A stretch of DNA of 64,000 nt, taken from the NCBI RefSeq assembly GCF_023147505.1, contig NZ_JAHXPB010000004.1, positions 124,001 through 188,000 of the forward strand. The letters are read 5' to 3'. The notes under the pieces were generated by a model that had not been told where the DNA came from, did no database searches, and saw nothing but the letters and a program-made list of their open reading frames with translations. The translations under genes were made by a program, and so were the position numbers. Positions 1-64,000 of the stretch are shown here, one piece after another. Each line of letters opens with the position of its first letter. Positions within the stretch are counted from its first letter, which is position 1. This DNA comes from Brevundimonas sp. EYE_349 (GTDB lineage Bacteria; Pseudomonadota; Alphaproteobacteria; Caulobacterales; Caulobacteraceae).

Positions 1-771
1 ACAGCGCCGCACGATCATCGGCTGGATCAGAGGGGCGGCGCAAACCAGGCTGGCCTGACGCGGATCGGGCCGGTTGAAGGCCCAGGCGCGGCCGTGATGA
101 TCGCTGACCCTGGCCCCCGCCTCCGTGGCGATCAGCCAGCCGGCGGCGACGTCCCAGTCCCATTTGGGCGTCAGGGCCAGAGCCGCGTCGAACGCCCCCG
201 ACGCCACCAGGGCCATGCGATAGGCCAGGGCGTTGCGCTTTGAAAACCGCATCGCCGGCCACGGTTCGTCGAAATAGGGCGCTTCGATCAGCCGCGCGTC
301 GCCCAGGATCGAGGCGTCATCCAGCGTATCGACATCTGAGGCCGTGACGACCCGGCCGTTGCGTCGCGCCCCGCCGCCGCGCACGGCGACATAGGTCTCG
401 TCCACCTCGGGCGCATGGATGACGGCGGCGACGACCTCACCGTCCTCGACCACGGCGATGGGCACGCACCACCACGGCGTCCGCTTCATATAGGCCACCG
501 TGCCGTCGATCGGATCGACCACGAAGATGCGCCGTTTCGACAGGCGATCCGGCGAATCGGCCGTCTCTTCCGACAGCCAGCCATAGTCGGGTCGCGCCGA
601 CAGCAGCCGGTCCTTCAGCATGGCGTCCACCTTCAGGTCGCCGCTGGTGACGGGCGAACCGCCCGGCTTGGATTCGATCTTCAGCCCCGCCTCGCGCTCG
701 GCGATGGCCAGGGCGCCCGCGTCGATGGCGGCCTGGCGGATAAGCTCCAGATCGTCGTTCAGGTCCGTCAT
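1..771 (-). CDS. Inositol monophosphatase family phosphatase (3' end cut by window)
   Basis: This is a Mg-dependent sugar- or nucleotide-phosphate phosphatase of the inositol monophosphatase/CysQ superfamily. The family metal-binding motif DPIDGT starts at residue 86, and the second signature WDWDVAAG lies near residue 204. The start ATG at 771 overlaps the pmbA stop as ATGA, so the two are probably co-transcribed and translationally coupled. The reading frame is open to base 1, so the C-terminal end lies outside the window. The substrate (inositol phosphate, or 3'-phosphoadenosine 5'-phosphate as in CysQ) cannot be decided from sequence alone. Confidence 0.9.
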   Translation of the reverse strand, partial: MTDLNDDLELIRQAAIDAGALAIAEREAGLKIESKPGGSPVTSGDLKVDAMLKDRLLSARPDYGWLSEETADSPDRLSKRRIFVVDPIDGTVAYMKRTPWWCVPIAVVEDGEVVAAVIHAPEVDETYVAVRGGGARRNGRVVTASDVDTLDDASILGDARLIEAPYFDEPWPAMRFSKRNALAYRMALVASGAFDAALALTPKWDWDVAAGWLIATEAGARVSDHHGRAWAFNRPDPRQASLVCAAPLIQPMIVRRC

Positions 772-2123
772 TTGCCGGCGATGGCCACCGCGTCGAACAT
801 CAGGCTGGGCACGTTGAATCCGCCCCGGAATTCCAGGTCCGAGCCGCGCTGGATGCGCAGATAGAGGTCGGTCAGCTTGCCGGCCACGGTCACTTCGCTG
901 ACCGGATAGGCGATCGCGCCGTTCTCGAACCAGAAGCCTGACACCCCGGCGGACCAGTCGCCCGTATTGCCGTTCAGCGACGGCCCGAACATCGACGTCA
1001 CCAGCAGGCCCGACCCCGCATCCGCCATCAGACCCGCCAGATCGCGCTCGCCCGCCTCCATATGCAGATTATGGGTCGAGACGCCCGACGGACCCGCCAG
1101 GCCGCGCGACGCATGGCCGGTCGTCTCCAGGCCCAACTGACGAGCCGATGCGCTGTTCAGCAGCCAGGTGGTCAGAATGCCGTCGTCGAACAGGGCGCGC
1201 CGCTCGACCGCCACGCCTTCGTCGTCGAACGGGGTCGACCCCATGCCGCGCGGGCGGAACGGATCGTCGATCAGGGTGACGCCCGGCGCGAACACCCGCT
1301 GGCCCAACCGATCCTTCAGGAAGGAAGTGCCGCGCGCGATGGATGGGCCGGATATGGCCCCCAGCGCGGGCGAAACGATCTGGCCGGCCATGCGATTGTC
1401 GAAGATGACCGGGGCGGTGGTCGAGGCGATCTTCCTCGGCCCCACACGGGCCACGGCCCGCGCGCCGGCGGTGCGCCCGATTTGGTCGGCGCCCGGCAGG
1501 TCGGACAGGTGGCGGGTCGAACGACTTTCGCCGCCGCGCTCCATCGCCCCGTCCTTTTCGGCGATGACGCCGACGCCCAGCGAGAAGGCCGAACCCTCAT
1601 AGGCGCCGTCGAACCCGTGCGACGTCACCAGCCGCCAACGGCTGGACGACCAGGAGGCGTGACCACCCTCGGACCGCGCCACGCCGGTCACGGCCAAGGC
1701 GGCGGCCTCGGCCTCTGCGGCGGCGGCTTCCAGCGCCTCGGCGCTGCGCTCTCTGGCGTCGAACAGGTCCAGGTCGGGCAGGGGGCCGCGCGCAAGCCGC
1801 TCCTGCGGAGCCAGGCCGGCATTGGGGTCTTCCGGCGCCAGCCGCGCCATGGCGACGGCGCGTTCGACCAGCCGGGCCTGCGTCGCCGGCGACAGATCTG
1901 AGGCCGACACCGATGCCTGACGCTGACCCACGAACACTCTCAGGCCCAGGTCGCGCGATTCCTCGCGCTCGATATCTTCCAGCCTACCGTTGCGCACCCC
2001 CAGCGACAGGGACCGGCGGTCGGCGCTGACCGCCTCGGCCGCGTCGGCGCCGGCCTTCAAAGCCGCCTTGACGATGTCGTTAAGAAGATCGGTGGAAACG
2101 GGCGCAGCCAGGGTTTCAGTCAT
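768..2123 (-). CDS. pmbA: TldD/PmbA family protein, PmbA (TldE) type
   Basis: This 451-residue protein matches PmbA/TldE, the partner that forms a heterodimeric metalloprotease with TldD. In other bacteria the pair processes modified peptides and degrades the CcdA antitoxin. I see no HExxxH zinc motif, as expected, because the catalytic zinc site is in TldD. Recognisable segments include ESRDLGLRVFVG in the N-terminal third and the GNTGDWSAGVSGFW region near the C-terminus. Length is normal for the family. No tldD is in this window. Its stop codon overlaps the downstream phosphatase start by 4 bases. Confidence 0.93.
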   Translation of the reverse strand: MTETLAAPVSTDLLNDIVKAALKAGADAAEAVSADRRSLSLGVRNGRLEDIEREESRDLGLRVFVGQRQASVSASDLSPATQARLVERAVAMARLAPEDPNAGLAPQERLARGPLPDLDLFDARERSAEALEAAAAEAEAAALAVTGVARSEGGHASWSSSRWRLVTSHGFDGAYEGSAFSLGVGVIAEKDGAMERGGESRSTRHLSDLPGADQIGRTAGARAVARVGPRKIASTTAPVIFDNRMAGQIVSPALGAISGPSIARGTSFLKDRLGQRVFAPGVTLIDDPFRPRGMGSTPFDDEGVAVERRALFDDGILTTWLLNSASARQLGLETTGHASRGLAGPSGVSTHNLHMEAGERDLAGLMADAGSGLLVTSMFGPSLNGNTGDWSAGVSGFWFENGAIAYPVSEVTVAGKLTDLYLRIQRGSDLEFRGGFNVPSLMFDAVAIAGK

Positions 2124-2175
2124 GCCCCGATATGGCGGACGCCCTGCTGCACCGCAACCTGTCGCGCCCCTCGCC

Positions 2176-2583
2176 TCACACCACCGCGAAGGCGATCAGG
2201 CCCACGGCGGCCGTCAGCAGCGCCACCCAGGTCAGCAACATCCCCACGACCCGGCCCAGCGACGGCCCGGTCTGGAACAGCAGGCCCAGCGCATGGGCGA
2301 TCCGCCCGACCAGCAGGGTCGCGCCCACCCCATGCACCATCCAGGCGGGCGCGCCCACGGCGGCCAGCAGCAGCATGGCGATCATGCCGGGCGTCGCATA
2401 TTCCACCAGATTGCCGAAGGCCCGGCTCGCGGCCATCAGATCGGCGTTCCCGCCATCCCCCAGCGAAACCATGTGCTTGCGCCGCCCGCTGACCACGATG
2501 CCCGACAACACCAGCATCATCAGGATCAGCAGGCCGCTCCACAGGGCGGCGGCCTGAATGGCGAGCATGAGGGGGGTGGTCAT
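2176..2583 (-). CDS. MAPEG family membrane protein
   Basis: This 135-residue, very hydrophobic protein has about four predicted membrane helices, with a loop carrying SRAFGNLVEYATPG near residues 53-66. That loop resembles the conserved N-E-Y region of the MAPEG family (membrane-associated eicosanoid and glutathione metabolism proteins, the YecN-like bacterial branch). It probably sits in the inner membrane. The bacterial members are poorly characterised and may be glutathione-dependent, but no substrate can be inferred. Its ATG lies 4 bases from the stop codon of the upstream M14 peptidase gene, so they probably share a transcript. Confidence 0.85.
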   Translation of the reverse strand: MTTPLMLAIQAAALWSGLLILMMLVLSGIVVSGRRKHMVSLGDGGNADLMAASRAFGNLVEYATPGMIAMLLLAAVGAPAWMVHGVGATLLVGRIAHALGLLFQTGPSLGRVVGMLLTWVALLTAAVGLIAFAVV

Positions 2584-2586
2584 CGA

Positions 2587-4419
2587 TCAGTCCTCGCGCC
2601 CGACCGGGTAGAGCAGATAGTGGTCGTCGTAGAAGGGCGTGCGCTCATAGAACCAGGCCAGACGCGCCTGTGGATCGGCCGCAAACGCGGGCTCGGCGGC
2701 CAGCTTGGCCTCGAACTCGGCCTTCAGCGCCGGGTCCGCCGCCAGCATCTTCTCGGCCAGGGGCGCGATGGCGTAGGCCTCGATATATTCCACGCGGCTC
2801 ATGACCTCGGGGAACATCCCCCAGGCGAAGAAGCTCTCGCTGGACTGCGGCTCCAGCAGCAGCACGACGATGTCGCCCAGCGGCTGGTCGGTCGGCGCCC
2901 GCACCGAGCCGGGCGGATAGGTCCAGTCGCGCGTCTCGACCTCGACCGATTTGACCGAGGCCTGGACGTGACCCTCGTTGGCGCGCGTGGCCAGCTTGGG
3001 CTCGACCAGCCGCAGCATCGACAGGTTCACCGTGCGCGGCGCCGTCAGAGTCTCCATCTCGATCCCGTGCGCGCGCAGCCGCTCGATGATGTCGGTGCGA
3101 TAGCCCGGCACCCAATAGGCGGCCGGGCGCGTCAGGGTCAGGGTTGGCTTGGAGCCATAGAAGGGCATCTGCCACAGGTCTGGATCGGGCTGGCCCAGCC
3201 AACGGATTTCCTTCCGGCCCGAGGCGGGGCTGTCGTACATCTCGTACAGGATGCCCTTGAACGGACGGGTGGACGACGGGGCGTCGTCAGCCTCGAAGTT
3301 GGCGGGGATCTGCGTCGGGCGCAGGGCCTTGTCCTGATCGGTGGCGGCCCGCAAGGCGGCGCCCTGGTCGGCCAGCAAATGCATCGCCGCCTCGATGAAG
3401 ACATAGGTGCCCAAGACCCGCTGCTCGTGCGGTTTCAGGCTGTGGTTCTCGATCAGGATGGTCGGCACATGGGCGGCCGCGCCCCAACCGTTCGAGAATC
3501 GCTCGCCAAGCCCGCCGTCCGAAAGGCCCTTTTTCGGATCGTCGTCGTCCAGGCCGAACACCAGTTCGCCGGGAATATGGCCCTCGCGTTCCAACGCCGC
3601 GTTCATCGCCGGCTTGAAGACCGAATCCAGCCAGGCCGAGCCGTTGGGTGAGCGGCTGAACGCCCCGTCCTCGCCGTTGAAGCCGTAGGTGACGTCGTAC
3701 TGGTAATCCATGCCGTCGGTGACGTGCACATCCACATACAGGTCCGGCCGGTATTTCAGGATCAGGCCCCGGACCGCCCTCATCTCAGGCTGGTCCAGCT
3801 TCAGATAGTCGCGGTTAAGGTTCTGGTTGGTCGCCGTGTTACGCCAGCCCTGAATGCGCGGTCCGCGCTGGTTGGGGCGGGAATAGGCGGATGCGCGCTC
3901 ATGGCCATCGACGCTCAGGATCGGGATCAGGATCAGATTGACCCGATCCAGCAGGGCGTCCTTTCCATAGAAGGCGATGTCGCGCAGCAGCATCATGCCC
4001 GCGTCCTTGCCGTCGATCTCGCCGGGATGGATGCCCGCCTGGATCATCAGCACCGGCTTTGCCGGATCAAATGTCGCGCCATCCTTGGAGGCGATCACCG
4101 CATAGATGGGCCGCCCCTCGGGCGAGACGCCGAACTGTTCGATGCGGATCAGGTCGCTGGCCTGATCCAGCCGGTCGAACCAGGCGCGGGTGTCGGCGTA
4201 GTTCGGCGAAAAGTCATGGCCCGGATCGGCCTCGAACGCCGTGACCCACGGATCGCCGGCGTCGCGCAGCAGGGCCTTGGATGCGCCATTCCAGGCGGGA
4301 ACGGGCGGCAGGAAGGCCTGGTCCCAGGGGGCGGCGTTGGGAAGCGTCTGGGACATGGCGGGGCTCACGCTACAGGCAAGGGCGGCCAGCAGGGCCGAGA
4401 TTGCGAGATGGGATTTCAT
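2587..4419 (-). CDS. Secreted M14-family zinc carboxypeptidase
   Basis: This 610-residue protein starts with a signal peptide (KSHLAISALLAALACSV then AMSQ) and is likely periplasmic or secreted. The zinc-binding HPGE of M14 carboxypeptidases is at residues 131-134. A later VDVHVTDG supplies the third metal-ligand histidine, and ILIENHSLKPHEQR lies where the catalytic region of this subfamily is found. An upstream in-frame ATG would add 12 polar residues before the signal peptide, so I chose the internal ATG at 4419. The family removes C-terminal residues from peptides; the specificity here is unknown. Confidence 0.9.
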   Translation of the reverse strand: MKSHLAISALLAALACSVSPAMSQTLPNAAPWDQAFLPPVPAWNGASKALLRDAGDPWVTAFEADPGHDFSPNYADTRAWFDRLDQASDLIRIEQFGVSPEGRPIYAVIASKDGATFDPAKPVLMIQAGIHPGEIDGKDAGMMLLRDIAFYGKDALLDRVNLILIPILSVDGHERASAYSRPNQRGPRIQGWRNTATNQNLNRDYLKLDQPEMRAVRGLILKYRPDLYVDVHVTDGMDYQYDVTYGFNGEDGAFSRSPNGSAWLDSVFKPAMNAALEREGHIPGELVFGLDDDDPKKGLSDGGLGERFSNGWGAAAHVPTILIENHSLKPHEQRVLGTYVFIEAAMHLLADQGAALRAATDQDKALRPTQIPANFEADDAPSSTRPFKGILYEMYDSPASGRKEIRWLGQPDPDLWQMPFYGSKPTLTLTRPAAYWVPGYRTDIIERLRAHGIEMETLTAPRTVNLSMLRLVEPKLATRANEGHVQASVKSVEVETRDWTYPPGSVRAPTDQPLGDIVVLLLEPQSSESFFAWGMFPEVMSRVEYIEAYAIAPLAEKMLAADPALKAEFEAKLAAEPAFAADPQARLAWFYERTPFYDDHYLLYPVGRED

Positions 4420-4520
4420 ATCGGCTTTCGTGAGCCGATTGGTCCGCCCTGACAAGCATTCAACCTTTGCCGCACCGTGGGATCGCCGCCTCCGTCATGC
4501 ACGAAGGCGGCGCCGCTTGG

Positions 4521-5450
4521 TCAGGCTGGCAGTTCCACGTCGCCCATCTCTTCAATGGCGCGGTTGTAGTCGTCGACGATGCTTTCGCGCTCGTAGTCGG
4601 ACTTGCTCTGCTTGTAGTCGCGCCAGGAGCCGACCATTGAATCCAGGCGGTCGGCGATGGAGCTGAACTCCGACTTGTTCTTGGCGTCTGAGGCCATGGC
4701 CGCCTCGGCTTCGCGCACCTTGGCCGTCGCCGCCACCAGGCCAGGCAGCAGGCGGTCGGCTTCTTCCGCCTTGTCCTCCATTACGGCGGTGGTGAAGTGG
4801 TCGGCCTTCTGCATGGCGTCGACCAGATTGGCCTCCGCCGCGTGGCCGGCCTTGTTCAGGGCGGTGATCTGGGCGGCGTTTCGGGCGCGCTGATATTCCG
4901 ACAGGGCTGCGTCCAGTTCGCCGATCCCGGCGACTGCGCCCTGATAGGCCGTCATCACCGCCGGGTGCGCGGCCTTGGCCTTGGCCAGACCGTCTTCGCG
5001 ATAGGCGCGGGATTCGAAATAGGGGTCCAGCGTCTTCCACTGGGCCAGCAGGGCCTCCAATTGGGGGATCAGCTTGTCCACCGCCGCATCGGCCCGCTGG
5101 CTCTGCGCGCCGCCCGAAAGGGCCTTGCCTTCCTTCAGCTTCTCGATCGCCTGTTCCAGCGTCGTGATGTTCTCAGGGAAGTAGATCGAACCGGTTGCAT
5201 CGGCGGACGGAATATCCAGTTTCTGGTACTTGTCGAAGTTCTCGGGCACGCCCCAGTTCTTGTCGATCAGCTTGTTGAAGGCTTCGGTGTAGAGGCCCAG
5301 CTTCTGCTGTGTCGCTTCGTTGCCCGTGGCGGCGGCGATCGATTGCGGGCGGCCCTCCGTCTTCTTTCCGTCGCCCTGTCCGCAGGCCGCCAGGCCCATC
5401 GTCATCGCGCAGACCAAGGCCATGGCGCTAACCGCTGTCCGAGACTTCAT
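4521..5450 (-). CDS. DUF3829 family lipoprotein (YiiG-like)
   Basis: This is a 309-residue predicted lipoprotein with a clear signal peptide and lipobox LAAC (lipidated cysteine near residue 23). The mature part is almost entirely charged, alanine-rich alpha helix, as in the DUF3829/YiiG family. The C-terminal motif DDYNRAIEEMG resembles the YN...ID.FN endings of that family. It probably sits on the periplasmic face of a membrane. No function is established for the family. It appears monocistronic, in a gap on either side of about 100-130 bases. Confidence 0.8.
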   Translation of the reverse strand: MKSRTAVSAMALVCAMTMGLAACGQGDGKKTEGRPQSIAAATGNEATQQKLGLYTEAFNKLIDKNWGVPENFDKYQKLDIPSADATGSIYFPENITTLEQAIEKLKEGKALSGGAQSQRADAAVDKLIPQLEALLAQWKTLDPYFESRAYREDGLAKAKAAHPAVMTAYQGAVAGIGELDAALSEYQRARNAAQITALNKAGHAAEANLVDAMQKADHFTTAVMEDKAEEADRLLPGLVAATAKVREAEAAMASDAKNKSEFSSIADRLDSMVGSWRDYKQSKSDYERESIVDDYNRAIEEMGDVELPA

Positions 5451-5579
5451 GGATTTTCCCTTCCCTGATGAAGCGAAGGCTCAGCCTCCGCCGGAGCGGG
5501 AAGACAACGCCACGGTCAAGGTTGGGTTCTCAAAAAACGCCGCCGTCTTGCCATGAGTTCGCAAGTCGTTGAATGGGCT

Positions 5580-7109
5580 TCACTTCCAGATCGGCTTGCC
5601 GTCGCCGGGCAGGCCCAGGCGGTCCCACATGTCGGAAACACGGTCGATCACGACCTGATCCATGCGGATCTCCTCGCCCCATTCGCGCTTGGTTTCGGGC
5701 TCCCACTTGTCGGTGGCGTCCAGACCGATCTTGGAGCCCAAACCGCTCTCGGGCGAGGCGAAGTCCAGATAATCGATGGGGGTGGATTCGATCAGGGTAA
5801 TGTCGCGCGCCGGGTCCATCTTGGTCGAGATGGCCCACATGACGTCCTTCCAGTCGCGGGCGTCGATGTCGTCGTCCACGACAATGACCCATTTGGTGTA
5901 CATGAACTGGCGCAGATAGCTCCAGACGCCCAGCATCACCCGCTTGGCGTGGCCCGGATAGGCCTTCTTCATCGACACCACCGCGATCCGATAGCTGCAC
6001 CCCTCGGGCGGCAGCCAGAAGTCGACGATCTCGGGGAACTGCTGGCGCAGCAGGGGGATGAAGACCTCGTTCAGGGCCTCGCCCAGCACGCTGGGCTCGT
6101 CAGGCGGGCGGCCGGTGAAGGTGGTCAGATAGAGGGGGTCACGGCGCATGGTGATGGCGCTGACCTGGAAGACCGGGAATTTCTCGACCGAGTTGTAATA
6201 GCCGGTGTGGTCGCCGTAGGGGCCTTCGTCTTCGAACTCGTCCAGCAGGACGTGGCCTTCCAGCACGATCTCGGCCTGGGCCGGGACCATCAGCGGCACG
6301 GTCTTGCAGGGAACAAGCTCGGCCTTGGCGCCCCGCATCAGGCCCGCGAACTGGTATTCAGACAGGGTGTCCGGCACCGGCGTCACGGCGGCCAGGATCG
6401 TGCCCGGATCGGCGCCCAGAACCACGGCGCAGGGCAGGGGCTCGCGCTTTCCGGCCTTCTTGTGCCGGGCATAGTGTTGCGCCCCGCCACGATGCGCCAG
6501 CCAGCGCATGATGGCCCTGTCCTTGCCCAGCACCTGCATCCGGTAGATGCCCAGGTTGAAATCGTCCTCGCGGTCGTCCGACGGCCCCTTGGTCACCACC
6601 AGACCCCAGGTGATCAGGGGCGCGGGCTCGCCGGGCCAGCACGACTGGACGGGCAGGGCGGTCAGGTCGATCTGGTCGCCCTTCAGAACCACCTCCTGCA
6701 CCGGGGCCTTCTTCACCGTCTTGGGTCGCATCGACAGGACGGTCTGCGCCAGCGGCAGCATCTCCATCGCATCGCCCAAGCCGCGCGGCGGCGTCGGATT
6801 TCTCAGGAAGGCCAGCAGTTCCCCGACCTCGCGCAGTTCCGCCGTGGTGGTGCGCGCCTTGCCCTCCAGCGTGACCCCCATCGCCACTCGCTTCACCGTG
6901 CCGAACAGGTTGGCCAGGCAGGGGATGGGGCTGATGGTCCCATCCGGCATCACCGGCTTTTCGAACAGGACCGCCGGGCCGCCGTTCCGCAGCAGCCGGG
7001 TCTGGATTTCGGTCATCTCCAGCACGGTCGACACCGGCTCGGACACCCGCACCAGTTCGCCGTCGGCTTCCAGTTGCTGGATGAAGTCACGCAGGGATTT
7101 GTAGGCCAT
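5580..7109 (-). CDS. ubiD: 4-hydroxy-3-polyprenylbenzoate decarboxylase UbiD
   Basis: UbiD removes the carboxylate from the ubiquinone precursor 4-hydroxy-3-polyprenylbenzoate, using prenylated FMN made by UbiX. The 509-residue protein starts MAYKSLRDF, and the family-typical segments [17 protein letters not shown] and [20 protein letters not shown] are obvious. An ORF extension of 12 proline/arginine-rich residues upstream is unlikely to be translated, because MAYKSLRDF is the conserved family N-terminus. ubiX is in the same window but about 56 kb away. A Pr6Pr-type membrane gene ends 10 bases upstream on the same strand. Confidence 0.96.
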
Positions 7110-7119
7110 GCGCGGTGGC

Positions 7120-7782
7120 TTAGGCGGCTCTCGGCCCGCTGTCACGCGCCGTTCGCCCGAACAGCTGGTCCAGCCCCACCAACGCCATCCCCACCAGCCC
7201 GAAGAAGGCCAGCAGCCCGGCGAACACGGCGATCACTCGCACCGGGCCCAGCGCATCCACGTTCACGAACCCGTAGGGCCACCAGTGGGTCGCCAGTCCA
7301 TGAACCAGCGTCCAGCCGCCATAAATCAGCGGAAAGGTCAGCCAATTCACCGGGTCGATCCAGCGCAGCCGACCCTTGGGCGTGAACCACAGCCAATCCA
7401 GCACGAAGGCGACCGGCATCAGGTAATGCAGCACCAGATTGACCCCGTAGAGCAGGCCCTCCGGCTGCCAGTGCGGCGCGATCAGCAGGTGGTACACCAC
7501 CCCGACCACGACGATGTACATGGCGACCGCCGCCCGCACGCCTTCGCTGGCGCTCCAGCGCGCCAGCCTGCGATCGGCGTCGATCAGCGGGCCGGTGAAG
7601 GCCAGGGCGACCAGGATGTTGGTCAGGATGGTGAAATAGCTGAAATAGTTGACGGTCCGCTCGACGACGTCCCAACCCTGGCTGGGGCCGACCATCAGGA
7701 TGTATTGCAGACCCAGGGTCGCCCAGCCCACGACCGCAAAGGTCGCCCGCCACAGTCGCGGCCGGTCCCGGTCTCTCAGCAT
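7120..7782 (-). CDS. Pr6Pr family integral membrane protein
   Basis: This 220-residue protein has about six membrane helices. Motifs such as [12 protein letters not shown] and [18 protein letters not shown] are characteristic of the Pr6Pr/FAR-17a-like membrane family. A longer ORF reaches 7872 but runs into the aldo/keto reductase gene. The ATG at 7782 gives a basic cytoplasmic N-terminus followed by the first helix and clears the neighbour's stop codon. The family has no agreed biochemical role in bacteria. It lies between an aldo/keto reductase and ubiD and may be co-transcribed with them. Confidence 0.8.
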
Positions 7783-7798
7783 CCGCGCCTCCGCTACG

Positions 7799-8641
7799 TC
7801 AGGCGTCAGTCTTGTCCCATTCGAACGCCGGGTCCAGCCAGTCCCCGATCCGTTCCGCACGATCCAGCGCATCCATCCGCTGCATCTCCTCGTCCGACAG
7901 TTCGAAGTCGAAGATGTCGAAATTCTCGCGCGCCCGGCTTTCCTTGGTCGTGCGCGGGATGGCGATGATCCCGTGCTGGATCAGCCAGCGCAGGGTGATC
8001 TGGCCGTTGGTCTTGTCATGCGCCTTGGCCAGTTCGCTGATCGTGGCGTCGTCGGCGATCTTGCCCTGAGCCAGCGGCGACCAGGCGGTGATCGACGACC
8101 CCAACTCGGCCGCGGTCGCCACCAGTTGGTCAATGCCCAGATAGGGGTGATGTTCGACCTGATTGGTGATCAGGCGGGCCTTGGACAGGGCCTGCGCCTG
8201 ATGGAATTCCTTGGACGGGAAGTTGGACAGGCCGATCGCCCGCGTCAGCCCCTGGTCCTTAGCCTCGTTCAGGGCGCCCAGCGTTTCTTCGAACGTCGGC
8301 GTCGTCTTAGGCCAGTGCAGCAGCAACAGGTCCGGGGTCGTCCCCAGGCTGCCGGCCGATTCCTTCGCCTGTTTCAGCAGGGCGTCGTGGGTGAAATGTT
8401 CGACCCAGATCTTGGTGGTCAGGAAGATGTCCTCGCGCGCCACGCCCGAATCGACAATGCCCTGACCCACGGCCTTCTCGTTCTTGTAGATCCAGGCCGT
8501 GTCGATGTGGCGATAGCCGATCCGCAGGGCCTCAGCGACCATGCGCCGCGCATCGTCGGGCTCCAGCTGCCAGGTCCCGAACCCCAGCAGCGGGATTTCG
8601 ATTTCATCAACGGTGATCGTGGGTTGGTCGCCGTAAGCCAT
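7799..8641 (-). CDS. Aldo/keto reductase
   Basis: This 280-residue NADPH-dependent oxidoreductase has the full catalytic tetrad of the aldo/keto reductase superfamily: D47 and Y52 in HIDTAWIYKNE, K77 in LTTKIW and H109 in LLLLHWP. The IPRTTKESR segment near the C-terminus binds the NADPH phosphate in related enzymes. Start 8641 was chosen because AGGAG precedes it by 6 bases. It resembles the DkgA/DkgB 2,5-diketo-gluconate reductase group, which acts on many aldehydes, so the true substrate is unknown. Confidence 0.93.
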   Translation of the reverse strand: MAYGDQPTITVDEIEIPLLGFGTWQLEPDDARRMVAEALRIGYRHIDTAWIYKNEKAVGQGIVDSGVAREDIFLTTKIWVEHFTHDALLKQAKESAGSLGTTPDLLLLHWPKTTPTFEETLGALNEAKDQGLTRAIGLSNFPSKEFHQAQALSKARLITNQVEHHPYLGIDQLVATAAELGSSITAWSPLAQGKIADDATISELAKAHDKTNGQITLRWLIQHGIIAIPRTTKESRARENFDIFDFELSDEEMQRMDALDRAERIGDWLDPAFEWDKTDA

Positions 8642-8711
8642 GCGCATCTCCTGCTGGGTCGTGTCGCCCGATATAGGTTTTGAACCCGGCTTCGCCACTG
8701 TTTCGCCTGTA

Positions 8712-9605
8712 TCAATCCTGCTTCACCGGTTCGAAAGGGTGCGCGCGTTCAGCCTCGAACCACTCCAGGATTTCCTCCCACAATGGCTCCATGCCCTTTC
8801 TGAACGCCCCCTCGTGGCCGATGCGTTTGACGCCGTAGTCTTCGGGCCGACGCAACAGGATTTCAGCCGCTGCTGTGGAATAGGCGGTCAACAGGCGCGC
8901 ACCCGTCGTCGGCGTGGCGATGGGATCGTCGCTGAAGACCCACGACCGGATCGGCGCGGTGACCCGGTCGAACTGCTGCGGGTCAAGCGCGCCGTCAGCC
9001 AGTTCCTTCAGGAAATAGCTCGGCTTCAGGCACCAGCGTTTCCAGGTCTGGAAAACCCCGCGCGGCAGGTCAGTCCCACGCCACAGCTTGCCGCTGCGGA
9101 CATAGCCGTGTTTGCGCAGATCGCGCGGGCCCAGCACCAGCCAGAACATCAGCTCGAACGGGTTGTACGTCGGATGATGCCCGCCCCACCAGCCGCTGCC
9201 GACCGAGACGAAGGCGTGTCGGGCGATCTCGCCCTGGTTCGGCATGAAGCCGACGAAATGGCCGCCGACGCTGTGGCCGACATGGAAGACCGGCAGACCG
9301 AGCGCCGCCCGCTTCAACGCCTCCAGGGCTGCTGGCATGTCCAGCCGCCCCCAGTCGGTGTAATCCATCTGCATCGCCGCCAGATCCTCGGGCCGCGATC
9401 CGCCGATCCCGCGATAGTCATAGGTCAGGACCGCCGCCCCGCGCGCGGCCATCCAGCGCGCGAACCGACCATAGAATCCTCGCGGAAACCCGGTCCCCGC
9501 CGACATCAGCACCGCCATCCGCGCCTCATCGGGGCGAAACAACGTCGCCTCCAGCGGCCAGCCGTCACTGGACTTGATGATCCGATCCTCGACCCTTACC
9601 GTCAC
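8712..9605 (-). CDS. Alpha/beta-fold hydrolase
   Basis: This 297-residue serine hydrolase carries the nucleophile elbow GHSVGG (serine 112). An oxyanion-loop-like SAGTGFPRGFYGRFA follows the first strands, and a C-terminal IGHEGAFRKG supplies the likely catalytic histidine. Composition and length match the COG4757-type predicted hydrolases. No signal peptide is visible, so it is probably cytoplasmic. The start is an ATG with only a weak upstream purine stretch. The substrate is unknown. Confidence 0.88.
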   Translation of the reverse strand: MTVRVEDRIIKSSDGWPLEATLFRPDEARMAVLMSAGTGFPRGFYGRFARWMAARGAAVLTYDYRGIGGSRPEDLAAMQMDYTDWGRLDMPAALEALKRAALGLPVFHVGHSVGGHFVGFMPNQGEIARHAFVSVGSGWWGGHHPTYNPFELMFWLVLGPRDLRKHGYVRSGKLWRGTDLPRGVFQTWKRWCLKPSYFLKELADGALDPQQFDRVTAPIRSWVFSDDPIATPTTGARLLTAYSTAAAEILLRRPEDYGVKRIGHEGAFRKGMEPLWEEILEWFEAERAHPFEPVKQD

Positions 9606-9673
9606 GGCCCGCCCCCAGCCTCTATGTCCGTTCTTATTGGATACGGACCATGCTGGATTTCCGTCGCGTCAGG

Positions 9674-10015
9674 TCAAGCCTGATCGACGCCTTCCACCAA
9701 CCGTTTGGGCGCGACCTTTCGCCAGCGCTTTTCCATCATGGCCTTCAGCCAGACCGGATTGACGCTGGTGATCCGCGCCAGGACGATGGCGTGATCGCGA
9801 TAATGACCGGTGAAATGGAACGTCGCCGGGTCCATCCCGATCAGCAGTTCGCGCTCATCCAGATTGTCCAGATGCACCACAATGCTGTCGTCCAGCGCCG
9901 GGCGCATCCAGGTGAAGAACTTGCCCGCCACCTTGAACGAGGGCTCGCCATAGGACACGCCATCCTCCACGCCGGGAAACGACAGCAGAAGCGCGCGGAC
10001 CTCGTCGTGGGTCAT
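9674..10015 (-). CDS. MmcQ/YjbR family protein
   Basis: This 113-residue protein matches the YjbR/MmcQ fold (CyaY-like). It has FPGVEDGVSYGEPSFKVAGKFF at the N-terminus, reported in short form here as GVSYGEPSFKV, and the C-terminal HFTGHYRDHAIVLARI and WRKVAPKRL. Family members are described as possible DNA-binding proteins, but the role is not established. It lies 13 bases downstream-side of the gamma-glutamyltransferase stop, on the same strand. Confidence 0.9.
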   Translation of the reverse strand: MTHDEVRALLLSFPGVEDGVSYGEPSFKVAGKFFTWMRPALDDSIVVHLDNLDERELLIGMDPATFHFTGHYRDHAIVLARITSVNPVWLKAMMEKRWRKVAPKRLVEGVDQA

Positions 10016-10028
10016 CAGTCGCCCGATC

Positions 10029-11846
10029 TCAATAGGCTAGAGCGATCCCGTCCTTGCGCATCTCGGTCGCCGCGCCATAGGTCCAGCGGCCGCCGGGATT
10101 CACCTGTTTCATCACGTTCTGATAGCCGCCGAACCCCCCGTCCGGTTCGCCCAGCGTCCAGCCCATGGCGCGCAACTGGGCCTTGGTCGCCTCGGGCACG
10201 CCGCTCTCCAGATGCAGGACGCCGCTCCCCTCCTGCGGCTGCCCGGTCGGTTCGGACGAGCCATAGTGCTGCCAGCGCGGGGCGTCGCCCGCCGCCTGGG
10301 GCTCCAGCCCATAGTCGACCATGTTGATGATGATCTGGGCCTGGCCCTGGGGCTGCATGGCGCCGCCCATGACGCCGAACGCCAGCCAGGGTTCCCCGTC
10401 CTTGACGGCGAAACCGGGGATGATGGTCTGGGAAGGGCGTTTGCCAGGCGCATAGATATTGGGGTGGCCATCGGTCAGGGCGAACAACTCGCCCCGGTCC
10501 TGGAACATGAAACCCAGCGGCTCCGACCCATTGTCCGGCGCCAGGCCCGAGCCCATGCCGCGATAGTTGGACTGAATCCAGCTGACCATCATGCCGTCGC
10601 TGTCCGCGACGCTGAAATAGGTGGTGTCGCCGTGGTGCGGCGCGTCGCCGGGCATGACGCGATCCATCACCCGATCCGGCCGGATCAGCCTGGCCCGTTC
10701 GGCGGCATAGGCCTTGGAGTTCAGCCATTCGACCGGGGTCTCGGAGAATCGGTCGTCGGCGAACCAGCGCGCCCGGTCCTCGAACGCCAGCCGTTTGGCC
10801 TCGGCCTGGACGTGCAGGGAGGCGGCTGACTGGAAGCCCATGGATTTCAGATCGAACTGTTCGCAGATGTTCAGAATCTGGTTGGTGGACAGGCCCTGCG
10901 TGTTCGGCCCCAGGCCGAAGACGTCCACGCCGCGATAGTTGGTTTGGATCGGCTCGACCCATTCGGTGTGGTGGGCCGACAGGTCGGCGCGAGTCATCCA
11001 ACCGCCGATTCGCTTGAAATAGGCCTCCATCTGATCGGCTAGCGGACCGTCGTAGAAGGCGTCGCGCCCGCCCTCGGCGATCATCCGCAGGGTCTTGGCC
11101 AGATAGCGGTTGGCGAACAGTTCGCCGACCTTGGGCGTGGCGCCGCCGGCGGCCCAGATGCGCTTTCGGTTGTCGTTCTCCTCGATCGGAATCTGCCCCC
11201 GGTCGAAGGCGGCCATGTTGCGCTCCAGATAATAGGCGATGACCTGGGGCACGGGCGCACCCTGTTCGCAAAGCTCCGCGACCGGCAGCAGCACGTCCCT
11301 CCACGGCAGTTTCCCATACCGCTGGTGCGCGCTCCACCATGCGTCGACCGCGCCGGGCACATTGACCGTCACCGCCCCGTAACGGGGCAGGTAGCCGTCG
11401 ATGGCCTTGGATCGCGCCGTCTCAAGGCTAAGCCCGCGCGGACTGGCGCCCGAGCCGTTCAAACCGACGACCTTCTTCTGTTTCGGGTCCCACAGCATGC
11501 AATAGGCGTCGCCGCCGATTCCGTTGGCTGTCGGCTCCAGAAAGCCCAGGGCCGCATTGATGGCGATGGCTGCGTCGATGGCCGATCCGCCACGACGCAG
11601 GGTGTCGATGCCGATCAGGCTGGCGGCCGGATGCGCCGTCGCCGCCGCCCCGTTCGCGCCCCAGACGGTGGAGCGTCCCATGAACCTGGGCCCCGAGATC
11701 CGGTCGCCGATGGCCACGCCGGCGTAGGGGTCGGCCGGGCGGGCAGGGGCGGGCGGGGCGGTCGTCGGCGCGGGCTGCTGCGCCTGAGCCGTGTTCGCCG
11801 CCAGAACCCCGACGGGCAGGGCGGACAGGAAGGTGCGACGACGCAT
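10029..11846 (-). CDS. Gamma-glutamyltransferase family protein, Tat-type signal
   Basis: This 605-residue Ntn-hydrolase precursor belongs to the gamma-glutamyltranspeptidase family, which cleaves gamma-glutamyl bonds such as those of glutathione in the periplasm. The N-terminus RRRTFLSALPVGVLAANTA followed by AQA looks like a Tat signal peptide. The autocatalytic site is GDTTYFSV with threonine 408 as the likely new N-terminal nucleophile; GMGSG and PSQTIIPGF are further family motifs. A proline/alanine linker follows the signal. Whether it prefers glutathione or another gamma-glutamyl compound (cephalosporin acylase-like members exist) cannot be told. Confidence 0.92.
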   Translation of the reverse strand: MRRRTFLSALPVGVLAANTAQAQQPAPTTAPPAPARPADPYAGVAIGDRISGPRFMGRSTVWGANGAAATAHPAASLIGIDTLRRGGSAIDAAIAINAALGFLEPTANGIGGDAYCMLWDPKQKKVVGLNGSGASPRGLSLETARSKAIDGYLPRYGAVTVNVPGAVDAWWSAHQRYGKLPWRDVLLPVAELCEQGAPVPQVIAYYLERNMAAFDRGQIPIEENDNRKRIWAAGGATPKVGELFANRYLAKTLRMIAEGGRDAFYDGPLADQMEAYFKRIGGWMTRADLSAHHTEWVEPIQTNYRGVDVFGLGPNTQGLSTNQILNICEQFDLKSMGFQSAASLHVQAEAKRLAFEDRARWFADDRFSETPVEWLNSKAYAAERARLIRPDRVMDRVMPGDAPHHGDTTYFSVADSDGMMVSWIQSNYRGMGSGLAPDNGSEPLGFMFQDRGELFALTDGHPNIYAPGKRPSQTIIPGFAVKDGEPWLAFGVMGGAMQPQGQAQIIINMVDYGLEPQAAGDAPRWQHYGSSEPTGQPQEGSGVLHLESGVPEATKAQLRAMGWTLGEPDGGFGGYQNVMKQVNPGGRWTYGAATEMRKDGIALAY

Positions 11847-11932
11847 GGGCGAACTCCTCGAACAACCGATGCGGCATCAAGGAGGCGTGCGGCCGATCCG
11901 GCAAGCCCCAATCGGACGATCATGCGACCAAA

Positions 11933-11964
11933 GAAAAAGGCCGCGTCCCTTTCGGAACGCGGCC
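11933..11964 (-). terminator. Rho-independent terminator after exbD
   Basis: Arms GGCCGCGT (11939-11946) and ACGCGGCC (11957-11964) form a perfect 8-bp stem. Read on the minus strand it is followed by TTTTTCTTT. It sits just past the stop codon of the exbD-type gene. Confidence 0.85.
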
Positions 11965-11990
11965 CTGATCGTTTCGCCTGAGTGCGAACA

Positions 11991-12425
11991 TCAGCTGATG
12001 TCTTCGTTCAGCAGGCCGACCTTGAAGAAGCCGTTCTCCTGCATCTTGTTCATGACTTCCATGAACTGCTTGTACTTCACTTCCGGCTGGGCGCGGACGA
12101 ACACGCGCTCTTCCTGGCAGGCGCCGCCACCCAGGGCGGTGCAGACGTCGGTGGGCAGGTTGTCGATCGAGGTTTGTTTGTCCGACAGGAACAGCTGACC
12201 GTTTTCCTGGATGGTGATGTACACCGGCTCCTTTTCCTGGGTCGGGTTCACCGGCGGCTGCGCCGGCGGCAGGTCCAGTCGGATCGAGACGGTCGCCATC
12301 GGCGCGGCGACCATGAAGATGATCATCAGCACCAGCAGAATGTCGATGAACGGCGTGATGTTGATATCCGCCGTCTGTTCGATCGTGTGCTTGTCCCCGC
12401 CGGAACCACCGAGCTTGGCAGCCAT
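11991..12425 (-). CDS. ExbD/TolR family biopolymer transport protein
   Basis: This 144-residue protein has one membrane helix near residues 24-44 and a periplasmic domain. The family hallmark is INITPFIDILLVLMIIFM with the proton-channel aspartate (D28) inside the helix. ExbD/TolR works with ExbB/TolQ to couple the proton gradient to TonB- or TolA-driven outer-membrane processes. No exbB/tolQ or tonB/tolA gene is adjacent: it is followed by a terminator and preceded by folE. Two cysteines near residues 95 and 102 in the periplasmic part could form a disulfide. Confidence 0.9.
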   Translation of the reverse strand: MAAKLGGSGGDKHTIEQTADINITPFIDILLVLMIIFMVAAPMATVSIRLDLPPAQPPVNPTQEKEPVYITIQENGQLFLSDKQTSIDNLPTDVCTALGGGACQEERVFVRAQPEVKYKQFMEVMNKMQENGFFKVGLLNEDIS

Positions 12426-12594
12426 GCATCGTCTCCGTTACTCGCCGGCTGCAATCCGCGCCGGCATTTCCCTATGGATCGCCCGAAAGCTTGCTCGGTT
12501 CTTGGCGTCCCGATGCGCGCTTGTAAAGCGGTTCTAAACGATCCGGCGTTCCCGAACGTCAATTATACGCGACAGTCCCCCGCCGCCGCCGGCG

Positions 12595-13209
12595 TCAGGC
12601 CTTCGCCAGCTTCAGAAAACGGTCCATCAGGGCAGAATCGTCCTTGAAGGCGCCGGTGAAGCGGGTGGTGATGGTCGAAACGTGCCGGTGATGCACCCCG
12701 CGGGTGGTCATGCACTGGTGTTCGGCGTCCAGCATCACCGCCACGCCCCGTGGCTGCAGATGCGATTCGATGGCGTCGATGATGTCGTTGGTCAGCGTCT
12801 CCTGGTTCTGGAGCCTGCGCGCGAAAATCTCGACCACGCGGGCCAGCTTGGAGATGCCGACCACCTTCTCGCCGGGCAGATAGGCGACATAGGCCTTGCC
12901 CAGGAAGGGAGCCATGTGGTGCTCGCAGTGGCTCTCCACCTCAATGTCGCGCAGGATGACCATGTCGTCGTATCCGGTCACGTCCTCGAAAGTGCGGCTC
13001 AGTTCCCTGGCCGCATCGGCCTCATAGCCGTCGAACCATTCGCCGTAAGCGTCCACCACCCGTTTGGGCGTATCCACCAGGCCCGGCCGGTCGGGATTGT
13101 CGCCGGCCCAGGCGATCAGGGTCCGCACCGCTTCCAACGCTTGTTCGCGGCTGGGGCGCTGCACGGCGGCATCGCTGACGAGGACGGGCTTGGCGGGGAT
13201 GAGGCTCAT
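12595..13209 (-). CDS. folE: GTP cyclohydrolase I FolE
   Basis: FolE converts GTP to 7,8-dihydroneopterin triphosphate, the first step of folate synthesis. The 204-residue protein has the zinc site from SHCEHH (C95, H98) and QCMTTRG (C166), and the substrate-binding segment VVGISKLARVVEIFARRLQ. Length is normal for the family. It is divergent from cysS, and the 130-base interval between them must hold both promoters. Confidence 0.97.
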   Translation of the reverse strand: MSLIPAKPVLVSDAAVQRPSREQALEAVRTLIAWAGDNPDRPGLVDTPKRVVDAYGEWFDGYEADAARELSRTFEDVTGYDDMVILRDIEVESHCEHHMAPFLGKAYVAYLPGEKVVGISKLARVVEIFARRLQNQETLTNDIIDAIESHLQPRGVAVMLDAEHQCMTTRGVHHRHVSTITTRFTGAFKDDSALMDRFLKLAKA

Positions 13210-13339
13210 GAAACTCGATTTTCCGGCCGGGGCGGGTGGGTCGCCCGGTTTACCTTCTACAATCCGTCGGGACTGTATATCAGGCCGCTATATGGGACAG
13301 ACCGTCCGTCCCGCAAGAAAACCCGCTGAAGACCGAGCC

Positions 13340-14791
13340 ATGCCGCTGCACATCCACGACACCCTGCGCCGTGAAAAGCGCCTGTTCGAGCCCAGGAACA
13401 AGGATCGTGTGACCCTCTATGTCTGCGGCCCCACGGTCTATGACTACGCCCACATCGGCAATGCGCGCCCCCCCGTGGTGTTCGACGTGCTGGTGCGGCT
13501 GCTGCGCCGGACCTATGGCGCGGACAAGGTCATCTACGCCCGCAACGTCACCGACGTGGACGACAAGATCAATCAGAAGGCCGCTCGCGAAGGCGTGCCG
13601 ATCAGCGAGGTCACGGCCCGCTACGAGGCCGCCTATCTGGCCGACATGGGCCTGCTGAACGTGTCGCCGCCCGACATCGCGCCCCACGTCACCGAATATA
13701 TCCCGGCCATCGTCGATCAGATTCAGGCCATCGTCGACGCGGGCTGCGCCTATGCCGCCGAGGGGCACGTCCTGTTCGACGTCTCGTCCTACAAATCCTA
13801 TGGCGCGCTGTCGGGCCGGAATCTGGACGACATGATCGCCGGCGCCCGCGTCGAGGTCGCGCCCTACAAGAAGAACCCGCACGATTTCGTGCTGTGGAAG
13901 CCGTCCAAGGCGGACGAACCGTCCTGGCCATCGCCGTGGGGACAGGGGCGTCCCGGTTGGCACATCGAATGCTCGGCCATGATCGAGAAGACTCTGGGTC
14001 TGCCGATCGACATCCACGGCGGCGGCATAGACCTGGTCTTCCCCCACCACGAGAACGAGATCGCGCAAGGCGTCTGCGCCCACGGCCATGCCCACGGCGA
14101 TCAGGCGCACGACGAATACGCCCGCTACTGGATGCATAACGGCTTCCTGACCGTGGACGCCGAGAAGATGTCCAAGTCCGTCGGCAACGTCCTGCTGCTG
14201 CACGACCTGGTTCAGGCCATGCCGGGCGAGGTCGTCCGCTGGGCGCTGCTGAGCGCCCACTATCGCCAGCCGCTGGACTGGAACCAGGGGCTGCTGGATC
14301 AGAGCCGCAAGAACCTGGATCGGCTTTACGGCGTCCTGCGCGACGCCGACGCGGCCCTGGCCGACTTCGACGAGGCCACGCTGGACGAGGCCGAGATGGA
14401 GCTGGCTGAGAACGCTCTGGACCCGGTGCTGGACGCGCTTGAGGACGACCTCAATACGCCGGGCGCCATCGCGCAGCTGTTCGGGCTAGGAAGCGCCCTG
14501 CGGGATCTGTTGAACGACGCCGAAGCCGACATCAACGACGTCGCCATGGCCCGCTGGAGCCTGGTCGAAGCGGCCGGCCTGCTTGGCGTGCTGTCGCTGA
14601 CGCCAGACGCCTGGTTCGAAGGCGGCGATCCCGCCCTGAAGGCCGAGGTCGAGGCCCTGCTGGAGCAACGCGCCACCGCCCGCGCCGCCAAGGACTGGCC
14701 CGAGGCCGACCGCATTCGCGACCGCCTGAACGCCCTAAATGTCGTCGTCATGGACGGCCCCGACGGTGCGACCTGGCGGATGAAGGGCTGA
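13340..14791 (+). CDS. cysS: Cysteinyl-tRNA synthetase
   Basis: This 483-residue class I synthetase charges tRNA-Cys. It shows the HIGH-type motif HIGN at 38-41, the zinc ligands C29, the WHIECS cysteine and HHEN histidines, and KMSKS at 276-280. The upstream ORF extension has no homology-like sequence, and the conserved N-terminus MPLHIHDTL begins at the ATG at 13340. A tRNA-Cys-like gene with odd structure lies only 1.6 kb downstream. No T-box or other leader is apparent. Confidence 0.97.
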   Translation: MPLHIHDTLRREKRLFEPRNKDRVTLYVCGPTVYDYAHIGNARPPVVFDVLVRLLRRTYGADKVIYARNVTDVDDKINQKAAREGVPISEVTARYEAAYLADMGLLNVSPPDIAPHVTEYIPAIVDQIQAIVDAGCAYAAEGHVLFDVSSYKSYGALSGRNLDDMIAGARVEVAPYKKNPHDFVLWKPSKADEPSWPSPWGQGRPGWHIECSAMIEKTLGLPIDIHGGGIDLVFPHHENEIAQGVCAHGHAHGDQAHDEYARYWMHNGFLTVDAEKMSKSVGNVLLLHDLVQAMPGEVVRWALLSAHYRQPLDWNQGLLDQSRKNLDRLYGVLRDADAALADFDEATLDEAEMELAENALDPVLDALEDDLNTPGAIAQLFGLGSALRDLLNDAEADINDVAMARWSLVEAAGLLGVLSLTPDAWFEGGDPALKAEVEALLEQRATARAAKDWPEADRIRDRLNALNVVVMDGPDGATWRMKG

Positions 14792-14800
14792 TCGAAAACG

Positions 14801-14870
14801 CTTCTCCCCTCGGAGGAGAAGAACTCGCACCATCGTCTCCTCCCCATGAAATGGGGAGGGGGCGCGAAGC
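14801..14870. repeat. Intergenic palindromic repeat, CTCCCC/GGGGAG type (copy 1)
   Basis: Two hairpins lie side by side in the cysS to transglycosylase gap. The first has arms CTTCTCC/GGAGAAG (14801-14807, 14815-14821). The second has arms CCTCCCCAT/ATGGGGAGG (14839-14847, 14851-14859) with a GAA loop. It is followed by GGCGCGAAGCGGTGGAGG, whose complement recurs near 57131 beside a similar hairpin. This looks like a dispersed intergenic repeat. It may also help end transcription of the two convergent genes, though no T-tract is present. Confidence 0.6.
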
Positions 14871-14968
14871 GGTGGAGGGGCTCTTTAAGTCCCACGGGCG
14901 CGTGCGATGCGTCGAAGAACCCCCGCCGTGAGCGGCAGGAGCGTCGAACCATTCCTGGCGTTACGCTC

Positions 14969-16252
14969 TCAGCCCGCCCGGCGGATCAGTTCATCCGCCA
15001 GCGTCGGCGTCAGATAGCCGTCGGCGGTCCGGCCGGTGGCGATCTGCCAGCGGCGCAGGGCCGCGCGGGTGTTGGACCCGATCACCCCGTCCACCCCTTG
15101 GGTGTCATAGCCCAGCTTGGTCAGCGCCCTTTGCGCGCCGATCCGCTGGTCGCGCGACATCGACGGGTCGTTGGGCCAGGCCTTGGTGAGGCCGGGCTTG
15201 CCCATTATCCCGTCCGCCGTCAGGCCGATGGCCAGCGCATAGCTGACCGAGTTGTTGTAGCGGCGGATCACATAGTGGTTCGGCAGGGCCAGGAAGGCCG
15301 GTCCGTTCGCGCCTTGGGGCAGCAGGATGGTGGCCTCTTCCAGCGCCTCGGCGCCGTTCGGCGTTCCGCCTTGCGCCAGCCGCACGCCCTTGGCCGCCCA
15401 GTAGGCCCAGTCGTGCTTGGGCCCTTCCGCCTCGGCGTAGTCGAAACTGGCGGGCAGGACGACTTCGTAACCCCAGCTCTGGCCGCGCTTCCATCCGGCC
15501 TGGGCCAGCAGATTGGCGGCAGAGGCCAGGGCGTCGGCGTCGTCGCCCCAGATGTCCACCTTGCCGTCGCCGTCCTGGTCCACGCCCAGGCGCAGATAAT
15601 TGTCGGGCATGAACTGGGTCTGCCCCATGGCTCCGGCCCAGCTGCCCTTCAGGCCCGAACGCTCGCGCCGGCCGTCCACCACGATGTCCAGGGCATCCTT
15701 CAACTGGCCCTCTGCCCAGTCGCGCCGACGACCGTCATAGGCCAGGGTCGCCAGCGAGCGTATGACGTCATAGTCGCCCTGCACCTGACCGAAGGCGCTT
15801 TCCTGCGCCCAGACGCCGACCAGGATTTCGCTGGGCACGCCGAAGCGCTGGACCACCGACCACGGCACGCGGTCGATTCGCTGCTTGGCCTGGGCGATCC
15901 GCACAGAGGTCACGGCGTTCTGTACATAGGCGCCGGCGGGCTTGGAGAATTCGGGCTGGTTCCGATCCAGCCGAACCACGGTCGGGTCGGGCGTCAACCC
16001 TTCCAGCTGACGTGCGTACTCGGCGCGGCGGGCGCCGCCTTTGCGCGCCAGGAAACCCTGTTTCCAGCCCTCGAATCCCTGCTGGTCGTAGGCGGCTAGA
16101 GGCGGGGTCTGCGGGGTGGGCGCGGGCGCCGCGACAGGCGCGCCCGGTTGCGGTTGAGGCTGGTGCGCCGGCAGGGCGACCTGAGGCTCAGGCAACATGG
16201 GCGCACAGGCGGAGACGCAGCCGATCAGAAGAAGGCGGTAGGAAAAGCGCAT
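14969..16252 (-). CDS. Lytic murein transglycosylase, MltB-like lipoprotein with peptidoglycan-binding domain
   Basis: This 427-residue protein cleaves the glycan strands of peptidoglycan. It starts with a lipoprotein signal (lipobox VSAC), then a proline-rich linker of about 45 residues. The catalytic domain contains the MltB-family segment LVGVWAQESAFG with the catalytic glutamate, and GAMGQTQFMPDNY. A C-terminal PG_binding_1 domain follows, with VDGVIGSNTRAALRRWQ. The TTG three codons upstream is in frame, but ATG at 16252 gives the better signal peptide. It is convergent with cysS. Confidence 0.93.
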   Translation of the reverse strand: MRFSYRLLLIGCVSACAPMLPEPQVALPAHQPQPQPGAPVAAPAPTPQTPPLAAYDQQGFEGWKQGFLARKGGARRAEYARQLEGLTPDPTVVRLDRNQPEFSKPAGAYVQNAVTSVRIAQAKQRIDRVPWSVVQRFGVPSEILVGVWAQESAFGQVQGDYDVIRSLATLAYDGRRRDWAEGQLKDALDIVVDGRRERSGLKGSWAGAMGQTQFMPDNYLRLGVDQDGDGKVDIWGDDADALASAANLLAQAGWKRGQSWGYEVVLPASFDYAEAEGPKHDWAYWAAKGVRLAQGGTPNGAEALEEATILLPQGANGPAFLALPNHYVIRRYNNSVSYALAIGLTADGIMGKPGLTKAWPNDPSMSRDQRIGAQRALTKLGYDTQGVDGVIGSNTRAALRRWQIATGRTADGYLTPTLADELIRRAG

Positions 16253-16436
16253 GAGATTCAAACTAAAGCCCCCAGGGTCCGACGTGAAATGACATCCGCG
16301 CGAATGCCCAGTTTCACGGCGATTAAAGCGTCCGTGAGGCGAAAGCGTTGCCCTGCCGCTTGCTCGTTGGCGTCATTAACCCTGTTTTTCGTCGACGCCT
16401 TAACGCCTGCGGCGTATTACCGCACCGTCCTCTGAC

Positions 16437-16513
16437 GGCCTGATGGCGGAGTGGCGACGCAACGGGCGTGCAACCCCGTAAACCCTCCGTTCGACTCGGA
16501 GGTCAGGCCTCCA
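16437..16513 (+). tRNA. tRNA-Cys-like gene (anticodon GCA) with unusual geometry
   Basis: A 77-nt cloverleaf can be drawn: 7-bp acceptor GGCCTGA/TCAGGCC, short D arm GCG/CGC, anticodon stem ACGGG/CCCGT, T-loop TTCGACT, and a genomically encoded TCCA end giving U73 as in tRNA-Cys. U33 followed by GCA then A points to a cysteine anticodon. Two features are abnormal: the anticodon loop CGTGCAAC has 8 nucleotides, and the T stem CCTCCG/CGGAGG has 6 base pairs (or the acceptor has 8 with a T-G pair). A TCCTTTTT stretch follows directly. It may be a functional variant or a decaying copy. Confidence 0.65.
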
Positions 16514-16621
16514 TCCTTTTTCGACCGTGTTGTCGCCCTGCGAGGTAGTTGAGCACGCGGTGGGAAAGCCTTCGCTGTGCAGGCTGGGCCTGGGTTCTAT
16601 GTGGTTTTGGCCTTTGGCGGG

Positions 16622-16650
16622 TTGACCTTCTGAACCCCTCTCTCTATACG
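16622..16650 (+). promoter_or_regulatory. Sigma-70-type promoter of rpmJ
   Basis: TTGACC (16622-16627) and TATACG (16645-16650) are separated by exactly 17 bases, about 66 bases before the rpmJ start. This is a strong match to the housekeeping promoter pattern, as expected for a ribosomal protein gene. Confidence 0.65.
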
Positions 16651-16716
16651 ACCGCCTCCGCCGCGATCCGACCGGGTCAGCGGCTTTCTTATTGGTTTCT
16701 CTCAGGACGTCCGACC

Positions 16717-16842
16717 ATGAAGGTCCGTAGCTCGCTCAAGTCCCTGAAGACCCGCCACCGCGACTGCAAGGTCGTGCGTCGCAAGGGCGTCGTCTTCGTC
16801 ATCAACAAGACCGACCCGCGCTTCAAGGCCAAGCAGGGCTAA
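16717..16842 (+). CDS. rpmJ: 50S ribosomal protein L36
   Basis: This 41-residue basic protein begins [11 protein letters not shown] and contains [12 protein letters not shown] and [15 protein letters not shown]. It is L36 of the zinc-free (C-minus, YkgO-like) type, because only one of the four usual zinc cysteines is present. It is the last small protein to join the large ribosomal subunit. A good promoter precedes it and a strong terminator follows. Confidence 0.95.
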
Positions 16843-16904
16843 GCGGGCGGGCCTGCGCGCCGCTTCGGCGGCGTGCGCGCGCAGCGTCTTGCTGACGATC
16901 CACA

Positions 16905-16933
16905 GGCTGCGGATTTTCATCCGCGGCCTTTTT
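16905..16933 (+). terminator. Rho-independent terminator after rpmJ
   Basis: Arms GGCTGCGGAT (16905-16914) and ATCCGCGGCC (16919-16928) pair along 10 positions with a TTTC loop and are followed by TTTTT. This is a textbook intrinsic terminator, 62 bases after the rpmJ stop codon. Confidence 0.9.
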
Positions 16934-17001
16934 CGTGTTCGCGGTTGTCGCGCGCCGGCCGGCATGGTTAGCGTCCGCGCCTGATTTCTGGAGTATTCCC
17001 C

Positions 17002-17277
17002 ATGGCTGACGACGCTTCGTTCGACGGTGGTCCCGACGTTCTCACCTCGACGGCGCAAGGGCGCCTGCGCACCATCATCGAGCGGCTGGAGCGCCTCGAA
17101 GAGGACAAACAGGCCGTCATGACCGACATGAAAGAGGTCTTCGCCGAGGCCAAGGGCGAGGGCTACGACGTCAAGATCCTGCGCAAGGTCATCCGCATCC
17201 GCAAGCAGGACAAGGCCAAGCGCCAGGAAGAGGACGCCATCCTGGACCTCTATATGTCGGCGCTGGGCGAGATCTGA
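17002..17277 (+). CDS. gapR: GapR-like nucleoid protein (DUF2312)
   Basis: This 91-residue, mostly helical protein matches the DUF2312 family, including Caulobacter GapR. GapR binds overtwisted AT-rich DNA ahead of replication and transcription complexes and stimulates type II topoisomerases. The family core is clear: STAQGRLRTIIERLERLEEDK, EVFAEAKGEGYDVK, and the DNA-contacting IRIRKQDKAKRQEEDA followed by LDLY. Its neighbourhood with a TacA-like regulator resembles, as I recall it, the Caulobacter locus. A small basic gene follows 12 bases downstream. Confidence 0.92.
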   Translation: MADDASFDGGPDVLTSTAQGRLRTIIERLERLEEDKQAVMTDMKEVFAEAKGEGYDVKILRKVIRIRKQDKAKRQEEDAILDLYMSALGEI

Positions 17278-17289
17278 GGCTGACCCGGC

Positions 17290-17601
17290 TTGAAGCGAAA
17301 ACCGCCGCCAAGCCCCTTTGAAGCCCAACGCAAGGCCGCTCAGCGCGCGGCCCTGAACGCCCTGAAACGCGCCCGCCGCTCGGCAGAGAAGGCGGGCGTT
17401 TCTCTGTCCGACTGGGAGGGCGAGTTCCTCGATTCGGTCGGCGAGCGGGTGAAGACCCACGGTCGCGCCTTCGCCGACCCCGAAAAAGGCGCGCCGGGCC
17501 AGGCCCTGTCCGCCATGCAGGGCCGCAAGCTGAAAGAGATAACCGCCAAGGCCAAGGGCGAAGAGCCGAAACGGCGGTGGGGCAGGAAGAGGGACCTGTA
17601 A
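17290..17601 (+). CDS. Small basic protein of unknown function downstream of gapR
   Basis: This 103-residue, lysine/arginine/alanine-rich protein has no domain I recognise. The only possible start is TTG at 17290, because an in-frame stop lies three codons upstream. A TGAGG sequence overlapping the gapR stop gives a plausible ribosome site 10 bases before it. Tight spacing suggests co-transcription with gapR. Charged, likely helical composition would fit nucleic-acid binding, but that is only inference. The first palindromic repeat begins 9 bases past its stop codon. Confidence 0.7.
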   Translation: MKRKPPPSPFEAQRKAAQRAALNALKRARRSAEKAGVSLSDWEGEFLDSVGERVKTHGRAFADPEKGAPGQALSAMQGRKLKEITAKAKGEEPKRRWGRKRDL

Positions 17602-17610
17602 CGTGATCCA

Positions 17611-17640
17611 TCATCCTCGGGCTTGACCCGAGGATCGGGC
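17611..17640. repeat. REP-like palindromic repeat, left copy
   Basis: This 30-base unit contains the near-perfect palindrome CCTCGGGCTTGACCCGAGG flanked by TCAT on one side and ATCGGGC on the other. The reverse complement of 17935-17964 is identical over all 30 bases. The copy sits between the stop of the small basic gene and the GIY-YIG gene, whose ATG is 19 bases downstream. Confidence 0.9.
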
Positions 17641-17659
17641 TGTCCGCAACTCTGCATTG

Positions 17660-18016
17660 ATGAGTGAGCGCAGACCTTTCATCGCGACCTATATTCAGTC
17701 TAGCCGCCCGCATGGTGTGCTCTACGTCGGGATGACGGCCAATCTCTTCGAGCGTGGCCGTCAGCATCGTGATGGCGCGGTCGAGGGCTTTGCGAGCCGC
17801 TACGGTTGCGGTCTTCTTGTCTGGTACGAGCCGTTGGAGTTGGTCACCAGCGCCAAGCGCGTTTGGAAGCTGGAACTGATCGAACGGACGAACCCCGGAT
17901 GGATCGACCTCTATCCCAGTCTATGCGGCTTGGCGCCCGATCCTCGGGTCAAGCCCGAGGATGACGGAGAGGGAAGTGTGGCGGCCTTTTTGAAGCGGTT
18001 GGAAACGGACGAGTAG
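17660..18016 (+). CDS. GIY-YIG nuclease-like protein, apparently missing the catalytic Glu segment
   Basis: This 118-residue single-domain protein belongs to the small GIY-YIG group (UvrC N-terminal-like). The signature is HGVLYVGMT, followed by an arginine in ERGRQH, then FASRYGCGLLVWYE and the tail WKLELIERTNPGWIDL. In typical members about 20 residues separate the WYE from the WKL motif and include an REK-type segment with the metal-binding glutamate; here only 11 lie between, so that glutamate seems lost. The C-terminal DPRVKPEDDG is encoded by the right palindrome. Codon use is less GC-rich than neighbours. It ends 3 bases from the convergent tacA-like stop. Confidence 0.85.
   Translation: MSERRPFIATYIQSSRPHGVLYVGMTANLFERGRQHRDGAVEGFASRYGCGLLVWYEPLELVTSAKRVWKLELIERTNPGWIDLYPSLCGLAPDPRVKPEDDGEGSVAAFLKRLETDE
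17935..17964. repeat. REP-like palindromic repeat, right copy (inside a coding region)
   Basis: This is an exact inverted copy of 17611-17640, placed within the last third of the GIY-YIG gene, where it encodes DPRVKPEDD. Together the two copies bound a 354-base unit. Confidence 0.9.
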
Positions 18017-18019
18017 GTC

Positions 18020-19471
18020 TCACCCCGCCTCCTTCAACTGACCTTCCAGCCCCTGCTCCCGGACCTTGCGGTAGAGGGTCGAGCGGCCGATGCCCAGGCG
18101 GCGGGCGATCTCGCTCATGTGGCCGGCATAAACCTCGATGGCGTGCTGGATCAGGTCGCGCTCGATGTCTTCCAGCGTCCGCAGATGTCCGCGGTCGTCC
18201 AGGATGCGGATGGGCTGTTCGCCGGCGGCGGCCGCCTCGGTCTGGGCGTTGGCGGCGGTTGCGGCCTGAAGCGGGCGGGCGTCGGGCAGGGGGGCGGCGA
18301 CCCCGGATATGGCGGGAAAATCGTGCGGTTGCAGGAAGGGCGCGTCTGCTAGGACGATGGCGCGGAACACCGCGTTTTCTAGCTGACGGACATTGCCGGG
18401 CCAGTCGAACCCTTGCAGCTGGGCCAGGGTCTCGGGTGCGCAGCCGGCGATCCGCCTGCCTTCCTCTGCATTGAATCGGGCGATGAAATGCTCGACCAGG
18501 GCCGGAATGTCCTCGCGCCGTTCGCGCAGGGAAGGGGCCTCGATCGGGAAGACGTTCAGGCGATAGAACAGGTCCTCGCGGAAGGCGCCGTCCTTGACCT
18601 GCTGGGCCGGGTCGCGATTGGTCGCCGAGACGATGCGCACGTCGATCTTGACCGGGCGCTTGCCGCCGACCGGGTCGATCTCGCCTTCCTGCAGGGCGCG
18701 CAGCAGCTTGACCTGCATGTCCAGCGGCAGTTCGCCGATCTCGTCCAGGAACAGGGTGCCGCCGTCCGCCTCCCGGAACTTGCCTAGCGTCTTGTCCACG
18801 GCGCCGGTGAAGGCGCCCTTCTCGTGCCCGAACAGGATGGATTCGATCAGATTGGAGGGCAGGGCGCCGCAGTTGACCGCCACGAAGGGCTTGCCTGCGC
18901 GGTCGCTGGCGCCATGCAGGGCGCGGGCGATCACTTCCTTGCCCACGCCGCTTTCGCCGGTGATCAAGACGGGGATGGAGGATTTGGCCGCCCGGGCGCC
19001 CAGCGCCTTGACCATACGCATGGCGGGGCTGTCGCCCACGATGTCGTCGAAACTGGTGCGGCCCTGGGCGCGCTTGGTCAGGCGTCCGACCTCGGCCGTC
19101 AGGCGCTTCATCTGCAAGGCGTTGCGCACCCCGATCAGCAGCCGTTCCGGCCCCACCGGCTTGACGAAGAAGTCCTGGGCCCCCGCCTGCATGGCCTTGA
19201 CCACCATGTCGATGCCGCCGTTGGCGGTCAGCACGATCACCGGCTCGGCGACGCCCGCGCTGCGCAGTTCGGCCAGACATTCCAAGCCCGACATCTCGGG
19301 CATCACCATGTCCAGCAGTATCAGGTCCGCCCCGCCGCCCTGGGTCATCCGGTCGATGGCCTCGCCGCCGCCCGTCGCATGGACCACGGCGTATCCATCC
19401 CGCTCCAGCACGGCCTGGATCAGCCGGCGCTGGGTCGGATCGTCGTCGACGACCAGAATGGTCTTGGCCAT
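18020..19471 (-). CDS. tacA: Sigma-54-dependent response regulator, TacA-like
   Basis: This 483-residue NtrC-family activator has three parts. The receiver domain (1-120) has phospho-acceptor aspartate in LILLDMVMP. The AAA+ ATPase (about 140-375) has Walker A GESGVGKE, the sigma-54 contact loop GAFTGA and Walker [12 protein letters not shown] Fis-type helix-turn-helix at the C-terminus reads [17 protein letters not shown]. In Caulobacter TacA is phosphorylated through ShkA-ShpA and drives stalk and polarity genes. The identification rests on architecture and proximity to gapR, so another NtrC paralogue remains possible. Confidence 0.8.
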
Positions 19472-19629
19472 GACAGGCAGCCCTTCGTCTCGGCCGCCAG
19501 AACGCAGGTGGCCCGTTTCGGGACGGTTCTAGCGGCGATGAGGTGAAAATCGCGTTGTGCGGCGTGGTGAGCGGCGGGTTAACGGCATCGGAGGTTGCGC
19601 CTGTCATCGGGCGTCCCCAGAACAGGGGC

Positions 19630-21422
19630 ATGAACGCTCCCTTCAAGACGCCGAACGCCGACGCCCCCCTGTGGGACCTGACCGACCTCTACGCCTCGCG
19701 CGACGATGCGCGGGTCGCTGCCGATCTGGAAAAGGCCAGGGGATTGGTCGACGGCCTGAACGCCCTTCAGGGGCGGCTGGCCGCAGAGCAGGATGCGGCC
19801 GCGCTGGGCGTGTTGCTGGACCAGGCGATCGGGCTTTATGAGCAGGCGTCGGACGTGCTGGGCGCCCTGGGCGCCTACGCCTTCCTGTCGGCTTCGACCG
19901 CGCGCGACGATGCGGCGGCCCAAGGGTTTGAGGCGGATGTGCGCGAGAAGATCACCGCCATCGCCACCCCACCGTCTGGCTGACGCTAGAGATCAATCAG
20001 ATCGACGACGCGCGGCTGGAGGCGGCCTTGGACGCCCACGACGGCGCCGCCCGCTGGCGGCCGTGGCTGCGCCGGGTGCGGGCGATGAAGCCGCACGAAC
20101 TGTCGGCCGAGTTGGAGACCTTCATCGCCGAACGCGGCCCAATCACGGCCCAATGGCCGCGCCTGTTCGACGAGCAGCTGGCCGCCCTGCGCGCCAAGGC
20201 GGGAAACGAAAGCCTGACGCTGGCCGAAGCGCTGAACCGTCTGTCGGACGCCAAGCCGGCGCGTCGGAAGGCCGCCGCCGAGGGTTTGTCCGAGGCCTTG
20301 GCCGCCCGCGCCCCGACCCTGGCTCTGGTGCTGAACACCGTGGCCGCCGACAAGACGATGGAGGATCGCTGGCGCGGTTTCAAACGCCCCGCAGACAGCC
20401 GCCACCTGGGCAATGAGGTCGATGGCGAGGCCGTGGACGCGATGGCCGAGGCGGTGGCGGCCGCCTATCCGCGCCTGTCGCACCGCTATTACGCCCTGAA
20501 GGCCAAGGCGATGGGCAAGACCCGGCTGGACCACTGGGACCGCAACGCCCCCATCGAGACCACCACCCCGCGCACCTTTACCTGGAGCCAGGGGCGAGAG
20601 ATCGTGCTGGACAGTTTCTCGGACCTGGGCGGCGACTTCGCCGAACGGGCGGGCGGTTTCTTCGACAAGCCGTGGATCGACGGCCGGGCGCGGGCGGGCA
20701 AACAGTCCGGCGCCTACGCCCACCCCGTCACCGCCGACCGCCACCCTTACGTCTTCCTGAACTGGATGGGCGAGCGGCGCGATGTCCTGACCCTGGCGCA
20801 CGAACTGGGGCACGGCGTCCACCAGACCCTGGCGGCGGATCAGGGCACGCTTCTGGCCGATACGCCCCTGACCCTGGCCGAGACGGCATCCATCTTCGCC
20901 GAGGGGCTGACCTTCGATCGTCTGCTGGCCACGGCGCCCAAGGCCGAGCAGCGCGGCCTGCTGGCCGGACGGATCGAGGACGGGCTGAACACCGTGGTCC
21001 GCCAGATCGCCTTCCACCGTTTCGAGACCCGCTTCCATGACGAACGCCTGAAGGGCGAAGTGTCTCAGCCGCGCATCAACCAACTGTGGCTGGAGGAGAT
21101 GGGCGCCTCGCTGGGACCGGCGGTCAAGCTGAACCCTGGTTATGAACACTGGTGGGCCTATGTCAGCCACTTCGTCCACTCGCCCTTCTACGTCTATGCC
21201 TACGCCTTCGGCGACCTGCTGGCGGCGGCTTTGATGGAGGCGCGGCGCAACGATCCGACCGGCTTCACGCCGCTGTATCGTCAGTTGCTGGCCGGGGGCG
21301 GATCGCGCACCTATGTCGAGGCGCTGAAGCCCTTTGGCCTGGACCCGCGCGATCCGGCCTTCTGGAGCGTGGGTTGTCAGCGACTGGAGAGACTGGTCGA
21401 TCAGTTCGAGGCCCTGGGCTGA
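19630..21422 (+). pseudogene. pepF: Oligoendopeptidase F (M3 family), split by a frameshift
   Basis: An M3 zinc metallopeptidase of the PepF type is present but interrupted. The N-terminal part starts MNAPFKTP at 19630 and stops at 19983. The rest continues in another frame from about 19970, through the active site LAHELGHGVHQ to the end at 21422. Adding one C to the run at 19967-19970 restores an uninterrupted protein of about 597 residues across the junction (ATPTVWLTLE). This is either a genuine inactivating single-base deletion or a homopolymer sequencing error. The intact enzyme would cleave short peptides in the cytoplasm. Confidence 0.88.
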
Positions 21423-21492
21423 CCGGTCGGGCTTGAGCCGCGCGACGGCGCGGGTATAGTCGCGCGCAAGGAACGACGAGGGGAAGAACGCC

Positions 21493-21765
21493 ATGGCCGA
21501 CCACGACCACACCGCTACAGGTCCTGCGGACGCCGACGCGCAAAGCTATATGCGCGGCCATATGGAGGTGCGCGAGCAGGTCTCGACCTACCGCCTGTTC
21601 CTGACCCTGGCCAAATGGGGCAGCCTGGCCATCGCGGTTCTGCTGGTCTTCTTGACGCTGTGGTTCCATCCGGGCGGCAGCTTCATGGTCGCGCTCACCG
21701 GCGCGGTCGTCCTGGGCGGGGTGGGCTTCGTGGCCCTGCGGTCCAAGCCCGGCGCCGCGCACTGA
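21493..21765 (+). CDS. aa3-type cytochrome c oxidase subunit IV
   Basis: This 90-residue protein has a polar N-terminus, the alphaproteobacterial CoxIV motif AQSYMRGHMEVREQVSTYRLF (given here in part as MRGHMEVREQ), and two membrane helices near residues 45-60 and 65-80. It is the small accessory subunit of the aa3 oxidase in the inner membrane. Its family normally has one helix, so the second hydrophobic stretch is a slight extension. The main oxidase genes are elsewhere; it lies immediately upstream of the transhydrogenase operon. Confidence 0.85.
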   Translation: MADHDHTATGPADADAQSYMRGHMEVREQVSTYRLFLTLAKWGSLAIAVLLVFLTLWFHPGGSFMVALTGAVVLGGVGFVALRSKPGAAH

Positions 21766-21901
21766 TTTACGGCGTGCGCCGTTCGCGCCTTCCGTGGACG
21801 GAAATCGCAGGGTGCGCTGCAAGCTTTGGCATAACCGTGCTTTGACGGCCTGCGCCGGAACGGCCTAACCTTCGTTCAACCACAAGAACGAGGGGATTCG
21901 C

Positions 21902-23035
21902 TTGGCCGTCGCTATCGCCGTCACCCGTGAACGTCGTGAAGGCGAGACGCGCTGCGCCGTCACGCCTGAAACCGTCAAGAAGCTGATCGCCCTCGGCGCG
22001 ACCGTGGCGGTCGAGGCTGGGACGGGGCTGGGCTCGTCGATCCCCGACGCCCAATACACCGCCGCCGGCGCGGTGGTGAAACCGGACACGCGGGCCGTGC
22101 TGGACGGCGCCGACATCGTGCTGAAGGTGCGCGGGCCGACGGCGCAGGAAATCAGCGCCCTGAAACCCGGCGCCATCGTCCTGGCCATGCTGGACGCCTA
22201 TCGCGAGAAGGATACGGTCGAGGCCCTGCGCGGCGCCGAGGCCACGGCATTCGCCATGGAGTTCGTGCCTCGCATCACCCGCGCCCAGGTGATGGACGTG
22301 CTGTCGTCGCAGGCGAACCTGGCCGGATATCGCGCGGTGATCGAGGCGGCCTACGCCTATGGCAAGGGCTTCCCGATGATGATGACGGCGGCCGGCACCG
22401 TCGCCGCCGCAAAATGCTTCATCATGGGCGTCGGCGTCGCGGGGCTTCAAGCGATCGCCACGGCGCGACGGCTGGGCGCAGTGGTCACCGCCACCGATGT
22501 GCGCCCCGCCACCAAGGAACAGGTCGAAAGCCTGGGCGCCAAATTCCTGGCCGTCGAGAACGAGGAGTTCAAGAACGCCCAGACGGCAGGCGGCTACGCC
22601 AAGGAGATGTCGGCGGAATACCGCGCGCTTCAGGCCGAACTGACCGCCAGCCATATCGTCAAACAGGACGTGGTCATCACGACGGCTCTGATCCCCGGCC
22701 GCGCCGCGCCTGTTTTGCTGACCGCCGCCCACGTCGCCTCGATGAAGCCCGGCTCGGTCATCGTCGATCTGGCGGTCGAGGCGGGCGGCAATGTCGAAGG
22801 CTCGAAACTGAACGAGGTGGTCGTCACCCCGAACGGCGTCAGCATCGTCGGCTGGGCCAATCTGCCGGGCCGCATCGCCGCTGACGCCAGCGCCCTCTAC
22901 GCCCGCAACCTGTTCGCCTTCATCGGCCTGCTGATCAAGGACGGTGGGCTGAGCGTGGATCTGGAGGATGAAATCCTCAAGGCGTCGGTCGTCACCCACG
23001 GCGGGGCCATAGTCCATGAGGGCGTGAGGGGATGA
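21902..23035 (+). CDS. pntAA: NAD(P) transhydrogenase subunit alpha part 1 (NAD-binding)
   Basis: PntAA is the soluble NAD(H)-binding domain I of proton-translocating transhydrogenase, which makes NADPH from NADH and NADP using the proton gradient. The 377-residue protein begins MAVAIAVTRERREGETRCAV and has the Rossmann segment GVGVAGLQAIATARRLGA. The start is a TTG, supported by a GAGGGG ribosome site 6 bases before it and by the conserved family N-terminus. Its stop overlaps the next small gene as ATGA. Confidence 0.95.
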   Translation: MAVAIAVTRERREGETRCAVTPETVKKLIALGATVAVEAGTGLGSSIPDAQYTAAGAVVKPDTRAVLDGADIVLKVRGPTAQEISALKPGAIVLAMLDAYREKDTVEALRGAEATAFAMEFVPRITRAQVMDVLSSQANLAGYRAVIEAAYAYGKGFPMMMTAAGTVAAAKCFIMGVGVAGLQAIATARRLGAVVTATDVRPATKEQVESLGAKFLAVENEEFKNAQTAGGYAKEMSAEYRALQAELTASHIVKQDVVITTALIPGRAAPVLLTAAHVASMKPGSVIVDLAVEAGGNVEGSKLNEVVVTPNGVSIVGWANLPGRIAADASALYARNLFAFIGLLIKDGGLSVDLEDEILKASVVTHGGAIVHEGVRG

Positions 23036-23286
23036 TCACGCGTGTTCGCCCCGTTTTGACGGGGGTTGGTTTTGTGCTGCTCTGCGTAAGCATTCCTTGG
23101 CAGCTTTTGCTGGCGGTATGGGACGTGGCTCAAGCGCAGGTCGATTTGGAAAGCAGTTTCGCCCGATCCGTGATGATTAAAGCCATCGCCGACAATCTTC
23201 CTCAGGCCGTCTTCGATATGGCTGTCGGAGGCGGGCTGCTTATCCTTTGCAACATTGATAAGCGACTAGAACAAGGGCGCGCCTGA
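23032..23286 (+). CDS. Small membrane protein inserted between pntAA and pntAB
   Basis: This 84-residue protein of unknown function has two hydrophobic segments (about 8-30 and 60-75), so it is probably an inner-membrane hairpin. The ATG overlaps the pntAA stop by 4 bases and its own stop is 2 bases before pntAB, so it is translated within the operon. Codon use is visibly more AT-rich than the flanking pnt genes. It is not one of the usual transhydrogenase subunits. Acquisition or rapid drift are both possible. Confidence 0.7.
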   Translation: MITRVRPVLTGVGFVLLCVSIPWQLLLAVWDVAQAQVDLESSFARSVMIKAIADNLPQAVFDMAVGGGLLILCNIDKRLEQGRA

Positions 23287-23288
23287 CC

Positions 23289-23624
23289 ATGGAACACGTC
23301 GATCCCACCGTCTTCCGCCTGGCCATCTTCGTGCTGGCCATCTTCGTCGGCTATTACGTCGTCTGGTCGGTCACGCCTGCATTGCACACACCGCTGATGG
23401 CTGTGACCAACGCGATTTCCAGCGTCATCATCGTCGGCGGTCTGATCGCCGCCGCCGCGGTGTCGTGTGACGTGTCTGGCCCCAGCGCCTGGATCGCCAA
23501 GGGGGCGGGCGTGGTCGCCGTCACCTTGGCCAGCGTCAACATCTTCGGCGGCTTCATGGTCACGCGCCGCATGCTGGCCATGTACAAAAAGAAGGAGCGG
23601 CCAGCTCCCAAGGTCACGACGTGA
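23289..23624 (+). CDS. pntAB: NAD(P) transhydrogenase subunit alpha part 2 (membrane)
   Basis: This 111-residue membrane part of the alpha subunit has three or four helices and the family segments VTPALHTPLMAVTNAIS and TLASVNIFGGFMVTRRML. It forms half of the proton channel together with PntB. Splitting of alpha into PntAA and PntAB is usual in alphaproteobacteria. Confidence 0.95.
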   Translation: MEHVDPTVFRLAIFVLAIFVGYYVVWSVTPALHTPLMAVTNAISSVIIVGGLIAAAAVSCDVSGPSAWIAKGAGVVAVTLASVNIFGGFMVTRRMLAMYKKKERPAPKVTT

Positions 23625-23887
23625 CGGACGCCGCACAGATCGCCATCGTCGGCTCATGGGTCGGCACCGGCATCGGCTTCGGCCTGTGGCTGTATGGGTG
23701 GTTCGGGACGCAGATCCCGTTGAAACGTCAGCGGCTGCATGACTGCGGCATCGCCCTGGTCTTTTCGGCCATCCTGGTCCGCGTGGTGACGCAGGACCGG
23801 CCGCTGGGTGTCTTCGAATGGGCCCTGTTCTTTATCGGCCCCTTGTTCATCGCCGCCGCCCTGTGGCGGCTGGCGCGCACGTCTTAG
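23621..23887 (+). CDS. Small membrane protein between pntAB and pntB
   Basis: This 88-residue protein has GTG start overlapping the pntAB stop (GTGA) and about three hydrophobic segments. The sequence WLYGWFGTQIPLKRQRLHDCG separates the first two. I do not recognise a family. Translational coupling to pntAB and its location 13 bases before pntB suggest that it is expressed with the transhydrogenase. It could be an accessory subunit or merely a passenger. Confidence 0.7.
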   Translation: MTDAAQIAIVGSWVGTGIGFGLWLYGWFGTQIPLKRQRLHDCGIALVFSAILVRVVTQDRPLGVFEWALFFIGPLFIAAALWRLARTS

Positions 23888-23900
23888 GGGGAGGGGCGTG

Positions 23901-25322
23901 ATGAACGCATCTTTGGCCGCATTGGCCTATCTGGTTTCGGGCGTCCTGTTCATCCTGTCGCTGCGGGGGTTGTCCAGCCCCGAGACCAGTCGTCAGGGCA
24001 ACACCTTCGGCATGATCGGCATGGCCCTGGCCATCGGCGTGACCCTGCTGACGCTGGGCACGACGGGGGCGCTTGATCCCGTGACGCTGGGCCTGATCGC
24101 GGGGGGCGTCATCGTCGGCGGCGGGGGAGGGGCGCTGATCGCCAAGCGGGTCGCCATGACCGACATGCCGCAACTGGTCGCCGCCTTTCACAGTCTGGTC
24201 GGCATGGCCGCCTGTCTGGTCGCCATCGGCGCCATCTATGCGCCCGAGGCGTTTGGAATCCTGTCCGACGACGGCGCGGGCATCAAGACGCTGTCGATCG
24301 TCGAACTGAGCCTTGGCGTGGCCATCGGCGCCATCACCTTCACAGGATCGGTGATCGCCTTCGCCAAGCTGAACGGAAACATGAGCGGGGCGCCGATCAT
24401 CCTGCCGGCCCGGCACCTGATCAACGTCGGTCTGGCGCTGGCGCTGGTCTTTCTGATCGGCATCCTGATCGGCACCGCCGGTGCGGCGACATGGGCTTTC
24501 TGGGGCGTCTTCCTGATCGCGCTGGTTTTGGGCGCGACGCTGATCATCCCCATCGGCGGCGCTGACATGCCGGTCGTGGTGTCGATGCTGAACTCCTATT
24601 CCGGCTGGGCGGCGGCGGCCTTGGGCTTCACCCTGGAGAACATCGCCCTGATCATCACCGGCGCCCTGGTCGGGTCGTCGGGCGCCATCCTCAGCTACAT
24701 CATGTGCAAGGGCATGAACCGCAGCTTCGTCTCGGTGATTCTGGGCGGCTTCGGCGGAGGCGATGCGGCGGCCGGTCCCGGCGGCGCCAAGGAGACGCGC
24801 CCGGTCAAACAGGGCTCGGCCGAGGATGCGGCCTTCATCATGAAGAACGCCTCCAAGGTCATCATCGTGCCGGGCTACGGCATGGCGGTGGCCCAGGCCC
24901 AGCACGCGCTTCGTGAAATGGCCGACAAGCTGAAGGAGGAGGGCGTCGAGGTGAAATACGCCATCCACCCGGTCGCGGGCCGGATGCCGGGCCACATGAA
25001 CGTCCTGCTGGCCGAGGCCAACGTCCCCTATGACGAGGTGTTCGAACTGGAGGACATCAACGCCGAGTTCGCGACCGCCGACGTCGCCTTCGTCATCGGC
25101 GCCAACGATGTGACCAACCCGGCGGCCAAGACCGACCCGACCAGCGCCATCTACGGCATGCCGATCCTGGACGTGGAGAAGGCCGGAACCGTGCTGTTCA
25201 TCAAGCGCGGCATGGCGGCGGGCTATGCGGGCGTGGAGAACGAACTGTTCTTCCGCGACAACACGATGATGCTGTTCGCCGACGCCAAGAAGATGGTCGA
25301 GGGGATCGTGAAGGGGCTTTGA
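23901..25322 (+). CDS. pntB: NAD(P) transhydrogenase subunit beta
   Basis: PntB carries the proton-channel helices and the NADP-binding domain III. The 473-residue protein has about nine membrane helices up to residue 270. Domain III follows, with VIIVPGYGMAVAQAQHALRE (the GYGMAVAQAQ nucleotide loop), HPVAGRMPGHMNVLLAEA and GANDVTNPAA. The ATG at 23901 has an excellent AGGGGGAGGGG ribosome site. It completes the three-gene transhydrogenase set. Confidence 0.96.
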   Translation: MNASLAALAYLVSGVLFILSLRGLSSPETSRQGNTFGMIGMALAIGVTLLTLGTTGALDPVTLGLIAGGVIVGGGGGALIAKRVAMTDMPQLVAAFHSLVGMAACLVAIGAIYAPEAFGILSDDGAGIKTLSIVELSLGVAIGAITFTGSVIAFAKLNGNMSGAPIILPARHLINVGLALALVFLIGILIGTAGAATWAFWGVFLIALVLGATLIIPIGGADMPVVVSMLNSYSGWAAAALGFTLENIALIITGALVGSSGAILSYIMCKGMNRSFVSVILGGFGGGDAAAGPGGAKETRPVKQGSAEDAAFIMKNASKVIIVPGYGMAVAQAQHALREMADKLKEEGVEVKYAIHPVAGRMPGHMNVLLAEANVPYDEVFELEDINAEFATADVAFVIGANDVTNPAAKTDPTSAIYGMPILDVEKAGTVLFIKRGMAAGYAGVENELFFRDNTMMLFADAKKMVEGIVKGL

Positions 25323-25753
25323 AGGCTTCTCTTCCCAAGATCGTTGCTTTGGCGACCTTTTTCGCCCTCGCAGCCTGTTCCGCGCTGATGAAGCTGACGA
25401 TTTCCGGCGGACTGGACCGACCCGTGGTGCGGTTCGATGACGGCCGCGCGGCCTGCGTCGATTATCTGGACGTCCGCGATGTCGCCGCGCCTGGGCGTTC
25501 GCTGTGGACCTTGCGCGCCATCGGCGTGCGATGCGAGATGGTTGGACATATCGTCTATGGCGAGACGCCAGGTGGATTTATAGTCGAGACGCCGCCGGCC
25601 CCTTTGAACGCCGATGCATCCTATGAGGTTTTCGGCAAGGGTTTGACGACCAACCTGATGGCGAAGGTCCGCTGGTCCGGTGGCCTACGCATCCAATATC
25701 GCGACGGGGCATGGCGAGAAGCGGCAGTCGCCCACATGGCGCCCAGAACGTAG
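25319..25753 (+). CDS. Predicted lipoprotein of unknown function
   Basis: This 144-residue protein starts at a TTG overlapping the pntB stop. It has a signal peptide ending in lipobox LAAC (cysteine about residue 20), and the mature part contains two further cysteines. No domain is recognised. Overlap with pntB implies expression at the tail of the transhydrogenase operon, but a functional link is not shown. Codon use is somewhat less GC-rich than pntB. Confidence 0.65.
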   Translation: MKASLPKIVALATFFALAACSALMKLTISGGLDRPVVRFDDGRAACVDYLDVRDVAAPGRSLWTLRAIGVRCEMVGHIVYGETPGGFIVETPPAPLNADASYEVFGKGLTTNLMAKVRWSGGLRIQYRDGAWREAAVAHMAPRT

Positions 25754-25810
25754 CAGCCGCGCCGTTCAAGCCCTCTATCGCAACGCTTTCAGACCCGATA
25801 TCACGCGCTC

Positions 25811-26902
25811 GTGAAGACGGCCGGACATCAGAGATTTGAAGCCTTGGACTCCCTGCGCGGGGTCTGCGCCATTCTGGTGGTGATGTTCCATATGCCCGTG
25901 GCCAGCCACTGGCGAGACTGGGGGTTCATTCAGCACGCCTATCTGTTCGTGGACTATTTCTTCGTGCTGTCGGGCTTCGTCATCGCCCATGCCTATGCCG
26001 AGCGTCTGAAGTCGGGGCGGGACGCGGGGCGGTTCATGGTGAGGCGGTTCGGCCGCATCTGGCCGTTACATCTTCTGATGCTGGGCGCCTTCGTGGGCCT
26101 GGAGCTGGCCCGACTTGTCTTTCATTTCGACGGGGCGGCGCCGTTCACGCGCGATCGTTCGGTGGACGCCATCTTCACCAATCTGGCGCTGATCCAGGCG
26201 TGGCACGTCCACCCCTATCTGACCTGGAACGGGCCGGCCTGGACGCTGAGCGCGGAGTGGGCCTGCTATCTGATCTTCGCGGGGCTGGTCCTGATCGCGC
26301 CCAGGCGGTTCCGCTGGATCGGCCTGGTCCTGGCGATCATAGGCGGCCTGCTGGTTCTGGCCTACGCCCGGCGCTGGATGAACACGACGTTCGACTTCGC
26401 CGTGCCGCGCGCCGTCTATGGCTTCTTCCTGGGCTGTCTGCTGCAGGGCGTATGGACCCGAATTCCCCGCCTGAAGGGCGCGGCGGCCACCGGGCTGGAG
26501 GTCGCGGCCGTCGTCGCAGCCTGTGTCTTCATCGGCTGGGCGACGGGGCCGGTCACGGTGGCGGTGACCCTGGTCTTCGTCGGGCTGGTCTGGGTTTTCG
26601 CGGGCGAGAACGGGGCTCTGTCACGCCTGCTGGACCGGCCTGCGCTGGTGACGTTGGGGCGATGGTCCTTCGCCATCTACATGGTCCATATGTTCATCCT
26701 GACGGTCATGTTGATCGTCGGGCGAAAGCTGGACTGGCTGCCGAACGGGCGACGGATCGACTTCGGTTCGGTGTGGCTGAACGACCTGTTCGCCATCGCC
26801 CTGTTCGGCCTGATCGTGGCGGTCGCCGTCATCGCGCACCGGCTGGTCGAACAGCCGGCCCAGCGCATGATCGACCGCTGGACCAAACCCAAGACCGCCT
26901 GA
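25811..26902 (+). CDS. Acyltransferase-3 family membrane protein (OafA/YrhL-like)
   Basis: This 363-residue inner-membrane protein has about ten helices and transfers acyl groups, usually acetyl, to sugars of surface polysaccharides or lipids. Family signatures are RFEALDSLRGVCAILVVMFH, with the catalytic-region histidine, and FFVLSGFVIAHAYAERL, followed by RRFGRIWPLHLL. The start is GTG at 25811, because no early in-frame ATG exists. No glycan-synthesis genes are adjacent, so the acceptor is unknown. Confidence 0.92.
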   Translation: MKTAGHQRFEALDSLRGVCAILVVMFHMPVASHWRDWGFIQHAYLFVDYFFVLSGFVIAHAYAERLKSGRDAGRFMVRRFGRIWPLHLLMLGAFVGLELARLVFHFDGAAPFTRDRSVDAIFTNLALIQAWHVHPYLTWNGPAWTLSAEWACYLIFAGLVLIAPRRFRWIGLVLAIIGGLLVLAYARRWMNTTFDFAVPRAVYGFFLGCLLQGVWTRIPRLKGAAATGLEVAAVVAACVFIGWATGPVTVAVTLVFVGLVWVFAGENGALSRLLDRPALVTLGRWSFAIYMVHMFILTVMLIVGRKLDWLPNGRRIDFGSVWLNDLFAIALFGLIVAVAVIAHRLVEQPAQRMIDRWTKPKTA

Positions 26903-26907
26903 TCGGC

Positions 26908-27132
26908 TCAGGCCGCGATCCGCCATTCCGTCGCAGGCTCGGCGGCCCGGCCTTCGTCCCACAGCATGTCCTCGTCGGAGTAGCGACGGCTGGCGGCGGC
27001 CGAGATGACATCGACCACCTGCTCCTCCAGCCGATCCCAGATCACCGCCAGGTCCGACGACCCGTCGGCCTCGCAAGGCACGATGATGTAGCGGCTGGCG
27101 TTGACGGCGGACGTCGGTTGAAAGCGGGCCAT
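26908..27132 (-). CDS. Small protein of unknown function, divergent from WYL regulator
   Basis: This 74-residue acidic protein starts at the ATG at 27132 with CAGGAG placed 8 bases upstream. Longer ORFs in the same frame run through the regulator gene and are shadows. The sequence contains SRYIIVPCEADGSSD and a helical middle VIWDRLEEQVVDVISAA. I recognise no family. It is divergent from the WYL regulator across 92 bases, a layout typical of a regulator and its target. Confidence 0.7.
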   Translation of the reverse strand: MARFQPTSAVNASRYIIVPCEADGSSDLAVIWDRLEEQVVDVISAAASRRYSDEDMLWDEGRAAEPATEWRIAA

Positions 27133-27224
27133 GTGACGATCTCCTGGAAGCGGGGGCCTCTTGTCGATGATGGTGTTTTGCACCACTGTTGCGTCAGAAA
27201 CGGACGTAGCATTCGGTAGGCGCG

Positions 27225-28214
27225 GTGAGACACGACAAGGCGGCCATGGTGATCGAGCTGGCGCGGCGCATGGCCGCCAGCGCCGAGGGGCTGACGCTGG
27301 ATGAGATGGCCCGCGATATGCGCACCGGCCGCCGCACCGCCGAACGGATGCGCGACGCCGTCCTGATGCTGTTCCCCCAGGTCGAGGAGGTGTCCGACCC
27401 ACCCACCAAGCGCTGGCGCATTCGCGGAGGGCTGTCGGCGTTCGAACAGGCGCCGACGGCCACCGAGATGCTGGAGCTGACCAAGGCGGCGTCGGCCTTG
27501 CGCGCGGCGGGCGAGCCGGCGCGAGCGGCGGCCCTGGAGGCGCTGGAGCGCAAGCTGAAGGCGGCGATGCGATCCACCACCCTGAACAGGATGGCGCCGG
27601 ATCTGGAGGCGCTGGTGCGGGCGGAAACCATCGCGGTCCAGGCGGGGCCGCGCCCATCGGCGGACGAGGCGATGCTGACCGCCATCCGCAGCGCGGTTCT
27701 TGCCCAGCAGCCGCTGGGTTTCACCTATTCCCGACCAGGGGCCGAGCCGCGTCGGCGCAGCGTGGCGCCCTGCGGCGTCATGTTCGGACGCGCCAACTAT
27801 CTGGTCGCCGCCGACCGCGAGACCGGTCGCATCCAGACCTTCCGACTGGATCGGATGAGCCATGTCGCCGCGCAGGACGGGCTGGCTGTTCCGCCCGCCG
27901 ATTTCGACCTGGCGGTCTTCGCCAGCCAGTCGTTCGGCATCTATCAGGACGAGATCGAGGATGTGGTTATCCGCATCGCGCCCGAAGGGGCAGCCGAGGC
28001 CAGGAGCTGGCGCTGGCACCCGACGCAGAGCTTTGAGGATCAGGCGGACGGCGGCGTGATCGTGCGGTTTCGCGCCTCGGGGATGCGGGAGCTGGCCTGG
28101 CATCTGTTCACCTGGGGCGAACAGGCGTCGATTCTGGCGCCCGAACGGCTTAAGGCCGTCATGGCCGCAGAGCTGGCGGCCGCCGCGCGCGCCTTGGATC
28201 GGACCTCAGCCTGA
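27225..28214 (+). CDS. WYL-domain transcriptional regulator (DeoR/YafY-like)
   Basis: This 329-residue regulator has an N-terminal winged helix (residues 1-65, with TLDEMARDMRTGRRTAERMRDAV as the recognition region). A WYL ligand-sensing domain follows around residues 145-215, where GFTYSRPG, PCGVMFGRANYLVA and FRLDRMSHV lie in the expected order. A WCX-like C-terminal domain ends the protein. WYL regulators respond to nucleic-acid or nucleotide ligands and often control DNA-damage or defence genes. GTG at 27225 has GGTAGG upstream; ATG at 27246 is an alternative. Confidence 0.9.
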   Translation: MRHDKAAMVIELARRMAASAEGLTLDEMARDMRTGRRTAERMRDAVLMLFPQVEEVSDPPTKRWRIRGGLSAFEQAPTATEMLELTKAASALRAAGEPARAAALEALERKLKAAMRSTTLNRMAPDLEALVRAETIAVQAGPRPSADEAMLTAIRSAVLAQQPLGFTYSRPGAEPRRRSVAPCGVMFGRANYLVAADRETGRIQTFRLDRMSHVAAQDGLAVPPADFDLAVFASQSFGIYQDEIEDVVIRIAPEGAAEARSWRWHPTQSFEDQADGGVIVRFRASGMRELAWHLFTWGEQASILAPERLKAVMAAELAAAARALDRTSA

Positions 28215-28288
28215 CGAAACCGTAAGCTGACCCGGCGCGTTGACGGCGGCTAAGCTTTTCGCTCCTCCAGACTGCCAGGAGATCGCCC

Positions 28289-29722
28289 TTGCGCGTCCAA
28301 GTCTTCGCCGCCTCTGCGCTTGCCGCCGTTGTTTTGACCGGCGGAGCTTGCGCCGCCGGACCGACCGTCTCGCGGCCCGCAGCGCTCGAGGACGCCGGGG
28401 CTCAGGTGATGGTGACGCGCCAGGGCGATCAACTGATGGTCGACTATCGGTTCGGGCGCGACGCCCCGGTCTGGGCCTTCATGGATTCGGCGCTGGAGAC
28501 GGATTCCCGCCAGCCCTGGCGGCCGCGTCAGTGGACGGTGGAGACGCCCGGCGTGGTGATGGAGCGGCGCGGCCACTACGACATCATCCGCGACGCTGAC
28601 GGCGGCCCCGTGCCGCGCGAGGTGCGTTTCCGCGTTCGACCGAAGGCCGTGGACCTAGAGGCGGAATATCCCACCCTGCTGTTCTCCAACGGCGCGGTCG
28701 CCCTGCCGACGCGGCAGATGGACGTCTTCGCCCTGGCCTCGCCCCAGGCGGCGGAGGCGGTGCCGGATGACCTGAATAGGACGAAGGTCGACGGCGGCCC
28801 GGCGCGCGTGACCTGGCGCGACGACAGCGGGCCGGTGCTGTTCAACGGCCGCCGCCGCGACGCCCTGACCACCACGGACGAGCGCAGCTATGTCCTGCTG
28901 GGCGACGCCACGGTGACGCCGGGCCAGGGCCTGTCCACCGTGATCGACCCGAACCTGCCCCCGTGGATCGGCGAGGAGATCCGCGACTTCGCCCCCCATG
29001 TGGGCCAATACTATCGCGACCGGCTGGGCGCCCCCGGCGCCGGCGGGGATACGCCCATCGTCATGGCGGCCTGGAATGGCCCGACGGAGAGGATGACGAG
29101 CATGGGCGGCAGCGTCCTGCCCGGTCTGATCGTGATGTCGTTCGAGGGGCGGGGCGTGACCACGCCTCAGGCGGAAATCCGCGAGCGGTCGCGCTGGTTC
29201 ATCGGCCATGAGGGCGCGCACTTCTGGCTGGGCCAGACCATCCGCTATCAGTTCGCCGACGAGGCCTGGATCACCGAGGGCGGGGCGGACCTGATGGCGG
29301 TGCAGGCGCTGAAGCATCTGGACGCGACCTATGATGACCGCGCCGAACTGCAGTCCGAGGTGGATGATTGCGCCGACCTGGCCAAACGCCCGGTAGCGCA
29401 GGCGGGCGCGCGCGGCGAACACCGGGCCTATTACGCCTGCGGGGCCGTCTTCGCCTTGGCGGCAGAAGGCGCGCAGCGCCAGCGGACGGGCGGAGATTGG
29501 TTCGACTTCCTGAAGCCCCTGTTGCGCCAGCCCGACGGCGTTCTTAGCCGCGAGGAATGGCTGAGCGGCCTGACGCGGGTGTCGCGGGACCCGTCGCTGC
29601 GTGGCGACGTGGAGCGGCTGCTTGATCAAGGGGCGGCCGATCCGTCCGCCGTCATCGCCCGGCTGCTCCAGCGGACGGGAGTCGCCTTCCGCATGGAAAA
29701 CGGCCGGGTTGTTCTGAGTTGA
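28289..29722 (+). CDS. Secreted M1-like zinc metallopeptidase (gluzincin)
   Basis: This 477-residue protein has an N-terminal signal peptide and a zinc site HEGAH (307-311) followed 18 residues later by the third ligand E330 in WITEGGADLMA. That is the HExxH-18-E arrangement of M1 aminopeptidases. It lacks a recognisable GxMEN exopeptidase motif; GGSVLPGLIVMSF occupies the corresponding place. It could therefore be a divergent or non-aminopeptidase member. TTG at 28289 follows CCAGGAG by 8 bases. Confidence 0.78.
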   Translation: MRVQVFAASALAAVVLTGGACAAGPTVSRPAALEDAGAQVMVTRQGDQLMVDYRFGRDAPVWAFMDSALETDSRQPWRPRQWTVETPGVVMERRGHYDIIRDADGGPVPREVRFRVRPKAVDLEAEYPTLLFSNGAVALPTRQMDVFALASPQAAEAVPDDLNRTKVDGGPARVTWRDDSGPVLFNGRRRDALTTTDERSYVLLGDATVTPGQGLSTVIDPNLPPWIGEEIRDFAPHVGQYYRDRLGAPGAGGDTPIVMAAWNGPTERMTSMGGSVLPGLIVMSFEGRGVTTPQAEIRERSRWFIGHEGAHFWLGQTIRYQFADEAWITEGGADLMAVQALKHLDATYDDRAELQSEVDDCADLAKRPVAQAGARGEHRAYYACGAVFALAAEGAQRQRTGGDWFDFLKPLLRQPDGVLSREEWLSGLTRVSRDPSLRGDVERLLDQGAADPSAVIARLLQRTGVAFRMENGRVVLS

Positions 29723-29724
29723 GG

Positions 29725-29759
29725 CAAAAATAACGGCTCCCGGTCGCCCGGCCGCCGTT
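29725..29759 (-). terminator. Terminator between convergent genes
   Basis: Arms AACGGC (29732-29737) and GCCGTT (29754-29759) enclose a further GC-rich inner pairing. Read on the minus strand it is followed by ATTTTTG, so it probably ends the DUF6607/receptor transcript. Confidence 0.6.
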
Positions 29760-29784
29760 TCAGTCGTCCGCGCTGGGGGAAGGG

Positions 29785-30759
29785 TCAGCGGGGTGTCGTG
29801 GCCTGTTCGATCAAGGTGCGCGCCTGGGCGATGGCGGCGGCCTCGGCGGTCTTTCCGTCGGCGACGGATTGCGCCAGGTCCATCAGCGGCGTGCCGGTGA
29901 CCGAGCCGGTGTCTCCGACCTCCTCCAGATGGATGCCGTTATGCGCGGCGACAGCGGCGTCCCAGGCGTCGCGAACAGCGGCCCAGAAGCCCTGCGTCTT
30001 GGCCCAATAGTCGTCCCCGGCCCGGGGCGAATAGCTGGTGGAGCGATCGTAGGTGTTGATGACGTCTTCCTGAACGATGGCGATGGGTTCCCCGCCGGCC
30101 TTGCCCGACATCTTCATATTGTCCTGGATATGGACCCAGCCGTCCGGCTTCAGGATATGGCGGTTGGTCCCCAGATAGCGGTCATAGATCGGATTGCGCA
30201 CCGCATCGCGCCGCGCCAGGGGCCGCCAGGTCGGGTTCGATGTCCAGGCTGACAGCCCGTTGTCGTAGGTCCAATGGCCGACGCCGCCATAGCGGGGCGA
30301 ATCGTCGGTCTGCCACATCGTCTGGGACCAGGCGCCGGCGCGCTGGTCGGCCGGCACCGGCGTCAGCGTCCACTGGTTCGGCCCGGCGTAGGTCAGGACC
30401 GTCTCGGGCTGATAGGCCCAGTCCTGGCGCCAGTGTTTGACCACGATGGTCTGGCCGCCGTGCTCCATGACCAGGATGTGCTGCAGGCTGATCCTGTCGC
30501 CCTTGTCATAGACGACGCGGACGATCTCGCTGCCGCCGGACAGCTTTTCCTCCAACGGGTCGTAGTCGGCGCGGAAGCTGACGTTCTCGCGCATGTCGAA
30601 GTGGACGCGGTACTGGCCCGCCTGGGCCAGGATCGACTGGCGATCCCGTTCGAAGGCGTTGGCGGGCGCTGCGACCGCAGTGGGTGTGGCGGCCTGTTGG
30701 GCCAGGGCGGCCGGCGCGGTTGCGGTCAACAGGGCGGCGGCGATCAGGATGGCGCGCAT
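29785..30759 (-). CDS. DUF6607 family exported protein
   Basis: This 324-residue protein has a cleavable signal peptide (RAILIAAALLTATAPAALA) and a mature region rich in W, Y and G. Segments such as HILVMEHGGQTIVVKHWRQDW and GHWTYDNGLSAWTSNPTWRPL match the DUF6607 family as I know it. An ORF extension upstream lacks signal-peptide character, so ATG 30759 was chosen. It follows the TonB-dependent receptor gene by 36 bases on the same strand, suggesting a shared role in uptake, probably of heme or another iron source. Confidence 0.75.
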   Translation of the reverse strand: MRAILIAAALLTATAPAALAQQAATPTAVAAPANAFERDRQSILAQAGQYRVHFDMRENVSFRADYDPLEEKLSGGSEIVRVVYDKGDRISLQHILVMEHGGQTIVVKHWRQDWAYQPETVLTYAGPNQWTLTPVPADQRAGAWSQTMWQTDDSPRYGGVGHWTYDNGLSAWTSNPTWRPLARRDAVRNPIYDRYLGTNRHILKPDGWVHIQDNMKMSGKAGGEPIAIVQEDVINTYDRSTSYSPRAGDDYWAKTQGFWAAVRDAWDAAVAAHNGIHLEEVGDTGSVTGTPLMDLAQSVADGKTAEAAAIAQARTLIEQATTPR

Positions 30760-30795
30760 CGGGCGTGTCCTTGAGGTTCGAGAGGGCATGGTCGC

Positions 30796-33006
30796 TTACA
30801 GCCGCAGCGTCAGCGAAACGCCGAAGTTGCGGCCGGGCTGGGTGTAGGCGTCCTTGACGGTCGAGGCGGCGGACAGGCCGCGCACGTCGCTCCACCAGCC
30901 ATAGGTTTCGTCCAAGACGTTGAACGCGCCGGCCCGCAGCGTGGCCCGCTCCGTCACGTTCCAATAGGCGGTCAACTCTAACAGGGTGAAGCTGTCACCC
31001 AGATAGCAGGTCGTCCCACACGATAGATTATAGGTCGCCTCATCCTTCTTGCCCGACCAGGTGACGGTGGCCGAGCCGCCCCAGACGCCCGACGGCGCGG
31101 CATAGTTCAGGCCCGCGACCACCTTCACCGGATCGACACTGCCTAGGTCCGTGCGACGGCCGTCGGTGGTTTGTTCGCCCTCGGCGTAGGCGGCCGAGCC
31201 GATCAGGCTGAAGCCATTGTCCCAATAGATGTCGGCGCGCGCCTCAAGGCCCCTGATGTCGACCTCGGTCAGGTTGACGTACTGATAGACCAGCGGATCG
31301 ACGCCGGGAATGCCGCGTCCGCTGACCGAAACCTGATCGATGAAGTCGTCATAGTGGGTGGCGAAGGCGGTGGTGTTCAGCCGCATCTTGCCGCCCGCCA
31401 CATCGATATCGCGCAGACGGAAGCCGGCCTCGAAACTTTCGCTGGTCTCGGGCGACAGGTTCGGGTTCGGGATCGAGCGATAGCCGAAGACCGGGTTCTC
31501 GAAATAGTTGTTCACCTGCATCGGCGAGGGCGCGCGGAAGCCCAGGGCGTAGTTGGCGAAGACGCCGAGATGCGGCCCCGTCCAATAGACGACGCCCAGC
31601 TTGGGCGAGATGTGGTCGTCGCTCTGGCCCGAGGCGGCGGCGGGGAATTGGGCGTCGACCTTGGGCGACAGATCATACCAGTCGTAACGGACAGCCGGGA
31701 TGATGCTGAGCGCGCCGTTCAGCAGTTCGATCTCGTCCTGTACGAACAGACCGGCCAGCTGGTATTCGGTCTTGGGGAAGGCGCGGAGGGGGAAGGTCTC
31801 GCCGACCGGCGGGACCACGCCGTCGCGAACCCCCTCCTGCGTCGTCATCGACCAGTCGCCGCCGAGGGTGACGCGGTGCTGCACCGCCGCGCCCTGACCG
31901 AAGACGCGCGAGCCCTGGGCGGCCAGTCCATGGACGGTGTTGTCGAAGGTCACGTCGCGCACCCGGTCGGCCAGGGTGGCGCGGTCTTCGAAGGTGTACT
32001 GTCGCGTGTTGGAATCTTGCCAATAGACGGAGACCGAACCGTCGCTGAGGCCCGCGAAGTCCTGGAAGCGCCAGTCGCCGCTGACGCGATCACGCTGGGT
32101 CTCGTCATGGGCGGTGACGGCCAGGACGGTGGAAGACCGGCTGCTGAGTGCGTCGCCGTTCATTTCCGAATCGAGGTGGTCGTAGGTTAGGCGCAGAGTG
32201 TGGTTAGGGTTCACCTCCCACACCAGCTTGCCCAGATAGGCGTTGGAGCCGAAATCCTGAGGGTTGGGCTGGGTGCGCGTCGCGCCGAGGCCGCCGACTG
32301 AGCCCTTGTTCTCGGTCTCTTGAGCATCGCGGCGGGTATAGGCCAGCAGCCCAGAGAGCGAACCCGAACGGCCCGCCAGCGCCAGCCCCTCGGTCCAGCC
32401 TTCGTCGGCGGAGTTGTAGGCCACCCGGGCGCGGGCGCCGAAGGTCTGTTCGCCGACCAGGAAATCGGACGGATCCTTGGTGGTGAAGGCCACGGCGCCG
32501 GCGACGCCGTCCGAACCGTAAAGGGCCGAAGCGGGACCGCGCAGGATTTCGACCGACTTGATCAGGTCCAGATCGTTATAGCCGCCGCGGCCGACCGCCT
32601 GGGCGCCGAAGGAGAAGCCGGCGGGAAGACGCACCCCGTCGTTGACGATCAGGACCCGGTCGCCGCCCATGCCACGGATGGTGAAGCCCGAGTTTCCGTC
32701 GCGGCCGGCGCCCGAAAGCGCCAGTCCGAAGCGGGCGGGCGAGGTCGGAACGCTGACGCCCGGCTCGAAGCGGATCAGGTCCTTGATGTCGGTCGCCAGA
32801 ATCGTCTCGATCTGCTCGGCGTCGATGACGCTGACCGTGCCAGGCACATTGGAGGCCAGGCGCCGTGACCGCGTGCCCAGCACGACGACCGGATCGACCT
32901 CGGCGGCGGGCGCGGCGGCGACGGGCGCCTCGGCGCGGACAGGCTGAACGATCAGGGCCGAACCGATGGCCGCTGTGGCGGTGGAAAGGAGGAGGAGAGT
33001 GCGCAT
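30796..33006 (-). CDS. TonB-dependent receptor, hemoglobin/transferrin/lactoferrin-type
   Basis: This 736-residue outer-membrane transporter has a signal peptide, a plug domain beginning near VVVLGTRSRR with IRGMGGDRVLIVNDGVRL and VEILRGPASALYGSDGVAGAV, and a 22-strand barrel ending in a terminal L-R-L. FANYALGFRAPSPMQVNNYF is the FRAP/NPNL region typical of the heme/hemoglobin receptor group, followed by NPNLSPETSES. It would use TonB-ExbB-ExbD energy to import heme or a similar ligand. A TTG one codon upstream is in frame, but ATG 33006 is preferred. Confidence 0.9.
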   Translation of the reverse strand: MRTLLLLSTATAAIGSALIVQPVRAEAPVAAAPAAEVDPVVVLGTRSRRLASNVPGTVSVIDAEQIETILATDIKDLIRFEPGVSVPTSPARFGLALSGAGRDGNSGFTIRGMGGDRVLIVNDGVRLPAGFSFGAQAVGRGGYNDLDLIKSVEILRGPASALYGSDGVAGAVAFTTKDPSDFLVGEQTFGARARVAYNSADEGWTEGLALAGRSGSLSGLLAYTRRDAQETENKGSVGGLGATRTQPNPQDFGSNAYLGKLVWEVNPNHTLRLTYDHLDSEMNGDALSSRSSTVLAVTAHDETQRDRVSGDWRFQDFAGLSDGSVSVYWQDSNTRQYTFEDRATLADRVRDVTFDNTVHGLAAQGSRVFGQGAAVQHRVTLGGDWSMTTQEGVRDGVVPPVGETFPLRAFPKTEYQLAGLFVQDEIELLNGALSIIPAVRYDWYDLSPKVDAQFPAAASGQSDDHISPKLGVVYWTGPHLGVFANYALGFRAPSPMQVNNYFENPVFGYRSIPNPNLSPETSESFEAGFRLRDIDVAGGKMRLNTTAFATHYDDFIDQVSVSGRGIPGVDPLVYQYVNLTEVDIRGLEARADIYWDNGFSLIGSAAYAEGEQTTDGRRTDLGSVDPVKVVAGLNYAAPSGVWGGSATVTWSGKKDEATYNLSCGTTCYLGDSFTLLELTAYWNVTERATLRAGAFNVLDETYGWWSDVRGLSAASTVKDAYTQPGRNFGVSLTLRL

Positions 33007-33115
33007 CAATGGCCCCGCTGTGTGATTGGCGGCGTGTTACTGCGAACGATTATTAGAATCAACCGCAATGAATGGTCGGTTTGAACCTGAACCTTCGCCG
33101 TTGCGTTGTGGGGAC

Positions 33116-33655
33116 ATGAAAACGGCCCTGTTTCCGGCGCTCGCCGCCCTCGTCCTGCTGGCGGCTTGCGGCGACGATCAGGTCAATCCGCCCAACGAAC
33201 CGGCCGCGCCGCTTCGCACGCCCGAGGCCATGCAGCCAGTGGAGCCGCCGGGCCCGTCGTCTCTGGCGTCTCGCGGACCGCGCAGTTTTGTGGGGGTTTG
33301 GGCGGCCAATCCGGCATGGTGCGAGCGGCCGCAGGGGGCGAACAGCCCGATCACCATCACGCCGATGCGGTTTGACGCCTATGGCCACAACTGTGACATC
33401 GGCAGCATCGACGAGCGGGGATCAGGTTATGTCGCGGCGCTGTCCTGCATGGCCCAGGGCAAGGCCGTGAACGAGCGCGTCCACATGGGTACGACTGGCG
33501 ATGTCTTGACCCTGACCTATGTGGATCGCGACATGCTGACGACCAAGCTGGCGCGCTGCCCCGGCTCGCCGCGCGCGCCGGACCCCGCCAACCCTCTGGA
33601 AAAGATGATGAAGAAGGACGGGGCCGAAACCCCGCCCGTTACGCCATCTAGTTGA
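33116..33655 (+). CDS. Predicted lipoprotein of unknown function
   Basis: This 179-residue protein has a short signal peptide and lipobox LLAACGDD (cysteine about residue 17), then a proline-rich stretch and a compact domain containing two cysteines (in WCERPQG and HNCDIGS) and two more later. No family is recognised. A longer upstream ORF lacks homology-like sequence, so ATG 33116 was chosen. Its 3' end overlaps convergent ychF by 8 bases. Confidence 0.72.
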   Translation: MKTALFPALAALVLLAACGDDQVNPPNEPAAPLRTPEAMQPVEPPGPSSLASRGPRSFVGVWAANPAWCERPQGANSPITITPMRFDAYGHNCDIGSIDERGSGYVAALSCMAQGKAVNERVHMGTTGDVLTLTYVDRDMLTTKLARCPGSPRAPDPANPLEKMMKKDGAETPPVTPSS

Positions 33656-34742
33656 ACAGGAAGTTCATCACGTCGCCGTCCTTGACGACATAGGACTTTC
33701 CTTCCGCGCGCAGCTTGCCCGCTTCGCGCGCCCTGGCTTCGCCGCGCAGGGCCACGAAGTCGTCGAAGGCGATGGTTTCGGCGCGAATGAATCCCTTTTC
33801 GAAGTCGGTGTGAATCACACCCGCCGCCTGGGGCGCGGTGTCGCCGACATTGATGGTCCAGGCGCGTGCTTCCTTCGGGCCGACGGTGAAATAGGTCTGC
33901 AGCCCCAGCAGCTTGTAGGCTTCGCGGATCAGACGGTTCAGGCCGGGTTCTTCCAGGCCCAGGGTCTCCAGAAACTCACGCTGCTCCTCGTCGTCCAGCA
34001 CGGCGATCTCGGATTCGATCTGGGCCGAGATGACGACCGAGTTGGCGTTGTCGGCGGCGGCCCGGGCCGCGACCTTGTCGGACAGGTCGTTGCCCTTGTC
34101 GGCCGAGCCTTCCTCGACGTTGGAGACATAAAGGGCGGGCAGGGCCGTCAGCAGTTGCAGCATGTGCCAGGCCTTCACGTCCTCCTTGGACACTTCGGCC
34201 GTGCGGGCGGGCTTGCCGGCGTTCAACTGGGCCAGGGCCAGGTCGACCAGTTTCAGCGTCAGGGCCGATTCCTTGTCGCCGCCCTTGGCGCGCTTCTCCA
34301 ACTGCGGCCGGCGGCGCTCCAGGCTTTCCATGTCGGCCAGCATCAGCTCGGTCTCGATGATCTCCAGATCGGCGATCGGGTCGATTCGGTCCTCGACATG
34401 GGTGATGTCGTCATCGACGAAGCAGCGGGCCACGAAGGCCACGGCGTCGCAGTCGCGGATGTTGGCCAGGAACTGGTTGCCCAGGCCCTCGCCCTTGGAC
34501 GCGCCGCGCACCAGGCCGGCGACGTCGACGAAGGTGATGCGGGCCGGAATGATCTCCTTGGAGCCCGCGATTTCGGCCAGGGCGTTCAGACGCGCCTCGG
34601 GCACCGCGACGTCGCCGGTGTTCGGCTCGATGGTGCAGAACGGATAGTTGGCCGCCTGGGCCGCCGCCGTCTTGGTCAGGGCGTTGAACAGGGTGGACTT
34701 GCCGACATTGGGCAGGCCGACGATCGCGACTTTAAGGGCCAT
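33648..34742 (-). CDS. ychF: Redox-regulated ATPase YchF (Obg-like)
   Basis: YchF is a 364-residue Obg-family P-loop NTPase that prefers ATP and associates with ribosomes. G1 is GLPNVGKST, followed by the switch segment FVDVAGLVRGAS and NIRDCDAVAFVARCF; a TGS-like C-terminal domain reads YFTVGPKEARAWT. The start is immediately next to a nested palindrome at 34761-34804. The gene is well separated from the copper-handling genes. Confidence 0.96.
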   Translation of the reverse strand: MALKVAIVGLPNVGKSTLFNALTKTAAAQAANYPFCTIEPNTGDVAVPEARLNALAEIAGSKEIIPARITFVDVAGLVRGASKGEGLGNQFLANIRDCDAVAFVARCFVDDDITHVEDRIDPIADLEIIETELMLADMESLERRRPQLEKRAKGGDKESALTLKLVDLALAQLNAGKPARTAEVSKEDVKAWHMLQLLTALPALYVSNVEEGSADKGNDLSDKVAARAAADNANSVVISAQIESEIAVLDDEEQREFLETLGLEEPGLNRLIREAYKLLGLQTYFTVGPKEARAWTINVGDTAPQAAGVIHTDFEKGFIRAETIAFDDFVALRGEARAREAGKLRAEGKSYVVKDGDVMNFLFN

Positions 34743-34760
34743 GGGTATTCCTTGGAGAAG

Positions 34761-34804
34761 GCGCGAGCCTTTAACCCGTTCGAACGGGTTTGTCAGGCTC
34801 GCGC
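34761..34804. promoter_or_regulatory. Nested palindrome between ychF and the PCuAC gene
   Basis: An outer inverted repeat GCGCGAGCCT/AGGCTCGCGC (34761-34770, 34795-34804) encloses an inner perfect 18-base palindrome AACCCGTTCGAACGGGTT (34773-34790). It lies 18 bases before the ychF start and 11 bases after the stop of the copper chaperone gene. There is no T-tract on either side, so it is not a classical terminator; an operator or RNA hairpin role is open. Confidence 0.55.
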
Positions 34805-34815
34805 TTCAAAAGGGC

Positions 34816-35310
34816 TTAATGGGCGCCGTGATCCATGCCTGCCATGGCCGGCTGACGCACCTTGGCCTGAACCGTCACGGGCGCGGCGTCGGCGAAGGTC
34901 AGGGTCAGGGGGACGGTTTCGCCGGCGACCAACGGCGCAGTCAACTCCATGAGCATCAGGTGGTTTCCACCGGGCGCCAGGGCGACCGCTTCGCCCGCCG
35001 GCAGCGGCAGGCCCTGGCCCATTTCGCCCATGGTCATCACGCCGTTCTCGGTCTTCATCTCGTGAACCTGCAGCATCCCCGCGCGCGGTGTGGAGCCGCC
35101 GGTCAGTCGGTCGTCGGTCGCCGCGGTCAGGGTGATGTAGCAGCCGCCCGCCTTGGCGCCGTTCGGAGACGGACGGCACCAGGCGTCGGCGGCGACCACT
35201 GCCGCGGCCTGGCCCGCATCGGCGGGCGTCCTGGCCGGCTGCGACGGATTGCAGGCGCTCAGCACCAGAAGGAGGACGGGCGCGGCGGCCAGGGCGGATT
35301 TGATCTTCAT
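34816..35310 (-). CDS. Copper chaperone PCu(A)C family lipoprotein
   Basis: This 164-residue predicted lipoprotein (lipobox LSAC) belongs to the PCuAC family, which binds Cu(I) in the periplasm and delivers it to cytochrome oxidase. The motif is H-x-M near VHEMKTENGVMTMGEM and then GGNHLMLME further on, matching the known H(M)x10Mx21HxM pattern. The C-terminal tail AMAGMDHGAH adds methionine and histidine ligands. It lies 12 bases after the PepSY-TM gene on the same strand. Confidence 0.88.
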   Translation of the reverse strand: MKIKSALAAAPVLLLVLSACNPSQPARTPADAGQAAAVVAADAWCRPSPNGAKAGGCYITLTAATDDRLTGGSTPRAGMLQVHEMKTENGVMTMGEMGQGLPLPAGEAVALAPGGNHLMLMELTAPLVAGETVPLTLTFADAAPVTVQAKVRQPAMAGMDHGAH

Positions 35311-35322
35311 TGTATGAGCCTT

Positions 35323-36714
35323 TCAGAAGGCGACGGGACGGCGCCGGATCATCGGTCGTAGCGCTCGATCGAGCAACACGGCCGCGACCAGGCTCAGTCC
35401 CGTCAGGGGATAGAGGATGGCGAGGGGAAGAACGATGCCCAAGACGGCGGCGCGCACGCGGGGGCCGGGCGGGGCGGGCGGGGCGCCCAGGCGGCGGCGC
35501 GACAGGTCGGGCGGCCGTCGCTTCCACCACATCACCAGGCCGCTGATCGCCAGCACCCACACGCCGATGCAGCCCAGCAGCATGACGATGCGGTTCGCCT
35601 GCCCGAACTGCGTGCCTTGATGGGTGTAGATGCCCAGTTCGATAGCCTTGGCGCCGGCCCCAAACTGGTCATAGCCGATGTCGCCCAGCACCCGGCCGGA
35701 CGCGCCGTCAATATAGAGGGAGCGGCTGTCCTGAACGCGGCGGGCTTGGGTCGTGACCGTATAGGCCGTGCCCTCGCTCGCCGGAATGTTGATCGCATAG
35801 GGGCGCGCCAAGCCCGCCGCGTCGGCGGCGTGCATCACCTGCGTCAGGGCGCCGTGACCGGCGTGATCGTGCGTCATGACCATGCCCTCCATGGTCCAGC
35901 CGGCGCCGACCGGCGCGTCATGGTGCTGGGCGCGCTGCCAGGCCCCCGCGACCGGAGCGGGCGGCCGGCCCCAGCCGGTCTCCTTGACCCAGCCCATGAC
36001 GCGCTCGCCCCATACCGCCGACCACGGCATGCCCGTGACCGCCAGAAACAGCACAACCCCGCCGACGTAGAAACCTGTCAGGGCGTGCAGGTCACGCCAG
36101 AATGGCCGACGCCGGCTGTCGGTCGTCTGTGGCTTCAGGACCGCCACGGCGCGCCCTCTGGGCCACCATAGATAAAGACCCGTGGCGAACAGGATGATGG
36201 CCCAGCCGGCGACGATCTCGACCAGAATGTTGAACGGCCGACCGAGCAGGGTGAGGCTGTGCAGCTTCTTGATCAGTTCCATGACTCCGCCGGCCGGGAT
36301 CACGCCCGTCGCGCGCCCGGTATGGGGATCGACGAAGACGGTCTTCTGCGCCCCATCCGGCTGGTCCACACGCAGCCGAACGGCCTCGTCAGACCGAGCC
36401 GGCAAGACCAGATTGGCAACCCGTCCGCCGCCGGCGGCCGTCTCGGCACGGGCCGCCCAGGTCTCGGGCGCGGCCTGGGCCTGCCCGACCTGGCTCTGGG
36501 CAACCGGCGCGCGGATCATGTCGCGATAGACCAGGCCGTCGATCTCGTCCTTGAACAGATAGAGGCCGCCAGTCAGGGCCAGCAGCATCAGAACCGGCAT
36601 GACGAAGACGCCGGCGTAGAAATGCCATCGCCACACCGCGCGATAGGCGCCGGACAGGGCGTCCGGCTGGTCGGAACGCAGCGGCGGTGGCGCTGCGATC
36701 GTCTTGGAAGACAT
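35323..36714 (-). CDS. PepSY-associated TM domain protein
   Basis: This 463-residue inner-membrane protein has a PepSY_TM architecture: an N-terminal helix in WRWHFYAGVFVMPVLMLLALTGGLYLF, then PepSY-like periplasmic regions and further helices with FYVGGVVLFLAVTGMPWSAVWG. The family includes iron- and copper-linked reductases and siderophore-associated membrane proteins. ATG 36714 has AGGA upstream. Its neighbours (PCuAC chaperone and a DUF2946-like protein) favour a copper role. Confidence 0.85.
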   Translation of the reverse strand: MSSKTIAAPPPLRSDQPDALSGAYRAVWRWHFYAGVFVMPVLMLLALTGGLYLFKDEIDGLVYRDMIRAPVAQSQVGQAQAAPETWAARAETAAGGGRVANLVLPARSDEAVRLRVDQPDGAQKTVFVDPHTGRATGVIPAGGVMELIKKLHSLTLLGRPFNILVEIVAGWAIILFATGLYLWWPRGRAVAVLKPQTTDSRRRPFWRDLHALTGFYVGGVVLFLAVTGMPWSAVWGERVMGWVKETGWGRPPAPVAGAWQRAQHHDAPVGAGWTMEGMVMTHDHAGHGALTQVMHAADAAGLARPYAINIPASEGTAYTVTTQARRVQDSRSLYIDGASGRVLGDIGYDQFGAGAKAIELGIYTHQGTQFGQANRIVMLLGCIGVWVLAISGLVMWWKRRPPDLSRRRLGAPPAPPGPRVRAAVLGIVLPLAILYPLTGLSLVAAVLLDRALRPMIRRRPVAF

Positions 36715-36782
36715 GGGAATCCTGAAGTTCAGGGCAAACACGTCGCGCAGGATTCAAACCGGCGCGGGCTGGCAGTCTGGAT

Positions 36783-37169
36783 TCAGGGGTGGGGCGGCGC
36801 GGTGGACGGCGGGCGTGGCGGAGCCCGCGCGGGCGGCGGCGCGCCGACGCTTACAGGTGCGTAAACTACGGTCTCGACCGTGCGGATGATCGTTGCAGGC
36901 TGGGGCGCGGGCGGGCAGGGCAGGGCGGCGACAGGCGGGGTGACGCAGGCGGCGCACTTGGCCCCGACGTGCTTGTTGATCGGCCCGTCCATGCCGCCCG
37001 ACTGGATCGTCTGCGGTCCCTCGGCGGAGCAGATGACCAGCGGATGGCCCGGCTGGACGGCCGCCAACGCCGCGAACGGCAGCAGCGCGCCGATCACGAG
37101 CGCGAACACCGCCGCCAGGAAGGCCAGCGATTTCGCAGTCGACCAGTTGTCGGCCTGGGATCGGGTCAC
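36783..37169 (-). CDS. DUF2946-like small exported protein
   Basis: This 128-residue protein has one N-terminal membrane helix (LAFLAAVFALVIGALLPFAALA) and a pattern like DUF2946: GHPLVICSAEGPQTI followed by CAACVTPP. The C-terminus is a long proline/alanine tail. A GTG at 37169 is the probable start. It precedes the PepSY-TM and PCuAC genes by 68 bases, forming a likely three-gene metal-handling operon; I infer copper from the family's usual neighbours. Confidence 0.65.
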   Translation of the reverse strand: MTRSQADNWSTAKSLAFLAAVFALVIGALLPFAALAAVQPGHPLVICSAEGPQTIQSGGMDGPINKHVGAKCAACVTPPVAALPCPPAPQPATIIRTVETVVYAPVSVGAPPPARAPPRPPSTAPPHP

Positions 37170-37205
37170 GCTTCGCCTCTACGGCCTTTCGACCGTCAGC
37201 GAAAG

Positions 37206-37814
37206 TTAAAGCTCTCCACGCGCCGCCTGGCGCGGGCTGAACTTGGGCGCGGGAGCCAGTCGCATGACCTCGCCCTGATAGCGTTCGTCGTCGCCTGCGA
37301 CTGCAAAAGGCAAGGCGTCGGCGCAGGCCTGCAGCATGGCGTTCAACCACGGCTGTTCGGCCTTGTGGAAGTCGCCCAGCACATGCGGCATGACCAGCTC
37401 CTTCTCGCCGGGATGGCCGATGCCCATGCGGGCGCGACGGAAGTCGGCGCCCAGATGGCTGATCAGGCTGCGGATACCATTTTGCCCCGCCGCGCCGCCG
37501 CCCGTCTTCATACGGAAACGGCCGGGCGCCAGGTCGATTTCGTCGTGGAAGACGATGATATCGCTAGGCTTGATCTTGTAGAAGCGCGCGGCCTCGCCGA
37601 CCGCCCGGCCGCTCTCGTTCATATAGGTCTGGGGCTTCATCAGCAGGATCTTTGTCCCCTCGACGTCCCCCTCGGCGATGATCGACTGGAACTTGGCCCG
37701 CTCAGGCCCGAACCGCCACCGCCGCGAGATCTCGTCGGCGGCCATGAAGCCGATGTTGTGCCGGTTCTTCTCATATTTGGCGCCAGGGTTTCCCAGGCCT
37801 GCGATGATGATCAT
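37206..37814 (-). CDS. pth: Peptidyl-tRNA hydrolase
   Basis: Pth releases peptides from stalled peptidyl-tRNA. The 202-residue protein has the catalytic asparagine in AGLGNPG, the histidine in NRHNIGF, the aspartate in FHDEIDLAPG and the later NGIRSL asparagine. rplY lies 87 bases upstream, separated by an intrinsic terminator, which is the standard neighbour pair in many bacteria. Confidence 0.96.
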   Translation of the reverse strand: MIIIAGLGNPGAKYEKNRHNIGFMAADEISRRWRFGPERAKFQSIIAEGDVEGTKILLMKPQTYMNESGRAVGEAARFYKIKPSDIIVFHDEIDLAPGRFRMKTGGGAAGQNGIRSLISHLGADFRRARMGIGHPGEKELVMPHVLGDFHKAEQPWLNAMLQACADALPFAVAGDDERYQGEVMRLAPAPKFSPRQAARGEL

Positions 37815-37841
37815 GGCGTTCTCATGCCTCGCGCCAGGCCC

Positions 37842-37876
37842 AAAGAAAAGCCCCGCCGCGGCGAGCCGGGCGGGGC
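37842..37876 (-). terminator. Terminator after rplY
   Basis: Arms GCCCCGCC (37850-37857) and GGCGGGGC (37869-37876) form an 8-bp stem. On the minus strand it is followed by TTTTCTTTG, so it should end or attenuate transcription between rplY and pth. Confidence 0.75.
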
Positions 37877-37901
37877 GTGATCTAGTCGAAGCGACGAAGG
37901 T

Positions 37902-38534
37902 TTAGCCTTCGGTCTTCTCGACCGGCGCGGCCTCGGCGTCGGCGGCTTCGTCGGCGGCGGCCGACAGGGCGGCCGAGGAGACCTTGATCGTGGCGATCAC
38001 GAAGTCGCGGTCGGTGATGGTGGCTTCCGCGCCCTTGGGCAGGGTGATGTCCGAGATGCGAATCGTGTCGCCCATCTGCGACTTGGCCAGGTCGACGACC
38101 AGTTCTTCCGGGATCTGGTCGGCACGGACCAGGATTTCGACGGCGTGACGGACGACTTCCAGCGAACCGCCCTGACGAGCGAAGGGCGCTTCGTCGGCGT
38201 TCAGGAAGTGCACCGGAACCTCGATCTTGACCGGGGCCTTCTCATCGACGCGCATCAGGTCGAAGTGCAGGGGGCGGTCCGACACTGGGTCGAACTGCAC
38301 GTCCTTGGCGATGACCGGCTGGGTCTCTTCGCCATACTTCAGCGTCACCAGGTGGCCGAGCAGCTTGCCGGTGTAGAGCGACTTGCGGAAGTCCTTCTCG
38401 TTCACCGAAATGGCGACGGGGGCCTTGTCGCCGCCGTAAAGGACGCCCGGCACGAAACCCGCGCGACGCGCAGCGCGAGCGCCGCCGGTGCCGACGCCAT
38501 CGCGGACGTCCACGTTCAGAATGATCTCGGCCAT
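37902..38534 (-). CDS. rplY: 50S ribosomal protein L25 (Ctc-type)
   Basis: This 210-residue long-form L25 binds 5S rRNA. The N-terminal L25 domain begins AEIILNVDVRDGVGTGGARAARR and includes GFVPGVLYGG. The Ctc-type C-terminal beta domain follows, with RADQIPEELVVDL. The tail is acidic and alanine-rich. The start at 38534 excludes a 21-residue non-conserved ORF extension. Confidence 0.95.
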   Translation of the reverse strand: MAEIILNVDVRDGVGTGGARAARRAGFVPGVLYGGDKAPVAISVNEKDFRKSLYTGKLLGHLVTLKYGEETQPVIAKDVQFDPVSDRPLHFDLMRVDEKAPVKIEVPVHFLNADEAPFARQGGSLEVVRHAVEILVRADQIPEELVVDLAKSQMGDTIRISDITLPKGAEATITDRDFVIATIKVSSAALSAAADEAADAEAAPVEKTEG

Positions 38535-38666
38535 GTGGCTCGCCTCAACAACAACAGAAACGCCGCGCCAACCCTGGGCCCGCGCGGCGGGGGTCATGAA
38601 CCCTCGAATTCAAGAGCGCGGGCTATTACACGCATCGAACCGATGGCGCAACCTTCAAAGGCGCGC

Positions 38667-40955
<2,289 letters not shown>

Positions 40956-41103
40956 TAGCGCTCTCCTTTGAGACAATCTGGCCTAGAATTCTAAATAAAC
41001 CGTGCGGTGACGCTTGAATGGGGCGCCGCCCTGTCGAAGCGCCGTCACAAAATCCGTGCAAGGATCGGATGTCGCCGTGCATTTTTGAGGTCGCCGCCCC
41101 TCC

Positions 41104-42501
41104 ATGCCTTATGAAATCTCGCCCTCTCCCGTCGCGCCGGTGTCCTCGTCGCGTCTGTGGACCGTGGGCGCCAGCATCGGCGTCGCCATTCTGATCCTGG
41201 TGGTGCTGGCGATCCTGCATCCCGAACTGGCGGACTGGCTGCTGGGCGGGGCGGTGATCGTGGCGGCGTCGGCCTGGTTGCTGAACATGCCGGGCGCGGC
41301 CGACGCCGCCCCGTCCGCCCTAGACGGGGCGACCGCCGATGCGACGACCGATGCGGTCGCCGGCGAACTGCTTGATCGGGTGTTCGAAGCGCTGGACGAT
41401 CCGGTGCTGGTGGTCAGCGGCGGCGAGCCGGACGATATCGCGGGCCGACGTATCGTCATGGCCAATAACGCTGCGCGCGACCTGTTGCGCATCCAGCGAC
41501 AGGGTGCGCTGCTGGTCCAGGTCATCCGCGAGCCCGGCGTGCTGGAGGCGGTAGACGAGGCCCTGTTCGGCGGCGCCACGCGCACCACCGACTACACCAC
41601 CGGCGGCCAGAGGGATCGGCGTTGGCGGGCCTGGACCCGGCCGCTGTCGGTCGCCGACGGCGTGGCGCCCGGGGGCGAGATGGCGCTGCTGATCCTGCGC
41701 GACGAGACGGATGCGCGGCGAACCGAGATGATGCGGGTCGATTTCCTGGCCAACGCCAGCCACGAACTGCGCACGCCGCTGGCCTCGCTGAGCGGCTTCA
41801 TCGAGACGCTGAAGGGGCACGCGCGCGACGACGTGGCGGCGCGCGACCGCTTCCTGGACATCATGTCGGCGCAGGCGGATCGGATGGGGCGGCTGGTCGC
41901 CGACCTGCTTTCGCTCAGTCGCATTGAATTGAATGAACATATCCCGCCGTCCGGTCGTGTCGATCTGGACCGGGCCGCGTCCGACGTGGTGGACGCCATC
42001 AGCGTCCTGACGCGCGAAAAGGAAATCGCCATCGCCTTGGACCAAGGAGAGGCGCGGGCCTCGGTCAGCGGCGACCGTGACGAGATTCTCCAGGTGGTCC
42101 AGAATCTTTTGGACAACGCCGTCAAATATTCGTCACGCAACGGCACGGTCGAGATTTCCGTTCGGTCCGACCTGTCATTCGACGAGGCCTGGGCTTCGCG
42201 GATGCCGGGAGCCACGCGCCTGCCGCTGGTAACGCCCGATCGGACGGCGGGCGTTCTGTATGCCGCCGTCACGGTGCGCGATCACGGGCCGGGGATGGCG
42301 CGCGAACACCTGCCGCGCCTGACCGAGCGCTTCTATCGCGTCGAGGGGCAGAAGAGCGGCGAACGCCAGGGCACGGGCCTTGGGTTGGCCATCGTCAAAC
42401 ATATCATGAACCGCCACCAGGGCGGCTTGGTGGTGGAAAGCGCGCCAGGGATGGGCGCGGCCTTCACCGCCTGGTTCCCTCAACCGGGCGAGCGGCGCTA
42501 G
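41104..42501 (+). CDS. phoR: Phosphate regulon sensor kinase PhoR
   Basis: PhoR is a 465-residue membrane kinase that phosphorylates PhoB when phosphate is scarce. Two helices lie near residues 20-65, a PAS-like region follows, and then HisKA with NASHELRTPLASLSGF and ATPase motifs NLLDNAVKYS and GTGLGLAIVKH. It is first in the Pho cluster and 153 bases before pstC. The identification combines architecture with the adjacent pst and phoUB genes. Confidence 0.93.
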   Translation: MPYEISPSPVAPVSSSRLWTVGASIGVAILILVVLAILHPELADWLLGGAVIVAASAWLLNMPGAADAAPSALDGATADATTDAVAGELLDRVFEALDDPVLVVSGGEPDDIAGRRIVMANNAARDLLRIQRQGALLVQVIREPGVLEAVDEALFGGATRTTDYTTGGQRDRRWRAWTRPLSVADGVAPGGEMALLILRDETDARRTEMMRVDFLANASHELRTPLASLSGFIETLKGHARDDVAARDRFLDIMSAQADRMGRLVADLLSLSRIELNEHIPPSGRVDLDRAASDVVDAISVLTREKEIAIALDQGEARASVSGDRDEILQVVQNLLDNAVKYSSRNGTVEISVRSDLSFDEAWASRMPGATRLPLVTPDRTAGVLYAAVTVRDHGPGMAREHLPRLTERFYRVEGQKSGERQGTGLGLAIVKHIMNRHQGGLVVESAPGMGAAFTAWFPQPGERR

Positions 42502-42532
42502 GTCCTGTCGGCGGCGATGGGGGGAACCTTCG

Positions 42533-42551
42533 CTGTCACCCAACTGTCATC
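42533..42551 (+). promoter_or_regulatory. Pho box upstream of pstC
   Basis: Two direct repeats CTGTCAC (42533-42539) and CTGTCAT (42544-42550) are spaced 11 bases apart start to start with CCAA between. This is the classical PhoB-binding pattern. It lies 104 bases before the pstC start, between phoR and pstC, so PhoB should activate pstCAB-phoUB when phosphate is low. Confidence 0.88.
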
Positions 42552-42654
42552 GACCCGTCTTAATCCGCTGACCATTCGCAGGCAGTAGTCGCGCCGCGTC
42601 GGTCCAGGTGTTCAGGGCCGCACGCCGATTCGCGCGCGTCGCTTCGGACTTCGA

Positions 42655-44085
42655 ATGATCTGGATTTATCTGCTGATCCTCATGGCGCTGAGCGCGACCG
42701 CCTTTCTAGGCGGTCGAGAGCTGGCGCGTCGCCGCGCGATCGGCGCCAAACCGCATTCGCGCCCAGGCCAGCATGGCGCCTACGCCCTGATCTGGGTGGC
42801 CGCGCCGGCGCTGCTGGTGCTGGTCCTGGCCTCGGTTTTTTCAGCGCCGCTGCAACGTCAGCTGACGGCCTCGGGCACGCCTGAAGCGGTCGCCTCCTTG
42901 GATCATTTCCGCCGCGACGCCTTCTTCGCCGACGCCTATCGCGTTGGCCGCGGCGAGGCCGCCCTGCAGATCTGGGAGCGCCCGCTGGCCGAACAACTGC
43001 CGGTCGAGGCGCGTCGGATGGTCCGTATCGAGCGCACCCTGTCCTGGGGCGGGGGCGCCGCCGCTATCCTGGCCGCCATCTTGGGCGGTCTGTTCGCCCT
43101 AACCCAGATCAAGCCGAAGACCCGCGCGCGCAACCGTGTCGAGGGCTGGATCTATGGCGCCCTGTTCGTGTGCTCGGCCATCGCGGTCCTGACGACGCTG
43201 GGCATCATCGCCTCCCTGGCCTTCGACAGCTTCCGCTTCTTCCAGAAGGTGCCGGTTCTCGACTTCCTGTTTGGCACGCAATGGAGCCCGCAGATCGCGA
43301 TCCGCGCCGATCAGGTGGGGTCGTCGGGGGCCTTCGGCGCCGTGCCGCTGTTCGCTGGCACACTGCTGATCATGGTGATCGCGATGTGCGTGGCCGCGCC
43401 CATCGGCCTGCTGTCGGCCATCTATCTGTCGGAATACGCCAGCCGCACGACCCGCGCGGTCATCAAGCCGCTGCTGGAAATTTTGGCCGGGGTGCCGACG
43501 GTCGTTTACGGCTTCTTCGCCGCCCTGACCGTGGGGCCGCTCCTGCGCGTCATGTTCAACGAGATCGGCCTGTTCCTGATCGGCGGGCCGCTGGACGGAC
43601 TGGGCCGGTATCTGGCGCTGGTGCAGAACCAGATGGCCCTGACCGCCGGCGCCGTGATGGGCATCATGCTCATTCCCTTCGTGTCATCCCTGTCCGACGA
43701 CATCTTGAACGCCGTGCCGCAGAGCCTGCGCGACGGTTCGTTCGCCATGGGCGCCACCAAGTCCGAGACGGTCAAGCGCGTGCTGCTGCCCGCCGCCCTG
43801 CCGGGCATCGCCGGCGCCCTGCTGCTGGCCGTGTCGCGCGCCATCGGCGAGACGATGATCGTGACCATGGCGGCGGGCCTGGCCGCCAACTTGACCTTCA
43901 ATCCGCTGGATACGGTGACCACCGTCACGGTGCAGATCGTGACCCTGTTGACCGGGGACCAGGAGTTCAACAGCGCCAAGACCCTGTCGGCCTTCGGCCT
44001 GGGCCTGACCCTGTTCCTGGTGACGCTGGCGCTGAACATCATCGCCCACCGGATCGTCCAGACCTATCGGGAACAATATGACTGA
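42655..44085 (+). CDS. pstC: Phosphate ABC transporter permease PstC
   Basis: PstC is one of the two membrane subunits of the high-affinity phosphate importer. The 476-residue form is longer than the Escherichia coli protein: an N-terminal region with two helices and a soluble segment (about 1-170, DUF3708-like) precedes the standard permease. The EAA-type motif MGATKSETVKRVLLPAALPGI and the helix GETMIVTMAAGLAANLTFNP are clear. pstA begins 8 bases before its stop codon. Confidence 0.95.
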   Translation: MIWIYLLILMALSATAFLGGRELARRRAIGAKPHSRPGQHGAYALIWVAAPALLVLVLASVFSAPLQRQLTASGTPEAVASLDHFRRDAFFADAYRVGRGEAALQIWERPLAEQLPVEARRMVRIERTLSWGGGAAAILAAILGGLFALTQIKPKTRARNRVEGWIYGALFVCSAIAVLTTLGIIASLAFDSFRFFQKVPVLDFLFGTQWSPQIAIRADQVGSSGAFGAVPLFAGTLLIMVIAMCVAAPIGLLSAIYLSEYASRTTRAVIKPLLEILAGVPTVVYGFFAALTVGPLLRVMFNEIGLFLIGGPLDGLGRYLALVQNQMALTAGAVMGIMLIPFVSSLSDDILNAVPQSLRDGSFAMGATKSETVKRVLLPAALPGIAGALLLAVSRAIGETMIVTMAAGLAANLTFNPLDTVTTVTVQIVTLLTGDQEFNSAKTLSAFGLGLTLFLVTLALNIIAHRIVQTYREQYD

Positions 44086-45382
44086 CGCGACCCCCGATCG
44101 GATCGACGGCGCTTCCGCCAACGGGCGGCTGGAGCGTCTGCGTGCGGGGCTCAAGCGCCGCCACGCCAAGGAAACGCGCTTCAAATGGTATGGCCGCCTG
44201 GCTATCGCGGCCGCCATGCTGTTCCTGGCGATCCTGCTGGTCCGTATCGTCGAACAGGGCCATACGGCCTTCTACGCCCACACGGTGACGGTGCCGGTCT
44301 ATATGGACCCCGCCCGCATCGACCGCGCCTATCCGCAGGGCTCCAACTTCGAGCAGATGGCGGCCGAGCAGCAGCTTCAGCGGATGGGCGTCGCCGACGA
44401 TGCGGCCGCAACAAAGGCCGGCCAGATGAAGCGGTTGTTCTCGTCGGAGCTGAAGTTCGTCGCCGCCGATCTGGTCGCCAAGCGCGCCGAGGTCATCGGC
44501 GAGACCGTGCCCTTGGCCGTGCCGCTGTCGGATGACGCCGACCTTTATCTGAAGGGCGAAATCTCCAAGGCCACGCCGGAGGATCAGCGCCGTCTGTCCG
44601 ATCAGCAGATCGCCTGGCTGGACAAGATGAAGGCCGATGGCGTCATCGGCGCCCACTTCAACACCGCCCTGTTCACCAATGGCGATTCCACCCAACCCGA
44701 GCTGGCCGGGGTGCTGGGCGCCGTGGTCGGTTCGGCGCTGATGCTGCTGGTCACGGCCCTGATCGCCATTCCGCTGGGCGTCGGCGCCGCCATCTGGCTG
44801 GAAGAGTTCGCGCCCAAGAACAAGCTGACCGACATCATCGAGGTCAACATCAACAACCTCGCGGCCGTGCCGTCGATCGTCTATGGCCTCTTGGGTCTGG
44901 CCCTGTTCATCAACTGGATGCACCTGCCGCGCGCCAGCCCCATCGTGGGCGGTCTGGTTCTGGCCCTGATGGCCTTGCCGACTCTGGTCATCGCCACCCG
45001 TTCGGCGCTGAAGGCCGTGCCGCCCTCGATCCGCGAGGCGGCCCTGGCCATGGGCGCGTCCAAGACCCAGACGGTGTTCAGCCACGTCCTGCCGCTGGCC
45101 ATGCCCGGCGTCATGACCGGCGCCATCATCTCCATGGCCCACGCCTTGGGCGAGACAGCGCCGCTGCTGCTGATCGGCATGGTCAGCTTCGTGCCGGGCG
45201 TGCCGCACGCCATCGACCAGCCCGTCGGCGCCCTGCCGTCGCTGATCTACATCTGGGAGAACGCCTCGGAGCGGGCCTTCCACGAACGCACCGCCGCGGC
45301 GATCATCGTCCTGCTGGTCTTCATGATCATCATGAACGCGGCGGCCATCATCCTGAGGCGGCGCTTCGAGCGTCGGTGGTAA
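44078..45382 (+). CDS. pstA: Phosphate ABC transporter permease PstA
   Basis: The 434-residue protein contains an N-terminal helix and a periplasmic DUF3333-like domain of roughly 170 residues ([20 protein letters not shown] region, given here partly) before the permease core. EAA motif [21 protein letters not shown] and [17 protein letters not shown] confirm the family. The first 8 bases overlap pstC, implying translational coupling. Confidence 0.95.
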
Positions 45383-45386
45383 GAGA

Positions 45387-46337
45387 ATGAAATTCCGTAT
45401 TTTCCGCTCCGCCGAGGACCAGACGGGCGCAGGGCCGGTCGATCCGACCCAGACGCCGCGCATGGGCGGGCAGGTCCTGCCCGAGGTCGCGCCGGCGTCC
45501 GACGCCGCGCCGACGAACTTGCGAGCCGAAGACGCCGCGCCTGTGACAGGCCCGACCGCCGTCGACACGCCGCCGACGGGACCGATCAAGATCGCCGCGC
45601 GCGACGTCTCGGTCTTCTATGAAGGCAAGCAGGCGCTTTACGACGTCTCGCTGGACATCCCGGACAAGACCGTCACGGCCCTGATCGGCCCGTCGGGCTG
45701 CGGCAAGTCGACCTTCCTGCGGACAATGAACCGCATGAACGACACCATCGCCGGGGCCCGCGTCACCGGGCGGATCGCGATGGACGACGAGGACATCAAC
45801 GACCGCGCCATCGACCCCGTGCTGCTGCGCGCCCGGGTCGGGATGGTGTTCCAGCGCCCGAACCCCTTCCCCAAGTCGATCTACGAAAACGTCGCCTACG
45901 GACCCAAGATTCACGGCCTGGTTTCGTCCAAGTCCGAAATGGACGGCGTGGTCGAAAGCGCCCTGAAGCGCGCGGGTCTGTGGGACGAGGTGGCCGACCG
46001 CCTGCAATCCTCGGCCATGGGCCTGTCGGGTGGTCAGCAGCAGCGTCTGGTCATCGCCCGCGCCATCGCCGTGAACCCCGAAGTGATCCTGATGGACGAG
46101 CCCTGCTCGGCCCTGGACCCCATCGCCACGGCGCGGATCGAGGAATTGATCGACGAACTGCGCGAGCGGTTCTGCATCGTCATCGTCACCCACTCGATGG
46201 CCCAGGCCGCGCGAGTGTCGCAACGCACCGCCTTCTTCCACATGGGCCGTCTGGTCGAGACGGGCGACACCGAAGACATCTTCCAGAATCCGCGCGAACG
46301 GCGCACCCTCGACTACATCACGGGACGCTTCGGCTAA
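45387..46337 (+). CDS. pstB: Phosphate ABC transporter ATP-binding protein PstB
   Basis: PstB hydrolyses ATP to drive phosphate uptake. Motifs are Walker [10 protein letters not shown], signature LSGGQQQR and Walker [14 protein letters not shown]. The 316-residue protein is about 60 residues longer than usual: a proline/alanine-rich N-terminal stretch (residues 1-68) precedes [14 protein letters not shown]. Either this extension is real or the true start is internal; no better ribosome site is visible downstream. Confidence 0.94.
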
Positions 46338-46341
46338 TCCG

Positions 46342-47067
46342 ATGAACCAGCACACCGTCAAAGCCTATGGCGACGAACTGAACCAGATCACGGCCGAGGT
46401 CGCTCGCATGGGCGGCCTAGCCGAGGCCCAGGTCGCGGACGCCATCGATTCCGTCGCCCGGCGCGACATCGCCCTGGCGCGCGCGGTGGTCGAGCGTGAC
46501 CTGAAACTGGATGCGCTGCACCGGGATATCGAGAAGAAGGCCATTCGCCTGATCGCCTTGCGTCAGCCGGTCGCCAGCGACCTGCGTCGCACCCTGGGCG
46601 CCATGAAGATCGCCACCGATCTGGAACGCACAGGCGACCTGGCCAAGAACATCGCCAAGCGCGCCCTGATCTTGGCCGAGGGCGAGCCGATGCAGCCGCT
46701 CACGCGCTCCATCGAGCGTATGGGACGGTTGGTGTCGACCCGCCTGCGCGACGTGCTGGACGCCTACACCGCCTCCGAGTTGGATCGCGCCGTCGCCGTC
46801 TGGCAGACCGACGACGAGGTGGACGAGCACTATAACGCCCTGTTTCGCGAACTGCTGACCTACATGATGGGGGATCCGCGCACGATCGGCGCCTGCACCC
46901 ATCTGCTGTTCATGGCCAAGAACCTGGAGCGGATAGGGGACCACGCGACCAATATCGCCGAGACCGTCCACTACGAGATCACCGGCGACGACATCGTGGG
47001 CGAACGCCCGCGCGCCCAGCCCACGGCCGAGGATTCCGATCCGACGCCAAACCTTTCCACGCACTGA
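46342..47067 (+). CDS. phoU: Phosphate signalling protein PhoU
   Basis: PhoU is a 241-residue helical metal-binding protein linking PstSCAB activity to PhoR and keeping the regulon off when phosphate is plentiful. Two three-helix repeats are visible: the first includes MKIATDLERTGDLAKNIAKRA and the second MAKNLERIGDHATNIAE. The paired LERxGDxAxNIA motifs are the metal-binding signature. It follows pstB by 4 bases. Confidence 0.96.
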   Translation: MNQHTVKAYGDELNQITAEVARMGGLAEAQVADAIDSVARRDIALARAVVERDLKLDALHRDIEKKAIRLIALRQPVASDLRRTLGAMKIATDLERTGDLAKNIAKRALILAEGEPMQPLTRSIERMGRLVSTRLRDVLDAYTASELDRAVAVWQTDDEVDEHYNALFRELLTYMMGDPRTIGACTHLLFMAKNLERIGDHATNIAETVHYEITGDDIVGERPRAQPTAEDSDPTPNLSTH

Positions 47068-47087
47068 CCCGAGACCGGAGACCCGAC

Positions 47088-47780
47088 GTGCAGCCCTATA
47101 TCCTTGTGATGGAAGACGAGGACGCGCTGGCGACCCTGCTTCAGTACAATCTGGAAAAGGAAGGTTACGACGTCACCGTCGCCGCCGACGGTGAAGAAGG
47201 GATGCTCCAGATCGACGAGCGCCAGCCTGATCTTGTTCTGCTGGACTGGATGCTGCCCAAACTGTCGGGCATCGAGGTCTGTCGCCGTATCCGGGGCAAG
47301 GCCGAGACGCGCAACCTTCCGATCATCATGCTGACGGCGCGCGGCGAGGAAAGCGACCGGGTGCGCGGTCTGGACACCGGGGCCGACGACTATCTGACCA
47401 AGCCCTTCTCGATGGTCGAACTGATCGCCCGTATCCGCGCGGTGCTGCGCCGCATTCGTCCCGGTCTGGCCGACGACCGGCTGAACCACGGCGACATCAT
47501 CATCGACCGGGTGTCCCATCGCGTGAAGCGCGACGGCAAGGAGGTTCACCTTGGCCCGACCGAGTTCCGCCTGCTGGACCACTTCATGCAGCATCCGGGC
47601 CGGGTGTTCAGCCGTGAGCAGTTGCTGGACGCCGTCTGGGGCTCCGACGTCTATGTCGAGGCCCGCACCGTGGACGTTCACGTCGGCCGCCTGCGCAAGG
47701 CCCTGTCCATCGGCGACGACAGCGCCAATCCGATCCGCACCGTCCGCTCTGCGGGCTATTCGCTGGATCTGGAAGGCTAG
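47088..47780 (+). CDS. phoB: Phosphate regulon response regulator PhoB
   Basis: PhoB is a 230-residue OmpR-family regulator with a receiver domain (phospho-acceptor in LVLLDWMLP, with LTARGEES and TKPFSM) and a winged helix (VHLGPTEFRLLDHFM, DVHVGRLRKAL). The start is GTG at 47088 with CCGGAG 8 bases before. A strong terminator follows. It presumably binds the Pho box upstream of pstC. Confidence 0.95.
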   Translation: MQPYILVMEDEDALATLLQYNLEKEGYDVTVAADGEEGMLQIDERQPDLVLLDWMLPKLSGIEVCRRIRGKAETRNLPIIMLTARGEESDRVRGLDTGADDYLTKPFSMVELIARIRAVLRRIRPGLADDRLNHGDIIIDRVSHRVKRDGKEVHLGPTEFRLLDHFMQHPGRVFSREQLLDAVWGSDVYVEARTVDVHVGRLRKALSIGDDSANPIRTVRSAGYSLDLEG

Positions 47781-47791
47781 ATCAAAAGAGA

Positions 47792-47818
47792 GGGCGGCTC
47801 GCGGAGCCGCCCTTTTTT
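47792..47818 (+). terminator. Terminator after phoB
   Basis: A perfect 9-bp stem GGGCGGCTC/GAGCCGCCC (47792-47800, 47804-47812) with a GCG loop is followed by TTTTTT. It ends the Pho operon and may also serve the convergent hslO transcript on the other strand. Confidence 0.92.
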
Positions 47819-47821
47819 GGC

Positions 47822-48769
47822 TCAGATCTGCTCGGCGACCACCTCGTCGGGGTCCAGCGCATAGACGGTGGCGCAGTATTCGCAGGTGACGCGAATCTTG
47901 CCGTCGTCCTCAAGCATATCGGCGCGTTCGGCGGGGTCGAACGAAGCCAGGACCGAAGCGATCCGGTCGCGCGAACAGCGGCAGACGGCGGTCAGCTCGC
48001 GCGCGCCTTCCAGCCGGACCCCGTCCTCGTGGAACAGGCGGAACAGCAGGGTCTCGGGCGAGATCGTCGGGTCGATCAGTTCGTCGTCGGCCAGGGTGCC
48101 AAACAGGGCGCGGGTGCGGTCCCAGACCTCCTCGGTCGATCCGCGCGTCTCGTCGCCGGCGATGATCTGGATCATCGCCCCGCCTGCGCGCCATTGCGAA
48201 CCGGTCTCCGTTTCGACCGCGCCTACCGCCAAGCGCACCTTGGTCGGCACCTGTTCGGACTGCTGGAAATAGTGTTCGGCCGCCAGCGACAGGCTTTCGC
48301 CCTCGATAGGAGTGATGCCCTGGGTGCGCTCGAAGTCGGGGCCGCGATCCAGAGTCATGACGAAAACACCCTGGCCCAGCAGCGACTTGGCGCCGGGACG
48401 GGAGAAGCCCTTGGACGCCTCGCCGACCTCGGCCTCGTCATAGCGGCAGTAGCCGCGCAGGGAGCCATCGGTGCCATAGTCGGCCACGACATAGCGCACG
48501 GGGCCGTCGCCCTGGGCCTGGACCAGCAACCGGCCGTCGAACTTCAGGCTGGAGCCGATCAGGGCGGCCAGGGCGCAGGCTTCGCCAAGCAGGGCGGCCA
48601 CCGGCTCGGGATAGGCGTGGGCGGCCAGAATCTTGTCGATGGCGGCGCCTAGGCGAACCAGGCGACCGCGCACGGGCCAGCCCTCGATCTGGAAGGCGGC
48701 GGCCAGATCGTCGGAAATGGGAGTTTCGGGCGCGTGATCGGTCACGGCGGGGTCCTTTGGCGACGTCAT
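47822..48769 (-). CDS. hslO: Hsp33 redox-regulated chaperone
   Basis: Hsp33 is a cytoplasmic holdase activated by oxidative stress. The 315-residue protein has the C-terminal zinc switch formed by CRC and CEYC, and the N-terminal domain with DGRLLVQAQGDGPVRYVVADY. A 50-residue arginine-rich ORF extension is likely not translated; MTSPKDP at 48769 is the preferred start. It is convergent with phoB. Confidence 0.94.
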   Translation of the reverse strand: MTSPKDPAVTDHAPETPISDDLAAAFQIEGWPVRGRLVRLGAAIDKILAAHAYPEPVAALLGEACALAALIGSSLKFDGRLLVQAQGDGPVRYVVADYGTDGSLRGYCRYDEAEVGEASKGFSRPGAKSLLGQGVFVMTLDRGPDFERTQGITPIEGESLSLAAEHYFQQSEQVPTKVRLAVGAVETETGSQWRAGGAMIQIIAGDETRGSTEEVWDRTRALFGTLADDELIDPTISPETLLFRLFHEDGVRLEGARELTAVCRCSRDRIASVLASFDPAERADMLEDDGKIRVTCEYCATVYALDPDEVVAEQI

Positions 48770-48945
48770 TTCGGGATCGCGGCTATGTAGGCGCCGAGGC
48801 GGCCGTTGATAAGGGGCAATCCGGCGCGGGGTCAGGGCCATGCGACGCGCGGTCGACGGAACCCTTTTCCGCGCGGTTCGCTCTTTTCCGACAAGCGGAG
48901 CCGTCGCTCCGCCTGACACGCCATTTCGAGGAAAAGGTCCCGCCG

Positions 48946-49485
48946 ATGATCCGCGACATCGATCCGATTGAAGAAATTCGCAAACATCCCGGCATCACGG
49001 CCGGCAGCCTGGCTGCCTTGGTGCTCGGCGCGGCGGCTGTCGTCTATCTGACGCAGCGCACCGGGCCGACCCGCTATCAGCGCATCAAGACCCGCATCGA
49101 CCCGCGCGGATGGGTCGATACGGCCGAACTGCGCGACCGTTTCCACGATGCGGTGGACGCCTTCCGTCATCGTGCGGAAGAGGTGGGCGAACAGACCGCC
49201 GACTTCTCGCGCGAAGCCCGCCACCGCGCCGCAGACGCCGCCTATGACGCCCGCGACCGCGCCGATGCTTGGTTCCGCTCGGCGCGCAAGGGGTCGAAGA
49301 AGGCCATGAAGAAGCACGGCAAGACCGCGCGTCGATATGCGGACGACGCCGGGGCCTACGCCCGCGATCATGCGCGCGAGGGCGGGGCGCTTCTGGCCGT
49401 CGCGACCATCGCCGCCGCTGTCGGCGCCGCCGTGCTGGAAAGCCGCCGCCCTGACAGCCGCGTGCGCCGGATCGTGCGTTTCTGA
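48946..49485 (+). CDS. Membrane-anchored helical protein of unknown function
   Basis: This 179-residue protein has two hydrophobic segments: one near residues 20-38 (GSLAALVLGAAAVVYL) and a C-terminal helix (ALLAVATIAAAVGAAVL). A long charged helical region rich in R, A and D lies between (RHRAADAAYDARDRAD). The layout resembles ElaB/YqjD or apolipoprotein-like membrane proteins, but I am not sure of a family. An upstream ORF extension lacks such features, so ATG 48946 was chosen. Confidence 0.65.
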   Translation: MIRDIDPIEEIRKHPGITAGSLAALVLGAAAVVYLTQRTGPTRYQRIKTRIDPRGWVDTAELRDRFHDAVDAFRHRAEEVGEQTADFSREARHRAADAAYDARDRADAWFRSARKGSKKAMKKHGKTARRYADDAGAYARDHAREGGALLAVATIAAAVGAAVLESRRPDSRVRRIVRF

Positions 49486-49606
49486 CATAGTCGTGCCGCC
49501 CCGTGGGTGAAACACCCGCCGAGCGGCATGGTTTAAGCGCAACTGTGCGCCGTCATCAGCATGGCTTGGCTATGCTGCGTGCGCGAAGGCGGCTAAGACG
49601 CGCCAC

Positions 49607-51499
49607 ATGACTGCGCGCCCCACTCTGATCTTCGACTTCGATTCGACCCTGGTCGATTTCGAGACCCTTGAGGCGCTGGCCGACATCGCCCTGACAGGTT
49701 CGGCCGACGCCGATGCGATCCGCGCCGAGATCGCATCGCTGACCGACAAGGCGATGGCCGGGACGCTGGATTTCGGCCAGGCGCTGCGCCAGCGTCTGGC
49801 GCTGCTCCCCCTGACCCGCGACCATGTGCAGGCGCTGGCGCAGACCGCGCCCGATCGGTTGACGGCCTCCGTTCGGCGTAATCTCAACTTCTTCCAGCAG
49901 AACACCGGCAAGATCGTCATCATTTCCGGCGGTTTCCGCGACGTGATCGCCCCCGTCGCTCAGGAACTGGGCGTTTCGCCGGACCGGGTGCTGTGCAACG
50001 ACCTGATCTATGACGCCGAGGGGCGTGTGACGGGCGTCGATGAGGCCAACCCTCTGTCGCGCGATAATGGCAAGCCCGCCGCCATCCATGCCCTGAACCT
50101 GTCCGGTCGCGTCGTCATGATCGGTGACGGCTGGAACGATGCGGAGGTCAAGATCGCCGGGGCGGCCGACGCCTTTTACGCCTTCACCGAGGTCGTGCGC
50201 CGCGCGCCGGTGGTCGAAGTCGCGGACGCGGAAGCCGCCTCGCTGGACGAGGTGCTGCACGCCGAGGGCCTGGCCGGTCGTTGGTCCTTCCCGCGCAGCC
50301 GCATGAAGATGCTGCTCTTGGAAAACATCCACCCCGCCGCCGTCGAACGGCTGGAGGAGGCGGGCTATTCGGTCGAGACGCAGAAGGGCGCGCTGGACGA
50401 GGACGATCTGATCGCCGCCATCAAGGGCGTCCATGTGCTGGGCATCCGTTCCAAGACCACGGTGTCGCGCCGGGTGCTGGAACAGGCGGACAAGCTGATG
50501 GCCGTCGCCGCCTTCTGCATCGGCACCAATCAGATCGATCTGGAGGCGGCGTCCGATCACGGCGTGGCGGTGTTCAATGCGCCCTATTCCAATACGCGCT
50601 CGGTGGTCGAACTGGCCATCGGCCTGATGATCGTGCTGATGCGCGACGTCCCGGACAAGTCGGCGGCCATGCATGTGGGCCAGTGGAACAAGTCGGCTAC
50701 CGGCTCCAAGGAGTTGCGCGGCAAGACCCTGGGCATCGTCGGTTATGGCGCGATCGGCAGCCAGTTGTCTGTGCTGGCCGAGAACCTGGGGATGCGGGTT
50801 CTGTTTTATGACCTGTCGGAACGGCTGGCGCTGGGCAATGCGCGGCGGATGCGGTCTCTGGACGCCCTGCTGGCCGAAAGCGACGTGGTGACGCTGCATG
50901 TCGATGGACGGCGTGAGAACGCCGACATCTTCGGCGCGGCCCAGTTCGGCCGGATGAAGGAGGGCGCGCTGTTCCTGAACCTGTCGCGTGGTCATGTCGT
51001 CGATGTCGGCGCCCTGGCCCAGGCCATGGGGTCGGGCCGGGTCGCCGGCGCGGCCGTGGACGTCTTCCCCGAGGAGCCGCGCACCAATTCCGATCCCTTC
51101 GAAAGCCCGCTTCAGGGGCTGAGGAATATGATCCTGACGCCGCATATCGGCGGCTCGACCGAAGAGGCGCAGGAAGCCATCGCCGAGTTCGCGGCCGAGC
51201 GGCTACTGGGTTATCTGAACCGGGGGGACACGACATTCAGCGTCAATCTGCCCAACGTGCAGTTGGCCGATGTGTCGGGCGCGCACCGCATCCTGCACAT
51301 CCACAGGAATCAGCCCGGCGTGCTGGCCGAGCTGAACCGGGCGCTTGCTGCGGCGGGTCTGAACATCCTGGGCCAGCACCTGAAGACCGACGAACGCACC
51401 GGCTACGTCATCACCGACGTCGATCGCGACTATGACCCGGAGGCGCTGCGGGTGCTGAAGACCGTGCCCGGCACGTTGAAGTTCCGCACCCTGCATTAG
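49607..51499 (+). CDS. Fused phosphoserine phosphatase / D-3-phosphoglycerate dehydrogenase
   Basis: This 630-residue protein joins two steps of serine synthesis. Residues 1-225 are a HAD phosphatase of the SerB type: DFDST (D10, D12, T14), ISGG and GDGWND (about 173-178). Residues 233-630 are SerA: Rossmann GYGAIGSQ, catalytic arginine in LSRGHVVD, glutamate in FPEEP, histidine in TPHIGGSTEE, and a C-terminal ACT domain (HIHRNQPGVLAELN). SerC, the transaminase between these steps, is not here. The ATG is preceded by no strong ribosome site. One continuous frame supports a true fusion rather than adjacent genes. Confidence 0.9.
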   Translation: MTARPTLIFDFDSTLVDFETLEALADIALTGSADADAIRAEIASLTDKAMAGTLDFGQALRQRLALLPLTRDHVQALAQTAPDRLTASVRRNLNFFQQNTGKIVIISGGFRDVIAPVAQELGVSPDRVLCNDLIYDAEGRVTGVDEANPLSRDNGKPAAIHALNLSGRVVMIGDGWNDAEVKIAGAADAFYAFTEVVRRAPVVEVADAEAASLDEVLHAEGLAGRWSFPRSRMKMLLLENIHPAAVERLEEAGYSVETQKGALDEDDLIAAIKGVHVLGIRSKTTVSRRVLEQADKLMAVAAFCIGTNQIDLEAASDHGVAVFNAPYSNTRSVVELAIGLMIVLMRDVPDKSAAMHVGQWNKSATGSKELRGKTLGIVGYGAIGSQLSVLAENLGMRVLFYDLSERLALGNARRMRSLDALLAESDVVTLHVDGRRENADIFGAAQFGRMKEGALFLNLSRGHVVDVGALAQAMGSGRVAGAAVDVFPEEPRTNSDPFESPLQGLRNMILTPHIGGSTEEAQEAIAEFAAERLLGYLNRGDTTFSVNLPNVQLADVSGAHRILHIHRNQPGVLAELNRALAAAGLNILGQHLKTDERTGYVITDVDRDYDPEALRVLKTVPGTLKFRTLH

Positions 51500-51611
51500 G
51501 TCACGCCGCGCAAAATCTTCCGAAGGCTGACGTTACGGCATCTTGCCATCTGCGCTGACTGGCGCATCCTCACCGCAACGGCCGCGACCTACGACGGCTG
51601 GGGAGGTTCAC

Positions 51612-53414
51612 ATGTCACGCTTCATCACCGGCGGCGCCGTCGCCGCCTTGGCGCTGGCCGCCTGCGCCTTTGCAGGATCGGCCTCGGCCCAGACCTACAA
51701 CCGTCTCGTCGTGTTCGGCGACAGTCTTAGCGACAACGGCAATCTGTATCTGATCTCGGGCGGGACCCAGCCGCCGTCGCCGCCCTACGCCCGTCGGTTC
51801 TCGAACGGGCCAACCTTCGTCGAACTGCTGGGCTTCAACGCCGTCAACTTCAACGGCTCGGTGTCGGGCAGCATCAACTACGCCTTCGGCGGGGCGCGCA
51901 CCGACGCCTCCACCGGCGTGCCGTTCGGCATGTTGAACCAGCTGTCGCGCTATACGGCGGCGGGCGGGCGGTTCAACTCGACCGATCTGGTCAGCGTCCT
52001 GGGCGGCGCCAACGACATCTTCCAGGGGCTGCCGGTCGCCGGCGCCTCGGCCAGCCCGGTCGCGGCGATCACGCCCGTCGCCACCGGCGCAGCGGCCAAT
52101 GTCACCACCCTGATCAACACCGTGGCGGGGGCCGGTGCGGGGACCATCCTGGTCACCAACCTGCCCAAGCTCAGCCTGACGCCCCAGTTCCGGGGGACGG
52201 TCGCCGCGCCGCTGGCTGATTACGCCGTCACGACCTTCAACACCGCCCTGCAGACGGGGCTGACGACCACGGCCGGCGCGCGGCCGGGCAGCAACATCAT
52301 CATGATGGACCTGTTCAAGATCGGCGACACCCTGGCCGCCAACCCAGGCCTGTTCGGCATCACCAACATCACTCAGAGCTGCTTCAACGGGGTCACGGTC
52401 TGTTCGAACCCCGACAGCTATTTCTACTTCGACGGCGTTCACCCGACGGCGGCCGGGCATCGGATCATCGCCCAGCTCGCAACCGACTACCTCTACTACG
52501 GCGACATCGGCGCCCAATCGACGCTTCAGGGCGAAACGACCTATCGCCACCGCGAGGACGCGCTGGACGCCGCAAGCGACGCCCTGTCGGGTCGTCAGCC
52601 GTGGGAGGCGGGCGTCGCCGTCACCACCGCCGCCCTGATCGACAGCGTCGACACCGATGCGCGTGGGCCGGTCACAAGCGTCTCCAGCGACGGCTGGGGC
52701 GCGCGGATCGCGCTGGAGGCGGGACCGTCCGCCAACTGGCGCTTCGGCCTGGCCGGATCGGCGCGAAGGACGGACGTGGACAGCCAGGCGTTGCGGTTCA
52801 ATGTCGAAAGCTTCGGCCTGGACGTCTATGGCGGCTGGCGCTCGGGCGATGTGTTCGTCAATGCGGCGGTAGGTGTGGCGCGCGACAATATCGACGACAT
52901 CGAGCGCACCACCAGCCTGGCCCCCATCGTCCACATGGCCGAGACACGGGCGCTCACCACCGGCGCGCGACTGCAGGGCGGGATGTGGTTCGACATGGGC
53001 GGCTTCGCGCTGTCGCCGCGCGCGGCCCTGGCCTATGTCTCCAGCGACGTGGACGGCTATTACGAACAGGGCGTCGGGGCCCAGTATCAGTATGGCGACC
53101 GCACCGTGAAAGCCCTGACCGGCGAGGTGTCGCTGCGCGCCGAGGCGGAGATGGGGCGCTTCGGCCTGTTCGCCGAAGGGGGCTATCGTGACGCGCTGGA
53201 CGACAGTTCCGATCCTGTCCGCGTCGGGCTTTACAACAACCCGGCCCAGGTCCTGTCGCGCGAGATCGACGATCCGTTCGGCGGTCAGTTCCTGGCGTCT
53301 GCGGGCGTGGAAGGCGCGGTCGGGCCGGTCAAGGTCACGATCGGCTATCGCGGTCGCTTCGGCGATCACGCCGAGAGCCATATGGGCGGCATCCAGTTGA
53401 AACTGCCGCTCTAA
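51612..53414 (+). CDS. Autotransporter with GDSL/SGNH esterase passenger
   Basis: This 600-residue type V secreted protein has a signal peptide, an SGNH hydrolase passenger and a C-terminal beta-barrel. Block I is VVFGDSLSDNG with serine 38, and the catalytic pair D/H is in FDGVHPTAAGH near residue 274. The barrel (about 340-600) ends GGIQLKLPL. Such proteins (EstA-type) hydrolyse lipid esters at the outer membrane surface. ATG 51612 follows GGGGAGG by 7 bases. Confidence 0.9.
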   Translation: MSRFITGGAVAALALAACAFAGSASAQTYNRLVVFGDSLSDNGNLYLISGGTQPPSPPYARRFSNGPTFVELLGFNAVNFNGSVSGSINYAFGGARTDASTGVPFGMLNQLSRYTAAGGRFNSTDLVSVLGGANDIFQGLPVAGASASPVAAITPVATGAAANVTTLINTVAGAGAGTILVTNLPKLSLTPQFRGTVAAPLADYAVTTFNTALQTGLTTTAGARPGSNIIMMDLFKIGDTLAANPGLFGITNITQSCFNGVTVCSNPDSYFYFDGVHPTAAGHRIIAQLATDYLYYGDIGAQSTLQGETTYRHREDALDAASDALSGRQPWEAGVAVTTAALIDSVDTDARGPVTSVSSDGWGARIALEAGPSANWRFGLAGSARRTDVDSQALRFNVESFGLDVYGGWRSGDVFVNAAVGVARDNIDDIERTTSLAPIVHMAETRALTTGARLQGGMWFDMGGFALSPRAALAYVSSDVDGYYEQGVGAQYQYGDRTVKALTGEVSLRAEAEMGRFGLFAEGGYRDALDDSSDPVRVGLYNNPAQVLSREIDDPFGGQFLASAGVEGAVGPVKVTIGYRGRFGDHAESHMGGIQLKLPL

Positions 53415-53439
53415 GGAGCGGCGCGGGGAGGGGGCGCGC

Positions 53440-54003
53440 TCAGCGCCCTTTCTTACGCACCCACATGGCGGCGTCGGCCTCGGCCAGCCACGCCTCTGCG
53501 TCTGTATGACCGTCCCAGGCTCGAACGCCGAACGATCCGCCCAACTCTGTTTTCTGGCCGTCCCAGACGAAGCCTTCGGTCTGCAGCGCCTGGGCCAGCT
53601 GACGCGCCTTGGCTCGGCCCTCGTCCAGTCCGGCGTGCAGCATCAGAAGCGCGAACTCGTCGCCGCCCATTCGGCCGACCGCATCCGATTCGCGCAGGTT
53701 CGCCAGAAACAGACGGGCCACGGCGATCAGGGCGGCGTCGCCTGCGGCATGACCCAGGGTGTCGTTGACGCTCTTGAAGCCGTCCATGTCCAGATACAGC
53801 AGAACCGCCGGCACGCCGTGCCGCTGGCAATAGGCCATGGTCCGCTGCAAGGCCCCGATGAAGCCGCGCCGGTTCAGGGCGGGCGTCAGCACATCGTGAT
53901 CGGCGGCGGCCTCGGCGGCGGCGGCGCGCGACTTCCAGGCGTCCAACTCCAGGCGCAGGCGTGCGATCTCGGCGGTCAGGTCGTGTTCGGCCACGTCGGT
54001 CAC
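53440..54003 (-). CDS. Diguanylate cyclase (GGDEF domain)
   Basis: This 187-residue protein has a short coiled-coil-like N-terminus (EIARLRLELDAWKSRAAAAEAAA) and a GGDEF domain. The active-site loop is intact (MGGDEF), and RESD placed 5 residues before it is the inhibitory I-site. It should make cyclic di-GMP and be feedback-inhibited. No membrane segment or sensor domain is evident. The start is uncertain: GTG at 54003 gives a compact protein, while longer ORFs run into purE on the other strand. Confidence 0.85.
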   Translation of the reverse strand: MTDVAEHDLTAEIARLRLELDAWKSRAAAAEAAADHDVLTPALNRRGFIGALQRTMAYCQRHGVPAVLLYLDMDGFKSVNDTLGHAAGDAALIAVARLFLANLRESDAVGRMGGDEFALLMLHAGLDEGRAKARQLAQALQTEGFVWDGQKTELGGSFGVRAWDGHTDAEAWLAEADAAMWVRKKGR

Positions 54004-54178
54004 GGCGCAGGATGGGCTCCGGTCGCGCGACTCACTCAAGGCGTCGCGCAGGGTGAAGCGATGGTAGAGCGTGATTCCGCGACATTGAAGTCGCCGCGCG
54101 TCGGAAACCGCCGGCTTGCGGTTGCGGGCGCCCCGTCGGTGCTGTAACGGGCGCCTTTCCGCGAGGGGCCTTGCAGAC

Positions 54179-54670
54179 ATGGCGACTTCCGAAACCCCGG
54201 TGGCGATCATCATGGGCAGCCGGTCAGACTGGCCGACGATGAGGCTGGCCGCCGACAAACTGGACCAACTGGGCGTCGCCTGGCAGGCCAAGGTCGTCAG
54301 CGCGCACCGTACGCCGGACCGTCTGGTTCAGTTCGCCACGGGCGCCAAGGCCGCCGGATACCAGGTCATCATCGCGGGCGCGGGCGGCGCCGCCCATCTG
54401 CCTGGCATGGCGGCCTCCATGACCGAACTGCCTGTTCTGGGCGTGCCGGTGAAGTCCAAGGCGCTGAAGGGCATGGATAGTCTGTTGTCCATCGTGCAGA
54501 TGCCCGCGGGCGTGCCGGTCGCGACCCTGGCCATTGGCGAGGCGGGCGCCGCCAACGCCGGCATTCTGGCCGCGCAAATCCTGGCCCTGGCAGATGCTGC
54601 CCTGGCCGAACGGCTGACCGCCTTCCGCACCGCCCAGACCGAATCCGTCGCAGAATCCGTCGAGGACTGA
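54179..54670 (+). CDS. purE: N5-carboxyaminoimidazole ribonucleotide mutase PurE
   Basis: PurE rearranges N5-CAIR to CAIR in purine synthesis. The 163-residue class I enzyme starts [18 protein letters not shown], with AHRTP and [11 protein letters not shown] as active-site loops and [17 protein letters not shown] near the C-terminus. It ends exactly where purK begins. Confidence 0.96.
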
Positions 54671-55753
54671 GTGCCCAGCCTTCCGCTTCCCCCCGGTTCG
54701 ACCCTCGGCATCATCGGCGGAGGCCAACTGGGCCGGATGCTGAGTCAGGCCGCCTCGCGCCTGGGCTTTGACGTCGTTATTCTGGACCCTGAGGCGAACA
54801 GCCCTGCGGGCCGGGTGTCGGCGCGTCAGATCGTCGCCGCCTATGACGACCCCGACGCCCTGACGGCCTTGGGCCGCGCCGCCGACGTCGTCACCTTCGA
54901 ATTCGAGAATGTGCCGGCCGCTTCCATCGAAAGACTGGCCGAGGCCGGCGCCTTGGTCGCGCCGGGACCGACCGCGCTGCGGGTGTCGCAGGACCGGGCG
55001 GATGAAAAGACCTTCCTGAACGCTGTCGGCGCGCCGACGGTGCAGTTCGCGGTGGTGGACACGCTGGAGGACCTGATCGACGGTCTGACGGTGCTGGGCG
55101 TTCCGGCCCTGCTGAAGACGCGTCGCGAAGGCTATGACGGCAAGGGGCAGGTCTGGATTCGCGATATCGCCGATGCGGCGCAGGCGCTGGAAAGCCTAGG
55201 TGGTCGTCCGGCGATCCTGGAGGCAAAGGCCAGTTTCGTGCGCGAGTTGTCGGTTATCGCCGCGCGCGACTGGGACGGCCATATGGCGGTCTATCCGTTG
55301 GGTGAAAACAGCCATGAGGGCGGGGTCCTGCGCACGACACTGGCGCCCGCGACTGTGGACGACAAGACCCAAGTCCGCGCCCGCGCCATCGCCGAGGCGA
55401 TTCTGGACGGGCTGGACTATGTTGGCGTGTTGGGGGTCGAACTGTTCGACTTGGGCGACGACATCCTGCTGGTCAACGAGATCGCGCCGCGCGTCCACAA
55501 CACTGGTCACTGGACCCAGGACGGCTGCGTTTGCGACCAGTTCGAACAGCATATCCGCGCCGTGACGGGTTGGCCTCTGGGGCCGACCGCCGCTCATGCC
55601 CGCGTCGAGATGACCAATCTGCTGGGCGACGAGGTCGAACAGTGGCGTGACTTGGCGGGCAAGTCCGACGAGCGGCTGCACATCTACGGCAAGGCCGAGG
55701 CGCGCCCCGGCCGCAAGATGGCGCATGTGAACCGGATGCTAGGTTCGATTTAG
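54671..55753 (+). CDS. purK: 5-(carboxyamino)imidazole ribonucleotide synthase PurK
   Basis: PurK is a 360-residue ATP-grasp enzyme making N5-CAIR from AIR, bicarbonate and ATP. GIIGGGQLGRMLS begins the nucleotide fold; KTRREGYDGKGQ, EINEIAPRVHNTGHWT-like NEIAPRVHNTGHWT and QFEQHIRAVTGWP follow. Start GTG directly abuts the purE stop. Its 3' end overlaps the convergent 59-residue gene by 4 bases. Confidence 0.96.
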   Translation: MPSLPLPPGSTLGIIGGGQLGRMLSQAASRLGFDVVILDPEANSPAGRVSARQIVAAYDDPDALTALGRAADVVTFEFENVPAASIERLAEAGALVAPGPTALRVSQDRADEKTFLNAVGAPTVQFAVVDTLEDLIDGLTVLGVPALLKTRREGYDGKGQVWIRDIADAAQALESLGGRPAILEAKASFVRELSVIAARDWDGHMAVYPLGENSHEGGVLRTTLAPATVDDKTQVRARAIAEAILDGLDYVGVLGVELFDLGDDILLVNEIAPRVHNTGHWTQDGCVCDQFEQHIRAVTGWPLGPTAAHARVEMTNLLGDEVEQWRDLAGKSDERLHIYGKAEARPGRKMAHVNRMLGSI

Positions 55754-55929
55754 CCGAATTTGACTTCGTCACATCTCACGACGTTGAGAACGCCATTGGG
55801 GATCGGTTTGCTTTCGACCCAGCAGACCTTTGGTTTCGTTCGCGATGGCGGCTCTTGATAAGACAGCCCGCCTAAAAGCGCTGACCCCGCTAAAACTCCG
55901 ATCCCGCTCAGGACGATGGTCTTCCGCAT
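55750..55929 (-). CDS. Small exported protein of unknown function
   Basis: This 59-residue protein starts MRKTIVLSGIGVLAGSALLGG, a probable signal or anchor helix, followed by a short domain with two cysteines in VCWVESKPI and VVRCDEV. GGAGG lies 7 bases before the ATG at 55929, which supports it over a longer frame start at 55980. No family is recognised. Confidence 0.65.
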   Translation of the reverse strand: MRKTIVLSGIGVLAGSALLGGLSYQEPPSRTKPKVCWVESKPIPNGVLNVVRCDEVKFG

Positions 55930-55992
55930 CTCACAACCTCCGTTTACTGCGATTGTCGCACAGGTTGTTGGTTTCGGCAATCGTGGGATGCC

Positions 55993-56640
55993 CTAGGTTC
56001 TTGCCCCATACCGCATCCGACTCAGCGCCTCATTCACCCTACGGAACGGCGCGTCGAAATCCTTGCCTGCCTTCCATTTTTCGAAGGCCATGACGTTTTC
56101 GATGCGGCGGGCGACGAATTCTTCTGCGCGTTCACGACCGTCGAACCAGCGCATCGTCAGGGCTGGAATCAGGATGCCCGACAGGATGGTTCGCTTCGAA
56201 TAATGGTTCCAATCGGTCGCCTCGTCGCCGGCCCAGCGCCACAGGTGGTCAGCGCTTTCCCAGGCCAGTTTCAGCCCTAGATCGGCGTTGGCGGGCAGGG
56301 CCAGGAAGGCGGCGCATCGGCGTGTGGCCTCAAGGTCGGCGGCGCCCGCCTCCATCCGCTCGGACACGGCGCGGGCGATTCTTTCGCGAATCTTCAACGA
56401 CTTGGCGTCGATGGCGGACAAGGCCTGTAAGGCCCGCGAATCGTGGCGACGCGACAACAGGGCGGCCAGATCACGCGCGCCATTGGGCAGCAGCAGTTCT
56501 TCGTCGCCAAGGGACAGTCCGCTGGCCTCGCACGCCTCGCGCACCAGGCGCGCGTTCCAGCCCAGGGCGGGCGCGCGGGCTATGGCGGCGTCCAGCACGG
56601 TCTGCTCGGTGCGGTCGGCCCAGTCGGGGTTCTGTGTCAT
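55993..56640 (-). CDS. COQ9 family protein (ubiquinone biosynthesis)
   Basis: This 215-residue protein resembles alphaproteobacterial COQ9, a TetR-fold lipid-binding factor that helps present quinone intermediates to hydroxylases. The helix-turn-helix-like N-terminus (LGWNARLVREACEASGL) and the conserved C-terminal segments HLWRWAGDEATDWNHYSKR and RRIENVMAFEKWK support this. It is one of three ubiquinone-related genes in this window, together with ubiD and ubiX, none adjacent. Confidence 0.88.
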   Translation of the reverse strand: MTQNPDWADRTEQTVLDAAIARAPALGWNARLVREACEASGLSLGDEELLLPNGARDLAALLSRRHDSRALQALSAIDAKSLKIRERIARAVSERMEAGAADLEATRRCAAFLALPANADLGLKLAWESADHLWRWAGDEATDWNHYSKRTILSGILIPALTMRWFDGRERAEEFVARRIENVMAFEKWKAGKDFDAPFRRVNEALSRMRYGART

Positions 56641-56827
56641 GGGGGGAACATACGCCTGTCGCGCGGGGGTTTCGAGCCTTCAAGAATGGTCGCGTTGAAC
56701 TGGACAGGGCAGGGTGGGTCGTGTATCAGCGCGCCTTCATCCGAGGGCCTCGCTCCCGGAAGACGATTTTATTTTGTTCGCCCGTCTCCCTCACAGGACG
56801 CGGCGGGCGGCCAAAGGAGAGTTTAAC

Positions 56828-57070
56828 CTGGTTCAGATTTTCGTCCGCGACAACAACGTCGATCAGGCGCTGAAGGCCCTGAAGAAGAAGATGCAGCGCG
56901 AAGGCAGCTTCCGTGAAATGAAGCGCCACGTGCATTACGAAAAGCCGTCGGAAAAGCGCGCCCGCCAAAAGGCTGAAGCTGTCCGTCGCGCCCGCAAGCT
57001 GGCGCGCAAGCGCGCTCAACGCGAGGGCCTGCTGCCCGCGCCGAAGCCGCGCGTTCCCGGCGGTCGTTAA
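56828..57070 (+). CDS. rpsU: 30S ribosomal protein S21, probable CTG start
   Basis: S21 is an 80-residue, highly basic small-subunit protein involved in translation initiation. The conserved start [19 protein letters not shown] is preceded by CTG, with AAAGGAG 8 bases before it, while ATG codons upstream lead to a non-homologous arginine-rich ORF. CTG is therefore the best start candidate. The C-terminus is extended by [10 protein letters not shown] terminator follows 28 bases later. Confidence 0.93.
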
Positions 57071-57097
57071 GACCTCGGCGAAAGCCACAAGATTAGA

Positions 57098-57126
57098 GGC
57101 CGCTTCCGAAAGGAGGCGGCCTTTTT
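57098..57126 (+). terminator. Rho-independent terminator after rpsU
   Basis: Arms GGCCGC (57098-57103) and GCGGCC (57116-57121), extended by partial pairing around a CGAAAG loop, are followed by TTTTTC. It lies just past the rpsU stop. Confidence 0.85.
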
Positions 57127-57130
57127 CGTG

Positions 57131-57165
57131 TCTCCTCCCCACCGCTTTCGCGACGGGGAGGATAG
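57131..57165. repeat. Intergenic palindromic repeat, CTCCCC/GGGGAG type (copy 2)
   Basis: Arms CCTCCCC (57134-57140) and GGGGAGG (57155-57161) enclose ACCGCTTTCGCGAC. The inner ACCGCTT.CGCG is shared with the complement of copy 1 near 14860-14875, so both belong to one dispersed family. It lies between rpsU and the ABC permease gene. Confidence 0.55.
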
Positions 57166-57173
57166 ACGCCTGC

Positions 57174-58532
57174 CTAGTTCTGTCCTGTCACCGCCCGGCC
57201 GAACGTTTTCCAACTCAGCTTCACGTCCGACAGGGCGCCGGCGCGGAAGGCGCGGCCGGCGATCCAGACCATGAAGGCGGCCGTGGCGAACATGCCGATC
57301 AGGGTCAGCACGACCTCGATCAGGGGCGGATCGCTGGGCGCCCGCGCGCTCATCAGGAAGGGGGTGAAGAAGGGAATCCACGACAGCACCTTGACCACCG
57401 GCGCGTCCGGGCTGGTCAGGGCCATCTGCATGACCAGGATGGGCACCACCAAGATCATCATGATCGGCCCCATCAGCGTCTGGGCGTCGCGCGGCGTCTC
57501 GCAGAAGGCGCCGATGGCGGCGAACAGCACCGCATACATCAGATATCCGCCGACCATATAGGCCATGAAATAGAAGATCAGGCCGTCGTGCATCAGCGCC
57601 TGTCCGATGCTGGCCGCCACCTGGGGCGAGGCGGACATCAGGGTCGATGCGCCGATCCCGCCCCACACCGCCATGACCGTCAGCGTCAGCAGCGCCACCC
57701 CCAGCACCTTGCCGGTCAGAATCTCGGTCGTCGACGCCGAGGACAAAAGCACCTCCAGGATCTTGTTCGACTTCTCCTCCATCACGCTGTTCAGCAATAT
57801 GGAGGCGCCGGTGATGACCAGCGACCACAGCAGGAAACCGGCCCCCAGGCCCACGAAGGACGGGATGCGGTCGCGCATCGACACCTCGGCTCCGCTGGCG
57901 GCGTTGGGGGAGAAGGCCTTCACCTCGGGCTGGAACGTCTGGATCTCGGTGGCCACGGCCGGAGGCACGCCAGCCTCGGCCAGCAGTTCGTTGCGGCGCG
58001 CATCGCGCAGGGCGCTGCGGACGAAGCCGGACACGTCATTGTCGGTGGCGCGGGCGGTCCAGACCTGGGCGGCGGGCTTGCCGTCGATCCGGTTCAGAAA
58101 CACCACGGCGTCCAGGCGATCGGTCTTGGGCGTCTGCTTGTCCAGCGCCGTCTTGATGGCGGCGTCACGCGCCGGGCCGGTCGCATCGGCGATGGCGGCC
58201 GGCGCCGCGACCAAACGAATTTTTGGCGCGCTGATGGAGGCCATGGCGCGCCCGGCGCCGGCCTGACCCTTCTCGGCGGCGATGCGCAGCCGTTCGCCCT
58301 GCCGATCCAGATCGGCCTGCAAGGCGTCGCGGACCGTGGCGGCCAAGCCCGTGGCGGCGGGGCCCTGTTCGATCACGGCTACCGTCTTGATCGGCTCGGC
58401 CGACCGGATCAGCAGCGGGATGCCCCCGCCCAGCACGGCGAACATCGGAAAGGCCAGCAACGACAGCCAGAACCCCACCGTCTTGGCGTAGGCGACATAT
58501 TCGCGGCGCGCGATCAGCAGGGTGCGCTTCAT
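57174..58532 (-). CDS. ABC-2 type transporter permease (NatB-like)
   Basis: This 452-residue permease begins MKRTLLIARREYVAYAKTVGFW, which is typical of NatB-type sodium or drug exporters, and has one N-terminal helix, a large extracytoplasmic domain (about 40-220) and five or six helices at the C-terminus. The first helix after the domain carries SVMEEKSNKILEVLLSS, the family signature. The substrate is not determinable. It overlaps the ATPase gene upstream by 4 bases. Confidence 0.9.
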   Translation of the reverse strand: MKRTLLIARREYVAYAKTVGFWLSLLAFPMFAVLGGGIPLLIRSAEPIKTVAVIEQGPAATGLAATVRDALQADLDRQGERLRIAAEKGQAGAGRAMASISAPKIRLVAAPAAIADATGPARDAAIKTALDKQTPKTDRLDAVVFLNRIDGKPAAQVWTARATDNDVSGFVRSALRDARRNELLAEAGVPPAVATEIQTFQPEVKAFSPNAASGAEVSMRDRIPSFVGLGAGFLLWSLVITGASILLNSVMEEKSNKILEVLLSSASTTEILTGKVLGVALLTLTVMAVWGGIGASTLMSASPQVAASIGQALMHDGLIFYFMAYMVGGYLMYAVLFAAIGAFCETPRDAQTLMGPIMMILVVPILVMQMALTSPDAPVVKVLSWIPFFTPFLMSARAPSDPPLIEVVLTLIGMFATAAFMVWIAGRAFRAGALSDVKLSWKTFGRAVTGQN

Positions 58533-59476
58533 TGGACCGCCTCCGACGGCGAGGCGGGTTGGTCGGGATGGTCGCCGGTCAGGCCGATGAAGGCGTCGTG
58601 CAGCGTCGGCTCCTTTAAGGCGAAGCCGCGCACGTCCAGGCCGTTCAGGAAGGCGGCCTTCAACGTCTCTTGCCCCGCCGCGCCCGGCGACAGGGCGATT
58701 TTCAGCCGTCGCACGCCATCCTGTTCGGACAGGGTTTCGACCCCCGCTACGCCAGGCAGGGTCGCCGCCGCCTGGGCGTCGATGGCGCCGTCCAGATCAA
58801 GGAATCGGGGCGAGGTCGCCTTGGCCTGCTCGACCGTGCCTTCGAACGCTTTTCGCCCGCGCGCCAGCAGCACGACCTTGTCGCACAGCCGCTCGGCATG
58901 CTGCATCACATGGGTGGAGAACAAGACCGTGGCCCCGTTGGCCGCCAGATCGCGGATCATGGCTTCCAGCCCCTGCTGGTTCATGGGGTCCAGGCCCGAG
59001 AACGGCTCGTCCAGGATGACGAACTCAGGCTGGTGCACGACCGAGGCGATCAGTTGCACCTTCTGCGCCATCCCCTTGGACAGTTCCTTCATCTTCTTTT
59101 TCTGCGCGGCGCCCAGCCCCTGCTGCTCCAGCATGGTCTTGGCGCGACGGCGACCTTCCGCAGGGGGCAGTCCCTTCAGCGCGCCGAAAAAGGCGATGGC
59201 CTCGACCGGCGTCATCTTCTTGTACAGACCCCGCTCCTCGGGCAGGAAGCCGATGCGGTCGCGCACCTGACGTCCGTCGGCGGCGCCCAAAATCTCGATC
59301 CGACCCGCCGTCGCCGGTTGAAGCCCCAGGATCATCCGCAGGGTCGAGGTCTTGCCCGCCCCATTGGGACCCAGAAACCCGCAGATCGAGCCCTTCTGAA
59401 CCTGAAAGCTCAGATCGCGCACCGCGTCGAAATCGCCGTATCGCTTGCTCACGCTCTCCAGCGTCAACGCCGCCAT
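58529..59476 (-). CDS. ABC transporter ATP-binding protein (NatA-like)
   Basis: This 315-residue ATPase has Walker A GPNGAGKT, signature LSKGMAQKV and Walker B FVILDEPFSGLDP. The C-terminal region of about 80 residues matches the DUF4162-like tail of NatA proteins. The start MAALTLESV at 59476 removes a 46-residue non-homologous ORF extension. It pairs with the permease through a 4-base overlap. Confidence 0.93.
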   Translation of the reverse strand: MAALTLESVSKRYGDFDAVRDLSFQVQKGSICGFLGPNGAGKTSTLRMILGLQPATAGRIEILGAADGRQVRDRIGFLPEERGLYKKMTPVEAIAFFGALKGLPPAEGRRRAKTMLEQQGLGAAQKKKMKELSKGMAQKVQLIASVVHQPEFVILDEPFSGLDPMNQQGLEAMIRDLAANGATVLFSTHVMQHAERLCDKVVLLARGRKAFEGTVEQAKATSPRFLDLDGAIDAQAAATLPGVAGVETLSEQDGVRRLKIALSPGAAGQETLKAAFLNGLDVRGFALKEPTLHDAFIGLTGDHPDQPASPSEAVQ

Positions 59477-59540
59477 GTCGCCCCCTAATGTTGCAGCCGT
59501 CAGCCTATGGGCGTCGCCGCCCGGACGCCAGCCGCCAGAG

Positions 59541-61427
59541 CTATTTGAGAACCGGCAAGTCGATATAGGAGGCGTCCGCCCCGTCATGGTGCACGGCGTT
59601 GTCGGCGATAACACCCTCGCGTTCGCTTTCGTTCGGTCCGCCGGTGTTCAGATTCCTGACGAATTTCGGGAAGTTGGAGCTGGTGATCTCGACCCTGATC
59701 CGGTGGCCTGGCTGGAAGGTGTTGCTGATGGTCATCGGCGTCGGCTGAACCGTGGCGACCTGGCCGGGCGTCAGAGGCGTGGGCCTGTCGTAGCCGTCCC
59801 GATATCGCGCCCGCATGATGGTGTCGCCCAGGATATAGGCTGTCCCGTCCGGCGCCACATCCACCAGCTTGACCGCGAAGTCGGTGTCGGGCGCCGAGGA
59901 CGACACCTTCAGCACCGTGTCGATGAAGCCGGTGACCTGCATCGGCTGGGTCAGCGGCTCGGACGTGTAGACCAGCACGTCGTTGCGCGCCTCGATCTGG
60001 CGTTGGTCGAAAGCGCCGGCGGTCACCAGACCGCCGTTGCAGCAATCGCCTCCGCCGATGGTCTGGACCGGGTTCATGGGATCGTAGCGATAGCGGTCGG
60101 CCGATTCTCCGGCCGGCGGCGCGTCCAGGCTCAACCGTCCGCCGCCGTTCAAACTGTTGGCCGCGCCGCCTGAGCGCAGATACATCCGCACCGTCTGTAC
60201 GCCAGCCGGCGGCCATTGGGCGGCGGTGCGCCAGGCGTTCTCGCCCATGTTGAAATATTGGACGTGCGGCGTGCTCTCCGGGAAGGCGCGGCGCTCGCCC
60301 TTGAGCCAGCGGTCGAACCAGGCATGGACCAGGGCGTCGCTGTCGAAGCTGGCGTCGCCCAGCGCCCGGTCGCCGGAGCGATAGTTGGGCCCCAGGCCGG
60401 CGAAGGCGCAGTGGTTGTTCGGGCCGACCACCACATACTGGTTCTCGGCCGCCTCGCGATCCTGCGTCGACGCCCGTGCGTGATTGAACAGTTCCATGTT
60501 CGGGCCGATCGACACATCATACCAGCTGTTGAACCACAGGGACGGCACGCCCCAACCCATGTCGTCGTGATACAGGCCGCCCTGGCGCCAGGCCGGATCG
60601 GCGGGCGTGCGGGCGATCAACTGTTCGAAGGTGGCGGGCGGCTCACCCAGGTCAGACAGCATCTGATCGACCGGCAGGTGACGAATCTGGCTGGGCCAAT
60701 TGACCTCGGGCTTCTTGGCGTCCAGGTCGTTGTAGAGGAACAGCCGTGCGCGGGTCTTCTGATCGATGTCGGCTGGAACCTGCGCGCGCAGCGGATTGTC
60801 CACCCCGTACAGCCAGACGAAGAACAGGTTGCGTGGCACGCCGCCGGTGTACCAGTTGCCCTGTTCCTGGAACCGACCGACCTTGCCGATGCCGGCGCCG
60901 GAAGCCTGGGGCACCATGGCGGCGTGGGCCGGGTGGTTCTGCGCCGCCAGGGCCAGTTGCCATTCGGCGGACGATGAGCAACCCAGCGTGCCCACCTTGC
61001 CGTTCGACCAGGGTTGAGCCGAGATCCAGGTCAGGGCGTCGTAGCCGTCGGTCTGCGGATAGCCCAGGATCTGGTAGTCGCCGCCCGAGAAATAGCGCCC
61101 GCGCTCGTTCTCGATCACGAAGGCGTAGCCTCGGCTGACCCAGGTCAGGGCCGTCCGTGTCGTGCGGGCGTTGTTGGCCAACTCGTTATAGGGTGTCCGC
61201 ACGAAGACAGTGGGCAAAGGCGCAGTCGCGTTCTTGGGCCGATAGACATTTGTCGCCAGTCCGACCCCGTCCCGCATCGGCACCATGACCGCCGTCTGCA
61301 CATCGGCGATGCGCGACAGCTCGGTTTGGGCGGCGGCGTCGCTATAGCGACCATAATCCTGCGCCGATACGGCGAGGGGCGACAGCGCCAGAATCCCGGC
61401 CACGACGGCGGCGACGAACCTGTTCAT
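59541..61427 (-). CDS. CocE/NonD family secreted hydrolase (S15-like)
   Basis: This 628-residue alpha/beta hydrolase has a signal peptide (VAAVVAGILALSPLAVSA) and a nucleophile region GTLGCSSSAEWQ, in the position where CocE-like acyl or peptide hydrolases have GxSxxG. FVRTPYNE near the N-terminus, WFDRWLKGE, and the C-terminal jelly-roll beginning near TVRMYLRSG all fit the X-Pro dipeptidyl-peptidase/CocE family. It is probably periplasmic. The substrate may be a peptide, ester or amide. Confidence 0.88.
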   Translation of the reverse strand: MNRFVAAVVAGILALSPLAVSAQDYGRYSDAAAQTELSRIADVQTAVMVPMRDGVGLATNVYRPKNATAPLPTVFVRTPYNELANNARTTRTALTWVSRGYAFVIENERGRYFSGGDYQILGYPQTDGYDALTWISAQPWSNGKVGTLGCSSSAEWQLALAAQNHPAHAAMVPQASGAGIGKVGRFQEQGNWYTGGVPRNLFFVWLYGVDNPLRAQVPADIDQKTRARLFLYNDLDAKKPEVNWPSQIRHLPVDQMLSDLGEPPATFEQLIARTPADPAWRQGGLYHDDMGWGVPSLWFNSWYDVSIGPNMELFNHARASTQDREAAENQYVVVGPNNHCAFAGLGPNYRSGDRALGDASFDSDALVHAWFDRWLKGERRAFPESTPHVQYFNMGENAWRTAAQWPPAGVQTVRMYLRSGGAANSLNGGGRLSLDAPPAGESADRYRYDPMNPVQTIGGGDCCNGGLVTAGAFDQRQIEARNDVLVYTSEPLTQPMQVTGFIDTVLKVSSSAPDTDFAVKLVDVAPDGTAYILGDTIMRARYRDGYDRPTPLTPGQVATVQPTPMTISNTFQPGHRIRVEITSSNFPKFVRNLNTGGPNESEREGVIADNAVHHDGADASYIDLPVLK

Positions 61428-61495
61428 TTCCGATGCCCCTCCCAAGGCGCGGGAAGGTTAGGCCGATTGGTCCGCGGGCGGCAAGGCTAAGGTCG

Positions 61496-62134
61496 TCAGG
61501 CCTTGGGTTTGACGGCGATCTCGAAGTGGCGGTCCATGACCTTGGTCGGATTGACCTGGGCGCCGTCGCGGCGGACTTCGAAATGCAGGTGAGGGCCGGT
61601 GGAATAGCCGGTAGAGCCGACCAAGCCGATGCGCTGTGCGGGCGTCAGGCGATCGCCGCTGGCCACGTCGATGCGGCTGAGGTGGCCGTAAAGGGTGGTC
61701 ATGCCGTTGGGGTGGCGCACTTCGATGAAATTGCCATAGCCCCCAGCGTCATAGCCGGTGCGCAGCACCTGTCCCTCGGCGGCGGTGAAGACGCTGGTGC
61801 CCTGGGGGGCGGCGATGTCCACGCCCTTGTGGGCGCGGGCCTTGGCCTCGATGGCCAGTTTTCGCAGGCCGAAGACCGAGTTGATGGCGTAGCCGCGCAC
61901 CGGGGCGGTGAACACAATCTGGCGCGTGACGGGGCCGGCCTTTTCCGCCTGGGCCTTGATGGGCGGGGCGACGGGGGCGGCGATGGGCTTTGACGTGCGG
62001 TCGGGCGCGGGGGCGACGTTCGGGGCGGCGGCGGCGGCGAAGACGGCCACGGCGGCGAAGGCGGCCGTCTGGCCGGAGTGGATCAAAAGGGTCTTGCAGC
62101 GCGCCATCGGCGCGTCGGTCAGCAGGCGTCGCAT
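61496..62134 (-). CDS. M23 family metallopeptidase (LytM-like)
   Basis: This 212-residue protein has an N-terminal hydrophobic segment and a C-terminal M23 domain. Zinc ligands are in AHKGVDIAAP (HxxxD) and GPHLHFEV, with the family YGHLSRI between. Such enzymes cut peptide cross-links in peptidoglycan, or act as inactive activators of amidases; here the ligands look complete. ATG 62134 has GGAG 10 bases before; ATG 62107 is possible. Confidence 0.9.
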   Translation of the reverse strand: MRRLLTDAPMARCKTLLIHSGQTAAFAAVAVFAAAAAPNVAPAPDRTSKPIAAPVAPPIKAQAEKAGPVTRQIVFTAPVRGYAINSVFGLRKLAIEAKARAHKGVDIAAPQGTSVFTAAEGQVLRTGYDAGGYGNFIEVRHPNGMTTLYGHLSRIDVASGDRLTPAQRIGLVGSTGYSTGPHLHFEVRRDGAQVNPTKVMDRHFEIAVKPKA

Positions 62135-62298
62135 TCGGCGGCGTCTCCAGCGTATTTACGCTCTGGAATTAAGGAACGCGGCGTTCGACGACGCACGGCG
62201 TTCCGTGGAAGGCCGGCTTATGCCCGGGGGCTGGGGCGACTTTGGGGCCTGGTCTGGGCGGCGGATGGTCGCAGGACGGAACCGGGCCGTGCCGACGT

Positions 62299-62523
62299 TC
62301 AGGCGATGATGTCGGGCAGGATGACGTCCTCGATCTTCACGATCTCGTCCTTCAGGGCCAGCTTTCTTCGCTTGAGTCGGGCGATCATCAACTGGTCCGG
62401 CAGCGTCGCCTGGCTGAGCGCGTCGATTGAGGCGTCCAGGTCGGCGTGCTCCTGGCGCAGCAGTTTGACGCGGGCGTGCAGGGCCGCTTCTTCCTCGCTG
62501 ATTTCAGGCAGGTCGTCGTTCAT
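62299..62523 (-). CDS. YdcH/DUF465 family small protein
   Basis: This 74-residue helical protein has HARVKLLRQEHADLDASIDALS followed by DQLMIARLKRRKLALKDEI, the pattern of DUF465/YdcH proteins that form a two-helix hairpin. Function is unknown. A shorter relative with the same RELKxRKLxLKEEI pattern lies at 63741 on the other strand. Confidence 0.85.
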   Translation of the reverse strand: MNDDLPEISEEEAALHARVKLLRQEHADLDASIDALSQATLPDQLMIARLKRRKLALKDEIVKIEDVILPDIIA

Positions 62524-62560
62524 CGTCTGGTCCCCGAAGGCGCTTATAGCGACGCCGGCT

Positions 62561-63025
62561 TCAGGCCGGAAGGGCGTCGGCCAGGCGGATCAGCGCCGGG
62601 CGAGGGGTGACGGCGGCCCAGATCCTGGCGGTGGCGGCCAGGCCCTCGATGGCGGCACGAGGCGGAGCGCTGGGCTCGGGCGCCAGCGCCTCCAGCGCCT
62701 GAAGAAGATGGCGTTCGGCCTCAAGCTCGACCGCCTTGACGCGGTTGCGGATCGTCTCGCGCGGGCCGTCGTCGATGTCGGACACAGGCGCTTTCAGGAT
62801 GCGGCGCATGGCCCGCAACGGCGTCACCACCACCCCGTCCCAGGCGCGGGCGGTGTCGCAGGCGGCCTCTATCGTCTCCTCGTCCGGCCGCCGACCCGTA
62901 GCGGCGGCCCAGGCGGACCACAGCAGCAGCGGCACGTTCTGTTCGTGATGGTCCTGCAGCGCCAGACAGGCGTCGGAAACGCCCGGGTCGCCATAGGCGG
63001 CGACGGCCCAATCCCACAAACTCAT
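62561..63025 (-). CDS. TIGR02444-like protein of unknown function
   Basis: This 154-residue protein begins MSLWDWAVAAYGDPGVSDACLALQD (first part of the TIGR02444 family), then NVPLLLWSAWAA and several helices. The start ATG at 63025 overlaps the ubiX stop as ATGA, so the two genes are coupled. An ORF extension upstream is antisense to ubiX coding sequence and is not used. Biochemistry is unknown. Confidence 0.8.
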   Translation of the reverse strand: MSLWDWAVAAYGDPGVSDACLALQDHHEQNVPLLLWSAWAAATGRRPDEETIEAACDTARAWDGVVVTPLRAMRRILKAPVSDIDDGPRETIRNRVKAVELEAERHLLQALEALAPEPSAPPRAAIEGLAATARIWAAVTPRPALIRLADALPA

Positions 63026-63624
63026 CAGCTCAGACCCTTCCAGCGCCGCACGGCGCTCCAGTCTAGGCCGAACAGGTCCAGCGCGCGGCCCACCGACTGG
63101 TCGACCATCTCCTGGATCGAGGCGGGTCGGGCGTAAAGGGCGGGCAGGGGCGGGGCGATGACGGCGCCCATTTCGGCCAGGGCCGTCATGGTGCGAAGAT
63201 GGCCAAGGTGAAACGGCGTCTCGCGCACCATCAGGACCAGCGGTCGCCGTTCCTTCAAAGTGACGTCCGCCGCCCGGGTCAACAGGGTCGAGGTCACGCC
63301 CGTCGCGATCTCGCTCATGGTCTTGACCGAACACGGCGCCACGATCATGCCCAGGGTGCGAAACGAGCCGGAGGCGATGGTCGCGCCCACATCGGCCAGC
63401 TTGTGCACGACGGACGCCTTGGCGGTCAGCGCCTCCGGCGTCAGATCGGTCTCCTGCGACAATGTGAGCAGGGCGGCCTTGGTCACCACCAGATGGCTCT
63501 CGACGCCCAAATCGCTCAGCGCATCCAGCGTCCGCGCGCCATAGATCGCGCCGGAAGCCCCTGAAATTCCGACCACCATCCGGGCGGGCGGGTTCCGTAT
63601 GGCTCCGTTCACATCATCGACCAT
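63025..63624 (-). CDS. ubiX: Flavin prenyltransferase UbiX
   Basis: UbiX makes prenylated FMN, the cofactor required by UbiD. The 199-residue protein has the family core VVGISGASGAIYGARTLDAL, APCSVKTMSEIATGVT with its flavin-binding segment, and RRPLVLMVRETPFHLGHLRTM. The start is uncertain (63624 or 63579), since neither has a clear ribosome site. It is followed by the TIGR02444-like gene through a 4-base overlap. Confidence 0.94.
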   Translation of the reverse strand: MVDDVNGAIRNPPARMVVGISGASGAIYGARTLDALSDLGVESHLVVTKAALLTLSQETDLTPEALTAKASVVHKLADVGATIASGSFRTLGMIVAPCSVKTMSEIATGVTSTLLTRAADVTLKERRPLVLMVRETPFHLGHLRTMTALAEMGAVIAPPLPALYARPASIQEMVDQSVGRALDLFGLDWSAVRRWKGLS

Positions 63625-63740
63625 TTTTGCGGTCAGCCTCCAACCTGTCCGACGAAGCGGGCTGTCACCGGAATGTGATTCCACAGCCTGCCAAACCGGG
63701 CGCTCACTCTACTGGTCCCTAACCTGAGGAGGCGCAAGCC

Positions 63741-63914
63741 ATGACCATCGAGGCTCGTATTCGCGAACTGGGTAACCGTCATCGCAATCTGGATCAGACG
63801 ATCCAGAAGGAACTCGCCCGGCCGTCCGTGGACACGTTGCAGGTCAGGGAGCTGAAGCAGAGGAAGCTTCGGCTCAAGGAAGAGATCACCAGCCTGGAGG
63901 CCCGCACCCACTAA
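63741..63914 (+). CDS. Short YdcH/DUF465-like protein
   Basis: This 57-residue gene starts at an ATG preceded by TGAGGAGG 9 bases upstream and ends at TAA 63912-63914. It encodes MTIEARIRELGNRHRNLDQ and then ELKQRKLRLKEEITSLE, a two-helix hairpin like DUF465/YdcH. It is too short for many ORF callers. A terminator follows at 63942. It resembles the gene at 62299 and is probably a paralogue. Confidence 0.85.
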   Translation: MTIEARIRELGNRHRNLDQTIQKELARPSVDTLQVRELKQRKLRLKEEITSLEARTH

Positions 63915-63941
63915 ACGGCGTCAGGCTTCCTAGAACGACGA

Positions 63942-63975
63942 CGGCCCCGGAGATTGCTCTCCGGGGCCGTTTTGT
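63942..63975 (+). terminator. Rho-independent terminator after the short YdcH-like gene
   Basis: A perfect 11-bp stem CGGCCCCGGAG/CTCCGGGGCCG (63942-63952, 63959-63969) with a 6-base loop is followed by TTTT. Confidence 0.9.
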
Positions 63976-64000
63976 TCTGGAAGACCTTATGTCAGTTCTT

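Follow-up and report, generated by a model that had tools for sequence, protein, structure and literature searches.

Small GIY-YIG nuclease genes accompanied by CGTC-tagged REP hairpins: a candidate mobile pair in Brevundimonas and other bacteria

Genes for small GIY-YIG nucleases were found next to inverted, CGTC-tagged REP hairpins in many taxa, and we consider it likely that a single-domain GIY-YIG nuclease and head-to-head CGTC REPs together form a mobile pair that resembles the RAYT/REP systems but has an unrelated enzyme. The pair is described here from a locus of Brevundimonas sp. EYE_349, within a window that is the whole 64,000-nt stretch of DNA analysed. A first-pass annotation of this window had proposed a RAYT/REP-like partnership of nuclease and palindrome and had set two checks in advance, namely a comparison of palindrome–GIY-YIG adjacency with the background and a search for empty sites in sister species. 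The proposal is supported, and the likeness to RAYT/REP extends to the cognate specificity of nucleases and hairpins and to REP copy number; movement of the REPs by the nuclease is inferred.

Results

Architecture of the locus in Brevundimonas sp. EYE_349

The element is located between gapR (match to NF052541, the NCBIfam profile of the nucleoid-associated protein GapR) and a gene for a TacA-like regulator (Table 1), behind gapR as first annotated. The 103-aa ORF that precedes it (17290–17601) matched nothing in Pfam or NCBIfam at E 0.001, and no Rfam match was obtained in 16800–18800. Sequence comparison agrees with the original description of two 30-bp units around a small GIY-YIG gene (17611–17640 and 17935–17964) as exact reverse complements; the inverted match extends to 17607–17640 and 17935–17968 (34 nt, 97%), and the hairpin of each unit has a 9-bp stem and a 5-nt loop (ATCCTCGGG-CTTGA-CCCGAGGAT; z = −4.3 and −4.2). 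The inverted pair scored 31; at a threshold of 16, control positions taken from contigs of the named loci (see below) were bracketed in 4 of 4007 cases. Since repeats of half the score bracket just these few controls, chance is a poor explanation for the pair. The peptide DPRVKPEDD, which had been taken for the C-terminus of the protein, turned out to lie inside it: the long ORF (17657–18016) continues beyond the right palindrome and ends in DPRVKPEDDGEGSVAAFLKRLETDE. The 119-aa ORF scored 22.1 bits against the Pfam GIY-YIG profile, just below the cut-off of 22.6, and 22.6 in a genome-wide profile search in which in-frame neighbours were included.

Table 1. Features of the gapR-tacA region, in positions of the window.
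Feature	Position	Strand	Remarks
gapR, host gene, left neighbour	17002..17277	+	NF052541, 160 bits versus cut-off 140
103-aa ORF between gapR and element	17290..17601	+	kept in relatives with empty sites
Left REP, CGTC-type	17607..17640	+	tag decayed to CATC (17609–17612); hairpin 17613–17635, loop CTTGA
Small GIY-YIG nuclease ORF	17660..18016	+	ATG at 17660; in-frame TTG at 17657 as alternative start
Junction of 30-nt in-frame deletion	17853..17854	+	IRREKALKRW with the otherwise invariant Glu removed; position good to a few bases
Right REP, inverted copy	17935..17968	-	CGTC tag intact (17963–17966, minus strand); hairpin 17940–17962; inside the ORF
C-terminal peptide	17939..18013	+	encoded by the right REP and ~50 nt past it
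Sigma-54 response regulator (TacA-like), right neighbour	18020..19471	-	named tacA in the first-pass annotation

The palindrome is a CGTC-tagged REP

By its tag, stem and dimer arrangement, the window palindrome is a CGTC-tagged REP. In the available part of their text, Di Nocera, De Gregorio and Rocco (2013; PMC3733652) describe such REPs as carrying CGTC beside a stem that begins with AT, with a stem of 8–9 bp, a loop of 4–5 nt and, in most but not all cases, a short unpaired tail CCA. According to the same part, CGTC REPs are predominantly head-to-head dimers, dispersed, and present mainly in alphaproteobacteria, where they were found in every order examined; REPs favour positions downstream of coding regions, and the class includes neisserial dRS3 (= CGTC-1) and rickettsial RPE-4/6. 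The statement in the first-pass annotation that alphaproteobacteria widely carry this palindrome was right and had been published in 2013 under this name. The window units are like the REPs in that part of the text in the tag outside an AT-starting stem (CGTC in the right unit, CATC, one base off, in the left), in the size of stem and loop (9-bp stem ATCCTCGGG, loop CTTGA) and in dimer orientation, dispersed head-to-head dimers being present in the window genome, but their inner end is CGG instead of CCA, a tail that is present at many other loci.

The window genome (3.44 Mb) contains seven exact copies of the palindrome core and 28 matches with up to three mismatches, versus 7 for a reversed control pattern, and on top of the window pair it holds eight doublets with members 70–89 bp apart. 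Twelve gene-less doublets from two sister genomes start at CGTC (one at CGCC) and have unrelated outer flanks. As regards the enzyme, the available text of PMC3733652 states that CGTC REPs "apparently lack a dedicated transposase", reports no tyrosine transposase gene with CGTC REP flanks in the species checked and no other enzyme tied to these REPs, and treats the enzyme as an open question, whereas here the REPs are linked to a cognate GIY-YIG gene.

The nuclease family and its broken copy in the window

All 45 relatives in alignment A4 match PF01541, and an AF2 model built from this alignment had a pLDDT of 96.7. The nearest solved fold found with Foldseek was UPF0213 protein BH0048 (E 1e-3), with sequence matches to UPF0213 and UvrC too, followed by weaker fold matches to Slx1 and HIGLE (E ~0.02–0.03) and to the UvrC N-domain (E 0.5). 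The UPF0213/YhbQ-like, Slx1 and UvrC-N families share the fold and the Tyr, Arg, Glu and Asn that are conserved in GIY-YIG enzymes, and we know of no link between these families and REPs. PADLOC returned weak matches only (at most 2 of the 45 members per family), the phage search one weak match, and weak matches to group I intron endonucleases were seen for 9 of the 45 relatives.

The catalytic Tyr, Arg and Glu are present in 45/45 sequences of A4 and 29/30 of alignment A1. The single sequence without the Glu is that of the window copy, from which the 30 nt that correspond to IRREKALKRW of its relatives, catalytic Glu included, are missing. Judged from sequence, the window locus is a decayed copy from which the catalytic Glu is gone, and it has probably lost catalytic function. 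Broken copies occur in the window genome (G000) and in G120, G125, G192 and G212; next to tacA, the G120 copy has an internal deletion and the G212 copy a stop. Ten intact copies next to tacA gave a dN/dS of 0.065 with dS near saturation (41 of 45 pairs, after omission of two that were saturated and two whose dS was ≤ 0.03; broken copies left out), which indicates that intact copies of the nuclease domain are under purifying selection. Homologues are patchy: at E 0.001 any homologue was found in 104 of 121 genomes of the genus, and at E 1e-12 in 83 of 289 genomes of the class.

The peptide encoded by the right REP and the next ~13 residues are similar at several unlinked insertion sites of the subfamily. 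At four loci (L189, L190, L197 and L009), a peptide starting with DPR is retained, in altered form, where the DNA palindrome is gone. That the peptide outlives the palindrome suggests that the tail contributed by the repeat has been incorporated into the protein.

GIY-YIG genes are paired with tagged hairpins

Loci were collected by protein alone, both for the named loci and class-wide, with queries from loci whose flanks had already been seen. The named loci were the best 80 of 517 protein matches, each with flanking DNA of up to 10 kb; 27 of them, best matches included, were titled Caulobacter, Phenylobacterium or Brevundimonas. Among these best 80 of 517, the density of tagged hairpins was 4.84 per kb up to 200 bp from the gene versus 0.114 per kb at 1–10 kb (42-fold). 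For the per-locus counts eight loci at contig edges were omitted, and of the remaining 72 from the best 80 of 517, 63 had a tagged hairpin within 300 bp (both sides 39, one side 24, none 9), the corresponding count for control positions taken from those contigs being 206 of 3254 (both sides 4, one side 202). Adjacency of palindrome and GIY-YIG gene, the first check set in advance, thus came out far above local density. Under a stricter rule, matched inverted hairpins bracketed 37/72 loci versus 5/3313 controls.

The pairing recurs across many taxa. A class-wide sample from other alphaproteobacterial families (30 loci, one per genome, from the best-scoring 30 of 83 matching genomes) had tagged hairpins on both sides at 15 loci, on one side at 7 and on neither at 8, with a background of 0.18 per kb; by eye, stems vary between families, and a given gene often has matching stems left and right. 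Within the genus 101 loci were compared, the additional ones chosen from among the matches listed; per-genome counts are whole. By a loose rule that ignored tag and loop length, inverted repeats bracketed 70 of the 101 loci, versus 4 of 4007 control positions, which lay on contigs of the named loci; broken down by protein cluster, the counts were 26/31 (the window's cluster), 18/21, 12/13, 12/32, 1/3 and 1/1. By a strict rule, a tagged hairpin was present within 350 bp at 54/101 genus loci, a count held down because the odd tags or long loops of some subfamilies escape this rule. In a plasmid collection 33 records matched and six were read: REPs lay beside the gene in five (Azospirillum lipoferum, Sinorhizobium meliloti pSymB, Rhizobium sp. 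CIAT894, Shinella and Neisseria gonorrhoeae), and no REP was seen at the Rhizobium tumorigenes locus.

Two of these records have a particular setting. On plasmid AZO_p3 of A. lipoferum 4B, the GIY-YIG gene with its CGTC-type REPs is situated between sufB and sufC (L355:1366–1984). The N. gonorrhoeae record (2.2 Mb, filed as a plasmid) has a GIY-YIG gene, with no listed feature, inside a CGTC-1/dRS3-type array (L354:600–2200).

Hairpin type follows nuclease subfamily

The 101 genus loci fell into six protein clusters. In the window's cluster, REPs were present at 31/31 loci, mostly with the loop CTTGA, the two REPs of the window copy having been added to the loop tests by hand because the long ORF hid them from the script; in the sister cluster they were present at 20/21 loci, with a loop mostly ending in T. 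When loci sharing flanking DNA were collapsed, the dominant loop was CTTGA at 9/9 independent sites of the window's subfamily and ended in T at 8/8 independent sites of the sister subfamily (7 CTTGT, 1 CTCGT). Nuclease subfamily and hairpin type stay matched even inside one genome: in the nine genomes with both kinds, the observed match was reached in 0/1000 shufflings of REPs among loci within the genome. By eye, one other cluster has a REP tagged CGCTC and another has long-loop hairpins.

REP numbers are higher in genomes that carry the window's subfamily

Among the 121 genomes of the genus, 30 carried the window's subfamily, 74 other homologues only and 17 none, and the median number of REPs was 20.5, 6 and 1, respectively (Mann-Whitney p = 3e-8 for the 30 versus the other 91, relatedness ignored). 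Counting exact copies minus the two flanking ones, the values were 7.5 versus 1 (p = 5e-7, relatedness ignored). At least 20 REPs were also present in 14 genomes without the subfamily. A replicate of the copy-number comparison with another REP type met an exact motif that was too rare (4/289 genomes).

The only one of these 14 genomes inspected, G125, has 53 REPs, and in it a pair of intact REPs encloses a degraded remnant of the subfamily's nuclease (L351, G125:C1:2087913–2088210).

Elements differ in presence between sister species

Thirty gapR-tacA junctions, given by the best TacA matches of the 121 genomes, had their states called by eye, and six were omitted, four for lack of an anchor (G183, G196, G209, G199) and two because their anchor was just 13 nt long (G168, G221). 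Of the 24 readable junctions, the element occupied 11 and two were empty; six contained inverted-repeat DNA of a different kind, four a different gene (the single one tested was DUF805 by Pfam), and one fell outside these groups. Occupancy went through at least nine changes, gain or loss, on the TacA DNA tree, seven of them forced by well-supported branches, and was not clustered on the tree (435/500 shuffles as low).

The gapR-tacA junction (17601–18020 in the window; L062–L091) is an insertion hot spot of the genus, in which the GIY-YIG/REP element, inverted-repeat DNA or a DUF805 gene is found. The alternative inverted-repeat DNA measures ~150–190 bp and often reads CTCCTCCCCAC...GTGGGGAGG.

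Gene-less doublets vary in the same manner. Among the matches listed, the flanks of three of them were continuous in 9, 9 and 12 of 14 genomes; in the other 5, 5 and 2, the window genome among them, they were split, and at one site the filling between the split flanks was a doublet in both G125 and G120. Gene-bearing and gene-less elements thus both differ in presence between sister species, and empty sites, the object of the second advance check, were found at gapR-tacA as well as at gene-less doublet sites. At the polymorphic sites presence or absence of the insertion is clear, at a MAFFT resolution coarser than base level. At one further site (L036; G000:C16:47725–47819), the window genome has a gene-less doublet, and among the matches listed five genomes are uninterrupted, and G211, G151 and G120 have a GIY-YIG gene of another subfamily between both flanks; in G186 and G078 such a gene lies beside the one listed flank, and the same occupancy is probable.

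Two copies in G187, both near contig ends and with different flanks, are 99.3% identical over 423 bp and diverge outside a unit whose ends fall within the REPs. In another genome two copies share 81%, with similarity beginning about the left tag. Interiors of gene-less doublets compared with the gene element gave inner identities of 5.1 and 6.5 of 15 and outer identities of 5.25 and 5.75. In general the interiors do not derive from the gene element, and only one doublet of eight (L034) looks like a deletion product, which weakens or rejects the view that every gene-less doublet arose from that element by deletion.

Discussion

In RAYT/REP systems there are many gene-less doublets per genome and the enzymes show cognate specificity, and the same was found here. 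A further likeness to the RAYT/GTAG REP pairs (REPtrons, REPINs) is the single nuclease gene with inverted hairpin flanks (the RAYT side taken partly from the available text of PMC3733652). The two differ in enzyme, an HUH Y1 tyrosine transposase there and a GIY-YIG hydrolase here, and in tag, GTAG there and CGTC here, and Y1_Tnp (PF01797) had no match in the window genome at E 0.001. The repeats, then, belong to the published CGTC class, and the system resembles RAYT/REP without being a member of it.

Under the favoured reading of a mobile pair, the nuclease would recognise its own REP stem-loop when this is extruded or single-stranded, as Slx1 does branched DNA, and would nick or cut at the CGTC foot; host replication, repair or recombination would then copy the REP pair, gene included or not, to new sites. 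Cutting and transposition by the nuclease are predictions from sequence. GIY-YIG enzymes hydrolyse DNA and, to our knowledge, are not known to rejoin it, so the spread is expected to be homing-like or replication-coupled, unlike the cut-and-join chemistry of HUH transposases.

The main rival, which we regard as unlikely, sees the nuclease gene as a parasite that homes into existing REP doublets, the REPs themselves being moved by other machinery. GIY-YIG homing endonucleases of the I-TevI type share the catalytic domain, and a selfish mobile gene is plausible; here, no intron or separate DNA-binding module was seen and the gene is flanked by its own hairpin repeats. Homing would fit the occurrence of gene-bearing and gene-less elements at one shared site (L036), the near-identical G187 copies that differ outside a unit ending within the REPs, the doublet interiors that mostly do not come from the gene element, and the weak matches of 9/45 relatives to group I intron endonucleases. 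It is countered by the rise of REP numbers with the cognate nuclease, although a parasite might also prefer REP-rich genomes; in addition, the available text of PMC3733652 names no other CGTC-REP enzyme, and the window genome has no Y1_Tnp match at E 0.001. That RAYT (HUH Y1) transposases move the CGTC REPs, with the GIY-YIG gene as cargo, appears very improbable: GTAG REPs are believed to be mobilised by RAYTs (PMC3733652, available text) and a Y1_Tnp match exists in a control genome, Caulobacter vibrioides, but the window genome has none at E 0.001, and the same part of that paper reports no tyrosine transposase flanked by CGTC REPs in the species checked.

A host function, in which the nuclease is retained because it maintains the genome by trimming or resolving REP cruciforms, and remains near its substrate, is in our estimate improbable. 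It would accord with the strong purifying selection on intact copies, with a fold related to that of the branched-DNA nuclease Slx1 and with the possible location of 30/32 loci of one cluster at one site (by flank group, which shared repeats could inflate), but sits poorly with the patchy presence, the several copies per genome, the frequent change of state at one site and the broken copies in five genomes (G000, G120, G125, G192 and G212). To coincidence, by which REPs gather downstream of genes and the nuclease happens to be there, we attach next to no weight. The preference of REPs for positions downstream of coding regions (PMC3733652, available text) and the gapR-tacA hot spot speak for it, yet it is refuted at the level of association by the 42-fold local excess, the matched pairs on two sides and the subfamily-specific loops, and the association is repeated in other families and orders.

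Among the matches listed from open-licence PubMed Central (titles and abstract starts), no paper joins GIY-YIG genes with REPs; in the available portions of PMC12306157 and PMC6006769, the word GIY-YIG is absent and CGTC stands in the reference lists only. Of the readings weighed above, the mobile pair remains the one we favour, and for the missing enzyme behind the spread of CGTC REPs, a very common class of repeats, no better candidate than the GIY-YIG gene has yet come forward. The chances seem to us evenly balanced that single-domain GIY-YIG nucleases are the dedicated mobilisers of the whole CGTC REP superfamily, dRS3 included, and so constitute a second REP system that is hydrolytic and acts via host repair. 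With a cognate nuclease and a one-base loop difference between subfamilies, the question of the CGTC REP enzyme becomes directly testable. If confirmed, the pair would add an unrelated enzyme class to REP mobility, would explain peptides such as DPRVKPEDD inside proteins, and would make small hairpin-specific nucleases worth characterising.
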